Of a stretch of 64,000 nt of DNA, positions 1 through 64,000 are shown in pieces. Every line of letters starts with the position of its first letter. Position 1 is the first letter of the stretch. Both the position numbers and the translations under genes were made by a program. The stretch comes from a virus. Below the pieces are notes generated by a model. That model did no database searches. It had not been told where the DNA came from and worked only from the letters and a program-made list of their open reading frames with translations. The stretch is taken from positions 1 to 64,000 of the IMG/VR virus record IMGVR_UViG_3300004369_000001. The stretch is one strand, 5' to 3'.

Positions 1-1305
1 TGTATTATTAGCGCCAAACAGAAGATTACCACTCGTATCATTAACTTTGATATAGTTAAGATAGTTGAATCCTCTGTATCCAGTGGTTGCAGTAAGTTCT
101 TGGTCAAGCTCAAAATCTTCTTTTGTGTTTCCATCGGCAAAGGAGATTCTGTTATTTTGAAGTTGCCAGTTATCAACACCAGCAGCGGCGATGCTAACAA
201 AACCGCCCTCATAACTGTTAGCGGGATCCCATGCAGTTACATCAAAGTCTTCCTGGTTGAAGGATGCTAGACCTTTCTGTGGGTAGGAAGCAGATCCGAG
301 ATATCTCCAAGAGCCTGTGTCAGAGGAGTCTGTATGTGTAGGCTCGCCGCCGCCTGCAGGTATATCAAGGATAGCCTCATAAAGGCGACTACCTGAATTT
401 TTGACTTTATCATAACGAGAATATGCTACGGCATTATCATAGTCTGCCTCTTCGGATCCCTCGGTTGCTGTTGCAATGGGAATCGTGAGTGCCTGCGTCA
501 ATCGACCATAACGGTCAACTGTAAATTCTGTTGTATTGACTGTGCGGTCACTGGGAAGATTGACCGAGATCAGAGGAGTGTCAAGGTTTCCAGTGGGGTT
601 ATAGTAACCAACCACCACAGTGGTATCTGCAAGGTCGATGAATGGGTTAGCAGTTTGAGCATTACCATTCTGGACAATGACACGACCACTACCACCAGTG
701 ATGGTGCGAGTTGTAATGGTGCCTTCTGCTTGACGAGACATCAAACCAAAGGAGGTCATGCCTGCAATAGAAGTCAGGTCACTGTCCAACGGTTGAGCGT
801 CAGCAATACCGAAGTCACTCAGGGTTGTCGGGTTATCGGCGTCAACGATACGACCACGAGAGTCAACTGTAATTCTTGTATATGTGCCTGTTGCTTCTAG
901 GTCATTCTCATCGTAGTGGGGAAGTGCCACCACATAATTCAATTCAGCAGTAATGGTCAGGTTTGCGGATCCATCAAACGTGCCACTACCAGACATGTCG
1001 CCCCCAAGCGAGATCTGTCTAGCGTTTGCGAGTCTAGTTGCAGTGGAAGAGTTACCAACCAGTGAAGCAGTAATAGCACCTGCTTCAAAGTTACCATCAG
1101 CGTCTCTCTTAACAAGAGTATTGGCGGTGTTGGATTCAGTCTCCAGTGGTCGCTCATACTTAAGCGAGTTCCATGGAGTAACACCATCACCGATTTTGAT
1201 ACGCGAAGTGTCAATCTCAATTCCCAATTCGCCTTGGGCGAGAATGGGGTTGATGTTTGCCCATTGCTGAGCACCATCTCTTCTAAGTTGAATTCTATTT
1301 GCCAT
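1..1305 (-). CDS. Tail-fibre protein with Mtd-like N-terminus (3' end outside window)
   Basis: The reading frame is open from the ATG at 1305 to the window edge (435 codons), so the C-terminus is missing. The start MANRIQLRRDGAQQW, followed by NPILAQGELGIEIDT and a KIGDG segment, is the pattern of the major-tropism-determinant-type N-terminal domain that attaches many phage fibres and receptor-binding proteins to the tail. The rest is Gly/Ser/Thr/Asn-rich beta-type sequence, as in fibre shafts. AAGG lies upstream of the start. It has its own late promoter (1345-1352) just after a terminator, so it is transcribed separately from the baseplate operon. The role as a receptor-binding fibre is inferred; the host-contact domain is probably in the missing part. 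Confidence 0.8.
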   Translation of the reverse strand, partial: MANRIQLRRDGAQQWANINPILAQGELGIEIDTSRIKIGDGVTPWNSLKYERPLETESNTANTLVKRDADGNFEAGAITASLVGNSSTATRLANARQISLGGDMSGSGTFDGSANLTITAELNYVVALPHYDENDLEATGTYTRITVDSRGRIVDADNPTTLSDFGIADAQPLDSDLTSIAGMTSFGLMSRQAEGTITTRTITGGSGRVIVQNGNAQTANPFIDLADTTVVVGYYNPTGNLDTPLISVNLPSDRTVNTTEFTVDRYGRLTQALTIPIATATEGSEEADYDNAVAYSRYDKVKNSGSRLYEAILDIPAGGGEPTHTDSSDTGSWRYLGSASYPQKGLASFNQEDFDVTAWDPANSYEGGFVSIAAAGVDNWQLQNNRISFADGNTKEDFELDQELTATTGYRGFNYLNYIKVNDTSGNLLFGANNT

Positions 1306-1344
1306 TGCTTAAGGACCCTTGCAACTGCACAGTGCTATATGAGT

Positions 1345-1352
1345 TATTTATG
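1345..1352 (-). promoter_or_regulatory. Late promoter CATAAATA
   Basis: The minus strand reads CATAAATAA, matching the T4-type late promoter NATAAATA. It lies 40 bases upstream of the tail-fibre start and directly after a factor-independent terminator, which is where an independent late promoter is expected. Confidence 0.7.
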
Positions 1353-1358
1353 CCAAAT

Positions 1359-1382
1359 AAAAAAGAGTCCCCGCAGGGACTC
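1359..1382 (-). terminator. Rho-independent terminator after the DUF4815/small-gene operon
   Basis: On the minus strand GAGTCCC, loop TGCG, GGGACTC form a perfect 7-bp stem followed by six T. It starts 6 bases after the stop of the 1388-1615 gene, so it ends the long structural operon. Confidence 0.85.
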
Positions 1383-1387
1383 AAAGA

Positions 1388-1615
1388 TCACTCGGTTACT
1401 TCTGTGAGTCCCTCTTCTGCGGTTTCAATTTCAACCTCAGGGGGATTCAAATACTCTAGAGTTTCGATAGCACCTAGAAGTTTCAGTGCAGTTTGCTCAT
1501 TCTCACGGATCTTCTGAGACATTTGCTTATTCTCAGTGATCAAATTCTCATAACGAGTTTTGAATGAGGCAAGAAGCTCATCGGGGGACATGGATTCAGT
1601 TTGGGTGGCAGTCAT
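1388..1615 (-). CDS. Small coiled-coil protein, hypothetical
   Basis: A 75-aa acidic protein. Residues about 10-50 have heptad-like spacing (LLASFKTRYENLITENKQM) and predict a coiled coil. The ATG overlaps the stop of the preceding 79-aa gene (ATGA), so the two are translationally coupled. I do not recognise a named family. As the last gene before the terminator of the late operon it may be a virion component or a fibre-assembly helper; this is inference from position. Confidence 0.75.
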   Translation of the reverse strand: MTATQTESMSPDELLASFKTRYENLITENKQMSQKIRENEQTALKLLGAIETLEYLNPPEVEIETAEEGLTEVTE

Positions 1616-1851
1616 TGATTTTTCTCCAATAATGTCTTCAGCAGATCCTTAATTTCATTCAGATCTGATTTTACAGTTTCAACTTCATTTTGTAAAGCCT
1701 CTACCGTGGTTTCTTTTTGCTGCCTCTTGTTGTATGCAGCCATGTATCTTTCGTATTCTACTTTATTTGTGTTGATTACAGCATTTGATTTGGGGTCTCT
1801 AAACCATCCGACTTTGCCTTCAACAGGTTGTAATTGTGATTCATCTATCAT
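1612..1851 (-). CDS. Small coiled-coil protein, hypothetical
   Basis: A 79-aa protein. The N-terminal half contains VGWFRDPKSNAVINTNK. The C-terminal half (from about residue 45) is a clear coiled coil with repeated E/V/L heptads ending in LKTLLEKNQ. It overlaps the next gene by ATGA. Located between the 2478-aa structural gene and the terminator, it is probably expressed late. A role as virion protein or chaperone is possible but not shown. Confidence 0.75.
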   Translation of the reverse strand: MIDESQLQPVEGKVGWFRDPKSNAVINTNKVEYERYMAAYNKRQQKETTVEALQNEVETVKSDLNEIKDLLKTLLEKNQ

Positions 1852-1925
1852 AGCTTGACAACTTCAATAATAATAATTAGAATAAGCTTGTCGGTTTTCA
1901 GGATTGGTTTGAGTACTTAAATACA

Positions 1926-4900
1926 TCAAGTAGCCAAAGCAATTGATCTAAAGTCCATGATTTGAGGGACAATAGCCTGGTTTCTAGACTTCATAACAAT
2001 CTTGACTTGGAAAGAGTTAAAACTTAGACCTGTCTTCTCATATGTATAATCTCTAAATTCAAAGACATCAGAAGCTGAGATCTCAGCAATCGGGAAGACT
2101 TCAATCCAGTTAACAGTTTCAACATCAACATCAGCACCCGATTCAAATGCTTTGATGTAGACACGAATTTCCACACCTTGAGGTCTGTAGGCACCAAAGT
2201 CAATCTTCAGAGTCCTAGACAGTTGCGCTAGGTTTGCAATTCTCGTAAGATAAACTGCATCGTTTTGGTCTCCAACTGGAAGCAGAGAAACATCAGACTG
2301 AGTATCAATTAGAGAGTTAATACCCAAAGATTGAGGACCACCTGGCCAAGAGTTGATTCTATTACTGACACAAATCAGAGATGTGCGATCAAGGTCAACG
2401 TATGGTGAGAGGTTGGTATTCTCAGTTTCCATGGCAATGTCAAGGCTGATGGACTTGTTACCACCAAGTTTGTTACTCTCGTTAACTTGAGAGCAAACCA
2501 TTTGAGGAGTTACAAAGTAGTTTTCAACGTTGAGCGTAATATCGTAATACTGACCATTGTTGACAAAAGATGCCTGGTCAATTACGGATGTGCCATCGCC
2601 AACAGATGTTGCTGTCGTAGTATTTACACGAGCAGCCATCGATGTTTCTGGGAAAATCATGGTAGCGATCGAAGGACGCAGTGTCTCAAATTGGAAGTTT
2701 TGAGAAGCAAGGACGTTTCCACCACCACCTCGGATACCATTTGTGGCAACCGATGTTGTATTTAGTAAGTAATGATCCAACCAGGGATCGTCAATACTTG
2801 AGTGGACCTTGTTGATTTCCGTCAGAGGAATGCCATCAAAGTTGTAGCAGAAGACGGTTGCACCAGTTGGGTGATCAACGTCTGCAGTGCCATTAGCACC
2901 TCTACCATTAGTGGCAACAGTGATTACTTGACCGTTGGAGGAGATTGCAGAATACTGAATGATCTCATTACCAATGATCAGATAACCAGGATTGAGGTTA
3001 CCGATAGAAGCACCATTTACGAATGTGTGGAATCCACCAGCAGTCTCAACGTTAATTGAAGTTGCCCCTGCAGAGAGAGAAGATGTCAAAGTTGTAGGAG
3101 GCACTTCGGAAACCACTCCACTGATTTCCACGTTGTTGGTGCGTTGGTGCATACAATGATTCTTGTGATACACCAGGACCTTTCTATCCTTACTCTGATA
3201 CGAAGGTGCAGCAGTCGGGAATTGGTTGTAGGTGTCGCCAGAGTATGCGATGCTAGTAATAGTAGCGGTCACAACACCACCATTCTCAGAAATTGTATCG
3301 GACAGGTCGAATGCCTTATCGACATAATTTACATAAAGGACTGGGTTTGCTGCAGGGTTGCCATCGGGAAGGGTGTCACCTGTTTGATAGAAAGCAGTAA
3401 CAGTCGCAGTAGCATTGGATGTAGATCCAGCAATAATATCTACCTCTGTGGTGGGACCACCAGGAGCTCCAGGTCTGGGAGAGAAGTCACCGTTGGAAAC
3501 GGTGGACAGTTGGAAGATTGCAGTGGATTGGGAGGAAATAATTCCTTGGAATGCATCTCCATTTCCATCCAAGAAACCAGCAGACCATGTGCCTTGAATG
3601 TCGGTAAGAGTAATTGTCTCTGGATCTGTGGTTGAGTCGAAAGCAACAACTGTGCCCTCTGCATTAGAAGGAGACTGCTTCAATCGAGCACCAATCGTAT
3701 AGGAGTTATTTGTGCCAGCGGGAAGCGAAAGCACTTGCTCAGGTTGAATCGTGACCAGAGGATTATTCTTCAAAGTCGTGAAACCACCATTGGTCTCTCC
3801 CATAGAGACATTATCCAGAGTTATTGTGCCAGTAGGAGATGTAAAGTTTGCCTTATAAATTGTAAACTTCAAGTCCTCATACTGGTCAGCAGTCCAGGTA
3901 GATGCGTTTTGTGACTTAAAGAGCACACCTGCATATGGTTGCTCGGAGATCGTCCTATTACCAGACTTTTCAACGTCACCCATTCTGGAGATCCAGACTT
4001 GATATTCGTTGGAGTCGGACAGGAGCACAAAGCAGTATTCAACAGACTGTTTGATGTATACAGGGGATCTAAATTCAAATCGTGTTGGAATTTCAGCACT
4101 TTCTGAGATCTCAACATCTTCAGCATTGATCGTGATGTCCGACAGAGGCAGAATATCCTTGGTGGGATTGCCATTCTCCATTGTGCGAATTTGCATGGAG
4201 ATTGGAATATTGCCATCTCTAGACCTGAAGAAGATATCAACACCAGTGATGAAGATACCACCTTCCTCATCGACAATGAAGGATTGTGCCAGAGGGTCAT
4301 ACCAACCAATCTGACGAGTCTCTGATCTTGTGCCAGTAACGATAGTCCTTTCATCGTTAACTGTGTCTCTGACGATCTCAGCATTTCTAACTGCCAGAAT
4401 ATTCTCTCTAACAGTCTGAAGAATACCAGTTGCTTTATATTCTGTGTCTGCCGAAGAATCAACAGCACCAGCAATTCTGCTATTCTGAGCGTTAGTCGTG
4501 AAACGCACAGTCCTTGTGCCAGTTGCCCAACGTGGATTTGAATCGATCTTGGGACTGGGGATAAAGAATGTGCCTTTGAAGTTACCGACGTTATCTGTCA
4601 GGAGACGACGATCTTTAACATATGCTGCAGCGCCAGAAGTCAAACCAACCAACAACTCACCAATTTTCACGTTGCCTTGATATGTGCCATTTGCTGTTGC
4701 TGCCATCTCATTGATGTCAACATTCAGATACGGCGTATTCGATGCGTAGGAAGATGGCAGAGTCTCTGTGCCTTGACCATATGGGTTGGTTACATACCCG
4801 TCATCGGCAGATGCAACCTTCAATCTCACCTTAGATTCCGTGCCGATGACAGTTTCACCGACAACAAAGGGAATCTGGTTGCTATTGTCAATAGTGGGAT

Positions 4901-7900
4901 CGGGAGGAATTGTGGTTGCAGGGATGGAGTTGCCCTCGGAGCTGGGAGCAATGACATCTCTAGCAACGTTGCTGTTTGTGCCAGACTTATTTAACTCGAT
5001 CACCTTCGGGGTGATGTATGCACTCACATCCACACCGTCAAAGAAGCAATAGATTCTGGATCTGGGCTTCATTCTATAAACATCAAATGCCAGGTTTCTG
5101 GAGCGAATCCAGGGCACTGCTGTTTGGGACAGCATGGAGTCACCCATGGATCTACGCTCAATCCTGGGCACAACTCTTGTGCGAATACCTTGACGAGACT
5201 GGTTGGATCTCACTTGGAAAGTGCGTCTATCGTGAATGAATTCCAGACCTCTACCTCTGGTGCCAACCCAACCACCACCGCCATGGGTGCTACCAGATCT
5301 ATTGATGATTCTGTCAGTTGAAACCAGAGATTCGGAAGACCAGTTAGTCCTCCAACCACCCCATTGAATAGGTGCAAATCCTGTATTGGGATCAATATTC
5401 AATTCTCTAGAAACACTGGAGAAGTCACCTTCGACGTTTTCCACACGAGCTGGGAGACGGTTTGTTTCCAACCAGTCATCGGAAGAGGGTGTCAAGTCAA
5501 TACGACCAATAAAGGTAAAGACGTTAAATGGGTTGACGTTTTCGCTTCTAGATGCATATGGTTGCTTAACCACCTCAACACTTTCATAGGGAAGCATCGC
5601 AATATTTGCTGGGGTAACAACAATATTCTGAGACTTCTGAGTATTGATTTGTAGGGGGACGTTAGATGTATAGTGGGACGGACGAAGAATACCCTCTTGG
5701 AAATCGAGAGAGCACTTGTAGTCAGCACTATTGACATCACCAATCTTATGATCGGTAAAGTCATCCACCACAAATCCATTCTTCAAACGATCGAAACCGT
5801 TTTCGTCATAAGATCTTGTAGCATCTGTTTGCACTTCAAGAAGTGAAAGTGCTGTATAGTATTCGACGTTATTGATTCTCTTCTCCAGATCACCAATATC
5901 CTTCATCGTATAACGACGAATTACTTCCTGGGTGATGATGGTATCCCTTTGGGGATCATACATATACGGTTTGTGCTTGAAGATCGCCAGGCACATTGCA
6001 TTCTGAATATTTTCTGGCTCTTCGGGATTCTCAGCAGAGATACCGTATTGTAGTCTTAGTTTGTTGTCGTGGGTGAGGAATAGTTTATCTGTCCTTGGCA
6101 GATAGTATTCGTAGTCGCAACGGAATTCCGTTTCTGCTTTAGGAATATCAAACAGAGTAGCAACTGCAGCATTTCCAGCACCTTGATTTGTTGTGCTGAA
6201 TACACGAGCATCGAAATCGAGGGTTGCACAAGTCACCTCAAATGGACCTGTCACCGTGCCGTTACCTGTCGCCAATTCTCCAACTGCAGGACGGAAGTCA
6301 ATTTGGTCTCTAACATTCTTAGTAGATCCCTGCAGAATAGGTGCAGGAATTTCATCGAAGTCGATACCAGTATATGACTGTGCAGAGAAATAGTCACCAG
6401 ATGCTTCATGGATGAAGTAGTCGAAGACAATCATCAATTGTCTGGTCGGTGGAGTAACTCCAGGTTGTCTGACCAGTTTGGAGACGTTATAGAAGAAAGG
6501 TGTTTGACCAGAATTGAGAGTGAAGAGGTCAGTAACAACCTTACTACCCTTAACTACAGATCCATCAGCGTCGTCGATAGTTGCTCTCAGGACATTTCCA
6601 TCAGAGTCTTCACCGATGATTCTTTCGCCAGGATTGAATTCGATATTATTGAGGTTGACATTATAAAGACGCAGTGTTGCGTTAATGAAGCTAACAACAG
6701 TTGCTCTAGCACCAGATGTCTCGCCAGTGATAACAGTGCCAGGAGCAAAGAAAACTGCTTCACTCAGCACACTATATGGAATTTGAGGTGCTCCGTCAGT
6801 TTCCGATTCATATACGGCGTGAATCTTGTAGACATCGTTTAGACCGAAGGAGATCTCCTGGTCTTCGATACGAGTGCCATATAGGTTGCCATAAAGCAGA
6901 CCATACTTTTGAATATCGTTATTCTTACTGGTGCGAGTGACTTTAAGGGCACGCATCTTAGATGCGGTCTTAATCTTTCTGCTCACGATATTCTTAGATA
7001 CGAGAGCAGTCAGTTTTATTGTTGTCACTCCAGTCAAACCATCAATGGTCATAGACTGGCGATTAGCACCGAAGGTAACTGTTAGCGTGCCCGCTTCATC
7101 CAGTGCTTCCAGATCCAAGTTGTCGCCAACAGCGTATGAAGATCCAGACTGTGCAAGAATTGTAAGTTGATAGTTTTCATCATCGAGTGAAGCAAACTGC
7201 TCAGATTCTGGCAGTGCCACAGTCAAACCGCCAGACACAACTGTCTTATTTGTGAATGTGCGGTAGACGAAGAAAGATTCGTCGCTTAGAGACTTCATCG
7301 ACTCTCTGGGGAGATCGACGCTCAACTGACCCGAAGGTTGAGTTGTGTTGAAGACAAACGGTCTATATCTAACAACGGTGGTGTAATTGCCATCTGCAAT
7401 GCTGCCTTTAGTTAAAGCAGTATCGAGCAAGGCTGTTTGTGCCTGATAATCGAATACTGGAGCGCCACCAACGTTATTGCCTGATGTGTGGTTGATAGTA
7501 GACTTTGTGATCTTCTTAACAATGAGACTTGTGTCACCTTCAAATCCAGATTCACCATCTGGGGAAAGCACGTCTCCAGGACGAAGATCTTCTTCAAACT
7601 TAGATCCATTGAGACCAGTAATAATGGCACCAGACTGGTCAACAGTTATGGTTGATCCACGCACAGCCTGGGCATCATTCAGTAGAAGGTTAGCAACAAA
7701 CGAGACGGCACTGTTGCTGTTATAACCAACAGCGGATCTTGCATCAGTTAACTGATAACTGAAAACAGCGTTAATTGTGCCGACAACTCTACCGTCCTTG
7801 GTGATAACTTCACCATCGGTAAAGATACCTGATACTTGCTCAAGACCAACATAAGTGCCACTTATATCTGTAGTGGCAAATCCTCTAGCACCAGAAATTC

Positions 7901-9362
7901 TACCAACCAGCAAGTCTCCAGGAGACACTGGGGAATTGCCAGCATCGAAGTTGAGTGCAGTAAACATCTGCACGTCCATTACATAGAGATCCCAAATGCC
8001 AGTTGCAGATTTCTGCAGTTGCACGCAGCGACATCTGCCAATTTTCTGACCCGTTACAGTAGATCCACCATTTAGAGTCCAACCATCATGAAAATCGAGG
8101 ACTTGATATGCATCGGAAACACCTTCACCAGTAATATCAGGCCATCCATAAACATCATATACCTTCATGTATTGTCCCCATTCAATAGGGACAATGGCGT
8201 TGTTTACACCAGTAAAGTCTCTGGGTTTTTTGATATCGACATACTGGGGAGTAAGAAACTCTGTCCTATATCCTCTAATATATGCTTTACCAGGAGATAC
8301 TTCAATAGCAGCATATTCTTCACTGGCAGATTGCCCATCTCTGGAAACCTGACCAGGACCATACACACCGTTATTGAATCCGTCGTTTCTATGCTCTCTT
8401 AATTTAACATCGAATGTATCGATAACATAATCACCAGACTCTTCGTAAGTGCGACGAGCGAGTGATTTCTCAAGGACAGAGTAAGCCGTATCATTAACGA
8501 ATTGCTCAATCTTAGAATCTCTGATTCTGACCAATTCGATAAAATTCTTGTCAGTCTCGTCTTCAATTGGTTTCTTGACGAGTTGTGTGCTGATCTTGAA
8601 TCGGTGAGATCCAGGAGCAGAATAGTTTGATGTGCCAGCAGCGTTGTCATTCAGAGTCGGATCGTCTTCTGGAGTGACAATAGATTCCGAGACTTCAAGA
8701 CCAATCCTATAAGAGGGGTTATTAGTATATTGATCGAGGATGATATAAGATGATGGGACATTGATAAAATGTCCACGAATGAAGTAGACACCATTATTAA
8801 CGTATGCCGTAGCAGCAACTGCAGTAGCATTAACTGGGAGGAGTTGAGCGAAAGGAGATCCAACCTCAATAAGAGTTGTGCCGAAGGTCAGCTCTGAATC
8901 GGAAATGAGCTGCTCATTCTCTTGGAAACCTTTGACGCTGGTGGCAGAAACTGTATCTCCAGAATCGATATACTTCACATAAAGTGTGACGTATCCCTTA
9001 GACGATTCTGCAGCAGAGATGGAATAAAGGACCTTTGCTCGAATACCACTCGTTAGACCAGAAATGATCTTACCGTTGAGTTGAGTTCTGTAAGTTTCAA
9101 CGTCAACACCCAAGAATGCCTGCTGCAGAATAACTGCCTGCACATTTAGGTCATAACCCACTTGTCCAGGGATAACCATCGCACCTTCTTTGAAGAAGTG
9201 CTGACCCATGGACTCAATCTGATTCTGCAGAATGCTCTGCATAGTCGTGAGTTCTCTTGCCTGAATTGGGAATCCAGGTCTATACAACACTCGATAAAAA
9301 TTCTTATCCTTATCGAAGTCGTCGAAATACGGACTAATGTTGAGGTTGGTATTTTGTGGCAT
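1926..9362 (-). CDS. Very large virion structural protein, DUF4815-type N-terminus
   Basis: A 2478-aa protein starting MPQNTNLNISPYFDDFDKDK, with YRVLYRPGFPIQARELTTMQ close behind. This is the N-terminal signature I associate with the DUF4815 family, found in large structural proteins of T4-like cyanophages. The body is rich in G, N, T and S with repeated strand patterns such as VGETVIGTES, GEVITKDGRVVGTI and GDLLVGRISGARG, which resemble short beta-barrel modules. The ATG follows the gp8 stop by 3 bases. It replaces T4 genes 9-12 in position, so it is probably a baseplate-peripheral or fibre-like adhesin. The exact T4 counterpart is unknown. Confidence 0.75.
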   Translation of the reverse strand: MPQNTNLNISPYFDDFDKDKNFYRVLYRPGFPIQARELTTMQSILQNQIESMGQHFFKEGAMVIPGQVGYDLNVQAVILQQAFLGVDVETYRTQLNGKIISGLTSGIRAKVLYSISAAESSKGYVTLYVKYIDSGDTVSATSVKGFQENEQLISDSELTFGTTLIEVGSPFAQLLPVNATAVAATAYVNNGVYFIRGHFINVPSSYIILDQYTNNPSYRIGLEVSESIVTPEDDPTLNDNAAGTSNYSAPGSHRFKISTQLVKKPIEDETDKNFIELVRIRDSKIEQFVNDTAYSVLEKSLARRTYEESGDYVIDTFDVKLREHRNDGFNNGVYGPGQVSRDGQSASEEYAAIEVSPGKAYIRGYRTEFLTPQYVDIKKPRDFTGVNNAIVPIEWGQYMKVYDVYGWPDITGEGVSDAYQVLDFHDGWTLNGGSTVTGQKIGRCRCVQLQKSATGIWDLYVMDVQMFTALNFDAGNSPVSPGDLLVGRISGARGFATTDISGTYVGLEQVSGIFTDGEVITKDGRVVGTINAVFSYQLTDARSAVGYNSNSAVSFVANLLLNDAQAVRGSTITVDQSGAIITGLNGSKFEEDLRPGDVLSPDGESGFEGDTSLIVKKITKSTINHTSGNNVGGAPVFDYQAQTALLDTALTKGSIADGNYTTVVRYRPFVFNTTQPSGQLSVDLPRESMKSLSDESFFVYRTFTNKTVVSGGLTVALPESEQFASLDDENYQLTILAQSGSSYAVGDNLDLEALDEAGTLTVTFGANRQSMTIDGLTGVTTIKLTALVSKNIVSRKIKTASKMRALKVTRTSKNNDIQKYGLLYGNLYGTRIEDQEISFGLNDVYKIHAVYESETDGAPQIPYSVLSEAVFFAPGTVITGETSGARATVVSFINATLRLYNVNLNNIEFNPGERIIGEDSDGNVLRATIDDADGSVVKGSKVVTDLFTLNSGQTPFFYNVSKLVRQPGVTPPTRQLMIVFDYFIHEASGDYFSAQSYTGIDFDEIPAPILQGSTKNVRDQIDFRPAVGELATGNGTVTGPFEVTCATLDFDARVFSTTNQGAGNAAVATLFDIPKAETEFRCDYEYYLPRTDKLFLTHDNKLRLQYGISAENPEEPENIQNAMCLAIFKHKPYMYDPQRDTIITQEVIRRYTMKDIGDLEKRINNVEYYTALSLLEVQTDATRSYDENGFDRLKNGFVVDDFTDHKIGDVNSADYKCSLDFQEGILRPSHYTSNVPLQINTQKSQNIVVTPANIAMLPYESVEVVKQPYASRSENVNPFNVFTFIGRIDLTPSSDDWLETNRLPARVENVEGDFSSVSRELNIDPNTGFAPIQWGGWRTNWSSESLVSTDRIINRSGSTHGGGGWVGTRGRGLEFIHDRRTFQVRSNQSRQGIRTRVVPRIERRSMGDSMLSQTAVPWIRSRNLAFDVYRMKPRSRIYCFFDGVDVSAYITPKVIELNKSGTNSNVARDVIAPSSEGNSIPATTIPPDPTIDNSNQIPFVVGETVIGTESKVRLKVASADDGYVTNPYGQGTETLPSSYASNTPYLNVDINEMAATANGTYQGNVKIGELLVGLTSGAAAYVKDRRLLTDNVGNFKGTFFIPSPKIDSNPRWATGTRTVRFTTNAQNSRIAGAVDSSADTEYKATGILQTVRENILAVRNAEIVRDTVNDERTIVTGTRSETRQIGWYDPLAQSFIVDEEGGIFITGVDIFFRSRDGNIPISMQIRTMENGNPTKDILPLSDITINAEDVEISESAEIPTRFEFRSPVYIKQSVEYCFVLLSDSNEYQVWISRMGDVEKSGNRTISEQPYAGVLFKSQNASTWTADQYEDLKFTIYKANFTSPTGTITLDNVSMGETNGGFTTLKNNPLVTIQPEQVLSLPAGTNNSYTIGARLKQSPSNAEGTVVAFDSTTDPETITLTDIQGTWSAGFLDGNGDAFQGIISSQSTAIFQLSTVSNGDFSPRPGAPGGPTTEVDIIAGSTSNATATVTAFYQTGDTLPDGNPAANPVLYVNYVDKAFDLSDTISENGGVVTATITSIAYSGDTYNQFPTAAPSYQSKDRKVLVYHKNHCMHQRTNNVEISGVVSEVPPTTLTSSLSAGATSINVETAGGFHTFVNGASIGNLNPGYLIIGNEIIQYSAISSNGQVITVATNGRGANGTADVDHPTGATVFCYNFDGIPLTEINKVHSSIDDPWLDHYLLNTTSVATNGIRGGGGNVLASQNFQFETLRPSIATMIFPETSMAARVNTTTATSVGDGTSVIDQASFVNNGQYYDITLNVENYFVTPQMVCSQVNESNKLGGNKSISLDIAMETENTNLSPYVDLDRTSLICVSNRINSWPGGPQSLGINSLIDTQSDVSLLPVGDQNDAVYLTRIANLAQLSRTLKIDFGAYRPQGVEIRVYIKAFESGADVDVETVNWIEVFPIAEISASDVFEFRDYTYEKTGLSFNSFQVKIVMKSRNQAIVPQIMDFRSIALAT

Positions 9363-9365
9363 CTC

Positions 9366-10901
9366 TTAGAACTCGATTACGACTTTGATGTCTTCAATTT
9401 GGTCACCAGCACGGGTGATGGGACCTCTATTATCTATGTAAATAATTCTTCCCGAATTTGGCTCAATCTCAGGATCGGCATAACCATTTGTAAATGCCAT
9501 ACCCAAGTCATATTCAGTGTTGTTGATAACACGAGTAGAAGTGCCAGACACAATCGGGAAGTTAATGTCTGGGTCGCCAGATGTGCCAGAGATAGATCCG
9601 ACAATCGGGTTGCCACCGTCAAACTCTGTCAAACTACCAGTGATCTCGGGGAAGATACCGTCGATTCTGTTTTGATAATATTTGAGCACTTTGGTGGTGC
9701 TATTCCAAGAAACCACACGACCGCGAGCAGTTACCTGCTGACCACCAACAGTCCTAGACTGGGTGATAATTTCATCAGTGCTATAGTTTCCAGTAAAGGT
9801 TGGCGAGAAAATCGCTGCCTTTGTGCCAGATAGAGTCAACTCAGAAGTCAACTCCTTTGTGCCATATCTATTCGGGTTGAGGACAAGACCGATGCGACGG
9901 TAGTCGTTATCAGTCGGGAAGTCACCACTACCTTCATCGTATGTGAATTTGGTGTTAATCATCACACGATAACCACCCAACTCACCATCAGGACCGCCGC
10001 CATGACCGATCGGAGGGGGAATGATAACTTCAACGTTAGCGCCAGATCCTGCACCAGCACCAATACCGTTTACTTCATCAATGACCACCTTACCAAAGGT
10101 GTATCCAGATCCACCAGAAGTCACAGTTGCAGTGACCAATTTACCACCGTCAACCACAAGAGAGACACGACCACCAACGCCATCGCCCTTGATGGGCACG
10201 TTTTCATATGTGCCGTTGTTGTAGCCTGTGCCAGAAGATCCAATAACAACAGTATCAATCTCACCACCAACAGCATCACCAATCACAGCAGTGTCACTCA
10301 ACACTGGCATATATTCGTTGGAGAAGAATTTCAACACCTGACCAACAGGAATGGTGTAGAGATATTTCCAGCGATATCCATCAGCAGTTGTGATGATAGA
10401 TGTGGAAGTGCCAGTTGGCTCAATGGTTGAAGGTTTGCCGTTAGGGTCGGAGGGAGAGGTGCCGTTATAGATGCACTTGTAAACTTGATAGGATGAGTTA
10501 ACGACGTAGAAGTCAGCATCAAAAAGTTTAGTTGCACCAGAAGATGCGGTTTTTGTAGAGGAGTAGTCATGACGATACATGTCATAGACGTAACCCAAAC
10601 CACCAGTAGTTTGCTCTGGGGGAATCCAATTCACACGACGAATAACCTGAATTGTGTCATTTGCCAACACACGCTTAAGGGAGATCATGTCAGCGTAATC
10701 GTCAGCAAACTCTTGCAGAGAGTCTGTCGGATCGGGCGGATCATTTTCATTATCCCAAGATTGGGGACGACCGATAAACACATAGAGTCTGTCTCTATCG
10801 CTGCCAGCATCCAAGTCGGACTGTGCAGAATCAGGACCCTCAAGTGATTTAATAAATCGCTTTGCGGTAAAAATTCTAAATTGATCGGTAAGTAGCGCCA
10901 T
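9366..10901 (-). CDS. gp8: Baseplate wedge subunit gp8
   Basis: 511 aa (T4 gp8 is 334 aa). Shared features with T4 gp8 include YVFIGRPQSWDNENDPPDPT near the N-terminus (T4: ITFGRSEPWSS...PPYPTDS), VVNSSYQVYKCIYN, TIEPTG with DGYRWKYLYTIP and NEYMPV, and a C-terminal IIYIDNRGP...DQIEDIKVVIEF corresponding to T4's MIYMENRPP...DQTEEINILFTF. The extra length is a central Gly-rich insertion (about residues 210-300) of the GGSGYTFGKVV type that also occurs in neighbouring structural proteins. It is preceded by a late promoter at 10927 and a GGGAG ribosome-binding site. Gp8 forms part of the baseplate wedge with gp6 and gp7. Confidence 0.9.
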   Translation of the reverse strand: MALLTDQFRIFTAKRFIKSLEGPDSAQSDLDAGSDRDRLYVFIGRPQSWDNENDPPDPTDSLQEFADDYADMISLKRVLANDTIQVIRRVNWIPPEQTTGGLGYVYDMYRHDYSSTKTASSGATKLFDADFYVVNSSYQVYKCIYNGTSPSDPNGKPSTIEPTGTSTSIITTADGYRWKYLYTIPVGQVLKFFSNEYMPVLSDTAVIGDAVGGEIDTVVIGSSGTGYNNGTYENVPIKGDGVGGRVSLVVDGGKLVTATVTSGGSGYTFGKVVIDEVNGIGAGAGSGANVEVIIPPPIGHGGGPDGELGGYRVMINTKFTYDEGSGDFPTDNDYRRIGLVLNPNRYGTKELTSELTLSGTKAAIFSPTFTGNYSTDEIITQSRTVGGQQVTARGRVVSWNSTTKVLKYYQNRIDGIFPEITGSLTEFDGGNPIVGSISGTSGDPDINFPIVSGTSTRVINNTEYDLGMAFTNGYADPEIEPNSGRIIYIDNRGPITRAGDQIEDIKVVIEF

Positions 10902-10926
10902 CTAACTAATCGGATCTCCCACTCTT

Positions 10927-10934
10927 TATTTATG
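10927..10934 (-). promoter_or_regulatory. Late promoter CATAAATA upstream of gp8
   Basis: The minus strand reads CATAAATAAAGAGTGGGAG, a T4-type late promoter followed by a Shine-Dalgarno sequence. It lies in the short gap between the 10939-12780 gene and gp8, 26 bases before the gp8 ATG. Confidence 0.75.
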
Positions 10935-10938
10935 GACT

Positions 10939-12780
10939 TTATTCGTCCTCGTTTCTGACACGGTTTGTGTACTCTGCAACAATCATGTTGGAAGTTGCAC
11001 CAGATGCCTGTCCTTGGATTTGCTCACTCTTCTGAAACTTCGGACTCACGCCAGGTGTAATGCTTTCAACTGTGATGTAATATTCACCAGATTTATCTGC
11101 ATTCGCAGCAAATGCAGTAACTGTTGCAGAAACGTTTGTTGTCTGACCGACAACAGTTTCTCCAATGACATAGTTTGCATTACCCTTGTTATTGACAAGA
11201 ATGACAGACTGAGATATGTGAGTATCACCATCACCAAGAGATCCAGCACCAATGATTGTTGCTAGTTGCTGAGGGGATCCACCGTCATAAACTTTGTCTG
11301 CCAATTGGAATAGAGTTAGGTTAACGCCACCCAATTCCTCTTCAATACCGTATTTGGATGATGCAATACCACCATCCAGATTTGTATCAAACTCAAATTC
11401 TGTCCCAGTGTTTACGAGGTCGGGAATGCCATCACCAACACCGTCCAATTCATCATCATCTTCAAACTTTCTATTGAGGATGAGACTGAGGGGAGTTGTG
11501 AATGCAACAATGTCGTCGTTAGGTGACTCAACCAAAACGTGTGGAGAAACGCCAGTTGCAGACGACTGTGCAGATCCTGCAACAAACTGAATAGACTTTG
11601 TTTTATCTGCAGAGTTACCACCGTCAATAAATGCAAGCTCGTCAACCTCAAAGGTTAGATACAAAGCGTGATCGATGGGATCCCAGTCATATACAATTGC
11701 GATCCTATTACTTGCGTTGTTTTGATACCTCTTTACTTGGTCAGTAACGTTGAAGACATATTGGGATACGCCATCGACATCATCCTGTAGTGTGTCGAGA
11801 AACACTTTTTGATCGTACCTGAAGTTTGTGCCTCTGTCACAACCAGTAAATGATGTTGATGTCTTACCTGTATATCTGACAATCTCTTTGTTAATGAGAA
11901 GTTTTCCAGATCCAGGGTAGGGAGCTGTTGTCTCTACGTTGATAGTGGTGTCGCTTGGGGAAACATTCTTAATAAGACCTGTAAGGTTATATAAGATCGA
12001 ATTAAGTGACTGTCTGTTTCTCTGCTTTCTGATTAAGTTTGTATCTCTAGCAAAGACAATTTTTGGAGGAGATGAATAACCATTACCAGGACTATCAATA
12101 TCGATATTAGTAATTTTACCGAGATTGATGTATGCCTTTGCAGTTGCACCTCTACCGCCACCACCAATAAGTTGAATGATTGGAGCAGTCTCAAAGAATT
12201 CACCTTGATTCGTGATGGTAACCCCAGTAACTTTACCAAACTGGTTTACACCGACAACTCCAGTGGCACCATCACCACCCCCACCACTGATGATGACGTT
12301 TGCATCTTCTGGTGTATAGTTTCTTCCTTCTCTTTCAATCTTAAGACCAGTAACAACTCCTGTTACTGGAATCAATTCAGCACCAGATCCACCACCACCT
12401 TGCACGTCCACAGTGGTGTTGGAGAAGTAGTTGTCACCATTGGATGTGATCTGAATATAATCAATCTCCCCAGTGTCTGTCAGGAAGACCTTACCTTCAG
12501 CACCATAAGCACCTTCATCTGTGCTATCGACAATCAAACGCAGGGGATCATACCCTTCACCTGGGTCTATGACCTTCACTGCAAGAATTCTGCCATTACT
12601 AATAATAGGACTCAACACGGCTTCCCTAACTGGGGTGCCACAATTGCCAATTGTCAATTTGGGAGGATCGTTTGGGTCATATCCCGACCCACCATCGACA
12701 ACAAAAACATCCCTAACCCCATATACACTATTGAATATGGGAGAGATTAAAGCACCAGAACCAGGGACTACTCTTGGCAT
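10939..12780 (-). CDS. Glycine-rich repeat structural protein
   Basis: A 613-aa protein. Roughly the first 250 residues consist of repeats of the form GSGYDPNDPPKLTI / GEGYDPLRL / GDNYFSNTTVDVQGGGGSGA, each about 35-45 aa, a unit shared with the giant protein and gp8 in this window. The second half has EIVRYTGKTSTSFTGCDRGT and VVGQTTNVSATVTAFA patterns common in cyanophage tail proteins. The start codon overlaps the stop of the cupredoxin-tail gene (TAATG). It is inferred to be a baseplate or fibre structural protein; no enzymatic motif is visible. Confidence 0.75.
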   Translation of the reverse strand: MPRVVPGSGALISPIFNSVYGVRDVFVVDGGSGYDPNDPPKLTIGNCGTPVREAVLSPIISNGRILAVKVIDPGEGYDPLRLIVDSTDEGAYGAEGKVFLTDTGEIDYIQITSNGDNYFSNTTVDVQGGGGSGAELIPVTGVVTGLKIEREGRNYTPEDANVIISGGGGDGATGVVGVNQFGKVTGVTITNQGEFFETAPIIQLIGGGGRGATAKAYINLGKITNIDIDSPGNGYSSPPKIVFARDTNLIRKQRNRQSLNSILYNLTGLIKNVSPSDTTINVETTAPYPGSGKLLINKEIVRYTGKTSTSFTGCDRGTNFRYDQKVFLDTLQDDVDGVSQYVFNVTDQVKRYQNNASNRIAIVYDWDPIDHALYLTFEVDELAFIDGGNSADKTKSIQFVAGSAQSSATGVSPHVLVESPNDDIVAFTTPLSLILNRKFEDDDELDGVGDGIPDLVNTGTEFEFDTNLDGGIASSKYGIEEELGGVNLTLFQLADKVYDGGSPQQLATIIGAGSLGDGDTHISQSVILVNNKGNANYVIGETVVGQTTNVSATVTAFAANADKSGEYYITVESITPGVSPKFQKSEQIQGQASGATSNMIVAEYTNRVRNEDE

Positions 12781-14255
12781 TAGACGACTACGATATTACC
12801 GACCATCAGGGGATGGATTGTGCATTGATAAACATACGTTGTGCCAGCGGCAAGCGACTGAGGCACAGTCCATAACTGGACACCCATCTGGTTTCCAGTA
12901 ACACCAGATACTGCAGATCCACCATTCGAGACGCGAATCTCTAGAGGATGGCTAGTAGCATTATTTTGGAATCTATAAGTAAATCCACGATAGACGTAGA
13001 TCGTGGGATCTGCCTGACCAGAGAATCCAGCACCAGTCAGAGTGTATTCGGTGCTTCCAGTGGCACTGAATATAATGTTACTTGCAGGGGAGTCAACAGC
13101 ATCCCATTGGTTAACACCGTAAATGATATTATCACCTTGAGATGCTGCGGGTAGTTTGAATGCAGTTGCCTGATCAATGGTCAGAGTTGATCCTGCAAGT
13201 TGCGTTGTGATCGTTGTGCTGCCAGTAATTGTAAACTCATCTGTAGCACTGGTAGCAGTGTAAGATCCACCCTGAGAGTCGTTGATGGTTTGCAGGACAT
13301 TCTGCACGACGTTGGGTGAGTCGTTAGTGATTGTCAGGTTGTTGGAATTCAGATTGGTGCTAATGCCACTACCGCCAACAAAGTTAATAGTGTCATTGGT
13401 GACCGTTGCATTTCTGCTGCCATTATCGGCACCGATTGTTGCAAATAAGTTTTGATCTGGATCTCCCAGAGCACCCGTCATGTCAATTGTCAGAGTATCT
13501 CCAGTGATGGATGTGGAGATGTTTGTGCCACCTGCAATAATTAAGGTATCGTTTGGAGCCGAGGCAGTTGTGGTGCCAGTGTCTGCATCAATGGTCTCAA
13601 ATAAGTTTGGACTAGATGCTGCGCCGCCTTCGCCAGTAGCATCGTTGGCAGGCTCCCATGCACCATTGGTATCATTCCACTTAAGGACTTGACCATCGGA
13701 AGGACCACCATTGACGGTTGTGTCAACGTCGGCAAGGATTGAAATGCCATCTCTGGAATCGAGAATTCTAATCCACTGCCCACCGTGAGCAAAATAACCA
13801 TTACCAGGATCATGTGCATGGGCAAACATACCATGGTGATCACCAGCAGTAGGCAGTGCTGCTACGTTTTCATAGTCACCAACATATTTTAGATAACCGT
13901 CTTGACCATCGATATATACCTTTCTGCTACCCTGACTACCTGCCTTGAGATCGATGTCCCCGACGCCATTGGGCTCAATAACAATATTTCCATTGTCTTC
14001 CGAGACAACTTTGAATTCCCCAACATTGAGGTCTGCACTGAGTCGATCGAGATGACCCTCAGCAAAGACAGATCCATTCCAACGCAACACCTGACCTGCC
14101 AAAGGTGCATTGATGTTGATTTGGAGATTGGTGTCGTTTCCTAATGAAGTATAGATTTCATCGATAACGGAATTGATTTTAATCGCACCGTCTCGTAGAG
14201 TATCACCTGTGCCGTCATTAGCGGCAGATCCAACGTTAAGATTTTGCTTTGCCAT
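12780..14255 (-). CDS. Tail protein with C-terminal cupredoxin (type-1 copper) domain
   Basis: 491 aa. The N-terminus (MAKQNLNVGSAANDGTGDTL, IKINSVIDEIY) is typical of cyanophage fibre-like proteins, and the middle is T/N/S-rich with VLKWNDTNGAWEP-type repeats. About residues 395-491 look like a plastocyanin/cupredoxin fold: IYVYRGFTYRFQNNATSHPL, then YVYQCTIHPLMVGNIVV. All four type-1 copper ligands are present (H436, C478, H481, M484), and MVGNIVV matches MVGKVTV of plastocyanin. Copper binding is inferred. A CCTAAATA late-promoter-like site lies 23 bases before the ATG. Confidence 0.8.
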   Translation of the reverse strand: MAKQNLNVGSAANDGTGDTLRDGAIKINSVIDEIYTSLGNDTNLQININAPLAGQVLRWNGSVFAEGHLDRLSADLNVGEFKVVSEDNGNIVIEPNGVGDIDLKAGSQGSRKVYIDGQDGYLKYVGDYENVAALPTAGDHHGMFAHAHDPGNGYFAHGGQWIRILDSRDGISILADVDTTVNGGPSDGQVLKWNDTNGAWEPANDATGEGGAASSPNLFETIDADTGTTTASAPNDTLIIAGGTNISTSITGDTLTIDMTGALGDPDQNLFATIGADNGSRNATVTNDTINFVGGSGISTNLNSNNLTITNDSPNVVQNVLQTINDSQGGSYTATSATDEFTITGSTTITTQLAGSTLTIDQATAFKLPAASQGDNIIYGVNQWDAVDSPASNIIFSATGSTEYTLTGAGFSGQADPTIYVYRGFTYRFQNNATSHPLEIRVSNGGSAVSGVTGNQMGVQLWTVPQSLAAGTTYVYQCTIHPLMVGNIVVV

Positions 14256-14277
14256 GGGAGGTAGTTTTCTACAGTGT

Positions 14278-14285
14278 TATTTAGG
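14278..14285 (-). promoter_or_regulatory. Late-promoter variant CCTAAATA
   Basis: The minus strand reads CCTAAATAAC, ending 23 bases before the ATG at 14255. It differs from NATAAATA at one position. The same CTAAATA sequence occurs at almost the same distance before the starts at 44028, 56187 and 59886, which supports a functional variant. Confidence 0.45.
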
Positions 14286-15879
14286 TGCCATCAAAGGTTT
14301 GTGTCGTGGAGTCGAATGTTGAAGACGTGAAGGACAGATCAGCACCAGTCTGACCAGGACCACCACCCAAGACTGTTAATGTTGCAACATCTGACATCAG
14401 AGGTGAGTTTTCAGCTGGGGCAGGAGCACCAACGGGACCTCTAATCTCACACTTATATCTATACCCAGACATATATGCCAGGGCAGTAAAGGTGAGATTA
14501 TTGCTGGTTGCACCAGTAACTTGAGCATATGCAAAACCACCATCTGTCGATCTATACCAGCGATAACTGATAGGACCGTTTTCTGGCAGGATTTGTGCCG
14601 AGATGCTGAATGTAACTGACTGACCAGAGTTTGTAGATACGTTTTGGGGTTGTGCTGTAATTTGCAGAGTCGGTGGGGCTGGTGCTTCCCCACCACCACC
14701 TGACGGCGGAGGAGCGGGTGCAGCAGCACCATTGTTTGCAGGTTGGTTGATGGTTTCCCTTAGGGTAGATCCAATCATGTATGGAAATGCTGGATCATCT
14801 ACATCAGATTCCTGGGTAGAAAGGAAGTATGCATATGTGCCATTGGGAAATTCTGGGGTGACGCAAAATCTGCCATTATGATAATCTAGGTCACCGAGAC
14901 CCTCAATATACTCCCAGTCCTGCATCAGAGACCCTGCAGGTGGGTTTTGTGGTGTGTTACCGTAATCAGGTCTCCCATCAACCTCAATATTTCTTGTGCG
15001 ATACTGTGAAAGCATTGTCCTTGTATTTTGCGTTGCTTCCCAAGGATCTTCATAACCATAAGGTCCGTAGATGGGGAATCCATCAAAGGCAAATCCGACA
15101 AGTTTTGAATGACCGTCTGGATGTCTTAGGTTGTCGCCATTAAACTGACTACCACCGTAGTAGTCGTTGTAATTTGCCATGGCAGCATTCGCTTTCCAGC
15201 AGTCAAGGAAATGCGTGTCATGGTAGTGATACTGACCAGTTTGCTCTGGGTGTCCACCACAGGAATCATCACCAAAATCTACTGGCGATCCCTCAAAGTG
15301 AGCATTCCAGTTAAACCCCACAGGAGGATTACCACCATTTCCAGCACTGGGGTTAAAGAAAACAACACCATTAGCAGCAATGCCAATTGCGCCCAGTGGA
15401 GTTGCCGTGCGACCGTTTCTCTGGTCATAGTATGTGTAAGTCCTTCCTTCTCCATATGCAATAGTTTGTGGATCAGCAACAATAAGGTCTAAACGATCAT
15501 CTTCTGCTAACCAACACTCCCCAGCAATAGACGTGAATACTGGTCCTCTAAAAATAAACTTTTGCTTCCTTCCATCGGAAAATACAAAAAGCAAATTATC
15601 TCCAGGGACAATTAGTCCACTAGAGAAGAGAGAATTATCAGCGAGGGATATATTGATCGAGATGACGAATCCAGTTTGAGAAAATACATTATCATCAAAC
15701 TGCCTAGGTGTCCCAAACTGACCGCCACGATATAAAAACGTATGCTCGAAATCCTGCTCTGTTACAGAATTTGGATTGTTTTGATTCGGGAAAGTGCCGT
15801 AGGATACGGGAGTTGGCAATCCATCTCCCGTAACGGTTAGCGTCCTATCTGCTGATTCGTAGATTGCGGTTGCGGTCAT
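14281..15879 (-). CDS. Structural protein with YHYH domain and Ig-like domain
   Basis: 532 aa. Residues about 145-375 form a YHYH-type domain: GQYHYHDTHFLDCW, FDGFPIYGPYGYEDP and DLDYHNGRFCVTPEFPNGTY are the diagnostic blocks. After a Pro/Gly linker (APAPPPSGGGG) comes an Ig-like module (PQNVSTNSGQSVTFSISAQ...YRWYRS...YKCEIRG). YHYH domains are of uncertain biochemical function; Ig-like modules on phage virions usually serve weak surface binding. The ATG overlaps the stop of the giant protein (ATGA). It appears to be a paralogue of a segment of that giant, which carries its own YHYH domain near residue 1440. Confidence 0.8.
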   Translation of the reverse strand: MTATAIYESADRTLTVTGDGLPTPVSYGTFPNQNNPNSVTEQDFEHTFLYRGGQFGTPRQFDDNVFSQTGFVISINISLADNSLFSSGLIVPGDNLLFVFSDGRKQKFIFRGPVFTSIAGECWLAEDDRLDLIVADPQTIAYGEGRTYTYYDQRNGRTATPLGAIGIAANGVVFFNPSAGNGGNPPVGFNWNAHFEGSPVDFGDDSCGGHPEQTGQYHYHDTHFLDCWKANAAMANYNDYYGGSQFNGDNLRHPDGHSKLVGFAFDGFPIYGPYGYEDPWEATQNTRTMLSQYRTRNIEVDGRPDYGNTPQNPPAGSLMQDWEYIEGLGDLDYHNGRFCVTPEFPNGTYAYFLSTQESDVDDPAFPYMIGSTLRETINQPANNGAAAPAPPPSGGGGEAPAPPTLQITAQPQNVSTNSGQSVTFSISAQILPENGPISYRWYRSTDGGFAYAQVTGATSNNLTFTALAYMSGYRYKCEIRGPVGAPAPAENSPLMSDVATLTVLGGGPGQTGADLSFTSSTFDSTTQTFDGT

Positions 15880-18800
15880 GCGTCGTCAAAAATTTGAGCA
15901 GGACTGAAGTTGGTGATTATTGTCGTGCCAATCTGGACCGACAGGATTGCGGAGTAACTGTAAACAGGTGTTGCGCCTGCTGCAGTGATTGCGACTCTAT
16001 ATTCATCACCATCATCTTGTTGTGTAGTAATACCTGTGTTGAAGATTGCTGAGTTGGCACCAACGATGTTAGACCATGAGGTCTGACCATATTCTTTCTT
16101 CTGCCACTGGTAATTCAATGTAGTTGTATTTATCGCCCCATCAGATGCCCTTCTAAATTCACCCACAACGGTGAAGGATGCAGTCTGACCTTGGTTGACT
16201 GTCACGTTAACGGGGTTGCTGAGGATTGCAATCAGACCTTCATCAACGATGATTGGGTTACCCGATGGATCGGTTGCCTCACCTGCGTAGATGTCCTGAC
16301 CGTTATTCACGGGCTCGCCCACAGGAGTTACAAAATCATCATCGACTGTGGTCTCGATCTGCACAACAGGAAGACCATATCCGACACCACTAGATTTAAC
16401 TTCAACTCTAGAGACTCCCATCATCGGGGTCACGCGAGCATCAAAACCAGTAGAGGAAATGATTTCAACGTTTGGTTTCGAGGTATATCCATCTCCAGGG
16501 TTGGTGATGCTAGCAGTGACGACTTGTCCGAGCGTGATTTCGGAAAGTGCCTCGGCATTACGACCCTTGACCGATCCTGTGTATTCAAAGGTAATCAAGG
16601 AGTTGGAAGATTCGATCAGAGCGACCTCACGAGCGAATTCTTCACCCTCAATTTCCAATTGGTCTCCAGACTCAATTGGAGGCACAACCGTTGCAGAGAT
16701 CACGTCAGCGTCGGATCCAATGTAGGAGAATCCAACAAATGTAGATCCAGCGCGAGGCACTTCAGAGAAGATGATTCTAGATCCGACAATTTCGTAAGAA
16801 ATACCAGGCTCTTGGATGATACCATTGAGAGAGATTAGGATATTATTCTCTGGCAGGATGGTGGCAGAAGAGACACCTTCTGTCAGTGTCAGGGAGTAGA
16901 AGATGCCATCCAACTTCAGGTTGAATGAAGACTTCAGCGAGTCAAACTCAAAACTGATATCATCAAGTTGACGGAGTTTGCCGATATAGTAACCGATGAA
17001 TTCGGATCCAATCTCGGGTGGCTCGGTAAACTGAATCTGGTCGGAGAATGCTGTATACGCTGCTCCAGGGGGTTGCAGGATGCCATTCACGAAGATTAGC
17101 ATGTGACCAGCAGGATCTGGGAAGTATGCCTGACCATTCTCGATAGACAGAGAGAAGTCAGCTTGCTGTCCATCAAATCCACGGAAGTAGCGATCGACTC
17201 TGCCAGTCAGAGTTGATGCCGTAGTAACACCAGCAGCCCAACCATCGTCACTTCTGAGGCTCATGTTGTTGGTGAATGCACCAACTGCTTGCTCCACCCA
17301 AATTCTAGCGGTAATACCATTCTGCTCAACAGCAGCAACCTTGCCATAAGATTGGTAGGCGGTCTCAGTTACACTAGAAACAGTTGCGTAGATTGTCGGG
17401 AATGCTGTGCCAACTTCAAACTTACCGATGTTATTGCCAGAGATATTCAGATCGGAAACAGGAGCGCCAGATCCAACAGGTTGGATATTGGCAATCCAAA
17501 GTTTGTGAGGTGTGACTGGATTTGTGGTGCCGTCATATGGTTGATACTTAGTGACGATAGCGGTGAATCCAGGATTCTTGATAACCGTGCCTTGCAGCAG
17601 GTTAACCTCATCTCCAGGTCTGAAAGTTGTAGCAATGCCAGCCTCAGTAAATGTAGAAGCAATATTCAATTCATAGACAGCGACGCCATGGATAATGTCG
17701 TTAACTTCAATGACGCCATTCGGTTGATAGATGCCTTGGACATCGAGAATGTAGTCAGTGAGGCTACCGTAGATAATATCGTTGCTTTCCCAACCGCTCT
17801 GGATTGTCTCAACATCCATAACAACACGACCACCTTCGTTACTGATGATGGATCCTGTCTTATTGTTGTAGAAGACGATATCTGCTTCGGTGTTGTCTGC
17901 TTTCTTGAAGATCTTGTCACCGTTAGCATAATCACCAAGATCAACGTTGATCAACATACGATCAGTCATAACCTCAATGGTGCCTTCTGTGAGGGAATCT
18001 TCTCCCACGAGGACATTGCCATTGACCCAAGCACCGCCAGTCTTGTCAATTACTTTAACAATCGCATAGCTATTGTTGTCATAGTAATTGACTTGTAGAA
18101 TTTGACCGATTGAGAGATTGTCACCGCTAAGATGAATTCTCTCACCATTCTCGAATGTGGAAGCCTGAGTATCTGTAAGGCTGAGACGGATATACATGAA
18201 GGTTTCTTTGATCACAGCAGTGTTAAACGACTGTGCAGAAATCTCAGCATGGACATCAGAAGTTGTGCCATACAGCACGTCAGCATTCAGAATTCCACCT
18301 TGGATCGGAGTTGTGTTGTCTGGGTTTCCATAAGTTGTAGTTTCTCTAACGATGCCAGATCTGACAACAACTTGGAAAAGGTGCTGATTTGTATCAGATG
18401 TGTCCAGAGCAAACGGTTGATATCTTGCATCATGTGTGCTATATTCACCAATCTCGAAGAAGGTAGAATCGGCATTGAGGACATAGTAATATGTCTGATT
18501 GATACCACTCAGAAGATTGCCAGATGTGGGAATATATTGGACAACATCGCCACGACGGAAGAAGTTGGCACGGTTGATTCTAACTCTGTATTCTGCTCTA
18601 TCATATCCAACTGGAACTGTTGGGGTGAGCACCACAAGTTGAGGATCTGTATTCCAATCATATCCCTCATCATAGGTTGTGCTAAGATTCACAACGTCAG
18701 TGGAAGGCACAAATGTTGTCTTGGTTTCTGTGGGGAATTGCGATCTCTCCAGAGCATACTCGAATGGGTTGATGGAAGAATCCATGTCATACTCAGTGGA

Positions 18801-21800
18801 TTCTTGATCCCACTCAGGTCTATTGGGTGGAATGTAGATGCCAGGAGTTGTGATGTAGGGTTGCCAACCAGCAGAGGTGGGAGAATAGATGATTGATTTC
18901 ACATACTCTCTGATACGAGTTAGGTGGTAGATCAGGTGTGTGCGAGTAACGTTTGTGTAGACAATGAAGTTGCCATCGCCATCAAACCAAGTTGACAGTT
19001 TATCAAACGCAGCGTTATTGCCTTTGGTGATGATATCGTAGATTACAGCGTCAATAACTTGATCTGCAAAGTCAGCATCGCCTGCATATGCGGGATAGAA
19101 GGTGACTGTCTGATCGTATGCTCTCTTCTTGATTGCTTCTCTGTTGAAGTGGATCAGGCGTGCATCAACCTTATTGCTGTTAGTGCCAGAGGCAAAGGCA
19201 GTCATATAGAGGTCAAAGAGGGTGTTAATTGCCTGACGCACGTCATAGCAGCTACCCATGTTGTATTCGGTTGGGGCAATATATGTGCCATCAACCTTGG
19301 TAACAGTAGATCCGTAGTAATTCAGACCGTTACCTGCAATGCCTTCATTAACACCTTGGATAAGGATGTCCATGAGTGTTGTGATGGCACCTGCTTGAGT
19401 TGCACATGCTTGATTCCAATCTGCCGTGCCCGTGCTGCCCACACTGAAGTCCCAAGTAACATCCAGATCTCTGATTGGGAGGTCTCCAGAATACTTACAT
19501 GGCCAAATATTTGGCAGAGATCCTGTGTAGGTGGCAGCACTCTTAGGATATGTAACAAGATTTCCACCACTAGGATCGGCAATCGTATCAGTTACGACTT
19601 GGATGAGTGCATTGACTTCGGTATCCACATCGGTGTCGCTGATTGCTGTGTCAATCGCTTTAACGCTGTAGGTGTTACCAGGAGAAACTGTTGGGTTGCC
19701 GCCTTGATAGATTTGCTTAGCAATATCTCTAGCGGTGTTGAAGATCCAGATGGACTCAGTGCTCTGAGAAGTAATATGCTGAAGATTGCCTTGGGAAATA
19801 TAGAATTCTGCAGATGTTACCATCATGTTATCGCCACCATTCTGCAGGTTCCAAGACATCCAGTAGATTAGATCTGCAACGTCGTGGACGCAGTTGATGT
19901 TACCACCAGGGATGGTCAGACTGGGATATTGAGCAACTCCACGCAGGACTGCTTCCTCAGCGATGAAACGGACGTTTTCTTCAATAGATCTTGCAGCAGC
20001 AATTCTGTTGTCGCTGGCACCATTTCTCTCGTAAGATTCAAATGTATAGGAGCTATCATTGTGACCGTCAATGTTGAAACGACCGAAACCGTTTCTAATT
20101 GTCAGAATTGCCATATCTCTGGCAAACTTAAACACAGTCTTAGTTGCTTCTTCCTCACCTTCAATGTGTGAGAGGAATCCATCTTCTCTAATGTAGAGTT
20201 TACCTGCTTCGTAGATTTCGGCGTTGCCACCAAATCTGATGTCATGGACCAGAGCATCAAGAATTCCAACAACGTCATCAATGCAATTTTGCTGACCACC
20301 AGGGACTTGGAAGTCTGCAAACTTGGACAAGTCATTCATCATGCCAACTGCTTCCTTGGCAATGATGTGCTTGTTGCGCTCGATCATATTTGCAGCGTCA
20401 ACATAGCTATTGGACTGAGATCTTGCCTGGTCGTATTGCTTGGGATCTAGAGTAACATCAGAATCTCTATATGCAGATCTGTTTGTGTATACTGCAGTGT
20501 AGTATTCATCTTGATAGATGGCAGCAGCACCCTGCCCAGCAGCAGTCTCTCCAGGAGACAGCAGCAGATTATTCACTGCCTTCTCACAAAGAGTCTTGGC
20601 AAACTCAAACGCATCGAGCATCGGTTGCAACTCATTTGTAATAAAGAGAATCTCGTTATCACTATTGAGATAGAAATCAATAGCAGCTTGTGTCTGATAG
20701 TTTCCACCAGTTGCTAAGTCGCCAATGATTGCGGGCAAGATGTGTTCCTTGAGGTCTCTGATGCAAGCAGATCTATCGGGAATGATCAAAGTCTGGACGT
20801 TATTGCCACCAAGACTAATGGTATACAGATTCTCGATATGTCCGACTGTCTCCTCGGCAATATAATCGCGGTTTTTCCAGATCAGATCACCAGCGTTTCT
20901 GAATCTATGACCAGTGGGTGCCAACTCATCAGCAATTGTATCACCCAGAGTATCAAGGCGAGACTCAACTGCAGATGTGCCACTCAGAGAATGGGGGACA
21001 CGCAGTTTTGTCGTATATGTGCCAGTCAGATCAGTATCGCTAGTGCTAATAACATACTGACACAGTTTGACAACTTCTCTCCAAGCATAGAGTGTTTGAA
21101 GCAGCTCGTTACCGATAAACTTAAGATCACCACCCTTGTTTCTATAGAAGCGGGAATTTACAATGACGTTGTAGTTACCACCATCTCTAAGGTCAGAAAC
21201 GATTGCAGGGATAATATAGTCCTTTGTATCTCGGATACAAATGTTAGTGCCATCCAAACCACCCTGATAGTCACCAGGGATGATGAAGTCTGGATAATGT
21301 GCCTGCATAATGCCCACTGCTTCTTCAGCAATCCACGCACGGTTAAGATTGATGATATCAGCAGCATCTTTAGCGAGTTGATTACCAAGATCAACCTCTT
21401 CAATCGTGATACGTTTTGCTTCGTAGTCAATAGCGCCAAGAGTAGCAGAAGAGAGGTTAGTATCCTCAAGTGTGGCATACACATCACCAGTGCCAACAAT
21501 GATTGGTTGCTGAGCATTCAGACCCAGGACAACGCCAAGGCGAGTGAAGTCAACTGAGGTTGCAACAGTGAATGCTGCAGTGAAATCTGCATAACCCTTT
21601 CTAACGCAGATGTTATCGAGGTAACCCTCAAAGTTATTTGCACCAGCAGCATCAGCGCCAATGTGCATTTCTTGACTGATGCCATAGTTGTTATTATCTA
21701 CGGCACTTGCCACTTCAGCACCATTCAGGAAAATGCGAATGGTTGATGTTGTGACATCTTTAGCCACTGCAATGTGATACCATGTGTCGGTTGCCATTGC

Positions 21801-24800
21801 AGCAGTAGTGGTCTGCACAACAGTTACCCCGTTTTGAGACAGAGTGATGTTGTTGCCACTATTACCAACTGTCAGATCACAACCCAGCGTATCCACAGCA
21901 TCGAGACTATTATCAAACAAAGTCTGGGTGCCATTAAAGTTGTCGAAACGGAATCTACCTTCAAAGGTGAATGATCCATTTTCAAATCCAAAGTCATATG
22001 TGCGAGTTGCTTCTCTGATGTAAGAAGATCCACCAACAACAAACTCATAGCTTGATGTGTTATTGAGGATCGTGCTGTCATATACGATGTTACTCAGATT
22101 GACAGAGTTGACCTCAAGCGTGCTGTTTGTAATGTATTCGCCAATCTGGAAAGTCCCAGTAACGTTGCCTGTATAGATCCACTTCAGACCAGAGTTTGCA
22201 CCTTTAATGATTGCACTTGCACCAGAAGTCATGCCCTTGAGCACTTCATCAGCGAAGAAGAGATTGTTGCCACCATCTGCATTTTTGTATGCAAACTTAG
22301 TGACGCGAATAACTTCACCAGTCTGATAACCACCGTCGGTGATGATGTATTCGGTGGGAGCAGTGCGAGTAGCGTGCGACATGTTGCCGTTGGCATACGA
22401 CAACGTATAGACACTCAGGAGACTCTGGAAGAGCGATGTTTGAGTGTTGCAGGGGGTGAGTGACTGATCGGGTGTAATTGTGGTATTAAAGAATTGCTTT
22501 TTACCATGGACACCAGTAATAGACACTCTCGGGTAGAAGTAATCTCCCTCATCGTGGGTGAAGTGCAGATGCTGCAGAATGACCTGGGATCCATTACCAA
22601 ATCCAACGGTCCCATCAACTGTTAGAGTGATTGTGCCATTTACCTCGTCATAAGTAGCACTCATGACGTTATGAGTTGTGGTTGCAGTGCTAACTTTACC
22701 AGATCCAACGTAGGTGAAGGAATCTCCAGGTTGGAGGGTCACAATCGGAGCAGCAACCGTAAATGTGTTGCCAGTCAGATTGGAAACTGCATGGGAGGTG
22801 GCAGAGTTTCTAATGACATCTTGTGCAATAGTAGATACTTCTGCATAAATGTCGGTAACTTGCTGTGCTATTGCTGTGGAGTTATCATACGCGATGGAAT
22901 ATGTGCCAGAGTCATAGACTCTGCTGTTTCCACCATATTTCATGTCGTAAGCAATTGCTTCGATAACATCTTTAATGTCGTCGATACAATCGGAATCATT
23001 GCCAGGAGAAACTGTAAATCCAGGATTCGCAGCCTTATAGACAAACAGTGCTTCAGCAGCAATCATCTCTTTGTTTCTGAGCAGCAGGTCTGCAGCGTCA
23101 ATGTATTCGCCGTTGTGAGCACCGCCGTAAGCAGCAACTGGATCTGCATAGAGACCAACAATCTTAGGACCACCAAGACCCTCGGAGGTGTAAGAGATTG
23201 CACCTGTCAGGTTGTGGGTATTCTCAGCAGACAGGGAGGTTGTGACAATATTTGCCAACTCTCTGACGGTTTGCTGGATATCCAAGCAATTGGTTAGACT
23301 CTGATTATTGCCATTTGCATAGTTGGTGTCATATGTATAACCAGGAGCAGCGCCACCATAAGTTGTGGGATCGTAGAGGACTTCAAGATCCTTAACAAAC
23401 ATAAGGTTATTCATGGCGTAATACATCATATCCCTTGCCTTATTCAGGGCAGTGATGGATTCGGGGACTTCGCCATACAAACCATTCAGCAGATACTCAC
23501 CAGTCTCATCGAAGTAGTTTTCTGCAAAGAATTGGGAGTTGAATTCGCCATTAGATCCAACGTCATTGGCGATAGCATCGACAAAGTAACCGATGTCACG
23601 TCTGCACTTATCTTGGTTGATTGTGAAGGAAGGATTAGATGCTTCTGGAGCATCGTTGAGGTTTCCAGCAGTAAGAGATTCATCCTGCCATGTCCAAATG
23701 GTAGTAACTGCTGCCCTTACATCACTACAAGACTCTGGGTCGTTGTTGGATGTATTGCTGCCAGGAGTGCCATAAGGATCACCAGGAGACTGGTCTGCAG
23801 TCAGAGATTCGTCAACATAACCTATTGCTTGATCTGCGCTGTTGACTGCTGTCCAGAGACCACCATAGTTATTTGTGATCGAGGCATCGACATACTCTTT
23901 TGCTTTACCGAGCATGTAGATCAACTCAGCAGTAACGCGATCGTAGCTGATGGCATTATTGGAGAAATACTCGTTGATCCACTTCAGGGCATACTGGTTA
24001 CCGCCAGAGTGTAGGTCAAGAGCCATGCACTCTGTCCAAAGTCTGATGTCTGCAAGATATCCATCCTTGTCACCTGCAAGCGTGCCAGGATACTGAGTCT
24101 TCATGTCATCATATGCATTCAAGACAATCTTGTCGAGATTCTTGAAGATGATACGAGTTGCGTCCTTGTATCTGGAAAGTGGATTTGTCTGGACATCGCC
24201 AGGATAGTAGAAGTCAGGATGGATAACAGCAATCCATCTTTCAGCTCTATCCACAATCTCATCTTTGTTGAGACGGATCAGACGAGCAGCATCAAATGCT
24301 CTTGGAGTAGCATTTGTCCTAACGTTGCTGTAGAAGAGGGATCTATTTCTGAGCTCATCTCCCTTAGCAAATACACCACCCTGCAGATTCTCATACTCAA
24401 TTTCAGTGCTTCTGATTTGCTCGAAGTCGAGGAAGTCTTCGTTGATTCTGGTCTCAGGATTATAAATCTCAACAGGAGTGATGCTAGACTGCGAGATATC
24501 ATCGAGGATGATATTCGGGTTTTGAATTGCAACAAGTCTCTCATAGATGAGACCGAAGAAAGTAGATCCAGCGTTGATGATCAGTGTGTCAACAGGTTGA
24601 CCATTATTGGGGTCGAGATAGGGACTGATAAAGATGATCTGGGAAACAATCTTACTTGTCGCTGAGTAGATATACTCATTGAGTTTTAGATCGAAGATGC
24701 CAGTTTCATACTTTGCTGTGCCTGATGTTTTGCTAACAAGCAGTGTGTCAGTGAGGTCTCCGTCTTCATCAATATTTGTAGACTCAACAATAGCAGTATC

Positions 24801-27800
24801 TCCTTCAAAGTTAGTGATAGACTCACCAAACTTGTAGATACCTTCGGTATTCAGTAACACTACACTATCGACAATTGCGCTAAAGAGTGTAGTCCTCTTG
24901 ATCAACTCACTGATTTGGAAAGGACCATCAGTGATATTGATCACATCCAAATGGAATGTGCCAGAGTCAACAACAGTTGCATATGCCGCAGAGAAGTCGC
25001 CTCTAACTTGCTGACCAATTGTCGGGAAGATACCCTGGGGATTGACAAGATTGATTCTATAGACAGGGACAGTGGCAACTCGGATTGTGCGATATCTAAC
25101 TTGAGATGCTGCCTTAGGCGGCTCATCGAAAACGATCTGCCCGCCAACCACAGTGTATGCAATTTCAGGAGATTGAATCACACCATTGAGGGTGATCATC
25201 AACTGATTATCATTAACGATTACCTGCTCGCCTTCCACTGTAATTGGGAATGCTTTTGCCACACCATCAAAGTCGCCAGAGATATCGTCGATCTTCTTGA
25301 CAATAGATGTCAAAATTTCCTCAGAAGATGTCAGTCTTCTATTTCTAAACAAGACTTCAGTATTGTTGTAGTCCGTATAGACTGGCTCAGCAGCACCAAA
25401 TGAGGTGATCTGGTTAACGTTGGAATATTCGTTGATATTGACTTGCTTAATAAACTCAGTGCCAACACGACGACCAGAAACGTCCTTACCACCAGTCAGC
25501 TGCAACTGACCAAACATCTTAAATCCAGCAGGGTGGTTGTTATCCAGCATCTGCTTCTTCCACTTGGTAATGGGAATTTCAGAGCTGATAACGTAGGAGA
25601 AGTTTTGATAGAAGAAGGAGTCTTGAATCTTCTGGATGATTTCTGACGGCTTACCCACATCATCGATGAATCGACCAGGAGTCTGAGTCAGGGAGTCGAT
25701 ATTCAAGACACCTTTTGCGATGCTCAGGTTGTCAATAATACCAGATGCCTTAGACACCTCACCAGTAACCTTTTCGCCAACAACAAAGTTTCCTTGATAG
25801 TTGACAATCTTGAGAATCTTAGGACCAGACTGCCAACCCGTATTCGTGGAAACATAACCAGTTGCAGATGCCAACTCTGGGGAAGATCCTTGGTAGATCT
25901 TTTCACCAGACAGGAATCTGGAGGTTGCCACCACTGCTTCCGCTCTACCACCAAACACCTCAGTGAGAAGTGTTTGACGACCTTCGCCTTGGGTCAGGAA
26001 AGTGATAAAGTCACCAGCACCAGCGGATTCTGGGGTCAGTGCAAATCTCAGTTGATCAGAATCAAGACCATCAGCGATTGCATAGTAAATCTGACCCTCA
26101 ACCAACTGAGTCAAACCAACGCTGCTCGGTTTGGGAAGGATGCCAACGGTGTTGCCAACGTCATCTGCACGCAACTGGACTTCTGCACCAGTTGTAATGC
26201 CGTGGGGGAAGTTAAACTGCAGATAGTTGAGGTCCAGGTTAACGACGTAGTTAAACTCAGACTTCAGGGTGACAACAGGCTCGGATGAGTATCCAGCACC
26301 AGGATTCTTGATCTGAATCTCATTCAGACGGTTATTCCTAACAATAGCAACTGCTTCAGCACCTGTGCCACCGCCACCGCTAATAACAACGGCAGGAGGA
26401 GAGGTGTAACCACTACCAGGATCGGTAATCTTGATCTCTGTGAGAATAGAAGTATTGAAGAGTTGCAGGTTAACTGGGAAGGAGATTTCGGGACGGAGAG
26501 TGTAGTCGTGGGAATAACCGAAACCAAATTCATTATTCTTCAGTCTCTTGATCTTACCGATATTTCTACCAGTCAAGAAGACAGATGCACCACTACCTTC
26601 TTGAGGAATGACCACATTCAGTGCAGCACCAGATCCAGCGAGAGTGGGTCCGAGAATGCCAGGGATACCATCAACATCGATAGAAGCAGTGGTATATCCT
26701 TTACCAGGATCCGAAACGGACGTTGCCGAGATTGCACCAGATCCAGTTTCATCGTCAAGAGTGACTGTGATTGTTGCAAGACCACCTTCACCATCACCAC
26801 TGATGGGCACTTGATAGTAAACGCCAGGCTGATATTCCGTGCCGCCATCAATGATTTCGATTCTTTCAATCTGACGGTATGAAGCAATGTCAGCAACTAC
26901 AGGGAGTTTCTGATAGAATCCACCAGGAGACACAAGTTTGATTGTGTTGATGGGACCAATTGCCTTAACTGAGGTCGTGGAATAGAAGCTATATGGATTG
27001 CCAAATTGATCGTCCTGAATCTCTGCCTGAGTTGTCTCTGGCTCGGTTTCCAGTGGGAATTTGAATTCTGTTTGACTGGTAACCTGCGAAATCTTAAATG
27101 TGCCATCAAAAGGTGTCTTGATGACATCAACGAAAGAGTTGGCACCAACAGGAGAGTTTACTCCAACTCTAGAAGGATCGAAGTAATAAGAAATGTTAGT
27201 AACGTTACCGATAGCGGAGAATTTCACATAAGGAGAGATCGAAACTCCTGCTACACCAGGGGTGCCAACTCTAATGATGTTGTTGAAGGAGTATTCCAGT
27301 TTATACTGGTTGTCCTGTGCAAATGACAGGTAATAACCAAAGTTAGACCCATCACTAACATCGAAAATATATTGGTGATTTCTGATAAACACCAGGGTTG
27401 GGTGCTTAGCATAGATTCTCACGTTGCCGATAGATCCATTACTGAATTCGGGCTCACCCGTTGCAGTCCCTCTAATCTTGAAGATAAACTCTCTAGACCC
27501 AAAGATTTCTTGGACAAAGAAAGATCCATTGAATTCATCAGCAGTGAATCCTTCTGTAAACAACACTTCATTCACAACATAGTTGTGAGGAGTGACAGAG
27601 GTTGCATAAATTAGATCGGTGAGAGCATTGGCAGTCCTCTTAATGTCCTTCTTAAGTGTGCAAGTCACTTCGACTTTTTTAACCGAAGGTAGACCACTAA
27701 TAGTGAGGATTTTCTCCTTATCCAGACCCTGATCATCCACAGTGACATTTGCAGAGCTCAGAGCAATCACATCACCAGGAATATATGCAGAGGAGGGTTG

Positions 27801-30800
27801 AGTTTCAATGATCTTGACTTGATAGTTTGCTCCAGCATCAAATCCAAGGAATCTCGCATAGTCAGACAATGCAGACTCAGTGGAAACCCAAGTCCAGGTA
27901 ACACCACCATCGCTAGCATCTCCAGAAAGATGCACTGGAGCAGTTGTGCCAGATGTGCCAGCAACTGAAGCCTGATAGATATTTCTCTTCCAGAAAACTT
28001 TATACCCAACAGGATATAGGACATGGGAATCCCATCTCTCCATATCTTGACCAAGATACTGAGGTCTAGGATATGGCTCTTCTTGGATATCGATAACAAA
28101 CTCACCAGCAGTCCTAATAAACACCCAAGTGATAGATCCATCACTTGTAGCACCTGTGGTGTGTGTTGGTGGATTTACACCAGATGTGCCACCTGCTTGT
28201 GCCTCATAGATTCTCTGAGCATAATAAACTCTATCTCCAGTTGCGTATGCAGTTGCAGTTTGCCAGAGGTTTTCATCTTCAATACCAACAAACTTACCAG
28301 AAAGAGTGTTGATATCTTGAGGGTTATCAGATTGGAGAAGATCAGTATCATTAAATGTGCCGAAGATCTTACCAACTCTATAGGTGTTACCTAGACCAGG
28401 ATCATTGAAAGTGCCCTCGGGGACATCAACAATGGTGCCATACGCTTGGACAACACCGCTGTCATTAACCTGTTGCAGGAGTGCTCCCTTGGTAAATTTG
28501 GCGTTTTGATTGATTGTAAATTCGTAGATGTTATCAATCTTGCTGTAGTTTGCATCCTTGATATAGAATTTGGGAATCACATTAGGAGTGACAAACATCT
28601 TCTTGCCATTCTTAACGGGAATGGTAGAAGACTTGGACCCTAGGGTCTGCTTAGTATTTGTCCAGACATATGTCTGAATGGTTGTGTAGAGTGACGGTGC
28701 ATCAGAGAAGTCGAGCAGTTGCAAACCACCAGCACCAAGATCCCACTGATCGATTGCAGGTTGTGATGTAACCGTAGTCCAAGTTGCAGCAGTAAACTCA
28801 GATATTGTTAGATTAGTGTGGTTTGTTGCTTCTGTCAGAGTATATACATTTCTTACAGAGGCATGTGATCTGTCGATCTTAACAGCAACAATGTCGCTCT
28901 CAATAGAAGTTACAGTAAACTGAGTTGTTGGCAGGACAAAACTAGCGCCATCGGGGAATTCTGCCTTGCTAGAGATAACCACATCATCAATATTACCGAT
29001 AAAGCACAGAGAAGAAGTTTGTGTAGCATCGCCACCGATACCAACGTCTCCCATGTTTACATCGATCAGAGACTGATATGTTAGCTGTGGGTTGCCATTT
29101 ACAAATACAGTGAAGTCCCAAACGCCAACAGCAACGTTTTCCTTGACAAGTGCAATATGGACCCATGCATTAGATCCGAATGCAGTGTAGTTTGTAGTTG
29201 AGGTGGAAACAGAGACCTGAGCACCATTGATGCTCAACTCCATCTTGCCTTCATCAGCATCTCCATTGATTCCATTAACTCTCAGTTGAGCGCCAGAAGT
29301 CCCATCGATTTCCAGGACATCAAAGAAAATAGGAGTTGTGTTTAGAGCAGCATACTGCCCTGTAGACATGTTAAACCAACCAGCAACCGTCCAGTTGAGG
29401 CTGCTGCTATCAATGCCTTCGTAGAATGCTCTGTTGGGAGCATCCAATTTCAGAGATCCAGTGCCAAATCTATAGATTGAAGTGTCAATGTCGGCATTGC
29501 CAGGAAGTGCAGTGCTGTATGTGCCAATATTTCTCTTAGTTGTATCGTAACCCTCATCATTCTCATCATCAAATCTGAAGACTGCAAATTGCTCTGGCAC
29601 CAGTCTTTCGTTAATGACGATGATGTCACCAGAGTTGTCAACGACAGAAGTTTTGTTTCTAGATCCAATCTGATCAGTATTCTCAATTATCGATTGCTGT
29701 TGTAGGGTGCCATCAAACTTCAAGGAGTGGATGGTTGTTACCTTTCTATCTTCTGCATAGTCCAAAGCAGTTGTGATGACAATATTGCCAAACACATCAA
29801 CATGCAACCCAGTGACATTGATTGACTGGAAGTCTCCCTGAGGAGTCATTGTTTTGATGAATTTCCAAGGAGAAGTTTCTTGGACCTGACTCAGAGTAAA
29901 CCTACCAAACTGGATCTTCTCAAACTTACCAGAAGCATTGTTGTAGACATCCCAGATGATGAATACGTCACCATACTCATCGATATCAAACTTAGGATTC
30001 CTTACATATCCACCACCAATCGGAGGAATTTGTTTGACGTAATCCACTTCGATGTTTGCGCCATCGAAGAAGAATTCGCCATAGATTAGGTTATCTTCGT
30101 CGAAGTTGACACCAGTAAAGAAGAAGCGATCATTTGCGATCCACTTAATCTGTGTAATTGTCTCATCGCCACCAGGAGAGGCAATCTTACGCTTCTCTCT
30201 GATGTCTCCATCATTGTTAGATTGAATCACCCAAATATCATTTGGATCCAGTGCCTGAGTGTCTGTGTGTCCAACCAAGTAGATCGACTTGTTTTGATCT
30301 AGATAAATGTCTTGGACATAATCACGTCTTGTGGCACCAGAGATACCTGCAATGGATTTCTGCCACTGTAGAGTGCCTGTGGGGGCATTCTGAGCGTCTC
30401 TTTCGGAGATGTACTTACCAAACCACACATCTGGGTTATATGCTGTAGATACAGGATCATATGTTTGGCCTGCAACATAAATGGCATCGTTTTCTTCTGT
30501 GTCATCAACATACAGAGCAACGAATTCCATTCTCTTGTCGCCAGCATTATTTGGCAGCAGAGTCCTAACCCAAAGGACATCACCGTTGGCATCAAACTTA
30601 GCAAGAATGCCAAGCATATCGTCATCGGCAGTCTCTTCGAGAGATCCACAAATGTAATACTCTCTTCTAGAGGTCATCAATGAGTCATGGATCTGCAGAG
30701 TGCCACCATCATTGATATACTCAGACAACCAATATCTCGTCTTAGTGAAAGATTGAGGATGACTTACGCGAATCTGAGGAGGATTGTTGATATCAAAACC

Positions 30801-33800
30801 GTTACCAGAGTTGATGATATTAAAAGATCCAGCAACACCAGCAGAGTCAAGATTGATTTCAAATTCAGCGTCTTTACCAGTGTCACTGATCAACTCATAG
30901 GTTGGGGGAATTAACTGGGTGTAACCAGTGCCTTCCTGATCAACTGTGACCGACTCAATGCCAGACACAACTTTAACTTTGAAAGTTTTGTTGGTGTTTG
31001 AGATGATTGGCTCGGAGTTGACAATGATTTCATCGCCAGTAATCAAGTCATGATTCTCGGATGTGGTAATGACACCATAAGGTCTGTCACCAATAATTTC
31101 TTTGGTGTATGAGGTGATTGCAACACCTTTAATCGAATCAATAATACCAGATGCACCGAAACCTCCAGTGCCAGTATTATCAAAGAAGATGGTATCATTA
31201 ACCTGATAAGATTCACCAGGGTTTTCGATAACGAAACCATCAATCTGAGCAGTCTCGAATTGAGTAACTGTCTCAATGTCAATATCAACTTTAGATTGTG
31301 CGGAGACTTTCGGGAAGTAGTCATAAATCTGAAGAGTTGCCTCTTCTGTCATTTCTAGGACTTCCTGTTGCTCTAGAGCATCAATGATGCCATCCTCGTT
31401 ACTATCTTGGGTTTCAAAGATGATAGGATATCCTTCAATCTCAGTAGTGAGCACATCCGACTCTTGGTTGGGTTGACGCTCAACGTCAATATCCACCTCA
31501 ACGAAAGGCACACGATATCTAACAACATCCTTAGGAATATTTTCCTGAGTTGCACCCTGCCTCAAATTCCACTCATCGGGAAGGGAGTTGAATGCAGGTC
31601 CGAGGATGTATGGGAATTGTGGCACACCAGCATCCGAAGAATCAATAGTCACAAAGTATGCATAAGTGCCATCGGGATAATCTGGTGTCTTACAGAAACG
31701 ACCGTTATACTGGTCAAGGTCACCAGACTGGAAGATATATTCATAGTCAGGCACAAAGGATCCTGCAGGATACTCTGCAAGCAGAGGACCATCAATACGC
31801 TGAGGATTTGGATTTGTCAATGCATCAAAAACAATCTCATCTTTCAGTGTGTATGATGTGCGAAGTCTTCTGATGCCACTATTTTGATCAGTGGGATCTG
31901 CATATCCATAAGGACCATAGATGGGGTTGCCGTCATATGCCCAACCAAGAATAGGAGAGTGATCGTAGTTGGTTTCTAATTCTTGGAATCTATTTGTTTC
32001 TTGATTTAGGAATACGTTGTCACCAACCACATAACGCAATTCTTTTGGATCTGACAGGTGAGCATATTCACCACCATATTGGTTGTTGAGACCAGTGAAG
32101 GCATAACCTCTTGCATTGTCATACTTAGACTCTAATTCATATTCAAAGTTTTTATTCCAAGCAAACACATTTGCCTCAAAGGTGGCAAATTCACCAACCG
32201 CTTCGAGTCTTACTGTGGTATTACCCTGGGTATAATTGATACCTCTGTTGATAATTTCAATACCAATAACCTTACCAGCATCTTCACCAACGGTTGCAAT
32301 AGATGCTTTTGCAATTGCACCAAAACCATCACCATTGATAATGACCCTGGGGGCAGTTGTGTAGCGTCTACCAGAGTTAATTGTGGCAATAGACACAATA
32401 CGACCATTTAGGACGATTGGTTGTGCCAAAGCACCTTCACCCGAGGTTACAGTGACTTGGGGTAGGGATGTATAACCAGATCCAGGATTCAACAGAGTGA
32501 CACTCTGAATTGGACCGCGAATATTTGCAATAGCAGTAGCACCAGCGCCACCACCACCAGTGATTGTGATACTTGGTTGTGAAGTAAATCCACTACCAGC
32601 AGATGCCACCAGGATTCTGGTGATTACTCCATTGGTAACCACAGCGGTGCCAGATGCACCTGTGCCACCGCCACCAACAATAGAAATCAGTGGCGAGGAT
32701 GTGTAACCACTACCACCATTTGTGACTTCAAAGGATTCAACGCTACCGTTAACGGTAACAGATGCAGACGCGCCAGCTCCACCACCACCTTCAATCAAAA
32801 CCACTGGGGGAGCACCAGCATCATAGTTTTGACCAGGATTCAAAACATTGATCCCTGTAAGAGGACCATAGAGAATCGCTTCGGCAGATTTATATGTCCA
32901 GATAGAGACACCATTAACCCATGCACCGATAGCACTATTCGGTTTGATCTGTTCTCTCTCCGAGACGGTATTTACCACTCTCGGAATTCTGATCATCTTT
33001 CTCTGGTTACCAGGAATCAGAGCAGATCCAGTGAAGGGTCCAATCTTATAGTTTGGCAGACCAGATGCTGCCACATACACATAGTTATTATTGAAGAAAC
33101 TATTCTGAATATTAGTAGTAAATTCAGTAACAACTTTGTTGATAGATTCTTCTGTAGACTTACCTCTGTTGAGGTCAACAGAAAGAAGGATATTACCAAC
33201 GGGGACAATGGTGCTCGGGGTGTCAATTCTATACGAGAAAGTATAGTCATCAATACGAGAAGACACCAGGAATGTGCCGTTATAGATCACAGGGTTTGCA
33301 CCGTAAATTGTAACGGTATCTTCAACCAACAAACCGTGTGGTTGCTCAGTTGTCACTGTAGCAATCTGCAGAAGACCGCCAGGTTCGATGTTAGCAACCT
33401 GAATCAGTTTCTTGACATTATATAACCAAGATTCCAGTCTTTGCTCACCAGGAGAATCGGATCCCAAGGCAGCAACGTTAAGTTTATCGCCAGGCAGGTA
33501 ATAGGACCCAGTATCATCCAGAATTGTGCCTGCCGCTTCGGCAATACCAAGGACACGCATCTTGACCTGATTGGTCTGACCGAAGTTGGCATAGATGAAG
33601 ATATTTGAGCTAATTTTGGACCCAGGATCCCAATCCTCTACAACACCATTCTTACTTCTGGTGCATTCGATGAATTGGTTAAGAGACTTCTCTTTATACT
33701 GAATCTCCTCATTTTCTTCAATAAAGAAGGTGCCGTTTCTCTCTGGCCATCCAATAGTCGAGTCAACGGTGATAATCTGATCAGTTGTAGTCAGGGGCTC

Positions 33801-36251
33801 GACAAGACGAGTGTTATATGGAATCTTAAACTCACCGACCAGAGTTTCCTCAGAAATTACCAATTCATAGATTTCATCATCGCCTTTGATGATGGAAATG
33901 GCGTTTTCCACAAGTGCCGAAGCATACTTAACGTCCTGGTCAACTTCATCGGCATATTGGACGATTTCGGCATCAATTAGGTCTCTGGGGTTACCAGACA
34001 CCACTTGGGTCCTTAGAATGGTGTCTACGACCCATGTAGCTGCCGATGGAGAGATGATTTGATCCTTCGGATATGTAATTTCAACTTCTTCGCCAAAAAG
34101 AATCTTAAAGAGGAATTTGGCACCAAGAGCAGTGCCCTTAGCAAGATAGAAGTCTCTAATATTCTTGATGACTTCGGTTGGATTAACTTTAGTCGGATCA
34201 AGTTGAATTGTGGGCAGATATTGCTTTCTAAACTTCTCAAATAGTTGATAGATGAAAATAGCATCCAGATTTCTAACTACAGACCCAATTGGATGGTTAG
34301 AAATGCGGGTGTCAGATTCCTTTGCAAAGATTTGGTTACCATAACTGTCATATGCGACAGTAGAAGATACACCACGGACAACGCCGTTGAAAGAAGAGGG
34401 CACATAATTTCTACCAGACTCTTCGATTACAAAACCAGTGACTTCATCAAAACCGACATCGACAGATGCCTTAGCAGCACTAGGTTCGGCAATATAGATC
34501 TTTGGCGGGAATTGGGCAGAATATCCCGTGCCAAAGTTGGTGATGTTAATGTCAGTTATCTCACCGTTAAAAATAGTAGCAACAGCAGTGGCTCCACGAC
34601 CACCGATTGGCTCGCCATAGGCATCCTTTCGATCATCGACAATATAGACTGAGGGAGCATCTTCATAACCCTTACCTCCAGTAAGAAGTTCAATATCGGT
34701 CACGGCACCAGAAGCAACCGTAACATCCAGCACTTGAGCACCAATAGGATCAATAATACGGCATCTGGGGGGTGTTGTATATCCACGACCACGGTTAATG
34801 ATGGTCACCGAAGCAAGACCACCATTAGAATCTAAAGAGCACTCTGCCTGGGCGTTAATACCACCATCAGGAGCAGGATCGATATAAACTGTAGGTGGAT
34901 TGGAATATAGTCTGCCAGGAGCAGTAACTTGAATGCTCTCAACATTAAGACGACCCTCAGAGTCGATTGTGGCATCGCTGATCAGTGCCCCACCAGGATT
35001 CTGGAATGCAATAACTGGAATGAAGTCATATCCAGATCCAGAGTTGGTAATCTTGATACTCGATACCTGACCAGTGGAATCGTCTATTGTGAGGGAGACC
35101 GATGCTTGTCTACCAAACTCATTATTTGGAGAAGTAACAACAGGAATAGGTGGGTTGTATGAACTATAACCCTGACCACCAGCAATCAGTGTGATATCTT
35201 TAATACCACCAACCAAACTGTGAGCACATGCATACTCACCAACAGTATCTGTCTGAATTGTTACTCTAGGGGCAAAATCCAGTCTGTAACCAGATCCACC
35301 TTCTTTTACAAGAATATCACTCAGTTGTCCATTGGTGATATTACAAACAGCGGCACCACCTGCACCAAAAGAAGCGGGCACAAACTCAACTGCTCTGACC
35401 TGCATGGTATCCGAAGATCCCAATGCATACTTCATCACAAGTGTGTCGTAATAAACGTTATATTGCTCAAACGGACGCTGCACAGTGCCCGTGCGGTTTA
35501 CAATCAAACCTACGTCGGAAATGGGAGTGTATGGTTGACCATTAACTCTCAGAGGGTAATACTTAGACTGATCCCACTGAGACAAAGGAATATTGTCCAT
35601 CGTGACAATAACCTTATCGGCAAAACCAACCAAATAGATGATGCTGGTGAAACCCTCGTCATCGCCACCAATCGGAGACCTAGGAGCGGTCTCAAAAATA
35701 ATTTCAGTGCCATCGATGGAATAGTCTGTCCCAGGGATAAGAGTCTTACCATAAACGGACACAATGAGGTGATCTGCCGAAGCAGCAGATACGGGGGTGC
35801 CAAGATAGGTGAGGGGGAATCTCCTCCTAACACCATCAAATTGGAAATATGGATTTTCTAGGAATTGCTTCTTCTTATCGAATTCGTAGGGTGCAATACC
35901 AGGAGTCAGAATTGCATCAGGACCACGAGTTGTATTTTCGTAATATAAGATCTCATTATCGATCATCAGGGTGCCATTGGTCTCCTGATAACCGTTGATG
36001 TCCTCAACGACCACTTCTGCGTCGGACAACCCAACAGATTGCAGCACAGTTGTGCTACTTGTCAAAGAGTCTGACGTGTAGGTATCAACGTCCAACCAAT
36101 ACAGCAAATCATTTAGGATGTTGTATGGTCTGCCAATTTTTTCCTGAGATTTATAATACTCTTGCAGGAAAGCGATAAGTTGTCTGTCTTCCGACTTGAT
36201 AAAGTCAGGAAATTGCTGCTCTACCCTGTCGGAAACTCTTAGATTAGACAT
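15876..36251 (-). CDS. Giant 6791-aa baseplate/tail structural protein in the gp7 position
   Basis: One uninterrupted frame of 6791 codons between gp6 and the YHYH/Ig gene, where T4 has gene 7 (1032 aa). Visible modules: N-terminus MSNLRVSDRVEQQFPDFIKS; Gly-rich GSGY...PP repeats (about residues 300-600 and 1140-1350); a YHYH-like block (about 1410-1500); a propeller-like stretch with IYVAGQTY and IYLVGHTD (about 1830-2180); two LamG-like jelly rolls (about 2280-2420 and 4760-4890); helical repeats of the IAEEAVG...YPxFxIPGG...CIDDI type (about 4000-5710); and a C-terminal Ig-like module. It is inferred to be a baseplate-anchored giant with adhesive modules. Equivalence to gp7 rests on gene order and I cannot confirm sequence homology. 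Confidence 0.85.
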   Translation of the reverse strand: MSNLRVSDRVEQQFPDFIKSEDRQLIAFLQEYYKSQEKIGRPYNILNDLLYWLDVDTYTSDSLTSSTTVLQSVGLSDAEVVVEDINGYQETNGTLMIDNEILYYENTTRGPDAILTPGIAPYEFDKKKQFLENPYFQFDGVRRRFPLTYLGTPVSAASADHLIVSVYGKTLIPGTDYSIDGTEIIFETAPRSPIGGDDEGFTSIIYLVGFADKVIVTMDNIPLSQWDQSKYYPLRVNGQPYTPISDVGLIVNRTGTVQRPFEQYNVYYDTLVMKYALGSSDTMQVRAVEFVPASFGAGGAAVCNITNGQLSDILVKEGGSGYRLDFAPRVTIQTDTVGEYACAHSLVGGIKDITLIAGGQGYSSYNPPIPVVTSPNNEFGRQASVSLTIDDSTGQVSSIKITNSGSGYDFIPVIAFQNPGGALISDATIDSEGRLNVESIQVTAPGRLYSNPPTVYIDPAPDGGINAQAECSLDSNGGLASVTIINRGRGYTTPPRCRIIDPIGAQVLDVTVASGAVTDIELLTGGKGYEDAPSVYIVDDRKDAYGEPIGGRGATAVATIFNGEITDINITNFGTGYSAQFPPKIYIAEPSAAKASVDVGFDEVTGFVIEESGRNYVPSSFNGVVRGVSSTVAYDSYGNQIFAKESDTRISNHPIGSVVRNLDAIFIYQLFEKFRKQYLPTIQLDPTKVNPTEVIKNIRDFYLAKGTALGAKFLFKILFGEEVEITYPKDQIISPSAATWVVDTILRTQVVSGNPRDLIDAEIVQYADEVDQDVKYASALVENAISIIKGDDEIYELVISEETLVGEFKIPYNTRLVEPLTTTDQIITVDSTIGWPERNGTFFIEENEEIQYKEKSLNQFIECTRSKNGVVEDWDPGSKISSNIFIYANFGQTNQVKMRVLGIAEAAGTILDDTGSYYLPGDKLNVAALGSDSPGEQRLESWLYNVKKLIQVANIEPGGLLQIATVTTEQPHGLLVEDTVTIYGANPVIYNGTFLVSSRIDDYTFSYRIDTPSTIVPVGNILLSVDLNRGKSTEESINKVVTEFTTNIQNSFFNNNYVYVAASGLPNYKIGPFTGSALIPGNQRKMIRIPRVVNTVSEREQIKPNSAIGAWVNGVSIWTYKSAEAILYGPLTGINVLNPGQNYDAGAPPVVLIEGGGGAGASASVTVNGSVESFEVTNGGSGYTSSPLISIVGGGGTGASGTAVVTNGVITRILVASAGSGFTSQPSITITGGGGAGATAIANIRGPIQSVTLLNPGSGYTSLPQVTVTSGEGALAQPIVLNGRIVSIATINSGRRYTTAPRVIINGDGFGAIAKASIATVGEDAGKVIGIEIINRGINYTQGNTTVRLEAVGEFATFEANVFAWNKNFEYELESKYDNARGYAFTGLNNQYGGEYAHLSDPKELRYVVGDNVFLNQETNRFQELETNYDHSPILGWAYDGNPIYGPYGYADPTDQNSGIRRLRTSYTLKDEIVFDALTNPNPQRIDGPLLAEYPAGSFVPDYEYIFQSGDLDQYNGRFCKTPDYPDGTYAYFVTIDSSDAGVPQFPYILGPAFNSLPDEWNLRQGATQENIPKDVVRYRVPFVEVDIDVERQPNQESDVLTTEIEGYPIIFETQDSNEDGIIDALEQQEVLEMTEEATLQIYDYFPKVSAQSKVDIDIETVTQFETAQIDGFVIENPGESYQVNDTIFFDNTGTGGFGASGIIDSIKGVAITSYTKEIIGDRPYGVITTSENHDLITGDEIIVNSEPIISNTNKTFKVKVVSGIESVTVDQEGTGYTQLIPPTYELISDTGKDAEFEINLDSAGVAGSFNIINSGNGFDINNPPQIRVSHPQSFTKTRYWLSEYINDGGTLQIHDSLMTSRREYYICGSLEETADDDMLGILAKFDANGDVLWVRTLLPNNAGDKRMEFVALYVDDTEENDAIYVAGQTYDPVSTAYNPDVWFGKYISERDAQNAPTGTLQWQKSIAGISGATRRDYVQDIYLDQNKSIYLVGHTDTQALDPNDIWVIQSNNDGDIREKRKIASPGGDETITQIKWIANDRFFFTGVNFDEDNLIYGEFFFDGANIEVDYVKQIPPIGGGYVRNPKFDIDEYGDVFIIWDVYNNASGKFEKIQFGRFTLSQVQETSPWKFIKTMTPQGDFQSINVTGLHVDVFGNIVITTALDYAEDRKVTTIHSLKFDGTLQQQSIIENTDQIGSRNKTSVVDNSGDIIVINERLVPEQFAVFRFDDENDEGYDTTKRNIGTYSTALPGNADIDTSIYRFGTGSLKLDAPNRAFYEGIDSSSLNWTVAGWFNMSTGQYAALNTTPIFFDVLEIDGTSGAQLRVNGINGDADEGKMELSINGAQVSVSTSTTNYTAFGSNAWVHIALVKENVAVGVWDFTVFVNGNPQLTYQSLIDVNMGDVGIGGDATQTSSLCFIGNIDDVVISSKAEFPDGASFVLPTTQFTVTSIESDIVAVKIDRSHASVRNVYTLTEATNHTNLTISEFTAATWTTVTSQPAIDQWDLGAGGLQLLDFSDAPSLYTTIQTYVWTNTKQTLGSKSSTIPVKNGKKMFVTPNVIPKFYIKDANYSKIDNIYEFTINQNAKFTKGALLQQVNDSGVVQAYGTIVDVPEGTFNDPGLGNTYRVGKIFGTFNDTDLLQSDNPQDINTLSGKFVGIEDENLWQTATAYATGDRVYYAQRIYEAQAGGTSGVNPPTHTTGATSDGSITWVFIRTAGEFVIDIQEEPYPRPQYLGQDMERWDSHVLYPVGYKVFWKRNIYQASVAGTSGTTAPVHLSGDASDGGVTWTWVSTESALSDYARFLGFDAGANYQVKIIETQPSSAYIPGDVIALSSANVTVDDQGLDKEKILTISGLPSVKKVEVTCTLKKDIKRTANALTDLIYATSVTPHNYVVNEVLFTEGFTADEFNGSFFVQEIFGSREFIFKIRGTATGEPEFSNGSIGNVRIYAKHPTLVFIRNHQYIFDVSDGSNFGYYLSFAQDNQYKLEYSFNNIIRVGTPGVAGVSISPYVKFSAIGNVTNISYYFDPSRVGVNSPVGANSFVDVIKTPFDGTFKISQVTSQTEFKFPLETEPETTQAEIQDDQFGNPYSFYSTTSVKAIGPINTIKLVSPGGFYQKLPVVADIASYRQIERIEIIDGGTEYQPGVYYQVPISGDGEGGLATITVTLDDETGSGAISATSVSDPGKGYTTASIDVDGIPGILGPTLAGSGAALNVVIPQEGSGASVFLTGRNIGKIKRLKNNEFGFGYSHDYTLRPEISFPVNLQLFNTSILTEIKITDPGSGYTSPPAVVISGGGGTGAEAVAIVRNNRLNEIQIKNPGAGYSSEPVVTLKSEFNYVVNLDLNYLQFNFPHGITTGAEVQLRADDVGNTVGILPKPSSVGLTQLVEGQIYYAIADGLDSDQLRFALTPESAGAGDFITFLTQGEGRQTLLTEVFGGRAEAVVATSRFLSGEKIYQGSSPELASATGYVSTNTGWQSGPKILKIVNYQGNFVVGEKVTGEVSKASGIIDNLSIAKGVLNIDSLTQTPGRFIDDVGKPSEIIQKIQDSFFYQNFSYVISSEIPITKWKKQMLDNNHPAGFKMFGQLQLTGGKDVSGRRVGTEFIKQVNINEYSNVNQITSFGAAEPVYTDYNNTEVLFRNRRLTSSEEILTSIVKKIDDISGDFDGVAKAFPITVEGEQVIVNDNQLMITLNGVIQSPEIAYTVVGGQIVFDEPPKAASQVRYRTIRVATVPVYRINLVNPQGIFPTIGQQVRGDFSAAYATVVDSGTFHLDVINITDGPFQISELIKRTTLFSAIVDSVVLLNTEGIYKFGESITNFEGDTAIVESTNIDEDGDLTDTLLVSKTSGTAKYETGIFDLKLNEYIYSATSKIVSQIIFISPYLDPNNGQPVDTLIINAGSTFFGLIYERLVAIQNPNIILDDISQSSITPVEIYNPETRINEDFLDFEQIRSTEIEYENLQGGVFAKGDELRNRSLFYSNVRTNATPRAFDAARLIRLNKDEIVDRAERWIAVIHPDFYYPGDVQTNPLSRYKDATRIIFKNLDKIVLNAYDDMKTQYPGTLAGDKDGYLADIRLWTECMALDLHSGGNQYALKWINEYFSNNAISYDRVTAELIYMLGKAKEYVDASITNNYGGLWTAVNSADQAIGYVDESLTADQSPGDPYGTPGSNTSNNDPESCSDVRAAVTTIWTWQDESLTAGNLNDAPEASNPSFTINQDKCRRDIGYFVDAIANDVGSNGEFNSQFFAENYFDETGEYLLNGLYGEVPESITALNKARDMMYYAMNNLMFVKDLEVLYDPTTYGGAAPGYTYDTNYANGNNQSLTNCLDIQQTVRELANIVTTSLSAENTHNLTGAISYTSEGLGGPKIVGLYADPVAAYGGAHNGEYIDAADLLLRNKEMIAAEALFVYKAANPGFTVSPGNDSDCIDDIKDVIEAIAYDMKYGGNSRVYDSGTYSIAYDNSTAIAQQVTDIYAEVSTIAQDVIRNSATSHAVSNLTGNTFTVAAPIVTLQPGDSFTYVGSGKVSTATTTHNVMSATYDEVNGTITLTVDGTVGFGNGSQVILQHLHFTHDEGDYFYPRVSITGVHGKKQFFNTTITPDQSLTPCNTQTSLFQSLLSVYTLSYANGNMSHATRTAPTEYIITDGGYQTGEVIRVTKFAYKNADGGNNLFFADEVLKGMTSGASAIIKGANSGLKWIYTGNVTGTFQIGEYITNSTLEVNSVNLSNIVYDSTILNNTSSYEFVVGGSSYIREATRTYDFGFENGSFTFEGRFRFDNFNGTQTLFDNSLDAVDTLGCDLTVGNSGNNITLSQNGVTVVQTTTAAMATDTWYHIAVAKDVTTSTIRIFLNGAEVASAVDNNNYGISQEMHIGADAAGANNFEGYLDNICVRKGYADFTAAFTVATSVDFTRLGVVLGLNAQQPIIVGTGDVYATLEDTNLSSATLGAIDYEAKRITIEEVDLGNQLAKDAADIINLNRAWIAEEAVGIMQAHYPDFIIPGDYQGGLDGTNICIRDTKDYIIPAIVSDLRDGGNYNVIVNSRFYRNKGGDLKFIGNELLQTLYAWREVVKLCQYVISTSDTDLTGTYTTKLRVPHSLSGTSAVESRLDTLGDTIADELAPTGHRFRNAGDLIWKNRDYIAEETVGHIENLYTISLGGNNVQTLIIPDRSACIRDLKEHILPAIIGDLATGGNYQTQAAIDFYLNSDNEILFITNELQPMLDAFEFAKTLCEKAVNNLLLSPGETAAGQGAAAIYQDEYYTAVYTNRSAYRDSDVTLDPKQYDQARSQSNSYVDAANMIERNKHIIAKEAVGMMNDLSKFADFQVPGGQQNCIDDVVGILDALVHDIRFGGNAEIYEAGKLYIREDGFLSHIEGEEEATKTVFKFARDMAILTIRNGFGRFNIDGHNDSSYTFESYERNGASDNRIAAARSIEENVRFIAEEAVLRGVAQYPSLTIPGGNINCVHDVADLIYWMSWNLQNGGDNMMVTSAEFYISQGNLQHITSQSTESIWIFNTARDIAKQIYQGGNPTVSPGNTYSVKAIDTAISDTDVDTEVNALIQVVTDTIADPSGGNLVTYPKSAATYTGSLPNIWPCKYSGDLPIRDLDVTWDFSVGSTGTADWNQACATQAGAITTLMDILIQGVNEGIAGNGLNYYGSTVTKVDGTYIAPTEYNMGSCYDVRQAINTLFDLYMTAFASGTNSNKVDARLIHFNREAIKKRAYDQTVTFYPAYAGDADFADQVIDAVIYDIITKGNNAAFDKLSTWFDGDGNFIVYTNVTRTHLIYHLTRIREYVKSIIYSPTSAGWQPYITTPGIYIPPNRPEWDQESTEYDMDSSINPFEYALERSQFPTETKTTFVPSTDVVNLSTTYDEGYDWNTDPQLVVLTPTVPVGYDRAEYRVRINRANFFRRGDVVQYIPTSGNLLSGINQTYYYVLNADSTFFEIGEYSTHDARYQPFALDTSDTNQHLFQVVVRSGIVRETTTYGNPDNTTPIQGGILNADVLYGTTSDVHAEISAQSFNTAVIKETFMYIRLSLTDTQASTFENGERIHLSGDNLSIGQILQVNYYDNNSYAIVKVIDKTGGAWVNGNVLVGEDSLTEGTIEVMTDRMLINVDLGDYANGDKIFKKADNTEADIVFYNNKTGSIISNEGGRVVMDVETIQSGWESNDIIYGSLTDYILDVQGIYQPNGVIEVNDIIHGVAVYELNIASTFTEAGIATTFRPGDEVNLLQGTVIKNPGFTAIVTKYQPYDGTTNPVTPHKLWIANIQPVGSGAPVSDLNISGNNIGKFEVGTAFPTIYATVSSVTETAYQSYGKVAAVEQNGITARIWVEQAVGAFTNNMSLRSDDGWAAGVTTASTLTGRVDRYFRGFDGQQADFSLSIENGQAYFPDPAGHMLIFVNGILQPPGAAYTAFSDQIQFTEPPEIGSEFIGYYIGKLRQLDDISFEFDSLKSSFNLKLDGIFYSLTLTEGVSSATILPENNILISLNGIIQEPGISYEIVGSRIIFSEVPRAGSTFVGFSYIGSDADVISATVVPPIESGDQLEIEGEEFAREVALIESSNSLITFEYTGSVKGRNAEALSEITLGQVVTASITNPGDGYTSKPNVEIISSTGFDARVTPMMGVSRVEVKSSGVGYGLPVVQIETTVDDDFVTPVGEPVNNGQDIYAGEATDPSGNPIIVDEGLIAILSNPVNVTVNQGQTASFTVVGEFRRASDGAINTTTLNYQWQKKEYGQTSWSNIVGANSAIFNTGITTQQDDGDEYRVAITAAGATPVYSYSAILSVQIGTTIITNFSPAQIFDDA

Positions 36252-36255
36252 ATTC

Positions 36256-38337
36256 TCAGAAGCACTCGTCTAACTCGGGATACTGGAAAGTATCGGTGGG
36301 ATAATCAATGATATTTATTAGTGATGTGCCACCGCCAAAATTGAATCCATTGAAGTTATTTGGATCGAAAGATGGGATGGTAATATCGCTCACAGTGAAG
36401 TCAATTGGATTGACTTGTGGATTTAGAATGGTTGGATCTGTGCCAGGAGGCACGTTTAGGGATCCACCAGCAGGGTAAACCACAACTGGCACTCTTTGAG
36501 TGTCATCTGGAGTCAAAGCAATATTCAGAGGACCAACACAAACGATACCGTTTGTATAATCCACTGTGCCTACATTATTATTCAAAATTACTTCTTGCTC
36601 GTCTCTGACGGTGACAAGGATCATCCTTCCTCTGCCATCATCACGCAAGTTAACTGGGACGAGTGTTTGTGTTTGCTCCAGGCTGCTAAATGCAGGTGTC
36701 TGGATAAGTCCAGTGGTTACACCTGCCGCTACGAGGTCTTCAGTGTATCCAGTGGCATAGAATGTGCCAGATTTCACAACCGAGAAGGAAGGTAAGCAAC
36801 TTCCGCCATTTCCACCACCATCAGGTCCACCAGCGTAATCATCTGGGTTATAAAGAGCATTACCGAAGTCTAGGCACTGGTTAAATACCTGACCAAAATT
36901 GAAGTCGGTCAAGTTTTGACCCAGAGCAACTTGGGTTGTGTTGCCAGAGATGGACGGGTCGGAATTGTCGATCACAGCACCAAGTTTGGATGCCTCAATT
37001 CTTCCACCGTAACGGTTGGATGTGTTTTGTCTATTGTAGTTGTCAATATTCTTTAAGATCTTAGTTGCAAGATCATTTGAATTCAGATTCGTGTTATTGC
37101 CGTTGTAGTAAACATAGGTCTTAGGCAAGACGTAGAATACCTTCGGATCGATAACTTCAACACCAATGGAAGCAACGGCATATGCCTTGAGTTGATTCTT
37201 CAGTTTTGTTTTGGTTGTTTCATTAAGTGCAGATCCAGTTTGGGGTCTGACAGCAATATAGACCTTGCCGTAGATTGGTGGGTTTAGTCTTTCTCCACCA
37301 TAAGCAACAACACTCTTCGCCTGGGGATAGAGTTGTCTTACAATATTTTCATAATCCAACTCTGTAACAGCTCTGTTTTGAGTTGTATACAGTCTGGGAG
37401 CATTGTATTTGATCGACAGGGGAGTTTCTCTAGGCGTGCCGTCCCCAGCAGTCCTGACCGTGATGGTTTCGATCTGGGAAGATGCAATGACTCTACCTTG
37501 AGAATCGGTTGCTGTGCCAATGAATGTAAAGTCTCTGGAACCGTTTGCTTCTTCTCCTGCGGTCCTCACATAGTCAATTTTTACAAATTCGCCGTCGATC
37601 AATCTACGACCCAACACGCCATCACCAAAGACAAGGCGATACCTAAGGTCATCTACCTCTTCTAGGAAGTAAATACGGGAGTTTGAGTCCAAAGCAACTG
37701 CGTTGGTTGCTCTATTGTAGATGTCGATCTCACTTGATTGAATGGAAGGAGAGACATAAACAATCATTCTCTCGGTGTCAACATCTTCACTAGGAATAAC
37801 ATAATTTTGTGTCTTTGTGTTATTGACTGTGAATGAGTATGTTAAGAGATTGCCTTGATAAACTGGAATGCACTTAAACGAAGCAATACCAGTCTGTTGA
37901 TCAACAGAAGCAGTTTGTTGTGTGAGCAGGGTGAAAATATAGTTTTCGTTGACCGTCTCTGCAACGAAAGAATCGCCCTTTCTAATATTTACAAAGTCTG
38001 GAAAGGTCAGTCCATCGGATCCAATGTTTGTCTGGATATTGACAGTGACCTCTGCCATTGCGGCTTTGATGGAACGAGGTGTATAGTTAAGTTGCTTCGC
38101 AATTTTAACGATATTGTCTCTTACAGTAGCAGTCTCAAGGAATGCTTCATTCAAAGCCATGTTGGCATTGAATGCTGTATAGTAGGTATTATATGCTAGG
38201 ATATCGAGCAGATATGAAGCAGCAGATCCCTCAAAATCGTAGTCGGTAAATTCACTACGAGTTCTTAGGTAGGATCTAATAGACTCTTTAATTTCAAAAA
38301 AGTCTAAAGACGTTACTTCTGAGGGAATCGCTGACAT
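36256..38337 (-). CDS. gp6: Baseplate wedge subunit gp6
   Basis: 693 aa, near the 660 aa of T4 gp6. The N-terminal block LLDILAYNTYYTAFNANMAL, followed by NEAFLETATVRDNIVKIAKQLNY, is the family hallmark. A baseplate-J-like core includes FGDGVLGRRLIDGE and RAVTELDYENIVRQLYPQAK. Gp6 dimers join the wedges into the inner baseplate ring. The ATG overlaps the gp25 stop (TAATG), keeping the T4-like cluster 25-6-(7)-8 in order. The C-terminal part (after about residue 560) is Pro/Asn-rich and looks like an extension. Confidence 0.93.
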   Translation of the reverse strand: MSAIPSEVTSLDFFEIKESIRSYLRTRSEFTDYDFEGSAASYLLDILAYNTYYTAFNANMALNEAFLETATVRDNIVKIAKQLNYTPRSIKAAMAEVTVNIQTNIGSDGLTFPDFVNIRKGDSFVAETVNENYIFTLLTQQTASVDQQTGIASFKCIPVYQGNLLTYSFTVNNTKTQNYVIPSEDVDTERMIVYVSPSIQSSEIDIYNRATNAVALDSNSRIYFLEEVDDLRYRLVFGDGVLGRRLIDGEFVKIDYVRTAGEEANGSRDFTFIGTATDSQGRVIASSQIETITVRTAGDGTPRETPLSIKYNAPRLYTTQNRAVTELDYENIVRQLYPQAKSVVAYGGERLNPPIYGKVYIAVRPQTGSALNETTKTKLKNQLKAYAVASIGVEVIDPKVFYVLPKTYVYYNGNNTNLNSNDLATKILKNIDNYNRQNTSNRYGGRIEASKLGAVIDNSDPSISGNTTQVALGQNLTDFNFGQVFNQCLDFGNALYNPDDYAGGPDGGGNGGSCLPSFSVVKSGTFYATGYTEDLVAAGVTTGLIQTPAFSSLEQTQTLVPVNLRDDGRGRMILVTVRDEQEVILNNNVGTVDYTNGIVCVGPLNIALTPDDTQRVPVVVYPAGGSLNVPPGTDPTILNPQVNPIDFTVSDITIPSFDPNNFNGFNFGGGTSLINIIDYPTDTFQYPELDECF
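36312..36319 (-). promoter_or_regulatory. Late promoter AATAAATA within the 3' end of gp6
   Basis: The minus strand reads AATAAATATC, a match to NATAAATA, 61 bases before the ATG of the giant protein. It lies inside gp6 codons, so chance occurrence is possible, but a separate promoter for the 20-kb giant gene would make sense. Confidence 0.45.
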
Positions 38338-38747
38338 TAGGCTTTCTCCAGCACGAAATCTACTTCCTTAACAATTTGCTCTCCTATAATTGAGTATCTC
38401 ACTGTGACCTCAATCTCATTTGTGTCATAACCATCTCGGACATCGACCCCCTTTACGGAGATTCTAGGTTCGAGTTTATTGAGCGTAGAGTAGATCTCGT
38501 CTTTGATCGCTTCCCCAGTAAAAACATCATATGGATCAAAAAGAAGAGCAGTTACTCTAGACCCAACATTATTTTGAAACGGTCGCTCTCCAACTGCAGT
38601 TTTAACCAGATTCATTACAGATTGCTTGATAGCATTATCATTCTTAACTGCACCAAAATCACGACTATTGGGATTGGCGTTAAACGTCATGTTAAAATCC
38701 CGATAGCCGCGACTTATGTTTTTATCTGACTTAAACTTGTAGGGCAT
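38337..38747 (-). CDS. gp25: Baseplate wedge subunit gp25
   Basis: 136 aa (T4 gp25 is 132 aa), lysozyme-like GPW/gp25 family. Key features are DFNMTFNANPNSRDF, NDNAIKQSVMNLVKT, GERPFQNNVGSRV, LLFDP and a C-terminal VRYSIIGEQ segment. Gp25 interacts with gp6 and the sheath initiator region of the baseplate. I start it at the ATG at 38747, which overlaps the previous stop (TAATG); the in-frame upstream codon at 38756 is TTG. It overlaps gp6 in the same way. Confidence 0.93.
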   Translation of the reverse strand: MPYKFKSDKNISRGYRDFNMTFNANPNSRDFGAVKNDNAIKQSVMNLVKTAVGERPFQNNVGSRVTALLFDPYDVFTGEAIKDEIYSTLNKLEPRISVKGVDVRDGYDTNEIEVTVRYSIIGEQIVKEVDFVLEKA

Positions 38748-38938
38748 TAGTGCCAACGCTCAACGAAATCGTCAAACCCGTTTTTACCACCACACCATCT
38801 CGAATTACGATCACCAGGCGGATCGTTTGGGTGCTTACGCACTTTACCAAGGTATTTATCACTTCTGGGATCGGTGATTAAAACCATTCCTGACGAGATG
38901 AATTCCTTACCTTGATCTGGAATTGGGTGATTAGCCAT
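38747..38938 (-). CDS. Small conserved cyanophage protein, hypothetical
   Basis: 63 aa starting MANHPIPDQGKEF, with a basic, Gly/Asn-rich C-terminus (NDPPGDRNSRWCGGKNG). I use the second ATG because GGAGAG stands just upstream of it; an in-frame ATG four codons earlier lacks a ribosome-binding site. A consensus late promoter is 57 bases upstream and the gene is coupled to gp25, so it is expressed with the baseplate genes. Function unknown. Confidence 0.75.
   Translation of the reverse strand: MANHPIPDQGKEFISSGMVLITDPRSDKYLGKVRKHPNDPPGDRNSRWCGGKNGFDDFVERWH
38853..38860 (-). promoter_or_regulatory. Possible late promoter GATAAATA upstream of gp25
   Basis: The minus strand reads GATAAATA within the 63-aa gene, 106 bases before the gp25 ATG. 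It matches NATAAATA but is intragenic and far from the start, so support is weak. Confidence 0.25.
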
Positions 38939-38993
38939 CTGTCTCTCCATAAAGGGTCAACAGAACTTTTATAGTGGTTGCTATCACTACGAT

Positions 38994-39521
38994 TTATTTA
39001 TAGTCCCACCGCCAATGGTTGTTTGGTTTCTCCCACCAAAAATGTAAATCTGTCATATAGTCATCATAATACAAAGACACAAAGTCGCTTTTGAATTTGC
39101 TACTCATGTTTTCACACAAAGCGACTGTGTAGATATTATGCTCCTGGACAAACTGCTTCATCGAGTCAGTAATCCACTTGTAATTGCTTCCACGGATTAC
39201 TCCTGCTTCAATAAGCACAAACTGATCCCAGTCCAATACCCACTCTGCAAAATTGATTTCAAACTGGACTCTATATGGACCTGCTTGCTCATCTGGGAAG
39301 GGGACATTAACTGCTTCAATATGATAAATCTCCCCATCCACACTCAGGGCATGTGACAGGTGTTGAGTCACAATTCCTGAATAGTCTGGGGAGACGCACA
39401 AAAAGCAGGTCCTACTCGGATGAATATCTGGTTTAGAGACTTGTATTTTATATACTAGCTCTTCAATGAGTGCTAACTCTTGGTCTCTACTGATATAGAG
39501 TAGGTCTCTGCCGTTTGTCAT
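38994..39521 (-). CDS. Hypothetical protein, weak phosphoribosyltransferase-like motif
   Basis: 175 aa. The segment DQFVLIEAGVIRGSNYKWI (about residues 98-116) resembles the PRPP-binding loop of type I phosphoribosyltransferases (hydrophobic strand, two acidic residues, short loop), and CFLCVSPDYSGIVTQHLSHA could be an earlier Rossmann-like strand-helix. The acidic pair is imperfect (E-A), so catalysis is doubtful. The N-terminus has TNGRDLLYISRDQELALIEE. The start follows the previous stop after one base. The position between PAAR/gp25-type genes is shared with other conserved small cyanophage proteins. Function unknown. Confidence 0.7.
   Translation of the reverse strand: MTNGRDLLYISRDQELALIEELVYKIQVSKPDIHPSRTCFLCVSPDYSGIVTQHLSHALSVDGEIYHIEAVNVPFPDEQAGPYRVQFEINFAEWVLDWDQFVLIEAGVIRGSNYKWITDSMKQFVQEHNIYTVALCENMSSKFKSDFVSLYYDDYMTDLHFWWEKPNNHWRWDYK
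38995..39002 (-). promoter_or_regulatory. Consensus late promoter TATAAATA
   Basis: Exact T4 late-promoter octamer on the minus strand (TATAAATAAATC). It overlaps the stop codon of the 38994-39521 gene and stands 57 bases before the start at 38938. It would drive the 63-aa protein, gp25 and gp6. Confidence 0.75.
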
Positions 39522-39522
39522 G

Positions 39523-39699
39523 TCAAAAAAGGTTGAGTTGGTCTTCTAGATTTTTCCACGTTGGTGGATGGAAGTTGCAATATTCATTGAATGTAATTTT
39601 CATTTCTTTGTGGCTCAAACCACAATGGGATGCTGCTTTGGGCAAATTCCATTTTGCTTCAAAGAGCATCTCCATCGACTTACGGGTTTCTGGTCTCAT
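39523..39699 (-). CDS. Small helix-turn-helix-like protein
   Basis: 58 aa, beginning MRPETRKSMEMLFEAKWNLP. The stretch AKWNLPKAASHCGLSHKEMK has the spacing of a helix-turn-helix, followed by ITFNEYCNFHPPTW. It lies between a 48-aa basic protein (stop directly followed by this ATG) and the 175-aa gene, in a tightly coupled group. DNA binding is inferred only from pattern; it could be a small structural or regulatory protein conserved in cyanophages. Confidence 0.7.
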   Translation of the reverse strand: MRPETRKSMEMLFEAKWNLPKAASHCGLSHKEMKITFNEYCNFHPPTWKNLEDQLNLF

Positions 39700-39846
39700 T
39701 TAGCGCCCTTGACCACGATAACGTTTTTTACGTCCATTGCGTGACGATGCTCCAAGGTGAGTATTCTTGCTGCGACCTTGACGAGTCTTCTTCGGGGGAC
39801 CTTCGGTGTAATTGGATCGAACCAGTCCGACTTTTGCTTTTGCCAT
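39700..39846 (-). CDS. Small basic conserved cyanophage protein
   Basis: 48 aa, MAKAKVGLVRSNYTEGPPKK at the N-terminus, then very rich in K, R, S and G (KKRYRGQGR at the end). This short basic protein is, to my knowledge, recurrent in T4-like cyanophages near the gp25/gp6 cluster. The charge suggests nucleic-acid or protein-complex binding. The stop codon TAA is immediately followed by the next ATG. It starts 31 bases after the PAAR gene. Confidence 0.7.
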   Translation of the reverse strand: MAKAKVGLVRSNYTEGPPKKTRQGRSKNTHLGASSRNGRKKRYRGQGR

Positions 39847-39877
39847 GAGTGACCTCAAACTACCTTGTAATTATACA

Positions 39878-40408
39878 TCATCCAGACCAGACTGTCATCG
39901 ACCCATATGCAACAACACTGCTGCAGGGATATGACCATCCTGGGAATCCAACGCCCAATGGATCAAGAATTCTTATCACAAGCCTCTTCAGGGCAAACGT
40001 GAAGAGAGTGGTCGGATATGCCGTCCTAGAGTGTCCAACGCCCTTATCCTCTAGAGTTAGCACAGAGCATGGAATAGGGGTCGGCACGGGGCACACAGCG
40101 TTGCCACAGGGGCACATATAGATGATAATGTTAGTGCAGGTGCTCGGGTGTGGAATAAACTTATCTCCTGCCAGCATGATTGGGAATCCATGCACCAAAA
40201 CAGTTGCCCTATCTGGTGTGATTGGGAAAATCGGTATTAGATTCAAAGGTGGCCACCAACAGGAATATTCTTTGATACGAATAGTCCTAGGTTTTGGTGG
40301 TGTCTTACATGGTTGAGTGCTATGGACCACAGGAGGCAAACACAATCCGTGTCCTGAGCAAGGAAGACCATTTAATGCTGCAACTGGTTTTACTAATCCG
40401 AATGGCAT
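39878..40408 (-). CDS. PAAR-like tail spike-tip protein
   Basis: 176 aa starting MPFGLVKPVAALNGLPCSGHG. It carries PAAR-type repeats: VLVHGFPIMLAGDKFIPHPS, MCPCGNAVCPVPTPIPC and ALKRLVIRILDPLGVG. PAAR proteins form the sharp tip of the T4-type spike (gp5.4 on gp5) and commonly bind a metal; several Cys and His residues here could do so. I choose the ATG at 40408 because it overlaps the preceding stop (TAATG). The antisense strand is also open here, but this frame carries the family signature and coupling. Confidence 0.75.
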   Translation of the reverse strand: MPFGLVKPVAALNGLPCSGHGLCLPPVVHSTQPCKTPPKPRTIRIKEYSCWWPPLNLIPIFPITPDRATVLVHGFPIMLAGDKFIPHPSTCTNIIIYMCPCGNAVCPVPTPIPCSVLTLEDKGVGHSRTAYPTTLFTFALKRLVIRILDPLGVGFPGWSYPCSSVVAYGSMTVWSG

Positions 40409-43400
40409 TAGGTTACTCCCTCCAATGATCTGCCAATGTCGTATGGATACTGATCTTGACATTCATCGAAATATGGATTGCCCAAATTTCGGATTGTCTT
40501 ACTAAGTGCAGTTGTACCACCCGACAAATAATTCAAAACTTTGAATGTGCCCGAATATGGACCCATCTTCATTCTATATTTACCTTGGGTGATCCTACTA
40601 GGGTCAATAGCGATGGAAACGTCCGCAACACTCTCCAATGCAATACATCCATTACACAATCCAGTGCCACTGTTGTCTTGCTGAGAGAAGAAGAGCGAAT
40701 ATGGAGTCGCTGAAGTTGGTGGAGTGATTTCGTAGTAAGTTAGACCAGGAAGACCATTACCATTTGCGTCATAACCACAAAATACGTCCAAAGGACCATC
40801 TGTATTAGATCCCTTCCTCACATAGCGGTCCCAGCAGTCCTCAGGGATGCCTAGAGGGTCTGTAGGACACTCATTATCGTTAACACGGATAGAAGTGTAG
40901 ACTGCGCTGTCCTGCTCCTCCACAAAACCTTCTTCATCGGCAAGTGGATCTGCGGGATTGTAAGAATATGTGGTCCAGAATCCATAAGTGGAGTTTGGAG
41001 TATATTCGACGTTATCTCCCAGCCAAAGTTGGAATTGCTCGAATTCTGTGAAATTACTGCGATTATAGTCAAACGTATTTTCATCAGATCCCGTTGGGAC
41101 GAAAATTAGGTCATTGTTGTTGTTTGGATCACGATAGCAACGACCTGAGACAGTTCCACGACTACAATTCCAAGTTTTTGTGCCACCAGACACTTTTCTA
41201 CGCTCAGTCAAGCGTGGTTTCGGTAAGCCATTCAAAAATTCCATAAATTGCTGACCCTGAGATCCAGTTGTGGTCCCTTCAATGCTCAAATTGACTTGGA
41301 ATTGCGCTTCCTCGTCTTTTGGCGCACAATATTTGTATGGGAGGTAACCAAAAGCGACTGTTTTGCCATATGTGCGTGATTCTTCGTCTTCATCCGCTGC
41401 CATATAGGCACATGGCATCTGAAACCACTTCTTGATATTGTAAATAATCGGTTGAGCGACGTAAATGCAGCGATTTCCGCCAAAAGCACCATACAAACCG
41501 TTGAAAGCATCGGTAGTTTTCTCTGCTGTCTGAATATCTTGCTGAATTTCCGAGTGATACTTGCTCTGATATTCAGCAACGCCAGAATTTACATTCAAAA
41601 CGTCAAACATTCCGCTTGGAGGGAAGGCTTTTGTCAATGGCATCCCCATTGTGATGTCAATACAGTCAGCAGGGAGTGCTTGGCAGAAAGCAAATTGACC
41701 ATCTGGGTCAACTTCCGCCAATTCCATGTATGTGATTGGAATATTTGTCTTATTCCCCTCAGTCAAAACGCCAAAACTCTGCTTAATAATGTCTTGGAAG
41801 GGTGTCATGTCCTTTCCAAGCGTATCTGAGTCCAACATCCCACTCAAAGCATCGGGTTGTTTGCGAATACTCTCGTTATCGAGCTTAGATTCTGCCTCAA
41901 CTTGCAATCCTTGCTCGGCAATATAGACAACTGGCGGGTTTTGGGGGTCATAACCACTGCCACGATTGGTAATTGTGACCTTTCTGATGATTCCCGAGGG
42001 AGAAATGTCCGTGATTTTCGCTTCTGCTGCTTTATATTGCAAAACTGTGTCAAATTCACGCGATCTTTTGTTATAACCTTGCGCTACTTTGTTAAGAACT
42101 CGTCTCTGTTGGGCAGATCCAGTGCGATTTGTCTCCAATTGTGGGAATTGATTGATGTTTTCCTCGTATTGTGACTTGAATCCACGCCTAACTCCCTCTG
42201 CAGTGTCTTGTGCAGAGAATTCTTCGAGGATTTGTGGGTCGGAAATGACGATTTGGGGGTTGATATACCCCACTCCACCGTTGATGATGCTGATTTCTAC
42301 CACTTCACCCTGGGTATTGACCACTGCTTCTGCCTCAGCAAGGTCCAAAGTGCGGGTTGGTATCAATGCTTGAGGGTCAATCTTGACTTTATAGTATTGA
42401 ATATTCTTCTCAAACTCGTAAACACCCCAAAATGCGACCTTATCTGCGATGCCATACCCTGCCAAGACCACTGCAGTAGCACCATCTGCCGCAGTAATCG
42501 CCTGTTCGTAGGTAAATTTGTTGCCATCTACACCTTCATAGCGCGATAGGTCCATATAACCGCACTTCATTTTGTCTCCAAAGTAGAAAACGCGGTTGAT
42601 CAACCACCCTTGGAAGATCTCACCCTTCTTAAAACTACCCGAAGATGAGGTATAGCGGAAAAAGATACGCCTATCATTAGTGCCAGCAGTGGAAAATGAC
42701 TCCTCTAGACCACTACCCCCAGGTCCTTCCAGGGTAATCTTGGACTTTGTAGTCTTCCATGCATCTTCTCTGATCTGATAGAAGTGCGAATAGAATTCGG
42801 TATTGGGTATGCAGCAAGGATATGACTTTCCAGCCCCCCCAGTGCCTTCTGTGGTGCAAGTTGCGTTTGGACAACATGCTCTATCACTCAATTCATACTG
42901 AATGCCAAAGATCGGACCATTCCAGGGGTAGGTTGTGTCATACAGGTAATACATGAATTGGGAGTCATACCCATATTGAAACCCTAGGAATCGTGGCACA
43001 GCACCCTTGATGGCACCATTCAGACCATACAACCACTCGAAACGTGCTTCTTCATTGAGAATGGTAACACCAGATCCACCACCTTCAACGTTATCATTCA
43101 ATGGCCATCCATATCCATCGACAGCAGGGACACCAATGTCACTATTTCTGCGATATCTGAGGTATGAGTAGGTAGTAGTATTCCATGCATACCACCCAGA
43201 CTTGTCAATACACTGCCCTGTAGGACCAATCTTACCAATATCGATAATTCTCTTACTGCCTGCATCAGGTGCGTCACCACCAAAAACATAGCAGAGGATA
43301 CCCTGATACTCATATTCGCCATTCATGGCGTCTTTGGGGGCGATAGGACCGCCACTCAGGTTGACTTCGCCAGCAGGTGTGGTGGTATAGAAGTTGTCAG

Positions 43401-44028
43401 ACTCGGGTGTGCCGCTATGAATGACGTTATCTTTGAAATAGTGATACAGTGGTTGGATAGATTCACCACTCCCTAGGTAGTCTGCTGCAGCACCAGGAGT
43501 CGTAAACACATATCCCAACTTTGAGACATATCGATACGGCGCATCATTGTCACTTGCAGGGGGTGTAGCAGATAATGTAAGAATCGAATCATCATTATTT
43601 CTACCTCTGTAATGAGAATACAGCGGCACCGATCCTTGGACTTGTGTCCTCATAATAAAAAACACAGGAATATCGCCCTGTCTAGGCTCAGGGTTATATC
43701 CTCTTAAAACTTTACGCCACGATTCATCATCACCGACAGCATCTTCTTGTCTTAACTGATCTCGGTGTGTGTATTTGTGATCGTATTTTGCTCCACGATA
43801 CCAACGATATATTGGTTGTCTCTCGAATTCGCAATTATCTACACAGGTAGCCTCTTCATCGCCAATGTAATGCACATTATCTCTGCCAAGCGGCATCGAC
43901 CCAGGACCCTCGTCGAGGAAGGAGAGAGTGTATTCTGACCCATCGTAGTCAAACATAGGTCTCTCATAATCTTCCCCATCGATCGGGTTTGGGAAACTGC
44001 GACCTGTTTCAAGAATAAAGGCGGGCAT
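40408..44028 (-). CDS. Large tail/adsorption protein (VrlC-like position)
   Basis: 1206 aa. The first 260 residues contain repeats of the pattern PLYSHYRGR..., PLYHYFKDN...NFYTTTPAGE and YEYQGILCYVF, resembling DUF5648-type beta-propeller or lectin-like repeats. Further on are Gly-rich GGVGYINPQIVI and GSGYDPQNPPVVYI units shared with other structural proteins here, and a Cys-rich section near residue 390. It lies upstream of the PAAR gene and gp25. Cyanophages often have a large protein annotated VrlC in this neighbourhood; I cannot verify homology. An ACTAAATA late-promoter variant and GGAAG precede the ATG. Inferred virion protein, possibly carbohydrate-binding. Confidence 0.75.
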   Translation of the reverse strand: MPAFILETGRSFPNPIDGEDYERPMFDYDGSEYTLSFLDEGPGSMPLGRDNVHYIGDEEATCVDNCEFERQPIYRWYRGAKYDHKYTHRDQLRQEDAVGDDESWRKVLRGYNPEPRQGDIPVFFIMRTQVQGSVPLYSHYRGRNNDDSILTLSATPPASDNDAPYRYVSKLGYVFTTPGAAADYLGSGESIQPLYHYFKDNVIHSGTPESDNFYTTTPAGEVNLSGGPIAPKDAMNGEYEYQGILCYVFGGDAPDAGSKRIIDIGKIGPTGQCIDKSGWYAWNTTTYSYLRYRRNSDIGVPAVDGYGWPLNDNVEGGGSGVTILNEEARFEWLYGLNGAIKGAVPRFLGFQYGYDSQFMYYLYDTTYPWNGPIFGIQYELSDRACCPNATCTTEGTGGAGKSYPCCIPNTEFYSHFYQIREDAWKTTKSKITLEGPGGSGLEESFSTAGTNDRRIFFRYTSSSGSFKKGEIFQGWLINRVFYFGDKMKCGYMDLSRYEGVDGNKFTYEQAITAADGATAVVLAGYGIADKVAFWGVYEFEKNIQYYKVKIDPQALIPTRTLDLAEAEAVVNTQGEVVEISIINGGVGYINPQIVISDPQILEEFSAQDTAEGVRRGFKSQYEENINQFPQLETNRTGSAQQRRVLNKVAQGYNKRSREFDTVLQYKAAEAKITDISPSGIIRKVTITNRGSGYDPQNPPVVYIAEQGLQVEAESKLDNESIRKQPDALSGMLDSDTLGKDMTPFQDIIKQSFGVLTEGNKTNIPITYMELAEVDPDGQFAFCQALPADCIDITMGMPLTKAFPPSGMFDVLNVNSGVAEYQSKYHSEIQQDIQTAEKTTDAFNGLYGAFGGNRCIYVAQPIIYNIKKWFQMPCAYMAADEDEESRTYGKTVAFGYLPYKYCAPKDEEAQFQVNLSIEGTTTGSQGQQFMEFLNGLPKPRLTERRKVSGGTKTWNCSRGTVSGRCYRDPNNNNDLIFVPTGSDENTFDYNRSNFTEFEQFQLWLGDNVEYTPNSTYGFWTTYSYNPADPLADEEGFVEEQDSAVYTSIRVNDNECPTDPLGIPEDCWDRYVRKGSNTDGPLDVFCGYDANGNGLPGLTYYEITPPTSATPYSLFFSQQDNSGTGLCNGCIALESVADVSIAIDPSRITQGKYRMKMGPYSGTFKVLNYLSGGTTALSKTIRNLGNPYFDECQDQYPYDIGRSLEGVT

Positions 44029-44033
44029 TCAAT

Positions 44034-44315
44034 TTATTGAGCTTCCAGTTTATTTAGTCGCTCATACAGATCATCAAAGATCTGTTTCATGTTGAGATAT
44101 TCGTCCGCCCCTTGAGGTTTATACTGAATCATATCCGCCGAAGGCGGAGGGAGTTTCTGTAAAGCACCTTCACATATCGCCACTCGCTTGGATAGATTCT
44201 CAATTGCCTTGCCCACCTGTGTTAACAGATACGCTAACTGATCAGTATCACTCATATCTGGGGTGATGACAACCCCATCTGGGGTGGAGGATGTGTTATA
44301 GTTGATAGGATTCAT
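44034..44315 (-). CDS. Small coiled-coil protein, hypothetical structural
   Basis: 93 aa. The region QLAYLLTQVGKAIENLSKR and the C-terminal IFDDLYERLNKLEAQ are amphipathic helices suited to coiled coils, separated by a Pro-rich stretch (LQKLPPPSAD). Located 5 bases before the 1206-aa gene, it is probably co-expressed with it and may be a virion or assembly protein. No family recognised. Confidence 0.7.
   Translation of the reverse strand: MNPINYNTSSTPDGVVITPDMSDTDQLAYLLTQVGKAIENLSKRVAICEGALQKLPPPSADMIQYKPQGADEYLNMKQIFDDLYERLNKLEAQ
44051..44058 (-). promoter_or_regulatory. Late-promoter variant ACTAAATA
   Basis: The minus strand reads ACTAAATAAACTGGAAGC, ending 23 bases before the ATG at 44028. 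It matches the CTAAATA sequence seen at the same distance before three other genes and is followed by a Shine-Dalgarno-like GGAAG. Confidence 0.45.
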
Positions 44316-44355
44316 AGATGCTCAACGCGGTTTTGGTTTTTCGCGGTTTTTGAAA

Positions 44356-44526
44356 TTACTCAGATTCCTCAACCTTCTTAATGCAGATCGACCCATCGAT
44401 CTCCTCTGTGTATTCTAAAAGATCCCCTTCGACCCATCCAGTCTCGTCAAGTAACTCTTCGGGTAGGGTGATGAAACATTCTCCATGCTCATCTTCTTCC
44501 ACTGGGATTGTGTATCTTTTACTCAT
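44356..44526 (-). CDS. SpoVT/AbrB-like small DNA-binding protein
   Basis: 56 aa starting MSKRYTIPVEEDEHGECFIT. The pattern ITLPEELLDETGWVEGDLLE...IDGSICIKKV fits the swapped-hairpin AbrB/MazE fold, which binds DNA as a dimer as a transition-state regulator or antitoxin. No toxin gene is adjacent. An in-frame ATG seven codons upstream (44547) would add a poorly conserved-looking leader, so I use the second one; neither has a clear ribosome-binding site. As the gene closest to the start of the late module it may be a transcription regulator; this is inference. Confidence 0.7.
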   Translation of the reverse strand: MSKRYTIPVEEDEHGECFITLPEELLDETGWVEGDLLEYTEEIDGSICIKKVEESE

Positions 44527-44600
44527 AGGTTTTGCAATACCTGTCATGTGTATGTAGACAAAACAATATTTGACAAAATTGCAAATACTGTATGAGTGGG

Positions 44601-44759
44601 TTACTTACCCCTGAAGCGTGTTACAAGTGCCTTGTAGGCGATCCTGAGAGTCTCTGAGAGGGTTATTGAAATATATTCTATTTGCTCTCTTGGCGTGACT
44701 CTGAGGGGAGTTTTTATACCCTCAAAATTTTTTTCAGAGGGGGGGACCCGTAGTTTCAT
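44601..44759 (-). CDS. Possible 52-aa basic protein in the 44527-44871 gap
   Basis: A complete minus-strand frame, MKLRVPPSEKNFEGIKTPLR at its N-terminus and ending VTRFRGK, with an amphipathic helix between (REQIEYISITLSETL). Composition is protein-like, but there is no Shine-Dalgarno sequence and I do not recognise a family. It is the only plausible gene in this 345-base interval. The rest of the interval (44760-44871) holds AT-rich sequence with TATATT and TATAGC hexamers that could be promoters, and several CTCTGAGAG-like motifs. Confidence 0.35.
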   Translation of the reverse strand: MKLRVPPSEKNFEGIKTPLRVTPREQIEYISITLSETLRIAYKALVTRFRGK

Positions 44760-44871
44760 TTTGATAATATGGGGAGATACATCGAGGTCGATGCTATACT
44801 TTTGTAGGTTAGGGACTTATGCGTTTTTAATATACACCATCACCCCCAAGAATACACTGCTCTCAGAGTAA

Positions 44872-45093
44872 CTAATAGTCCCCAACATGCACATCATAGC
44901 ATAACCCTTCAGTGATGCAATAATCACAGAATTGTTGATACTGTGTGAGGTAATCATCAAGGTCCAGGTCTATTAACTGTTGTGCTAATTCGACTTGCTC
45001 TTGTGGTGGTAATTGTCCCTCATCGTATAGATCAAGGAGCGTCTCTAGACTATCAGGAATAGAGGCGATCTTGCTGCCGTAGGTGTCACTCAT
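44872..45093 (-). CDS. Small acidic conserved phage protein
   Basis: 73 aa, very acidic. Its features are the N-terminus MSDTYGSKIASIPDSLETLL, then PPQEQVELAQQLIDLDL and a C-terminal CDYCITEGLCYDVHVGDY with three Cys. I believe this is a family of short proteins widespread in marine cyanophages, with no assigned function. The ATG overlaps the stop of the 55-aa gene (ATGA), placing it last in the four-gene operon that starts at 45567. Confidence 0.75.
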   Translation of the reverse strand: MSDTYGSKIASIPDSLETLLDLYDEGQLPPQEQVELAQQLIDLDLDDYLTQYQQFCDYCITEGLCYDVHVGDY

Positions 45094-45257
45094 GCGCCTG
45101 AGAATTGCTTTGCATCATTGATAGCGAGTTGCTGTGATTTGAATGGACCATACTTAGGACAACCATCGTAATTGTATGCCCAAAAGTATTTCCCACTCTT
45201 CTCCCATACTCTTATATCAACAGGAGGAATTGTTTGGAGTTGGATAGTATTACTCAC
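45090..45257 (-). CDS. 55-aa hypothetical protein, GTG start
   Basis: The sequence SNTIQLQTIPPVDIRVWEKS continues with GKYFWAYNYDGCPKYGPF and KSQQLAINDAKQ. The GTG start at 45257 is supported by AGGAGA at proper spacing and by overlap with the preceding gene's stop (TGA at 45254). The stop overlaps the next ATG. The aromatic-rich fold with one Cys suggests a small beta-type domain. Function unknown. Confidence 0.75.
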   Translation of the reverse strand: MSNTIQLQTIPPVDIRVWEKSGKYFWAYNYDGCPKYGPFKSQQLAINDAKQFSGA

Positions 45258-45379
45258 GACCAGTCTCCTCTAATGTCCTCTGAGAATTCAGGTCCTTCAC
45301 TATCATCATAGAGGTCTAGATCGTCCTCTGTTTCTTCACTCAGAAACTCGTCAATCCAATCGGTGTTAGGATCAATCAT
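45254..45379 (-). CDS. 41-aa acidic micro-protein
   Basis: MIDPNTDWIDEFLSEETEDD at the N-terminus, with more than one third Asp/Glu overall. The ATG overlaps the stop of the upstream basic protein (ATGA) and its stop overlaps the next gene, so it is embedded in a coupled operon. Such acidic micro-proteins can act as DNA mimics or inhibitors, but nothing here proves that. Confidence 0.6.
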   Translation of the reverse strand: MIDPNTDWIDEFLSEETEDDLDLYDDSEGPEFSEDIRGDWS

Positions 45380-45567
45380 GACTCGTAGTCTCCCTGGGCG
45401 TAATCATCAACAGAATTCTTTCGTTGATACTTACCTGTGGAAAAGTCTGTGGAAAACTCATCATAATTGGTGGAGGATTTCTTACTATTACCCCACTGTC
45501 TTTTCTCTCGAATACTCTTAGGTCTCCGAGAGTTGTAAGGATCATTGCGTTTGTAAGTGCGTCCCAT
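45376..45567 (-). CDS. Small basic hydrophilic protein, hypothetical
   Basis: 63 aa, MGRTYKRNDPYNSRRPKSIR at the N-terminus, rich in K, R, S, N and Y and probably disordered. First gene of a four-gene coupled operon served by the sigma70-type promoter at 45607-45635. Two TTTTCCACA nonamers lie within its codons (45436-45456), encoding the repeated FSTDFSTG. The following gene encodes a very acidic micro-protein, so the pair could interact. Function unknown. Confidence 0.7.
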   Translation of the reverse strand: MGRTYKRNDPYNSRRPKSIREKRQWGNSKKSSTNYDEFSTDFSTGKYQRKNSVDDYAQGDYES

Positions 45568-45816
45568 TAGTTATGTTTAAGAGGGTTTGAGTGAGTTACA
45601 AATAAGAGGATAAGTCTTATCTGAGTTATTGTCAAGTGGTCTGTGAGGGTTTGTGTAGTGTCCTCTGAGATCTTGCGAGATCTGAGTTGATGTGTTACAG
45701 TCCGAGGTAACTAAAAGATCACACATTTCTCGGAGTATTTAACACAAACATATGTTTTTTAAGGTATTTAGTTTTCCACATGTTTTTCCACAGGTTATAA
45801 AGATATCTGTGGAAAA
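45436..45816 (-). repeat. Cluster of five TTTTCCACA nonamers (DnaA-box-like)
   Basis: Exact TTTTCCACA occurs at 45436-45444 and 45448-45456 (minus), 45772-45780 and 45784-45792 (plus) and 45808-45816 (minus); a sixth copy is at 46394-46402. TTTTCCACA is the DnaA-box form reported for cyanobacterial oriC. The three intergenic copies make an inverted arrangement around AT-rich DNA. The 267-base interval 45568-45834 has no gene; it holds these boxes, an ACTAAATA (45764-45771) and the promoter at 45607-45635. Confidence 0.55.
45607..45635 (-). promoter_or_regulatory. Sigma70-type promoter with palindromic operator
   Basis: On the minus strand TTGACA (45635-45630), a 17-base spacer and TATCCT (45612-45607) form a near-consensus bacterial promoter, 40 bases before the ATG at 45567. 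The perfect palindrome GATAAG-T-CTTATC at 45609-45621 overlaps the -10 box and spacer, a natural operator position. The host RNA polymerase would recognise it, so the 45567-44872 operon is likely early. Confidence 0.65.
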
Positions 45817-45834
45817 CTACGCGGAGAGTATCAT

Positions 45835-46458
45835 TTAGATGGGCACAAAGTTAACAGTGAGAGTGATACGATTAGGCGTAGCATTGCCTTCATAACCATG
45901 TGTAATCATGCTTGGATAGATTATAACATCACCTTCTTCCATAGGTGTTGTTGCTTCCGTAAGATTATAGGGAGAGTAACCTTTAGATGGAAATTGCATG
46001 ACTGGGTAATAGTTTGATGTGACATTACGTCTAAACTTTACAGGTGCATGTCCTTTCTCGTAGTTAATTAAAACGGTGGCAGAATACAAACAATTAGAGT
46101 GCTCATGTGGTGCATACAATGCTCCTTCACCTGCCATCTCTAAGTATGCTTCACTGATGGCAAGATTGACATCATAATTGTATGTCTGAGTATTGAAAAG
46201 ATTAGCAATTTCGATTAACTGTTGGGACAGTAATGGGGATTGCTCAATACACTCATTGCGTGATCCAATTTGTTTTACATTATGAGAGATTGACTCTCTT
46301 CCAGTTTCATCAACTAACTTAACTTTGTTGATGTAAGTGTAGATTTCATTTCGGAGGGCAGGATAATCTTTGAGAGCATATCGTCCTACAGGTTGTGGAA
46401 AAAGACCATAAATCTCCTGTGTTACTGTATCCTCTAGATTGTCAGATAAGTTAGTCAT
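45835..46458 (-). CDS. Fe(II)/2-oxoglutarate dioxygenase
   Basis: 207 aa, resembling the putative 2OG-Fe(II) oxygenase family TIGR02466. Candidate iron ligands are in APHEHSNCLYSATVLINYE and the distal His in YPSMITHGYEG, with Arg in NRITLTVNF binding 2-oxoglutarate. Substrate unknown. It lies outside the main oxygenase island, directly downstream of a 70-aa gene whose 3' end contains a possible promoter (TTGACT ... TAAAAT). In T4-like cyanophages such oxygenases are common auxiliary genes. Confidence 0.75.
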   Translation of the reverse strand: MTNLSDNLEDTVTQEIYGLFPQPVGRYALKDYPALRNEIYTYINKVKLVDETGRESISHNVKQIGSRNECIEQSPLLSQQLIEIANLFNTQTYNYDVNLAISEAYLEMAGEGALYAPHEHSNCLYSATVLINYEKGHAPVKFRRNVTSNYYPVMQFPSKGYSPYNLTEATTPMEEGDVIIYPSMITHGYEGNATPNRITLTVNFVPI

Positions 46459-46484
46459 TTGGGGCGGAGTTGTGTAATACTATT

Positions 46485-46697
46485 TTATACGAGCACATGG
46501 CGATAGTCAATAGTTTTGATGCACCAACCTGATGCACATGTGATCTCTTCAATTAGATCATCTTCATCATCTGCCTCCCAGATTGTTGTAATATACTCTT
46601 CACGAAGTTTCTCCTCCGTGCGTCGTTGATTCCATCGTCCTCCATCATCAGAATCAAGAGAACAATCAAACTCAATGTCAGTAACTTGGAATTGCAT
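46485..46697 (-). CDS. Small conserved phage protein
   Basis: 70 aa, MQFQVTDIEFDCSLDSDDGG at the N-terminus, with WEADDEDDLIEEITCASGWC in the middle and KTIDYRHVL at the end. This family is, to my knowledge, common in cyanophages and other marine phages and has no assigned function. The stop codon TAA is part of a TATAAAAT sequence that may be the -10 element for the oxygenase gene downstream. Confidence 0.75.
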   Translation of the reverse strand: MQFQVTDIEFDCSLDSDDGGRWNQRRTEEKLREEYITTIWEADDEDDLIEEITCASGWCIKTIDYRHVLV

Positions 46698-46702
46698 TGT
46701 TG

Positions 46703-46876
46703 TTAAACAGTAGCAGGGGCGAGAGTAACAGTAACGCGGTGAAGATTTAATCCTGCGAGTTGCTCACCTACACGTTTGCAAATTACATCAGTGGGATTCT
46801 TTAGGCGAGTCTTTTCATACCAAATTGTGCGACATTGATCGTAGGTTTCAACTTCAATACGAACGGTTTGAGTCAT
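46703..46876 (-). CDS. 57-aa hypothetical protein
   Basis: MTQTVRIEVETYDQCRTIWY at the N-terminus, then CKRVGEQLAGLNLHRVTVTL. The alternating strand-helix pattern suggests a small alpha/beta fold. The ATG overlaps the stop of the 52-aa membrane protein (ATGA). No family recognised. Confidence 0.65.
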   Translation of the reverse strand: MTQTVRIEVETYDQCRTIWYEKTRLKNPTDVICKRVGEQLAGLNLHRVTVTLAPATV

Positions 46877-47031
46877 TTTGCAGTGCGTTGAATGAGATCA
46901 GCAGTGAGATGAAGTGCTTCGCCTGTGTTATATCTTACACCAGGAAAGAGAAAGAAGGCAACAACAAAGATCAGACCAATAAGTTTCATTTTGTTGGGTG
47001 ATTTGAAGGTCAGATACTTACGTCGTGCCAT
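46873..47031 (-). CDS. 52-aa single-pass membrane protein
   Basis: A basic N-terminus (MARRKYLTFKSPNKMK) followed by one transmembrane segment, LIGLIFVVAFFLFPGV, and a polar tail. The start at 47031 is 4 bases after the previous stop; an alternative ATG at codon 15 would give 38 aa. Neither has a strong Shine-Dalgarno sequence. The stop overlaps the next ATG. Likely an inner- or thylakoid-membrane micro-protein of unknown role. Confidence 0.6.
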   Translation of the reverse strand: MARRKYLTFKSPNKMKLIGLIFVVAFFLFPGVRYNTGEALHLTADLIQRTAK

Positions 47032-47035
47032 TCAA

Positions 47036-47461
47036 TCAGGCAGCAAGAGGAAGAGCAGACTCACCAAGATTCAGACCAGAATAAAATAACACAACCTCGA
47101 AGGATTGAGTGCTGTTGTTATACTGACGCACATACCAAACATGATCCTTTTGAAATACACCTTCGCCAGCGATTGCATTAGCGTCGCAGATAGCATTGAG
47201 GCGTGATTTGGTAGTGTTGGATTGCCAACCACCATCAAACAGTTGCACACAATCATCACTCACAGTGGCGATATGATTGCCGTGCAGATATACACGAGAC
47301 ACATTATCTTGCTCATCAAATTGCACAGAAGTGTTGCCAGATTGCCAGTTGATAGAATCAGCGATTGCCTGATTCATTTGCTTTTCAATCTTACGCATGG
47401 TTTTGGAGTTAGAGTGAATGTGGAAGGTGCGATCCCCCCCACGACATTGAATATAAGGCAT
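47036..47461 (-). CDS. Conserved cyanophage protein, hypothetical
   Basis: 141 aa from MPYIQCRGGDRTFHIHSNSK, with NTSVQFDEQDNVSRVYLHGN and LFDGGWQSNTTKSRLNAICD. The frame stays open upstream to 47551, but that extension overlaps the promoter-like cassette and a separate 54-aa gene, so I start at 47461. I believe the MPYI...GG...H...T/S...K motif marks a recurrent phage family of unknown function. Confidence 0.75.
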   Translation of the reverse strand: MPYIQCRGGDRTFHIHSNSKTMRKIEKQMNQAIADSINWQSGNTSVQFDEQDNVSRVYLHGNHIATVSDDCVQLFDGGWQSNTTKSRLNAICDANAIAGEGVFQKDHVWYVRQYNNSTQSFEVVLFYSGLNLGESALPLAA

Positions 47462-47508
47462 TTTGAGGGTCTGTGCCAGAAAAGTGGACACTGTGCCAAC
47501 TGGCACAA
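47462..47508 (-). promoter_or_regulatory. Regulatory cassette copy (partial), upstream of the 141-aa gene
   Basis: The minus strand has TGTGCCAGTTGGCACA (7-bp inverted repeat), then GTCCAC and GGCACAGACCC, aligning with the upstream parts of the promoter cassettes at 48231, 49391, 50451, 51030 and 53925. No -10 box lies before the ATG; a TATATT occurs just inside the coding sequence. Either a degenerate copy or an operator alone. Confidence 0.4.
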
Positions 47509-47510
47509 TT

Positions 47511-47675
47511 TTACTTTCTAAACCTCGCGCAAACATCATCATAGGATGCACCTACAGGGATTTGTTTGCAAAAACGCTCCATCTTACTGTCCTGCATTTT
47601 GTTGACTGAATCAATAGCGGAGACGCCAATCATGCCACCAATGACAATAACAAATGTACCGAGGAAGATTCTCAT
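47511..47675 (-). CDS. 54-aa membrane-anchored micro-protein
   Basis: MRIFLGTFVIVIGGMIGVSA forms an N-terminal hydrophobic segment (signal anchor), followed by a polar tail with two Cys (FCKQIP, DVCARF) outside the membrane. The ATG overlaps the stop of the 42-aa gene (ATGA). Third of three consecutive tiny membrane proteins. Function unknown. Confidence 0.65.
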   Translation of the reverse strand: MRIFLGTFVIVIGGMIGVSAIDSVNKMQDSKMERFCKQIPVGASYDDVCARFRK

Positions 47676-47800
47676 TTGTTTAGTGGAGAATTGTAGAAAC
47701 GGCGGAAAGCAGTGACAATAATAATGGCAGTGCTAATAACGCCAACGAGACCAAGAAAAGTCGTTGCATCGCCAGAGAAAGAATAGGTGTCAGGTGTCAT
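47672..47800 (-). CDS. 42-aa single-pass membrane micro-protein
   Basis: MTPDTYSFSGDATTFLGLVG and the following VISTAIIIVTAF give one transmembrane helix with a short positively charged C-terminus (RRFYNSPLNK). Start and stop both overlap neighbouring genes (ATGA). No family recognised. Confidence 0.6.
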   Translation of the reverse strand: MTPDTYSFSGDATTFLGLVGVISTAIIIVTAFRRFYNSPLNK

Positions 47801-47883
47801 CGGTAGATTGCTTTGAAGAAGAATACAATGCCAGCAACTGTAATAATACCAGTTGCAATCAGTGAGAGATTAACTATATCCAT
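47797..47883 (-). CDS. 28-aa membrane micro-protein
   Basis: MDIVNLSLIATGIITVAGIV, then FFFKAIYR: essentially one transmembrane helix. The ATG overlaps the stop of the upstream 114-aa gene (TGATG) and its stop overlaps the next ATG, which is strong positional support for a gene this short. It resembles the small single-helix subunits of photosynthetic complexes only in size; no homology is claimed. Confidence 0.5.
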   Translation of the reverse strand: MDIVNLSLIATGIITVAGIVFFFKAIYR

Positions 47884-48227
47884 CAGGCAGAGATCAGAGA
47901 TTCAAATGCATCACGATGTTGCTCTGCAAAGATAGCAACACATGGCGCGGTGTTGATATACTCAACGATGAAATCTTTGCACTCGGCAACAGTATCGAAT
48001 CCCGCAATGCGCGGATAGACCCACGCAATAGATCCATCAGCAAGTACTTGACTACGACGTGCATTTACACGATAGTTTCCCTCATCCTCAGAGTAATCTG
48101 CAGTGATAGTGAAAGCAGCGAGACGATTCTCACCCACCCAGATAGAATCTTCCTCAACCCAAATATCTTCACAATAGGCGACAGTATCCAGGCGCTTGGT
48201 GTAATCGATGGAGATGGCGTTGGTCAT
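47883..48227 (-). CDS. 114-aa hypothetical protein
   Basis: Starts MTNAISIDYTKRLDTVAYCE, with DIWVEEDSIWVGENRLAAFT, YRVNARRSQVLADGSIAWVY and a helical C-terminus (AECKDFIVEYI). Predicted mostly beta, then alpha. I begin at 48227 because the longer frame (to 48314) would run through the conserved promoter cassette, whose TATACT box is 20 bases upstream. No Shine-Dalgarno sequence; the leader carries ACAACAAACAAAAC. First gene of a coupled operon with three micro-membrane proteins. Confidence 0.7.
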   Translation of the reverse strand: MTNAISIDYTKRLDTVAYCEDIWVEEDSIWVGENRLAAFTITADYSEDEGNYRVNARRSQVLADGSIAWVYPRIAGFDTVAECKDFIVEYINTAPCVAIFAEQHRDAFESLISA

Positions 48228-48230
48228 TCG

Positions 48231-48309
48231 TTTTGTTTGTTGTGAGAGTATATTTGCACAGATCGGGTGCCTGTGCTCATTTAGTGTGCAGGTTGTCTGA
48301 CTGTCACAT
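48231..48309 (-). promoter_or_regulatory. Promoter cassette copy A
   Basis: Minus strand, in order: AACCTGCACAC, GAGCACAGGCACCCGAT, CTGTGC and -10 TATACT (48252-48247). GCACAG-N9-CTGTGC is a perfect inverted repeat ending 3 bases before the -10. It is nearly identical to copies B (49391) and C (50451) and overlaps the 3' end of the upstream gene. Confidence 0.7.
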
Positions 48310-48513
48310 GCCATTCAGAAAGTCTGCCATTGCCTCATTATATTCTTCTTCAGTGAAGAAAGTGCGACCATGAATAGTCTTAGGAAACTGCTGTTTTGCA
48401 GCAGGTCGGTAACACTCAGCGACGGTGAATCCCTTCTCTTGAATGTAATCGGTGTAAACGTTTTGCATTGCGTTGTTGTAATTAGAAAACCACTTTGCGT
48501 CGTATTTTGGCAT
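48304..48513 (-). CDS. 69-aa hypothetical protein
   Basis: MPKYDAKWFSNYNNAMQNVY at the N-terminus, then FTVAECYRPAAKQ and a helical C-terminus (TEEEYNEAMADFLNGM). Start chosen at 48513 for its TGATG overlap with the preceding stop; the ATG just before it (48516) is equally possible. Its stop lies in the upstream end of promoter cassette A. Function unknown. Confidence 0.65.
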   Translation of the reverse strand: MPKYDAKWFSNYNNAMQNVYTDYIQEKGFTVAECYRPAAKQQFPKTIHGRTFFTEEEYNEAMADFLNGM

Positions 48514-48773
48514 CATGCCGCTGCCTGCTCCCACACGTTGTAAAACATGTCCCAAGCGTAAGTATCAGCAACGAAGGTCTGAATGTCACACTGATCGCAT
48601 ACCCAATCGTATGCCATATCTGCATCAGCGTTAGTATCAATCACGAAATCGTAGAGACCTTCGATTGCACTCTGAAAGTCCTTATCCTCAGCGAGAGAGA
48701 CAAAGAACTTGCCAGTTTCGTTGTCGATCATGATGCGCTTGCCAGTGATAGAGAAAGAAGGAGAGTGAGTCAT
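48513..48773 (-). CDS. 86-aa acidic hypothetical protein
   Basis: Starts MTHSPSFSITGKRIMIDNET, then FFVSLAEDKDFQSAIEGLYD and acidic, Trp-rich sequence (AYDWVCDQCDIQTF). The frame is open to 48848, but the -10 box TATAAT (48801-48796) lies within that extension, so translation should begin at 48773. No Shine-Dalgarno sequence; the leader reads CCAAACAAAGCAA. Function unknown. Confidence 0.7.
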   Translation of the reverse strand: MTHSPSFSITGKRIMIDNETGKFFVSLAEDKDFQSAIEGLYDFVIDTNADADMAYDWVCDQCDIQTFVADTYAWDMFYNVWEQAAA

Positions 48774-48855
48774 TTGCTTTGTTTGGTGTCCTACCATTAT
48801 AAGCACGGCATCGGGCGACCTGGGGGCATCAGTGTGCCAGTGCGTCAACTGGCAT
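48774..48855 (-). promoter_or_regulatory. Promoter cassette copy D (divergent)
   Basis: Minus strand: TGCCAGTTGACGCACTGGCA, then CCCAGGTCGCCCGATGCCGT, GC and TATAAT (48801-48796). It shares the CAGG-N3-CCCGAT-N3-GTGC order with copies A-C and has a perfect -10 box. The upstream end covers the stop codon of the 83-aa gene at 48845. Confidence 0.6.
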
Positions 48856-49096
48856 CATTATGTTGAAAGTATGCTGCAATGATTCGCTCATCATCCTCAT
48901 TCAAATCATCGAATGGAAGAATACTCTTACACAGATCTTTCTTTGCATCATCAATACAATCATCCAGTTGATCGTAGAGATTAGTATAATCGAAATTGCG
49001 AGCGATATATTCTGCAATCAACGGCACATCATCCTCAGGGATATCATCAAAGTTGTCGAGAATGTAGTTGTTGATGTTGATTGTGAGTTTTGCCAT
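48845..49096 (-). CDS. Small acidic hypothetical protein
   Basis: 83 aa, MAKLTININNYILDNFDDIP at the N-terminus, strongly acidic (DDCIDDAKKD, LNEDDERI) and mainly helical. It lies 35 bases after the 49132-49383 gene, probably in the same transcript from promoter copy B. No family recognised. Confidence 0.7.
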   Translation of the reverse strand: MAKLTININNYILDNFDDIPEDDVPLIAEYIARNFDYTNLYDQLDDCIDDAKKDLCKSILPFDDLNEDDERIIAAYFQHNDAS

Positions 49097-49131
49097 TATT
49101 CTAGTGAAAGAATGATTTGAAGTAATTTATA

Positions 49132-49383
49132 TCAGCAAGCGAGACACATTGCAGAGTTGAAGAGTTGCGGTTCGGTGTGCATATCAGTCACAACATAACC
49201 ATAACCCTCAACGCGAGAATCTACTTCACGTTGGAAATCTTTCTTGTTAATGTAACGCTTGGACTGTCGTGCATTGCAGAAAGTAACAATCTTCAGAATG
49301 TAGCGAGTGCTAATGTCACCATCGGCAAACTTGACGGGATAGAAGTCAACAACCATGTTGGCATCTTTGGAGGTGAGTTGCAT
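49132..49383 (-). CDS. 83-aa hypothetical protein
   Basis: MQLTSKDANMVVDFYPVKFA at the N-terminus, then STRYILKIVTFCNARQSKRY and a C-terminus with two Cys (NSAMCLAC). The pattern suggests a small alpha/beta protein. First gene after promoter cassette B, whose TATAAC box is 23 bases upstream of the ATG. Function unknown. Confidence 0.7.
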   Translation of the reverse strand: MQLTSKDANMVVDFYPVKFADGDISTRYILKIVTFCNARQSKRYINKKDFQREVDSRVEGYGYVVTDMHTEPQLFNSAMCLAC

Positions 49384-49390
49384 TTGCTCT

Positions 49391-49468
49391 CGTTTCTTTG
49401 ACCTTGTTATATTTGCACAGATCGGGTGCCTGTGCCCATTTTGTGTGCAGGTTGTTGGATTGGCACAC
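49391..49468 (-). promoter_or_regulatory. Promoter cassette copy B
   Basis: Minus strand: TGTGCCA, AACCTGCACAC, GGGCACAGGCACCCGAT, CTGTGC, -10 TATAAC (49411-49406), then the leader AAGGTCAAAG. GCACAG-N9-CTGTGC is a perfect inverted repeat. The stretch from GCACAGG to the leader is identical to copy C (50451-50528). Confidence 0.75.
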
Positions 49469-49502
49469 TACCCTAGTTTGGGTGCTGCTGGTGGTATGCT
49501 GC

Positions 49503-49676
49503 TCAATCCCACGGGTCTCGTGCCTGAGATCCCTGTCCCTGTCTTGCCTCAAATCGCTCTTTTTCGATGATTCTAGCAAGCACGACCTGATCATCCCGCC
49601 CGCACCTGAAACCATACAAAAAACCGATCTTATAACCCAAGGCGAGACCTATGACAGTGAAAGCAACACTTAGCAT
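49503..49676 (-). CDS. 57-aa membrane-anchored protein
   Basis: MLSVAFTVIGLALGYKIGFL is an N-terminal transmembrane segment; the tail (CGRDDQVVLARIIEKERFEA) is charged and probably helical in the cytoplasm. The ATG is close to the stop of the 62-aa coiled-coil gene. A different frame of this DNA is also open, but this one has the coupling and a clear membrane protein pattern. Confidence 0.6.
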   Translation of the reverse strand: MLSVAFTVIGLALGYKIGFLYGFRCGRDDQVVLARIIEKERFEARQGQGSQARDPWD

Positions 49677-49679
49677 GAT

Positions 49680-49868
49680 TCAGTAAGATTGATCGAGTTT
49701 CTTGTGATCGTTGTTTGCGAGAGATAATTGCCTCTCAAACTCAATACGCAATGAGATAAGATGCCTCCTCAAGAAATCCTTGAATGTTACATGTGGATCA
49801 TCAATTTGCTTCTCAATCTCATCAATTTGTGCAAGAATTGTTTCTAATGTTTGTGATGTATCAGACAT
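49680..49868 (-). CDS. 62-aa coiled-coil protein
   Basis: MSDTSQTLETILAQIDEIEK at the N-terminus, then helical sequence throughout (FLRRHLISLRIEFERQLSLA). Overlaps the upstream gene by 8 bases. Function unknown; coupled to the downstream membrane protein. Confidence 0.65.
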   Translation of the reverse strand: MSDTSQTLETILAQIDEIEKQIDDPHVTFKDFLRRHLISLRIEFERQLSLANNDHKKLDQSY

Positions 49869-50061
49869 AGAGATTATTCATGAAAGTCCATTCATACTCG
49901 CTATCTTGAGGATCAACACCATCAACAATCCACTCTTCACATACAGCAATGGCATCCTCATTCTTTCCTTCCTTAACAAGATTAGTCAAGCGAAGGAAAT
50001 AGGTTTCACCCATGTTTTCGATGCTGGTTTCCTTCTCGTTGATGTCGTAATCCATGATCAT
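49861..50061 (-). CDS. 66-aa acidic helical protein
   Basis: MIMDYDINEKETSIENMGET at the N-terminus. The pattern YFLRLTNLVKEGKNEDAIAV, then CEEWI resembles one TPR-like helical hairpin. The ATG overlaps the stop of the 67-aa gene (ATGA). Function unknown. Confidence 0.65.
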   Translation of the reverse strand: MIMDYDINEKETSIENMGETYFLRLTNLVKEGKNEDAIAVCEEWIVDGVDPQDSEYEWTFMNNLYV

Positions 50062-50261
50062 TTAGAATGTTGAAGTCGAATGATTTTTTGAAGCAAATCA
50101 GTGTGTGGAGTATTCTCAACGAGACCGCGAAGAATAGCGAGATCACACTTATTTAACTTTGTAATGAAGATATCTTCATCGAGATCTTCATCTTGTAGAG
50201 TTAGATCTGGATTCTCCCAAAAGTCGATCCAGTCACTATCATTTGCTGCAGAAGTGATCAT
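50058..50261 (-). CDS. 67-aa acidic hypothetical protein
   Basis: MITSAANDSDWIDFWENPDL at the N-terminus, acidic middle (DEDLDEDIF), helical C-terminus (CDLAILRGLVEN...LLQKIIRL). Start at 50261 overlaps the preceding stop (TGATG) and has GGAG 14 bases upstream; the frame could extend to a TTG codon at 50279. Confidence 0.65.
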   Translation of the reverse strand: MITSAANDSDWIDFWENPDLTLQDEDLDEDIFITKLNKCDLAILRGLVENTPHTDLLQKIIRLQHSK

Positions 50262-50446
50262 CAGAAAGGATTGCTCCAACGCTCATATTGTGAGAGAGTG
50301 ATATAACCCTCTTTGCACAGTTTATCAGTAAAGTCATTCCATTCAGTGCGCTTCCAAACTACATCATTCTTGAGTTTGGGATGTGCATTAGTGATGACTT
50401 TCCAGTTATACTTAAACTGCTGAAGTGCTTGTGCTTTGGTAGTCAT
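50261..50446 (-). CDS. Conserved small phage protein
   Basis: 61 aa: MTTKAQALQQFKYNWKVITN, then KRTEWNDFTDKLCKEGYITL, SQYERWSNPF. I recognise this as a frequent marine-phage family (ending in a W/Y..W.NPF motif) without assigned function. First gene of a five-gene coupled operon after promoter cassette C. Confidence 0.8.
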   Translation of the reverse strand: MTTKAQALQQFKYNWKVITNAHPKLKNDVVWKRTEWNDFTDKLCKEGYITLSQYERWSNPF

Positions 50447-50450
50447 GTCG

Positions 50451-50528
50451 AATTGCTTTGACCTTGTTATATTTGCACAGATCGGGTGCCTGTGCTCATT
50501 TGGTGTGCAGGTTATTCAAGTGGCACAC
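50451..50528 (-). promoter_or_regulatory. Promoter cassette copy C
   Basis: Minus strand: TGTGCCA, AACCTGCACAC, GAGCACAGGCACCCGAT, CTGTGC, -10 TATAAC (50471-50466), then AAGGTCAAAGCAATTCG directly before the ATG at 50446. It overlaps the stop codon of the 50512-50754 gene. Confidence 0.75.
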
Positions 50529-50754
50529 GACCATCCGTGATTAGATTCAGTAGAGTCTGTGCGCGTGATCGATGTAGATCATGGTATGCAATCGCACCCT
50601 CAATAGCAGACACTAACTCATCATAACATTGCCGAGGATTTGTATCATCGGAGTTGAGATAATCATCGATTGCCTCTTCAAGACGTTGGCGACGTTGCTC
50701 AGAATACTTCTTATCCACTTCAGATTGCAGGTGGAAGGTGTAAGCGTCAGTCAT
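50512..50754 (-). CDS. 80-aa helical hypothetical protein
   Basis: MTDAYTFHLQSEVDKKYSEQ at the N-terminus, then RRQRLEEAIDDYLNSDD and CYDELVSAIEGAIAYHDLHR. Almost all alpha. ATG start at 50754 preferred over an in-frame TTG at 50760. It follows the 90-aa gene by 2 bases and its 3' end lies in promoter cassette C. Function unknown. Confidence 0.7.
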   Translation of the reverse strand: MTDAYTFHLQSEVDKKYSEQRRQRLEEAIDDYLNSDDTNPRQCYDELVSAIEGAIAYHDLHRSRAQTLLNLITDGRVPLE

Positions 50755-50756
50755 AA

Positions 50757-51029
50757 TCAAACAAGTTGCAGTTGAGGGGCATTTGTAACTTTGAAAGTGT
50801 TACCATCAGTGCCGATGGAAACATTAGGGGGGAGAATGGAGTTGTTGTCAATAACCTCCCAAGTGTTGTCAGTCTCCTTGATGACAGCGAAACCAAAGAC
50901 ACCAGCAGTAGGCATCATAAACAAACCGTGCTTTTCTGCCTGCCTAGCAGATGCAAACCCACGGGCAGTGATAGTCCAGGTGATACCAGACTGATCACCA
51001 CCGAAGTATGCACAAATGAAGTCAGTCAC
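50757..51029 (-). CDS. 90-aa hypothetical protein, GTG start
   Basis: Begins (V)TDFICAYFGGDQSGITWT with a GTG at 51029; the longer ATG frame from 51068 would include the TACAAT -10 box and is unlikely. Features: RGFASARQAEKHGLFMM, FGFAVIKETDNTWEVIDN and a beta-rich C-terminus. Expressed from promoter cassette E; the leader ACAAACAAAGCAAC has no Shine-Dalgarno sequence. Function unknown. Confidence 0.7.
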   Translation of the reverse strand: MTDFICAYFGGDQSGITWTITARGFASARQAEKHGLFMMPTAGVFGFAVIKETDNTWEVIDNNSILPPNVSIGTDGNTFKVTNAPQLQLV

Positions 51030-51114
51030 GTTGCTTTGTTTGTTTGTTACCTGAGTATTGTAGGGCACAGCGGGTCACTGGGCGCTTGGAGTGTGGAGGT
51101 TTGTAGAGTGGCAC
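51030..51114 (-). promoter_or_regulatory. Promoter cassette copy E (divergent)
   Basis: Minus strand: TGTGCCACTC, AACCTCCACAC, GCGCCCAGTGACCCGCTGTG, CC, -10 TACAAT (51062-51057), leader ACAAACAAAGCAAC. The order of elements matches copies A-C with a few substitutions and slightly shorter spacing. Confidence 0.6.
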
Positions 51115-51116
51115 AA

Positions 51117-51287
51117 TCAACGATAGAGGGGCGATCGATTGAGTTGATAACCCTCACGCAATGCATGTATGATTATATTATCATACGAATGTGAGCGGAG
51201 AGGGATGTGTCGGTGCAACAAATAATCTTCACAATCTTCTGCTAATGCCTCTTTATCTTCGTGTGACATTGATTCGAGATCGATCAT
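51117..51287 (-). CDS. 56-aa hypothetical protein
   Basis: MIDLESMSHEDKEALAEDCE at the N-terminus, then DYLLHRHIPLRSHSYDNIII, HALREGYQLNRSPLYR. Helical N-terminal part; His-rich centre. It sits between the 177-aa oxygenase and cassette E and may be co-transcribed with the oxygenase. No family recognised. Confidence 0.6.
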   Translation of the reverse strand: MIDLESMSHEDKEALAEDCEDYLLHRHIPLRSHSYDNIIIHALREGYQLNRSPLYR

Positions 51288-51344
51288 TGGTTGTCTTCAA
51301 ACAGAAACACAGTCTACTCTATGTATGGACTTCAGCACCGAAAC

Positions 51345-51878
51345 TTAAGGATGATTTCGGATTTCAGGTGGGACACAGATTAGTCCTAGAGTGAGTCTAA
51401 CTCCTCTAGATGGTGGATTGCCCCAGTGATGCAAATGGGATGGAAATATCACCATTCTATTCTCTTTGAATGGTATCCTGTGCAGTGATTCAGTAGAATG
51501 ATCTGCAAAGATCAAATCACCATCAATACCCTCCACCATGTAAACTACACTCATTGGACCAATCTCATCAGCATCAGTATGCTCTTCAGACAATAGTCCA
51601 ACACTTTGAAAGTTTAACAGTGTGCGTTGCACTTTATATCCAGGCAACAGATCATCATCATGAGTAACATCAGCGTTGAGATATTCAACAAACCAATCAT
51701 ACTCAGGACCAACCCATCTTCCATTGGATACCATCATCGTCCCGAAGAATCTGCTCTTTTGATAGTTACCATAGGGTGAGTTTGTGAAGCGCACAGGATA
51801 CTCTAGAAGGCGCTGTGATGCCTCTGAAAGCATCCAGGTAGGGTATCTATCATCGATGACCTTAATTAGATCTTTCAC
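51345..51878 (-). CDS. Fe(II)/2-oxoglutarate dioxygenase
   Basis: 177 aa, prolyl-4-hydroxylase-like double-stranded beta helix. The HxD pair is in SEEHTDADE (about residues 98-101), followed by VVYMVEGIDGDLIFAD; the distal His and the 2-oxoglutarate-binding Arg are in FPSHLHHWGNPPSRGVRLTL. Substrate unknown. The N-terminus overlaps the stop of the 62-aa gene. It is separate from the main oxygenase island downstream of the helicase. Confidence 0.75.
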   Translation of the reverse strand: MKDLIKVIDDRYPTWMLSEASQRLLEYPVRFTNSPYGNYQKSRFFGTMMVSNGRWVGPEYDWFVEYLNADVTHDDDLLPGYKVQRTLLNFQSVGLLSEEHTDADEIGPMSVVYMVEGIDGDLIFADHSTESLHRIPFKENRMVIFPSHLHHWGNPPSRGVRLTLGLICVPPEIRNHP

Positions 51879-52063
51879 TTGAATCCTCCTCCTTTTGTCT
51901 TAGCATCAAGCACCTCAACATGTGATAGATGTTGTGGGAAGTTCCACCATGCTCTCATCACATCTTCATAATCATCTAGAATCTTGACACTACCATCGAC
52001 ACACCATACTTTATAACGATGTCGATCATATGGAGCATCTGATGTGCGTGTGAAGTGTGTCAT
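51875..52063 (-). CDS. Small conserved cyanophage protein
   Basis: 62 aa, MTHFTRTSDAPYDRHRYKVW at the N-terminus, then VDGSVKILDDYEDVMRAWWN and LSHVEVLD. To my knowledge a recurrent cyanophage family of unknown function. ATGA overlap with the oxygenase downstream and 4-base overlap upstream. Confidence 0.75.
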   Translation of the reverse strand: MTHFTRTSDAPYDRHRYKVWCVDGSVKILDDYEDVMRAWWNFPQHLSHVEVLDAKTKGGGFK

Positions 52064-52263
52064 TTGTTTTCTTCAATCAACCAATTATCATCTTGTGGAG
52101 CATCAACCCAAAACCAATAATCTGGGTTGTCCCATGCACTAACGAAGATGCGATTGCCCTTCTTGTGCTCTACTCTCACTTGGTTTTTGTTATTCAGATA
52201 ATTAGCAAGATCATTCCTTGCTTTTTCGCTGATAGGTATAACGGTGGCAGTATTTCTTAGCAT
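52060..52263 (-). CDS. 67-aa hypothetical protein
   Basis: MLRNTATVIPISEKARNDLA at the N-terminus, then NKNQVRVEHKKGNRIFVSAW and DNPDYWFWVDAPQDDNW. Basic first half and aromatic-rich second half; small beta-type fold likely. Overlaps both neighbours. Function unknown. Confidence 0.7.
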   Translation of the reverse strand: MLRNTATVIPISEKARNDLANYLNNKNQVRVEHKKGNRIFVSAWDNPDYWFWVDAPQDDNWLIEENK

Positions 52264-52499
52264 GGTGGTGGCATTGCGGTGAATGGTGTGGTGAGATCTT
52301 TATCAATCTCACTTCCTACTTTCTTTGCATTTATAGGAGAATGAATTGCTCCTGTTTTCTTCTTGATAAATCCCCACACAGTTTTAACTGGTTCAGTGGT
52401 ATAAACGTAGGGATAGTGATGATGTAACCACACAACATCGTAAGTCTTGTTAAACTCAGCGACGCTGTAATGATACCCATCGGGTGCCTCATGAATCAT
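52257..52499 (-). CDS. 80-aa hypothetical protein
   Basis: MIHEAPDGYHYSVAEFNKTY at the N-terminus, then DVVWLHHHYPYVYTTEPVKT, VWGFIKKKTG. The start at 52499 overlaps the methyltransferase stop (ATGA). Rich in Tyr and His; no family recognised. Confidence 0.7.
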   Translation of the reverse strand: MIHEAPDGYHYSVAEFNKTYDVVWLHHHYPYVYTTEPVKTVWGFIKKKTGAIHSPINAKKVGSEIDKDLTTPFTAMPPPC

Positions 52500-53335
52500 G
52501 TGAGAATTGTCAATAGGTGAGGTTTGCAAAGTTTAGCACGTTTCTGTGCCATTTCACAGTAAGTTTGATCAATCTCAAAACCAATAAACTTCCTGCCCTC
52601 TTCTATACACACCTGAGCAGTTGTGCCACTACCCATGAAAGGATCAAGCACCACATCATTCTTATCACTCCAGGTGATAATATGACCTCTTGCTAACTCC
52701 TCAGGCATGGTTGCAGGGTGTTTGTATGACTCTTTGGATGATTGTCCAAACCCACCGCTATTCTTAATCTTCCAAATGTTGGTCCTTACACCATATTCTC
52801 TGATTTCTTTGCTCTTCTTGCCTGGGTCATGCATTGTCCCATCCTTGCGCCTGGTTTTAGCATTTCCGAAGGAAGTATAACCTGCCCATGCATTTTTCTT
52901 ATCTTGGATAAGATTGATGGTCTTAGGTTTGCCCTTGGAGAGGATAAAACAATACTCAAAGATTTGAGTATATCTCACGCTATTAGGACCAGAAGCAAAT
53001 GCTGTGCCTGTCTTTTCATAGATCATAGTATCATGTAGACGGAGACCATGAGCATCCATAAAGTATAGGCACTGACGAAAACTACTACCAGTTTCACTAC
53101 CTTTTACCGTTGCGTCGTTGACATTCCACATGATAACACCGCCAGGTTTCAATACCCTGACGATGCTATCTGCTACCCTCTTGAATACCTCATGGTCCCA
53201 CTTGCTGCTGTCATTGTATGTCCGCAGGTCATCGTAGGGAGGAGAGGTGATCACTAGATCCACACTCTCCTCATCCATGAGTTGCATCCCATCGATGCAA
53301 TTCATCAGGTAAGTATCATTGAGCGAGAGTTTCAT
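52496..53335 (-). CDS. DNA methyltransferase (N6-adenine or N4-cytosine)
   Basis: 279 aa from MKLSLNDTYLMNCIDGMQLM. The catalytic motif IV TSPPY is at residues 30-34 and the AdoMet-binding motif I DPFMGSGTT at about 231-239, the order of beta-class amino-methyltransferases. VLKPGGVIMWNVND is another family block. It would methylate an exocyclic amine in a specific DNA sequence. It overlaps by 20 bases a gene for a probable PD-(D/E)XK nuclease, so the two may form a restriction-modification pair, or the enzyme may protect phage DNA. The frame extends to 53377, but that start has no support. Confidence 0.85.
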   Translation of the reverse strand: MKLSLNDTYLMNCIDGMQLMDEESVDLVITSPPYDDLRTYNDSSKWDHEVFKRVADSIVRVLKPGGVIMWNVNDATVKGSETGSSFRQCLYFMDAHGLRLHDTMIYEKTGTAFASGPNSVRYTQIFEYCFILSKGKPKTINLIQDKKNAWAGYTSFGNAKTRRKDGTMHDPGKKSKEIREYGVRTNIWKIKNSGGFGQSSKESYKHPATMPEELARGHIITWSDKNDVVLDPFMGSGTTAQVCIEEGRKFIGFEIDQTYCEMAQKRAKLCKPHLLTILT

Positions 53336-53921
53336 ATTCGGTGTGGATAAACTTGGTGGTGCTTCTGATTTTACCATAGATCACAGTAATGCAAGCAGCA
53401 TCATCTTTGTGGATCTGCAGTTTGCTGAAACCGTTGTTATTCTTGCCAGTCTTTGTAACGCTGTCAGTCCACCCAGTCGCCTCATTAGTGGCGAGGGAGA
53501 GGTCAACAATAGCAGCGAAACAACGAGGGAAGATGTTACCAACCTGCTGCACTTTGCAGACAAAGACCTTATCAACCTTAGTCTTGCTGTGGTTGTTGCC
53601 AGTAGCGAAGGATGAAGTATCCTGACCCAGTGTCAGTTTATTCTCCAACTCTTCCTGCAACAGGATAGCATCATAACCAGTAGTCTCTTCGGTGATGTAA
53701 TCAACTCCGAGATTCTTGGCAGCATCCTCTAGAGCAGGGTTGAAGATGTTGGCAAGCAGTTTAGTCTTGTCAACAGTATTCTCACCAAAATACTCATCGA
53801 GATCGCCATAACGACCGCCAGAGATGATGCTGAGACCTTTAGAAAGACGCTGGGTGGTGAGGTTGAGAGCGGCAGGAATCAGGCGAAAGAGTTGATCAGC
53901 GAGTTGTGCGTTTGTTGCCAT
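53316..53921 (-). CDS. Putative PD-(D/E)XK restriction endonuclease
   Basis: 201 aa. Residues 84-95 (DAILLQEELENK) have the spacing of a PD-(D/E)XK active site: D84 and E93-x-K95. Downstream, SFATGNNHSKTKVDKVFVCK and the IVDLSLATNEATGW segment fit the pattern of several type II endonucleases, where substrate and structural residues follow the ExK strand. The N-terminus is helical (AQLADQLFRLIPAALNL). It immediately precedes the methyltransferase, the classical arrangement for type II restriction-modification. Identity rests on motif and context only. Driven by cassette F. Confidence 0.55.
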   Translation of the reverse strand: MATNAQLADQLFRLIPAALNLTTQRLSKGLSIISGGRYGDLDEYFGENTVDKTKLLANIFNPALEDAAKNLGVDYITEETTGYDAILLQEELENKLTLGQDTSSFATGNNHSKTKVDKVFVCKVQQVGNIFPRCFAAIVDLSLATNEATGWTDSVTKTGKNNNGFSKLQIHKDDAACITVIYGKIRSTTKFIHTEYETLAQ

Positions 53922-53924
53922 TGA

Positions 53925-54004
53925 TCGAATTGCTTTGACCTTACTAATATACAGACAAAATCACCGTGCGGTGCAAATAGTGGACGGTTTGGCAACTGGC
54001 ACAT
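53925..54004 (-). promoter_or_regulatory. Promoter cassette copy F (divergent) before the nuclease gene
   Basis: Minus strand: TGTGCCAGTTGCC, AACCGTCCAC, then a different core, -10 TATATT (53951-53946), and the leader AAGGTCAAAGCAATTCGA, which is identical to that of cassette C. It overlaps the 3' end of the 66-aa membrane protein gene. Confidence 0.5.
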
Positions 54005-54161
54005 CATTCCAATGTCTGATCACTCCTGCAACAATGAAACAATTAGTGATGAAATAAGTGACAAATATAATAGACCGTATACTAGCAATGTTGTCTGCTT
54101 CTCGTTTATCATGGGATGCTTTTTCTCCGAGTGCTTTACACCACAGTCGCCATAGTTTCAT
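53961..54161 (-). CDS. Conserved cyanophage membrane protein
   Basis: 66 aa, MKLWRLWCKALGEKASHDKR at the N-terminus, then EADNIASIRSIIFVTYFITN and a transmembrane helix (CFIVAGVIRHW). I recognise the MKLWRLWCKALG...READ motif as a recurrent cyanophage family of small membrane proteins of unknown function. Its tail after HWN is encoded within promoter cassette F and may be a non-conserved extension. Confidence 0.75.
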   Translation of the reverse strand: MKLWRLWCKALGEKASHDKREADNIASIRSIIFVTYFITNCFIVAGVIRHWNDVPVAKPSTICTAR

Positions 54162-54388
54162 TCAAACTCTTCTACGATTGGATGATAGGGTAAAACAGGA
54201 ATTGGATGCTTTGTATCATAGTAACCCATCTTGTGCCAGTAGCAATCAAGCATCATCAATTCTTCAGTTGGATCTTTAATGTTATATGCATCAATGTATG
54301 GGTAGTAGTCATCACATTGCCTTACAATAGCAGCAGGCACCTCAATAGGTTTCCAGTGCAGTGGTTCTTGAATAATAATGGGTATCAT
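54158..54388 (-). CDS. 76-aa hypothetical protein
   Basis: MIPIIIQEPLHWKPIEVPAA at the N-terminus, then IVRQCDDYYPYIDAYNIKDP and HKMGYYDTKHPIPVLPYHPI. Pro- and Tyr-rich. Overlaps the helicase stop and the next start by ATGA. No family recognised. Confidence 0.65.
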   Translation of the reverse strand: MIPIIIQEPLHWKPIEVPAAIVRQCDDYYPYIDAYNIKDPTEELMMLDCYWHKMGYYDTKHPIPVLPYHPIVEEFE

Positions 54389-55623
54389 ACGAGTGCAGTA
54401 GGAGGGACACCTTTGATGAAGATCTCATCAACAACGCGCTGCAGGCGCTTGACAACTTGAGCACCATAATTCTGATGCACAGGCACAGTCACGAAACCAG
54501 TGGGTTTGCGATAGTTAGCAAATGCACCAGGAGTGAGAGCACCAGATTGCAAATCTGCAGCGTCATCTTTATGTAGACGGATCACACGTCCGATCGTTTG
54601 TGCCATCTCAACCACGTTAAGATTACGCAGCAGGATGCAATGAGTGAGACCAGGGACGTTGATACCTTCAGAGAGAATAGAGTAGTGGAAGATAACAAAC
54701 TTGCGTCCATCTTCCTTACCCCATGCAGTCAACGTGTCGAAGAATACTTCACGATTGACCTTCTTATCGTTGACATATGCACCAAACTTAGAGGTAACAT
54801 GGAGCACATCATAACCACGCTCTTTCAACTCTTGGAGGATAGAAGTGTGACCGATGATGTTACCGAGCACCTTGGAAGATGGCACAGCAACCAACACTTT
54901 AGCAGCGTGAGTCTCGTCCAGATTGTCTAGCACATCTTGAATAGATTGCGAGTGATGCACATGTGCCTCATCCTTACTGATGCTCTTGTTGATAGTGAAG
55001 GGCACAATAGTGGGAGGGATGATGCTACCACCAGCAATCAATTCAGGTGCAGGCACACTACAAATAACGTTGCCATACACATCTGCGTTATTCATACCAC
55101 GGCGGTCACGATGACTAATGCGAGGAGTAGCAGTAAAGAAGTAAGCAGAGGAAGCGATGTCACTAACACAAACAGTAGAAACAAAGAAAGACTTTGCAAC
55201 ACTGTTATGTGCTTCGTCAAAGTAAGCACAGTCAATAGTAATGCCAGAGTTAGCAACACGATGGAGAGAATGATAGGTGGTAAAGATAATGCAGGACTCA
55301 CCTGCAGCGCGAGCAGTGTTAGCGAAGAGAGCAATGTTGTCGCTCTTGGTGCTGCTGTAGAAGTGAGTTTCACCACTATGAGCATGACACACATGCACGT
55401 TGCTCTTATCAACAAACTGCATAAACTCATCGCAGAGTTGATTTGCGAGGAGAATACGAGGTGCGACAACTACAATAGTGGCACCTTTCTGCAGTTTGTT
55501 GATAGCATCTTGAATCATAATGAAGGTCTTGCCACCACCAGTGGGGACAATGATCTGACCTTTGTTATATGATTCCATCGCCTCTAGAGCACGCTGCTGG
55601 TGAGGGCGAAGAGTGATGGGCAT
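54385..55623 (-). CDS. SF2 DNA helicase (DEAH family)
   Basis: 412 aa. Motif I IIVPTGGGKTF (residues 24-34), motif II FDEAHNS (about 134), motif III FFTATPR, motif V region ILSEGINVPGL and motif VI AQTIGRVIRLHKDD are all present, so the enzyme should be an active ATP-dependent translocase of the ResIII/UvsW-like group. The N-terminal LRPHQQRALEA is the Q-motif-like helix. It may act in recombination-dependent replication or repair. Expressed from its own promoter (TATAAT at 55650-55655) after a terminator. Confidence 0.88.
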   Translation of the reverse strand: MPITLRPHQQRALEAMESYNKGQIIVPTGGGKTFIMIQDAINKLQKGATIVVVAPRILLANQLCDEFMQFVDKSNVHVCHAHSGETHFYSSTKSDNIALFANTARAAGESCIIFTTYHSLHRVANSGITIDCAYFDEAHNSVAKSFFVSTVCVSDIASSAYFFTATPRISHRDRRGMNNADVYGNVICSVPAPELIAGGSIIPPTIVPFTINKSISKDEAHVHHSQSIQDVLDNLDETHAAKVLVAVPSSKVLGNIIGHTSILQELKERGYDVLHVTSKFGAYVNDKKVNREVFFDTLTAWGKEDGRKFVIFHYSILSEGINVPGLTHCILLRNLNVVEMAQTIGRVIRLHKDDAADLQSGALTPGAFANYRKPTGFVTVPVHQNYGAQVVKRLQRVVDEIFIKGVPPTALV

Positions 55624-55649
55624 GGAGTGCTGGGCGCTTGTCTCCAGAT

Positions 55650-55655
55650 ATTATA
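55650..55655 (-). promoter_or_regulatory. Promoter -10 box TATAAT for the helicase operon
   Basis: The minus strand reads GTATAATATC, 27 bases before the helicase ATG and directly after the terminator stem-loop. No consensus -35 is visible because the terminator occupies that position; the leader contains GCGCCCAG as in cassette E. Confidence 0.55.
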
Positions 55656-55659
55656 CACG

Positions 55660-55683
55660 AAAAAGGGCACCCATAGGTGCCCT
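55660..55683 (-). terminator. Rho-independent terminator
   Basis: On the minus strand AGGGCACC, loop TATG, GGTGCCCT form a perfect 8-bp stem followed by TTTTT. It separates the 55703-56187 genes from the helicase operon. The upstream flank contains GACAGTCAACAGACTGGCAC, resembling parts of the promoter cassettes. Confidence 0.8.
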
Positions 55684-55702
55684 GTGCCAGTCTGTTGACT
55701 GT

Positions 55703-56032
55703 CTATCGTTTGTTTATATCAGGGAGCATATCATTCCCTGGGTGATCGTCAACAACTCCAGTATAGGATTTGCCATACTGTTTAATGGGTTCCATCTCTA
55801 CATCTTCCCATTGATGAGGGTAGATAACAATGCAACACTTGTTGACTCTATCAAATGCATGTTCGTCTTCAGTCTCATCCTTGCTGATGCATAGAGTGAC
55901 ATACTCATCTCCTACAAACTCGATATTGCCCTCAAAACCATTGAAACGGGCGCGAGCACCCTTCACAAAATACTTCATAATGTTTCTCAATTCAATAGCA
56001 GGACTATTACCGATTAGGAGTGGTGTTGTCAT
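55703..56032 (-). CDS. Conserved cyanophage protein, hypothetical
   Basis: 109 aa, MTTPLLIGNSPAIELRNIMK at the N-terminus, then YFVKGARARFNGFEGNIEFV, GDEYVTLCISKD and IVIYPHQWEDVEME. To my knowledge a widespread cyanophage family with a small beta-barrel pattern; function unknown. Overlaps the upstream 52-aa gene by ATGA and is followed by the terminator. Confidence 0.75.
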   Translation of the reverse strand: MTTPLLIGNSPAIELRNIMKYFVKGARARFNGFEGNIEFVGDEYVTLCISKDETEDEHAFDRVNKCCIVIYPHQWEDVEMEPIKQYGKSYTGVVDDHPGNDMLPDINKR

Positions 56033-56187
56033 TGATTAAGATGCAGTGTTTCTCGAATGTGTTTCAACAACTGCTCTTGTTTGGGTGATAAACCCCCGCT
56101 AGCGAGGTATTTATTACTGTAGAGAAAGAGCGATTGTTTGATGACCTTTTTCTCTTCGTCAGATAGGATTGCAGATTTTGCCCACAT
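56029..56187 (-). CDS. 52-aa helical protein
   Basis: MWAKSAILSDEEKKVIKQSL at the N-terminus, then YLASGGLSPKQEQLLKHIRE. Two helices joined by a Gly-rich turn. The ATG at 56187 has an excellent GGGGGA ribosome-binding site and a TCTAAATA late-promoter variant 25 bases upstream. Coupled to the next gene by ATGA. No family recognised. Confidence 0.65.
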   Translation of the reverse strand: MWAKSAILSDEEKKVIKQSLFLYSNKYLASGGLSPKQEQLLKHIRETLHLNQ

Positions 56188-56211
56188 CGTATCCCCCAAG
56201 CATGGATACCC

Positions 56212-56219
56212 TATTTAGA
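56212..56219 (-). promoter_or_regulatory. Late-promoter variant TCTAAATA
   Basis: The minus strand reads TCTAAATAGG, 25 bases before the ATG at 56187, directly after the stop of the oxygenase gene at 56220. It shares the CTAAATA form and spacing with sites at 14278, 44051 and 59909. Confidence 0.45.
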
Positions 56220-56936
56220 TTAAGTTTCATAGTATTTTGTATAGTTTGTATCACTAATTAACTCTTCTACTCTACTAGGACTAAAACCAGGCACACCTTG
56301 ATCATATTCTGTGTAGGGATGTAGTTGTTTAGATGCTGCATCTAGCAATTCATTCCTTTCATCGAGTGCCATAAACTTAAAGGCAAGCATATATCTATTC
56401 CACAAGAAGTATGGAGTAGGTGTGCGAGCACTGTGAGGTATTCTCCCATCAAAGATAACAACTCTGCCAGGTTTAGGACAGACAGCATGAAGAATATCTA
56501 GATTGTGATCATAGAATATAGTTTCACCACCATAGTTAGGTATCCAAAACTCATTCATATACACAATCATTGTGACCTGATTGTCACACCAATGTGGTGC
56601 ATCACAATGTATGCGTGGAGCATCACCAAACTTCAGCACATTCATATATGCACTGTAGAGATCTTTCCTGGGAGGTATTGGACAGCGGAGAGATTCCAAT
56701 CTATCTAACACATTCTCATAGAGAGGATTCAGACTGCATTGTGTGAAAGGTGTGGTGCCATGATGATCCACACTGTAGAAATCATGGGTGTAATATGTGC
56801 CACGAAGATCTACCTCTTCTATATTAGTTTGAGGCAGATCCTGTCTACCATGCCAGTAGGGCAATTCAATAACTCTCTGGCATATCTCACTGTCTAGAAT
56901 GTCAGTGTCAAATACTTGAATCAAGGGATGTTGCAT
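56220..56936 (-). CDS. Fe(II)/2-oxoglutarate dioxygenase (prolyl-4-hydroxylase-like)
   Basis: 238 aa. The HxD iron motif is in APRIHCDAPHWCDNQVTMIV, and the distal His in FDGRIPHSARTPTP; NRYMLAFKF follows. NYGGETIFYD and KPGRVVIFDG are the typical beta-helix strands. It is the last of five overlapping hydroxylase-type genes and overlaps the previous gene by 16 bases. Substrate unknown; related enzymes act on peptides or small molecules. Confidence 0.8.
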   Translation of the reverse strand: MQHPLIQVFDTDILDSEICQRVIELPYWHGRQDLPQTNIEEVDLRGTYYTHDFYSVDHHGTTPFTQCSLNPLYENVLDRLESLRCPIPPRKDLYSAYMNVLKFGDAPRIHCDAPHWCDNQVTMIVYMNEFWIPNYGGETIFYDHNLDILHAVCPKPGRVVIFDGRIPHSARTPTPYFLWNRYMLAFKFMALDERNELLDAASKQLHPYTEYDQGVPGFSPSRVEELISDTNYTKYYET

Positions 56937-57589
56937 GATACTAGAGCAGTAATATTCAATGTCATTACATAACGTGTGCCCTGTCCATTGTTAGGACCAG
57001 TGCGATGACGTAACCATCCAGGAAAGAATAGCACGTCATTTGTCTTAACTGGTATATCTATCCAGTTATCTTCGTTGGGCATTTCATACTCATCAGACAC
57101 AGGTTCTGAGAGTTTGTATATATCAAATGGATTCTTGATCTGTAAGTTACCACTACCCTCAGGCACCTGTAGATAGGCAACCACGGCAACCGTGACATTT
57201 TGATGATGATGCTCTAGTGTAGTTGCACCAGGAGGATGTCTATTGATCCACGATTCTGTGATGTTTCGATATACTCTCTTCAGTGACCATCTATCCCAAA
57301 TGTCATCAACAACCATGGGGATATGATTGCCAGTAAAGTCTTCAAATACTTTCCATCCATGTGGAGGATCGTGCCTACATCTACCAACAGATGATGTGCC
57401 GCCCTTCTCAAGTGCAGAGTTACGATATACACTCTGAGGATCATCAATGATGTCTAGATAATAATCAGTCTCTGGGATTATTTCATTCCAGATGTCAGTG
57501 AAATCATATTGTGACCTGAAGATGAATGGATAGGGATTAACGGATTGAATACCATTTCCTATCAACTGGTCGGGTAAAGGATTTCGCAT
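56921..57589 (-). CDS. Fe(II)/2-oxoglutarate oxygenase (TIGR02466-like)
   Basis: 222 aa. PPGATTLEHHHQNVTVAVVA holds the likely iron-binding His cluster, with YLQVPEGSGNLQIKNP, then IPVKTNDVLFFPGWLRHRTG with the distal His and RYVMTLNITA with the 2-oxoglutarate-binding Arg. This pattern is typical of cyanophage 2OG-Fe(II) oxygenases. The start overlaps the previous gene by 53 bases; no nearer ATG exists in frame before the catalytic domain. Confidence 0.78.
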   Translation of the reverse strand: MRNPLPDQLIGNGIQSVNPYPFIFRSQYDFTDIWNEIIPETDYYLDIIDDPQSVYRNSALEKGGTSSVGRCRHDPPHGWKVFEDFTGNHIPMVVDDIWDRWSLKRVYRNITESWINRHPPGATTLEHHHQNVTVAVVAYLQVPEGSGNLQIKNPFDIYKLSEPVSDEYEMPNEDNWIDIPVKTNDVLFFPGWLRHRTGPNNGQGTRYVMTLNITALVSCNIP

Positions 57590-58259
57590 GATACAAATGA
57601 TAGTGATGGACAGGAATACTTAAAGAGATTCTTTCTTCAGATGGTGATGCACAATGATAACATCTTGGTGGTATGTATAGAGCATCTCCAGGTTTCAATA
57701 TTACATCAATAGCAGGAGTGAATGAATCGTAGTTTACTGTTGGATCACCTGGGTCTGCTTGAATCACAAATGTTGCACGTCTTTCATTATATACACGCCA
57801 ATGAGTTGTGCCCTTCAACTGCACAATAAAGTTACTAGGTAGATCCTCATGAATATAAAAACTATTACTCTTTCCAAGACCACAATAGATCTGAAATTGT
57901 GAATCGCCAGGGAATATTGACTCCCATTCGCCCACCATTTCAGACCTACGTCTATCTCTGAATGAATAGTTGTTGATGATAATTGTGTGCCCATCTCTCA
58001 GGGCATGAAACAATTCCTCTTTCTCTTCAAAATCATAATTAGACCAACTACGAGCATATTTGGGCGGATTGATCTTTTCAATTCTATGACGACTGACAAC
58101 ATCAATATCAAAGAATTGTGGGTTGTTTAAGCAATACTCAACATCACTCCATGTGCAAATAGAATTACACTCTTCCTGATCGATTACACCCTCATAGTAG
58201 TGTGGGACATCATGATCCCAGTCTCTATCGTATAGTTTAATCGGCAATAATAACGTCAT
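57537..58259 (-). CDS. JmjC/cupin-type hydroxylase
   Basis: 240 aa. The cupin core contains GKSNSFYIHEDLPSNFIVQL, KGTTHWRVYNERR and DVILKPGDALYIPPRCYHCA, SPSEERISLSIPV, matching the JmjC/Cupin_4 layout with HxD/E (HED) and a distal His. JmjC enzymes of this size hydroxylate protein side chains in ribosomal proteins and other targets. The N-terminal half carries DHDVPHYYEGVIDQEECNSI, a dimerisation-like helix region. It overlaps both neighbours and shares the operon with oxygenases and halogenases. Confidence 0.78.
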   Translation of the reverse strand: MTLLLPIKLYDRDWDHDVPHYYEGVIDQEECNSICTWSDVEYCLNNPQFFDIDVVSRHRIEKINPPKYARSWSNYDFEEKEELFHALRDGHTIIINNYSFRDRRRSEMVGEWESIFPGDSQFQIYCGLGKSNSFYIHEDLPSNFIVQLKGTTHWRVYNERRATFVIQADPGDPTVNYDSFTPAIDVILKPGDALYIPPRCYHCASPSEERISLSIPVHHYHLYHAKSFTRPVDRKWYSIR

Positions 58260-58893
58260 CAGGCATACCGTGGAAGTTGAAGTTTAATACAATTCTATAC
58301 TGCGATTGCACAGGATTAGATGATCCGTGGTATCTATTACCATCAAACAATACAAACTTGTTTGCCTCTGGTTTATGTCTCTCACATACAGTGTATTCTT
58401 GATTGAATGTATTGTATATTCGATCATTCAATTCTTTGGTTGGATCATCAACCTGATCAAATAACACTGTGTCACCATCAGCATCATGGAAATAGAATAG
58501 TCCTGTGTGATGCTTAGTCTCGTGATCTGTGTGTGGTGTGTTGTAATCTTTGACATGATGACTATTATGCAGCATCGCAAGTCTCAGTCGAAAGATATTA
58601 AAACTACAACCAAGTCTGTCTTGAATGTGATCTACAATGGGAATGAATAGATCATAATATTGTGATACTGGTTCACTGTCATGACACAGCACATGAGTCC
58701 AACCACATGATGTTTGATCGGTTGGACTCATCCCAAATAGATTTTGATCACCAAACTTATACTCATACCCACTGCCATATGTGACATCATTGGGCAGGAA
58801 ATACCAAGGGAATCCCCTGCTCGTCATCACATCATTCAGGCGATTCAGATACGCTTTGGGTAAAAGATTCGATAGACTTCTGGATACTGCCAT
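58237..58893 (-). CDS. Fe(II)/2-oxoglutarate dioxygenase (prolyl-4-hydroxylase-like)
   Basis: 218 aa. The N-terminus LSNLLPKAYLNRLNDVMTSR and GFPWYFLPNDV are typical of cyanophage P4H-like proteins, which supports the start at 58893 despite a 62-base overlap with the upstream gene. Iron motif HTDHETKHHTGLFYFHDADG, then KFVLFDGNRYHGSSNPVQSQ with the distal His and YRIVLNFNF with Arg. Substrate unknown. Confidence 0.8.
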   Translation of the reverse strand: MAVSRSLSNLLPKAYLNRLNDVMTSRGFPWYFLPNDVTYGSGYEYKFGDQNLFGMSPTDQTSCGWTHVLCHDSEPVSQYYDLFIPIVDHIQDRLGCSFNIFRLRLAMLHNSHHVKDYNTPHTDHETKHHTGLFYFHDADGDTVLFDQVDDPTKELNDRIYNTFNQEYTVCERHKPEANKFVLFDGNRYHGSSNPVQSQYRIVLNFNFHGMPDDVIIAD

Positions 58894-59512
58894 AGTTAAT
58901 ATGTGTTGAATACAACGTCACATTGAAAGAGTAAGAGATTCTCTCCTCACTGCCTTTATTTGTCTCTACTTTGTGCAGTGTGTCTGCTGGGAAGATAAAC
59001 AACTGATCAGGTTCGGGATCATATGCTGCTATCTCATTGTTTAATGGATTGGTGCCATGCACATAGTTATATGCTGTGCCCCAAGACTTAAACTTATGCA
59101 ACTCATCAAATGGTCGGAGAAATGTGATACCACCAGACTTTGGGGGCACCTTAGCATAATAAACACCAGCAAACATTGCACCAGGATGTGAGTGGCAATG
59201 ATTGAGATCTCCAGGTCCATTGATATTCAACCAACCATTAGTGATCAGCATGGCAAAATCTTTGAATCCAAGATCCTGACATGCTACATCCACTGCACTA
59301 TAGATTACCTCAGATAATCCCTTCCATGGTTCTATGGTGTGAATCATTTCACTTCCCCAATCATTTGATTGGTATCCACCTTCATTTGATGCTTGTCTAC
59401 CAGACATTGCACCACGATGGTCAATAGCAAAGTCAACGAATTGTTGGGTGTCTAGTCCACAATCCTTCTGGTGCCAGATACCTCTGGGAAACCAGTAATC
59501 ACATTTCAACAT
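58832..59512 (-). CDS. Fe(II)/2-oxoglutarate oxygenase (TIGR02466-like)
   Basis: 226 aa. DLNHCHSHPGAMFAGVYYAK contains the HSH iron site, followed by PPKSGGITFLRP, and the distal His in FPADTLHKVETNKG with Arg in EERISYSFNV. A close match to the oxygenase pattern seen in many T4-like cyanophages. First of five overlapping hydroxylase genes; separated from the coiled-coil gene by 2 bases. Confidence 0.8.
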   Translation of the reverse strand: MLKCDYWFPRGIWHQKDCGLDTQQFVDFAIDHRGAMSGRQASNEGGYQSNDWGSEMIHTIEPWKGLSEVIYSAVDVACQDLGFKDFAMLITNGWLNINGPGDLNHCHSHPGAMFAGVYYAKVPPKSGGITFLRPFDELHKFKSWGTAYNYVHGTNPLNNEIAAYDPEPDQLFIFPADTLHKVETNKGSEERISYSFNVTLYSTHINYGSIQKSIESFTQSVSESPE

Positions 59513-59514
59513 AA

Positions 59515-59886
59515 TTATTCAGCGAAAGTAAACTCTTTGTCGGTTACACTGGGATCCACATGGACACTATACAGATACAATGCTTCGATAGCACCCTGCA
59601 GTTTATTCAACTTATCTTTCTTCTCTTGCATACCCTCAAGGGACACACGAGTTACTGTAGATGAATAGGAAAGGTTATCCAATGCCTCAGTGAGTTTCTT
59701 ATACTCAGCGATAGTCTCTTCATACTGAGAAATAAGATCTGCTACCAGTTGATCATATGTCAACCTCACAGGATTGCCATTCTCATCACAGAAGATACCT
59801 AATCTCTCTTCTTTGCTGACACCTGCCAAATCATTGATGTCTACATTCTCAACTTCAGGCAGATTACTAAACGTTTGTGCTTCCAT
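59515..59886 (-). CDS. 123-aa coiled-coil protein, hypothetical
   Basis: MEAQTFSNLPEVENVDINDL at the N-terminus, then helical: YDQLVADLISQYEETIAEYK and GMQEKKDKLNKLQGAIEALY. The C-terminus is SVTDKEFTFAE. It has an ACTAAATA late-promoter variant and GAGAGG Shine-Dalgarno upstream, so it may be produced late although it sits in the halogenase island. It may be a structural protein or a scaffold for the enzymes. Confidence 0.7.
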   Translation of the reverse strand: MEAQTFSNLPEVENVDINDLAGVSKEERLGIFCDENGNPVRLTYDQLVADLISQYEETIAEYKKLTEALDNLSYSSTVTRVSLEGMQEKKDKLNKLQGAIEALYLYSVHVDPSVTDKEFTFAE

Positions 59887-60737
59887 TAGTTAAACCTCTC
59901 TAGATTCTTATTTAGTGAGTTGATCTTGGCATGGTCTTTAATACGCTCATCCAAGGTTGTGTTTTCGATGAATGATTTAGTCTTCAAATAATCCATCATC
60001 TGCTCGCATTTGTAGTCATGCTCATTAGCAGTCTCTACAACAATTTGAAACTCACTAGAGTCCAACCATTTGCGAGGAATAGGGATCCATTGGCACAATG
60101 GTGTGCCTGCTTTTACAATGTGATCACCCTCCATAGCGTGCCAGAAGAGTTGCACATTGATTTCATATGAATACTGTGGATCCACTATACCATAAGGAGC
60201 ACTAAATCGCATGTCTTCATGATATGCAACTGGAATCTGCAAGATAACAATATCAGGGTGTGCTTGCACTCTCCAGGGTGTCTCCAACTTCACAACTTGA
60301 CCGAGGGTTGGCATACCTTTGTTGACAAGATCTCTCATCCCATCAGTCTGTCTCTCAATGTGTGACGTGACATACTTACCACCAACAAATAATTGTCTGG
60401 TGACCCACTGGAATGTGCCATCCTCTTTAGGACGAATAGCAAAATCTGCTGGGGCAGGGAGTATCCAACCACTGTCCATGATTGCAGTCAATGCAGGGCA
60501 AGTTGCGGCATGTTCTTTGATGCCATTGTCCTGCATCTTGAGGTTGTCGAATGTTTCTCTGAGTGCCATCACTGGGCACTCACTACGCTTCTTTGCCTGA
60601 TCTTTGACTACATCAACTCTCCACTTTCTCTTGAGTTTCTTAGAAGGATACAGAGGGAAAAACTCTGCAACACCAGCGTCCATAGAATAGAATCTAATCC
60701 ATGGTTTCTGAAACTTTGCTTTAATCTTTTTCCACAT
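59886..60737 (-). CDS. DUF6065-like protein next to halogenases
   Basis: 283 aa, MWKKIKAKFQKPWIRFYSMD at the N-terminus, then GVAEFFPLYPSKKLKRKWRV, CPALTAIMDSGWILPAPADF and WHAMEGDHIVKAGTPLCQWI. This Trp-, Pro- and Cys-containing layout resembles the DUF6065 family, which I associate with halogenase neighbourhoods; the assignment is tentative. Overlaps the halogenase stop by 17 bases. Function unknown; a substrate-binding partner is an attractive guess. Confidence 0.6.
   Translation of the reverse strand: MWKKIKAKFQKPWIRFYSMDAGVAEFFPLYPSKKLKRKWRVDVVKDQAKKRSECPVMALRETFDNLKMQDNGIKEHAATCPALTAIMDSGWILPAPADFAIRPKEDGTFQWVTRQLFVGGKYVTSHIERQTDGMRDLVNKGMPTLGQVVKLETPWRVQAHPDIVILQIPVAYHEDMRFSAPYGIVDPQYSYEINVQLFWHAMEGDHIVKAGTPLCQWIPIPRKWLDSSEFQIVVETANEHDYKCEQMMDYLKTKSFIENTTLDERIKDHAKINSLNKNLERFN
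59909..59916 (-). promoter_or_regulatory. Late-promoter variant ACTAAATA
   Basis: The minus strand reads ACTAAATAAG, 23 bases before the ATG at 59886, followed by GAGAGG. Same form and spacing as at 14278 and 44051. Confidence 0.45.
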
Positions 60738-62349
60738 AAATGTAGTCCCTCAAGTATTCGTAGTGTGTTGGAAGTTGTCTGACTGCATTATATATTGCCT
60801 TGCGATCCTCTTGCCATTGTTTGTGGTAATCATTGATTGTTGACTTCCTGACAGGATACAAGTGGTGTGCCTCATAAACATTAAACTCGTTGATTGGCGA
60901 GAAATCCTGACCAGCAGCGATGTAGATTAGACCAGCAAACTTATCTTCACTCCAGAAGTTTTTCCTGAGTCCATCAAACAACTGATAGTATTCCAACCTA
61001 GATTGTAGCATACTATGCCAAGTAAGGGGATCTTCCTTAATCTGGAAGAGATCATTCTTACCTGCAAAGTCTACATTTGCACAGTCTCTCCAGTATTTCG
61101 TATCATCACGACCTGTGAGGACATAATGCATCGTAATGAAATTCTTCATGGACTCGATAGCATTATCCACAGTGTAGTTGTATGAATCAACATCAATACG
61201 AGTGACCTGATTGCGTCTCATGAGAGTATCAATCAGATAAAGGATATTCTCATGAGTTGTCATCAAACCAGTAGATTCCAGTGGTTCTAAGAATCCATAT
61301 GCAAGACCGATACCAACAACATTTTGCACCCACGCCTTCTTACGCTTACCATGTCTGATGTTGATCAGTTTATATTGGGCAGCATCGGCAACCTTTGGAC
61401 TATACCTCTTCGCAATATATTCAACAAACTCTTCATAAGCAATGTCTGGGTCAATATACTTCTTGCTGAATACATATCCAGTGCCAACTCTATCCCACAG
61501 TGGGATATTCCACACCCAACCACTAGACAATCCAACACAGTCAGTATAGAGATCCATCTGATTCTCTCTGTCTGTATAGTCAACACGAGCAGCAAATGCT
61601 GTGTCATTAAACAGCACATCATTAAATGATACAAACTCAGATCCCATGATGCCTTCAAGCACCACAGATTTGAATCCTGTGCAGTCGATGAAGAGATCTG
61701 CCTTTACAACTTGAGCAGCACCTGTGCCATCATCAACAATCACAGATGAAAGTCTGCCGTCAGGTGTCTTCACACCACCAGACACAGTGCCATATACTCT
61801 GGTGATTGCATCTTTGCAATATTCTTTGTCTAGATACTCACCAAACTTCTCAGAGTCCATGTGATATGCAGTATCTTCAGAGAATCTCCAAGATGGATGC
61901 TCATTGCACACATAATCGGAAGTAATCCGATTTTCCTCTGCCATAATGGTATTTGGATTGAAGAATCTAGCAAACTCTTCAGGTGGATAGTGTTGAGGGA
62001 ATCTTGCCCTCAACTCAAAGAATGTCATGTAATCACTTCTATAATCAGAGTGATCAATTCTTCCGAATGGATACTGAAAACGCTCACCCTCTCCATCTCT
62101 GAAGTTTTGGAAAGCAATAGATGACTTGTAGGTTGCACTACAATATGGCATCCAATCTCTATCACTCAGACCCAGAAATCTGAAGAATCTGTTGATATGT
62201 CCAAGGGTAGATTCACCAACACCAATGATATTCCTATCTTTAGGTTCGATGATAGTAATATCTTTCTCAGGAAATGCACGCAGCAGGGCAGCAGCAGTCA
62301 TCCATCCCGAAGATCCCCCACCAACAACACAGAATGAATCAATTCGCAT
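60721..62349 (-). CDS. Flavin-dependent tryptophan-halogenase-family enzyme
   Basis: 542 aa. The FAD-binding GGGSSG motif is at residues 10-15, GVGEST at 43-48, the catalytic Lys is K75 (SATYKSSIAF), and the WxWxIP signature is WVWNIP near residue 275. The conserved Glu near the substrate is in FLEPLESTGL (about residue 355). All key catalytic residues of PrnA/RebH-type halogenases are present, so it should chlorinate or brominate an aromatic substrate, needing FADH2 from a reductase (none is encoded here). It overlaps the second halogenase gene by 11 bases. Confidence 0.88.
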   Translation of the reverse strand: MRIDSFCVVGGGSSGWMTAAALLRAFPEKDITIIEPKDRNIIGVGESTLGHINRFFRFLGLSDRDWMPYCSATYKSSIAFQNFRDGEGERFQYPFGRIDHSDYRSDYMTFFELRARFPQHYPPEEFARFFNPNTIMAEENRITSDYVCNEHPSWRFSEDTAYHMDSEKFGEYLDKEYCKDAITRVYGTVSGGVKTPDGRLSSVIVDDGTGAAQVVKADLFIDCTGFKSVVLEGIMGSEFVSFNDVLFNDTAFAARVDYTDRENQMDLYTDCVGLSSGWVWNIPLWDRVGTGYVFSKKYIDPDIAYEEFVEYIAKRYSPKVADAAQYKLINIRHGKRKKAWVQNVVGIGLAYGFLEPLESTGLMTTHENILYLIDTLMRRNQVTRIDVDSYNYTVDNAIESMKNFITMHYVLTGRDDTKYWRDCANVDFAGKNDLFQIKEDPLTWHSMLQSRLEYYQLFDGLRKNFWSEDKFAGLIYIAAGQDFSPINEFNVYEAHHLYPVRKSTINDYHKQWQEDRKAIYNAVRQLPTHYEYLRDYIYVEKD

Positions 62350-63850
62350 ACAATGTCCTCAAGTAATAATGATACGGCACTTCACAATATCTATCCAAAT
62401 CCCAATGGTCGTAATTCCAACTAGGACTCCAACTATTCAAGTGTGAACCTTCTGGAATTGGACCATAAAACATAATTTCTTTTTCAATTACTTCATTGAA
62501 TGGATTCCATCCATGTCCCGCCATAACAGACATCAGTGAGTCACCAGTAAATCCATTGTTGAAGTTTAATTTACCAGAAAAGTTGAAAGACTCCTCCTGA
62601 AGAAGGACAGAAGCAGACTCAAGCATACCTTGCTGAGGATATTTAATGTTGGATACTGCTTGCCAATAACGTGTATCATTGCGTTGTGTCATACTATAAT
62701 GCAATGCAACGAAAGATGCAAATCCATCAAATGCAAAGTTGACTTGTTTGTTGAATGTGTCACGCATATATTGTGTGACAACATCTCTACCCTGTATCTG
62801 TCGGACAAATCTGAGCAAAAACTCATGCACAGATAGTAATCCATTTGACTCTAGTGGTTCTATAAAACCAGCAGACAATCCGATGGACAAAACATTATTC
62901 CACCAGATTTCTTTCTTTCGTCCAACTTTGAATTTAAGGTTTCTAAGCAGGACCAATTCGTCATGCTCATCACCGAGGTGTTGTTGAAACTCTTCACGAG
63001 CATCATCGTCTGAAATGTATTTGTCCGAATAAACATAACCTGTCCCGATTCTACTCCAAGTTGGCACTCTCCACACCCATCCAGAGGATAGTGCTGTGCA
63101 TTGAGTATACGGCACCATCTCAGATGCCTTGTCTTTGTATTGCAAACGTGTCACCCATGCAGAGTTATTGGGTAACCAGTCGGAGTAATCTACCCACTCA
63201 GATTGACTCAAAAGAGATTTGAATCCTGTGCAATCAATGTATAAATCACCATCATCATATCGTTTGCTGCCAATCATCAGGGACTGCACATACTTGTCCT
63301 CACCATACACAACACCATTTACATCAGCAAGTATGTGAGTGACTTTATCTTTGCAGTAATGATCTCTCAGATAATGAGCAAATTTGACAGCATCAAAATG
63401 AAACCCAGTGTTGTGCCTGAGTGAAAAATATGGGGCATTTATGGGCAGAATTGATCTTTCGGCACATTCTGCCGCCACGAAATAATCCCTGGCAAACTTA
63501 TCATTCTTCCACCCTTTCTTGTATGCATTCCAAAACCATACGTCTGGTGCTGGTGCATCATATCTGGGGGATCCAAAAGGATACTGCCAAGGATCATCCT
63601 TATCTTTGTGGAAGTTAGAAAACCTGACGCTAATCTTATACGTTGCGTCACAATGAGGCATCCAGTCCTCATCTGTGAGACCAAGATAGTGTATCCATGG
63701 TCTAAAATACTGAGTCGTAGACTCACCTACACCAACTGAAGGCACGTTGGGGGACTCTACGACTACAATATCAGATTGTGGAAATGCTTTCACCAGTGTG
63801 GCAGCAGTCATCCAACCAGATGATCCACCACCAATAATATAAAATTTCAT
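62339..63850 (-). CDS. Second tryptophan-halogenase-family enzyme
   Basis: 503 aa. GGGSSG is at residues 7-12, GVGEST at 40-45, Lys K72 (DATYKISVRF), and the WxWxIP motif reads WVWRVP with Val in place of Ile, near residue 257. EPLESNGL holds the conserved Glu. It is a diverged paralogue of the 542-aa enzyme: similar length and same motifs, with different middle and C-terminal parts. The pair may use different substrates or positions, or work together. Starts 3 bases after a preceding gene. Confidence 0.87.
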   Translation of the reverse strand: MKFYIIGGGSSGWMTAATLVKAFPQSDIVVVESPNVPSVGVGESTTQYFRPWIHYLGLTDEDWMPHCDATYKISVRFSNFHKDKDDPWQYPFGSPRYDAPAPDVWFWNAYKKGWKNDKFARDYFVAAECAERSILPINAPYFSLRHNTGFHFDAVKFAHYLRDHYCKDKVTHILADVNGVVYGEDKYVQSLMIGSKRYDDGDLYIDCTGFKSLLSQSEWVDYSDWLPNNSAWVTRLQYKDKASEMVPYTQCTALSSGWVWRVPTWSRIGTGYVYSDKYISDDDAREEFQQHLGDEHDELVLLRNLKFKVGRKKEIWWNNVLSIGLSAGFIEPLESNGLLSVHEFLLRFVRQIQGRDVVTQYMRDTFNKQVNFAFDGFASFVALHYSMTQRNDTRYWQAVSNIKYPQQGMLESASVLLQEESFNFSGKLNFNNGFTGDSLMSVMAGHGWNPFNEVIEKEIMFYGPIPEGSHLNSWSPSWNYDHWDLDRYCEVPYHYYLRTLYAN

Positions 63851-63853
63851 AGA

Positions 63854-64000
63854 TTATTCAGGAAATGGTTCCCATGCTTTACGACCAGGGACTTGGACTT
63901 TGCGAATGTCCTCTACATACTCGGGAGCAGTAGATGGAGCAGGAGTTGTTGCTTTGACGTTTGTTATATGATCTCTGAAGCGAGTGCCACCATCGAGTTG
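63854..64000 (-). CDS. C-terminal end of a hypothetical protein (5' end outside window)
   Basis: 48 residues are visible, including ATTPAPSTAPEYVEDIRKVQ and a C-terminus VPGRKAWEPFPE. The Ala/Pro/Thr-rich part looks like a linker. Its stop is 3 bases before the second halogenase ATG, so it belongs to the same operon. Too little remains to assign a function. Confidence 0.55.
   Translation of the reverse strand, partial: QLDGGTRFRDHITNVKATTPAPSTAPEYVEDIRKVQVPGRKAWEPFPE

What the first reader, a model, noticed from the sequence alone, without database searches (positions are those of the whole stretch)
47462..54004. Family of ~70-bp promoter cassettes dispersed before small genes
Six copies (48231, 48774, 49391, 50451, 51030, 53925) and one partial copy (47462) share the order TGTGCCA, AACCT(G/C)CACAC, GCACAGG-N3-CCCGAT-N2-GTGC, -10 box. 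Copies A-C are almost identical although the genes they precede are unrelated. This points to a coordinated early regulon with a common activator or repressor site, spread by recombination as a mobile promoter unit.
Basis: seen in the sequence. Interest (0 to 1): 0.7.

Follow-up and report, generated by a model that had tools for sequence, protein, structure and literature searches.

The report
Shared early-promoter cassettes in a cyanophage
A virus of marine cyanobacteria carries about eight copies of a roughly 85-base promoter in front of small unrelated genes; the same promoter design occurs across related viruses and probably switches on their first genes together, and it appears to be copied and swapped between genes, although its core is probably already described.

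Summary
The cassettes are real. Read on the minus strand, they are one promoter design used throughout T4-like cyanophages (Kyanoviridae). It has a 24-25 bp imperfect dyad (TGTGMCA...TGNMCAC) whose right half starts 35-36 bp upstream of a strong -10 box. A -35 hexamer is optional, and a conserved start/leader (AGAGTCAAAGGA) follows. A motif model trained only on other phages finds copies P, A, B, C, E and F as the six best sites of the 107.8-kb contig. D and a missed copy H (before the helicase) are degenerate members. One relative's cassette matches 157 phage records, all named as cyanophage or Synechococcus phage. It was not found in a host genome (WH7803) above chance. A, B and C share 41-42 of 43 core bases while their flanks are unrelated; the same gene in other phages has a different spacer. 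A 98.7%-identical relative differs by one small gene inserted exactly at cassette H. These facts favour copying and recombination at cassettes, as in the T4 'PeSL' model. Early timing and an activator are inferred, not shown. From memory, Doron et al. 2016 reported a conserved novel early-gene element in T4-like cyanophages, very likely this one, but that paper could not be read here.

The parts
47398..47508 (-). Copy P: dyad halves 47499-47508 and 47484-47492, -10 TATATT 47450-47455; probable start codon near 47398 (Kyano_Gp96 gene)
   Evidence: 24.7 bits; coordinates; domain begins about residue 23 of the longer ORF
48228..48309 (-). Copy A: dyad halves 48300-48309 and 48284-48292, spacer inverted repeat 48256-48276, -10 TATACT 48247-48252; followed by the gene A start codon near 48227
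   Evidence: 29.9 bits; coordinates
48774..48857 (-). Copy D, degenerate: left half TGATGCCAGT 48848-48857, right half TGGCACA within 48833-48841, -10 TATAAT 48796-48801, start codon 48771-48773
   Evidence: sequence, coordinates; 17.2 bits only when read on the other strand
49384..49468 (-). Copy B: dyad halves 49459-49468 and 49443-49451, inverted repeat 49415-49435, -10 AAATAT 49409-49414 or TATAAC 49406-49411; gene conserved in 84 cyanophage records
   Evidence: 28.8 bits; coordinates
50447..50528 (-). Copy C: dyad halves 50519-50528 and 50503-50511, inverted repeat 50475-50495, -10 AAATAT 50469-50474 or TATAAC 50466-50471
   Evidence: 27.7 bits; coordinates
51030..51116 (-). Copy E: dyad halves 51107-51116 and 51091-51099, -10 TACAAT 51057-51062, probable GTG start 51027-51029
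   Evidence: 19.0 bits; coordinates
53922..54004 (-). Copy F: dyad halves 53995-54004 and 53980-53987, -10 TATATT 53946-53951; before the gene homologous to Syn9 gp61
   Evidence: 29.4 bits; coordinates; Syn9, S-RIM4, S-H35 and P-TIM40 have an element or a same-architecture sequence before the homologous gene
55624..55704 (-).
   Evidence: recombination boundary in a 98.7%-identical relative

Best explanation
These are copies of the early promoter of T4-like cyanophages, in a regulator-dependent form. A dimeric DNA-binding protein contacts the dyad (right half about -47 to -41, left half about -65 to -57, two helical turns apart, on the same DNA face). It helps host sigma-70 RNA polymerase at a strong -10 with an optional -35, so many small early genes fire together soon after infection. 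The cassettes double as short homology blocks. Recombination between them copies one promoter version to several genes and lets genes be gained or lost at cassette edges, as proposed for PeSL cassettes of other T4-like phages. Shown here: the architecture, its conservation, its restriction to phages in the collections searched, homogenisation within the genome, and one clean gene-content breakpoint at a cassette. Inferred: promoter activity, early timing, the bound protein and its sign (activator favoured over repressor).
For: A model trained on S-SZBM1, S-RIM4, S-H35 and S-RIM8 finds the sites here and in Syn9; Syn9 sites of 17 bits or more with a -10 in register all lie at 44.7-53.0 kb, among small ORFs. 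174 non-redundant cassettes, 109 of them independent of the search pattern: TGTG to -10 is 53 +/- 1 bp in 102 of 109, right half to -10 is 35-36 bp in 96 of 109. The TGTGNCA-N10-TGNCACA spacing dominates and the halves do not covary, as for a protein site and not a hairpin. P-TIM40 has perfect dyads. A -35 matching at 4 or more of 6 in 79 of 174 versus about 27 expected. 39 of 80 gene-B orthologues carry the element versus 0 of 73 control windows. 157 cyanophage records match one cassette. A, B, C identity with unrelated flanks; best other phage match 30 of 43. Breakpoint at H; block ends at 17 of 31 cassette starts versus 27 of 124 other starts.
Against: No transcription data for this phage. 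Half of the gene-B orthologues lack a recognisable element. No correlation between dyad strength and -35 quality (Spearman -0.12, p 0.12), which an activator model might predict. The binding protein is unknown. The block-end test uses related genomes that are not independent.
Confidence: 0.75

Rival explanations
1. The dyad is an operator for a phage repressor that shuts early genes off when middle transcription begins; the promoters themselves are ordinary host sigma-70 promoters.
For: Many cassettes have TTGA-type -35 boxes at the right spacing, so they could fire unaided. Sites were not found in the host above chance, as expected for a phage-made protein.
Against: The site lies wholly upstream of -40 at a nearly rigid distance from the -10; repressor sites usually overlap the core promoter and tolerate varied positions. 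More than half of the cassettes lack a good -35.
Confidence: 0.2
2. The near-identity of A-C is simple vertical inheritance of a conserved promoter, not copying between genes.
For: Cassette F and the helicase promoter are kept before the same genes in distant phages.
Against: Orthologous gene-B promoters in other phages have different spacers, while three unrelated genes here share one. One cassette-only homology block joins unrelated genes in S-RIM4 and S-RIM8.
Confidence: 0.07
3. The dyad is the site of a host transcription factor that the phage hijacks.
For: Early genes must be read before any phage protein is made, unless one is injected.
Against: The exact dyad occurs in 8 of 201 Cyanobiaceae genomes, about as often as the reversed control; WH7803 has fewer high-scoring sites than its shuffles. 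No NtcA, CRP, Pho or LexA consensus in any cassette.
Confidence: 0.2
4. The sites are RNA elements (hairpins in read-through transcripts, terminators) and not operators.
For: Spacer inverted repeats of 5 bp or more in 41 of 174 versus 20 with swapped partners; 12 of 57 hairpins have a T-run. Copy H has a textbook terminator.
Against: Most cassettes lack a hairpin or T-run; the dyad halves do not covary. Rfam has no match.
Confidence: 0.1

Closest known systems
Early-gene regulatory element of T4-like cyanophages Syn9 and P-TIM40 (Doron et al. 2016, ISME J 10:1437; content from memory, paper not held)
   Same: T4-like cyanophages; the element is present in both named phages before genes of the small-ORF region; abundant and conserved across T4-like cyanophages
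   Different: The published sequence and mapped starts could not be compared; the spacer repeats, within-genome copying and breakpoint evidence may not be described there
PeSL (promoter-early stem-loop) mobile regulatory cassettes of T4-type phages (Arbiol 2010; Comeau 2014; titles confirmed in the reference list of PMC4503421, details from memory)
   Same: Composite promoter and stem-loop sequences repeated between small variable genes, acting as points of gene exchange
   Different: Here the constant part is an upstream dyad; the stem-loop is present in a minority and rarely terminator-like. PMC4503421 states PeSLs are not dense in cyanophage S-PM2
T4 middle promoters (MotA box)
   Same: A phage-specific element upstream of a sigma-70 -10
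   Different: The element lies at -65 to -41, not -30; cyanophages lack motA and asiA (PMC2984593)
T4-type late promoter TATAAATA (gp55)
   Same: Phage promoter family in the same phages
   Different: No TATAAATA in any cassette

Membership tests
T4-like cyanophage early regulatory element (Doron 2016) | Carried by a T4-like cyanophage | tested here: met
   Nearest records are Kyanoviridae; helicase, methyltransferase and Kyano_Gp96 genes nearby
T4-like cyanophage early regulatory element (Doron 2016) | Same motif present in Syn9 and P-TIM40 | tested here: met
   Syn9 sites up to 30.4 bits; perfect dyads in P-TIM40
T4-like cyanophage early regulatory element (Doron 2016) | Identity with the published consensus | not testable with these tools
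   Paper not held
T4-like cyanophage early regulatory element (Doron 2016) | Downstream genes transcribed early | not testable with these tools
   No expression data for this phage; supplements not readable
PeSL cassette | sigma-70-type early promoter | tested here: inconclusive
   Strong -10, optional -35 at correct spacing; activity and timing not tested
PeSL cassette | Adjacent stem-loop | tested here: inconclusive
   Clear in H; inverted repeat without T-run in A-C; 41 of 174 cassettes versus 20 by partner swapping
PeSL cassette | Gene exchange breakpoints at the cassette | tested here: met
   Insertion boundary at H between 98.7%-identical phages; 17/31 versus 27/124 block ends, genomes not independent
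PeSL cassette | Sequence match to T4-type PeSLs | not tested
   Papers not held
T4 MotA middle promoter | MotA box near -30 | tested here: not met
   0 of 8 window cassettes, 4 of 174 others
Host NtcA, CRP, Pho or LexA site | Known consensus in the cassette | tested here: not met
   None in 8 window cassettes or 174 others

The most novel reading that the evidence does not exclude
Early transcription in T4-like cyanophages depends on an unidentified phage-made or virion-delivered activator that binds a 24-bp dyad with no host counterpart, and the same cassettes serve as recombination points that assemble the early ORFan region.
Probability: 0.3. Interest if true: 0.7.

Novelty: new member of a known kind. 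Interest (0 to 1): 0.42.

Why it matters
How T4-like cyanophages start transcription without motA, asiA or alt was described as unresolved in 2010 (PMC2984593). A precise, family-wide dyad with fixed spacing gives a probe for finding the protein that reads it. The cassette also marks genes likely to be expressed first, and offers a concrete recombination route for the fast turnover of small genes in the early region.

Tried and rejected
Rfam and tRNA scans were empty, so it is not a known RNA element. A hairpin reading of the dyad was rejected because its halves do not covary. A host regulon was sought and not found. A first breakpoint test was discarded as circular because short cassette-to-cassette matches create boundaries; it was repeated with long blocks only. 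A correlation of dyad strength with -35 quality was not significant. Gene A has no relatives in viral contigs by the pattern search. Papers on Syn9 transcription and PeSLs were not held.

Full report
What the window is. The window is bases 1-64000 of a 107,783-base virus record. Its nearest relatives are T4-like Synechococcus phages of the family Kyanoviridae: S-SZBM1, S-RIM4, S-H35, S-RIM8 and Syn9. The genes of the region lie on the minus strand, so the cassettes are read on that strand.
Noticed in passing
55624-55704 (-): Helicase promoter H combines a terminator-like hairpin (GGGCACC-TAT-GGGTGCCC-TTTTT) with TATAAT, so the upstream transcript may end where the next begins.
   Followed up: partly
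L318 (G202:C1) about 6026-6315 versus window 55687-55706: A 98.7%-identical relative has an extra gene of about 57 codons (MHNIIPRQQLTEWRHFE...) inserted directly upstream of cassette H; the window lacks it.
   Followed up: yes
47036-47551 (-): The start of the Kyano_Gp96 gene is probably mis-called by longest-ORF rules: the domain begins near the ATG at 47398, downstream of promoter P.
   Followed up: partly
L246, L248-L251, L262-L266 upstream of gene B: A group of gene-B orthologues lacks the element and instead has a conserved run like AAGTGTTCCAGTAGTGTAAG before the start codon; its role is unknown.
   Followed up: no
47883-48228 (-): Gene A, preceded by a near-perfect cassette copy, has no relative in viral contigs by pattern search but matches PHROG 36241.
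   Followed up: partly
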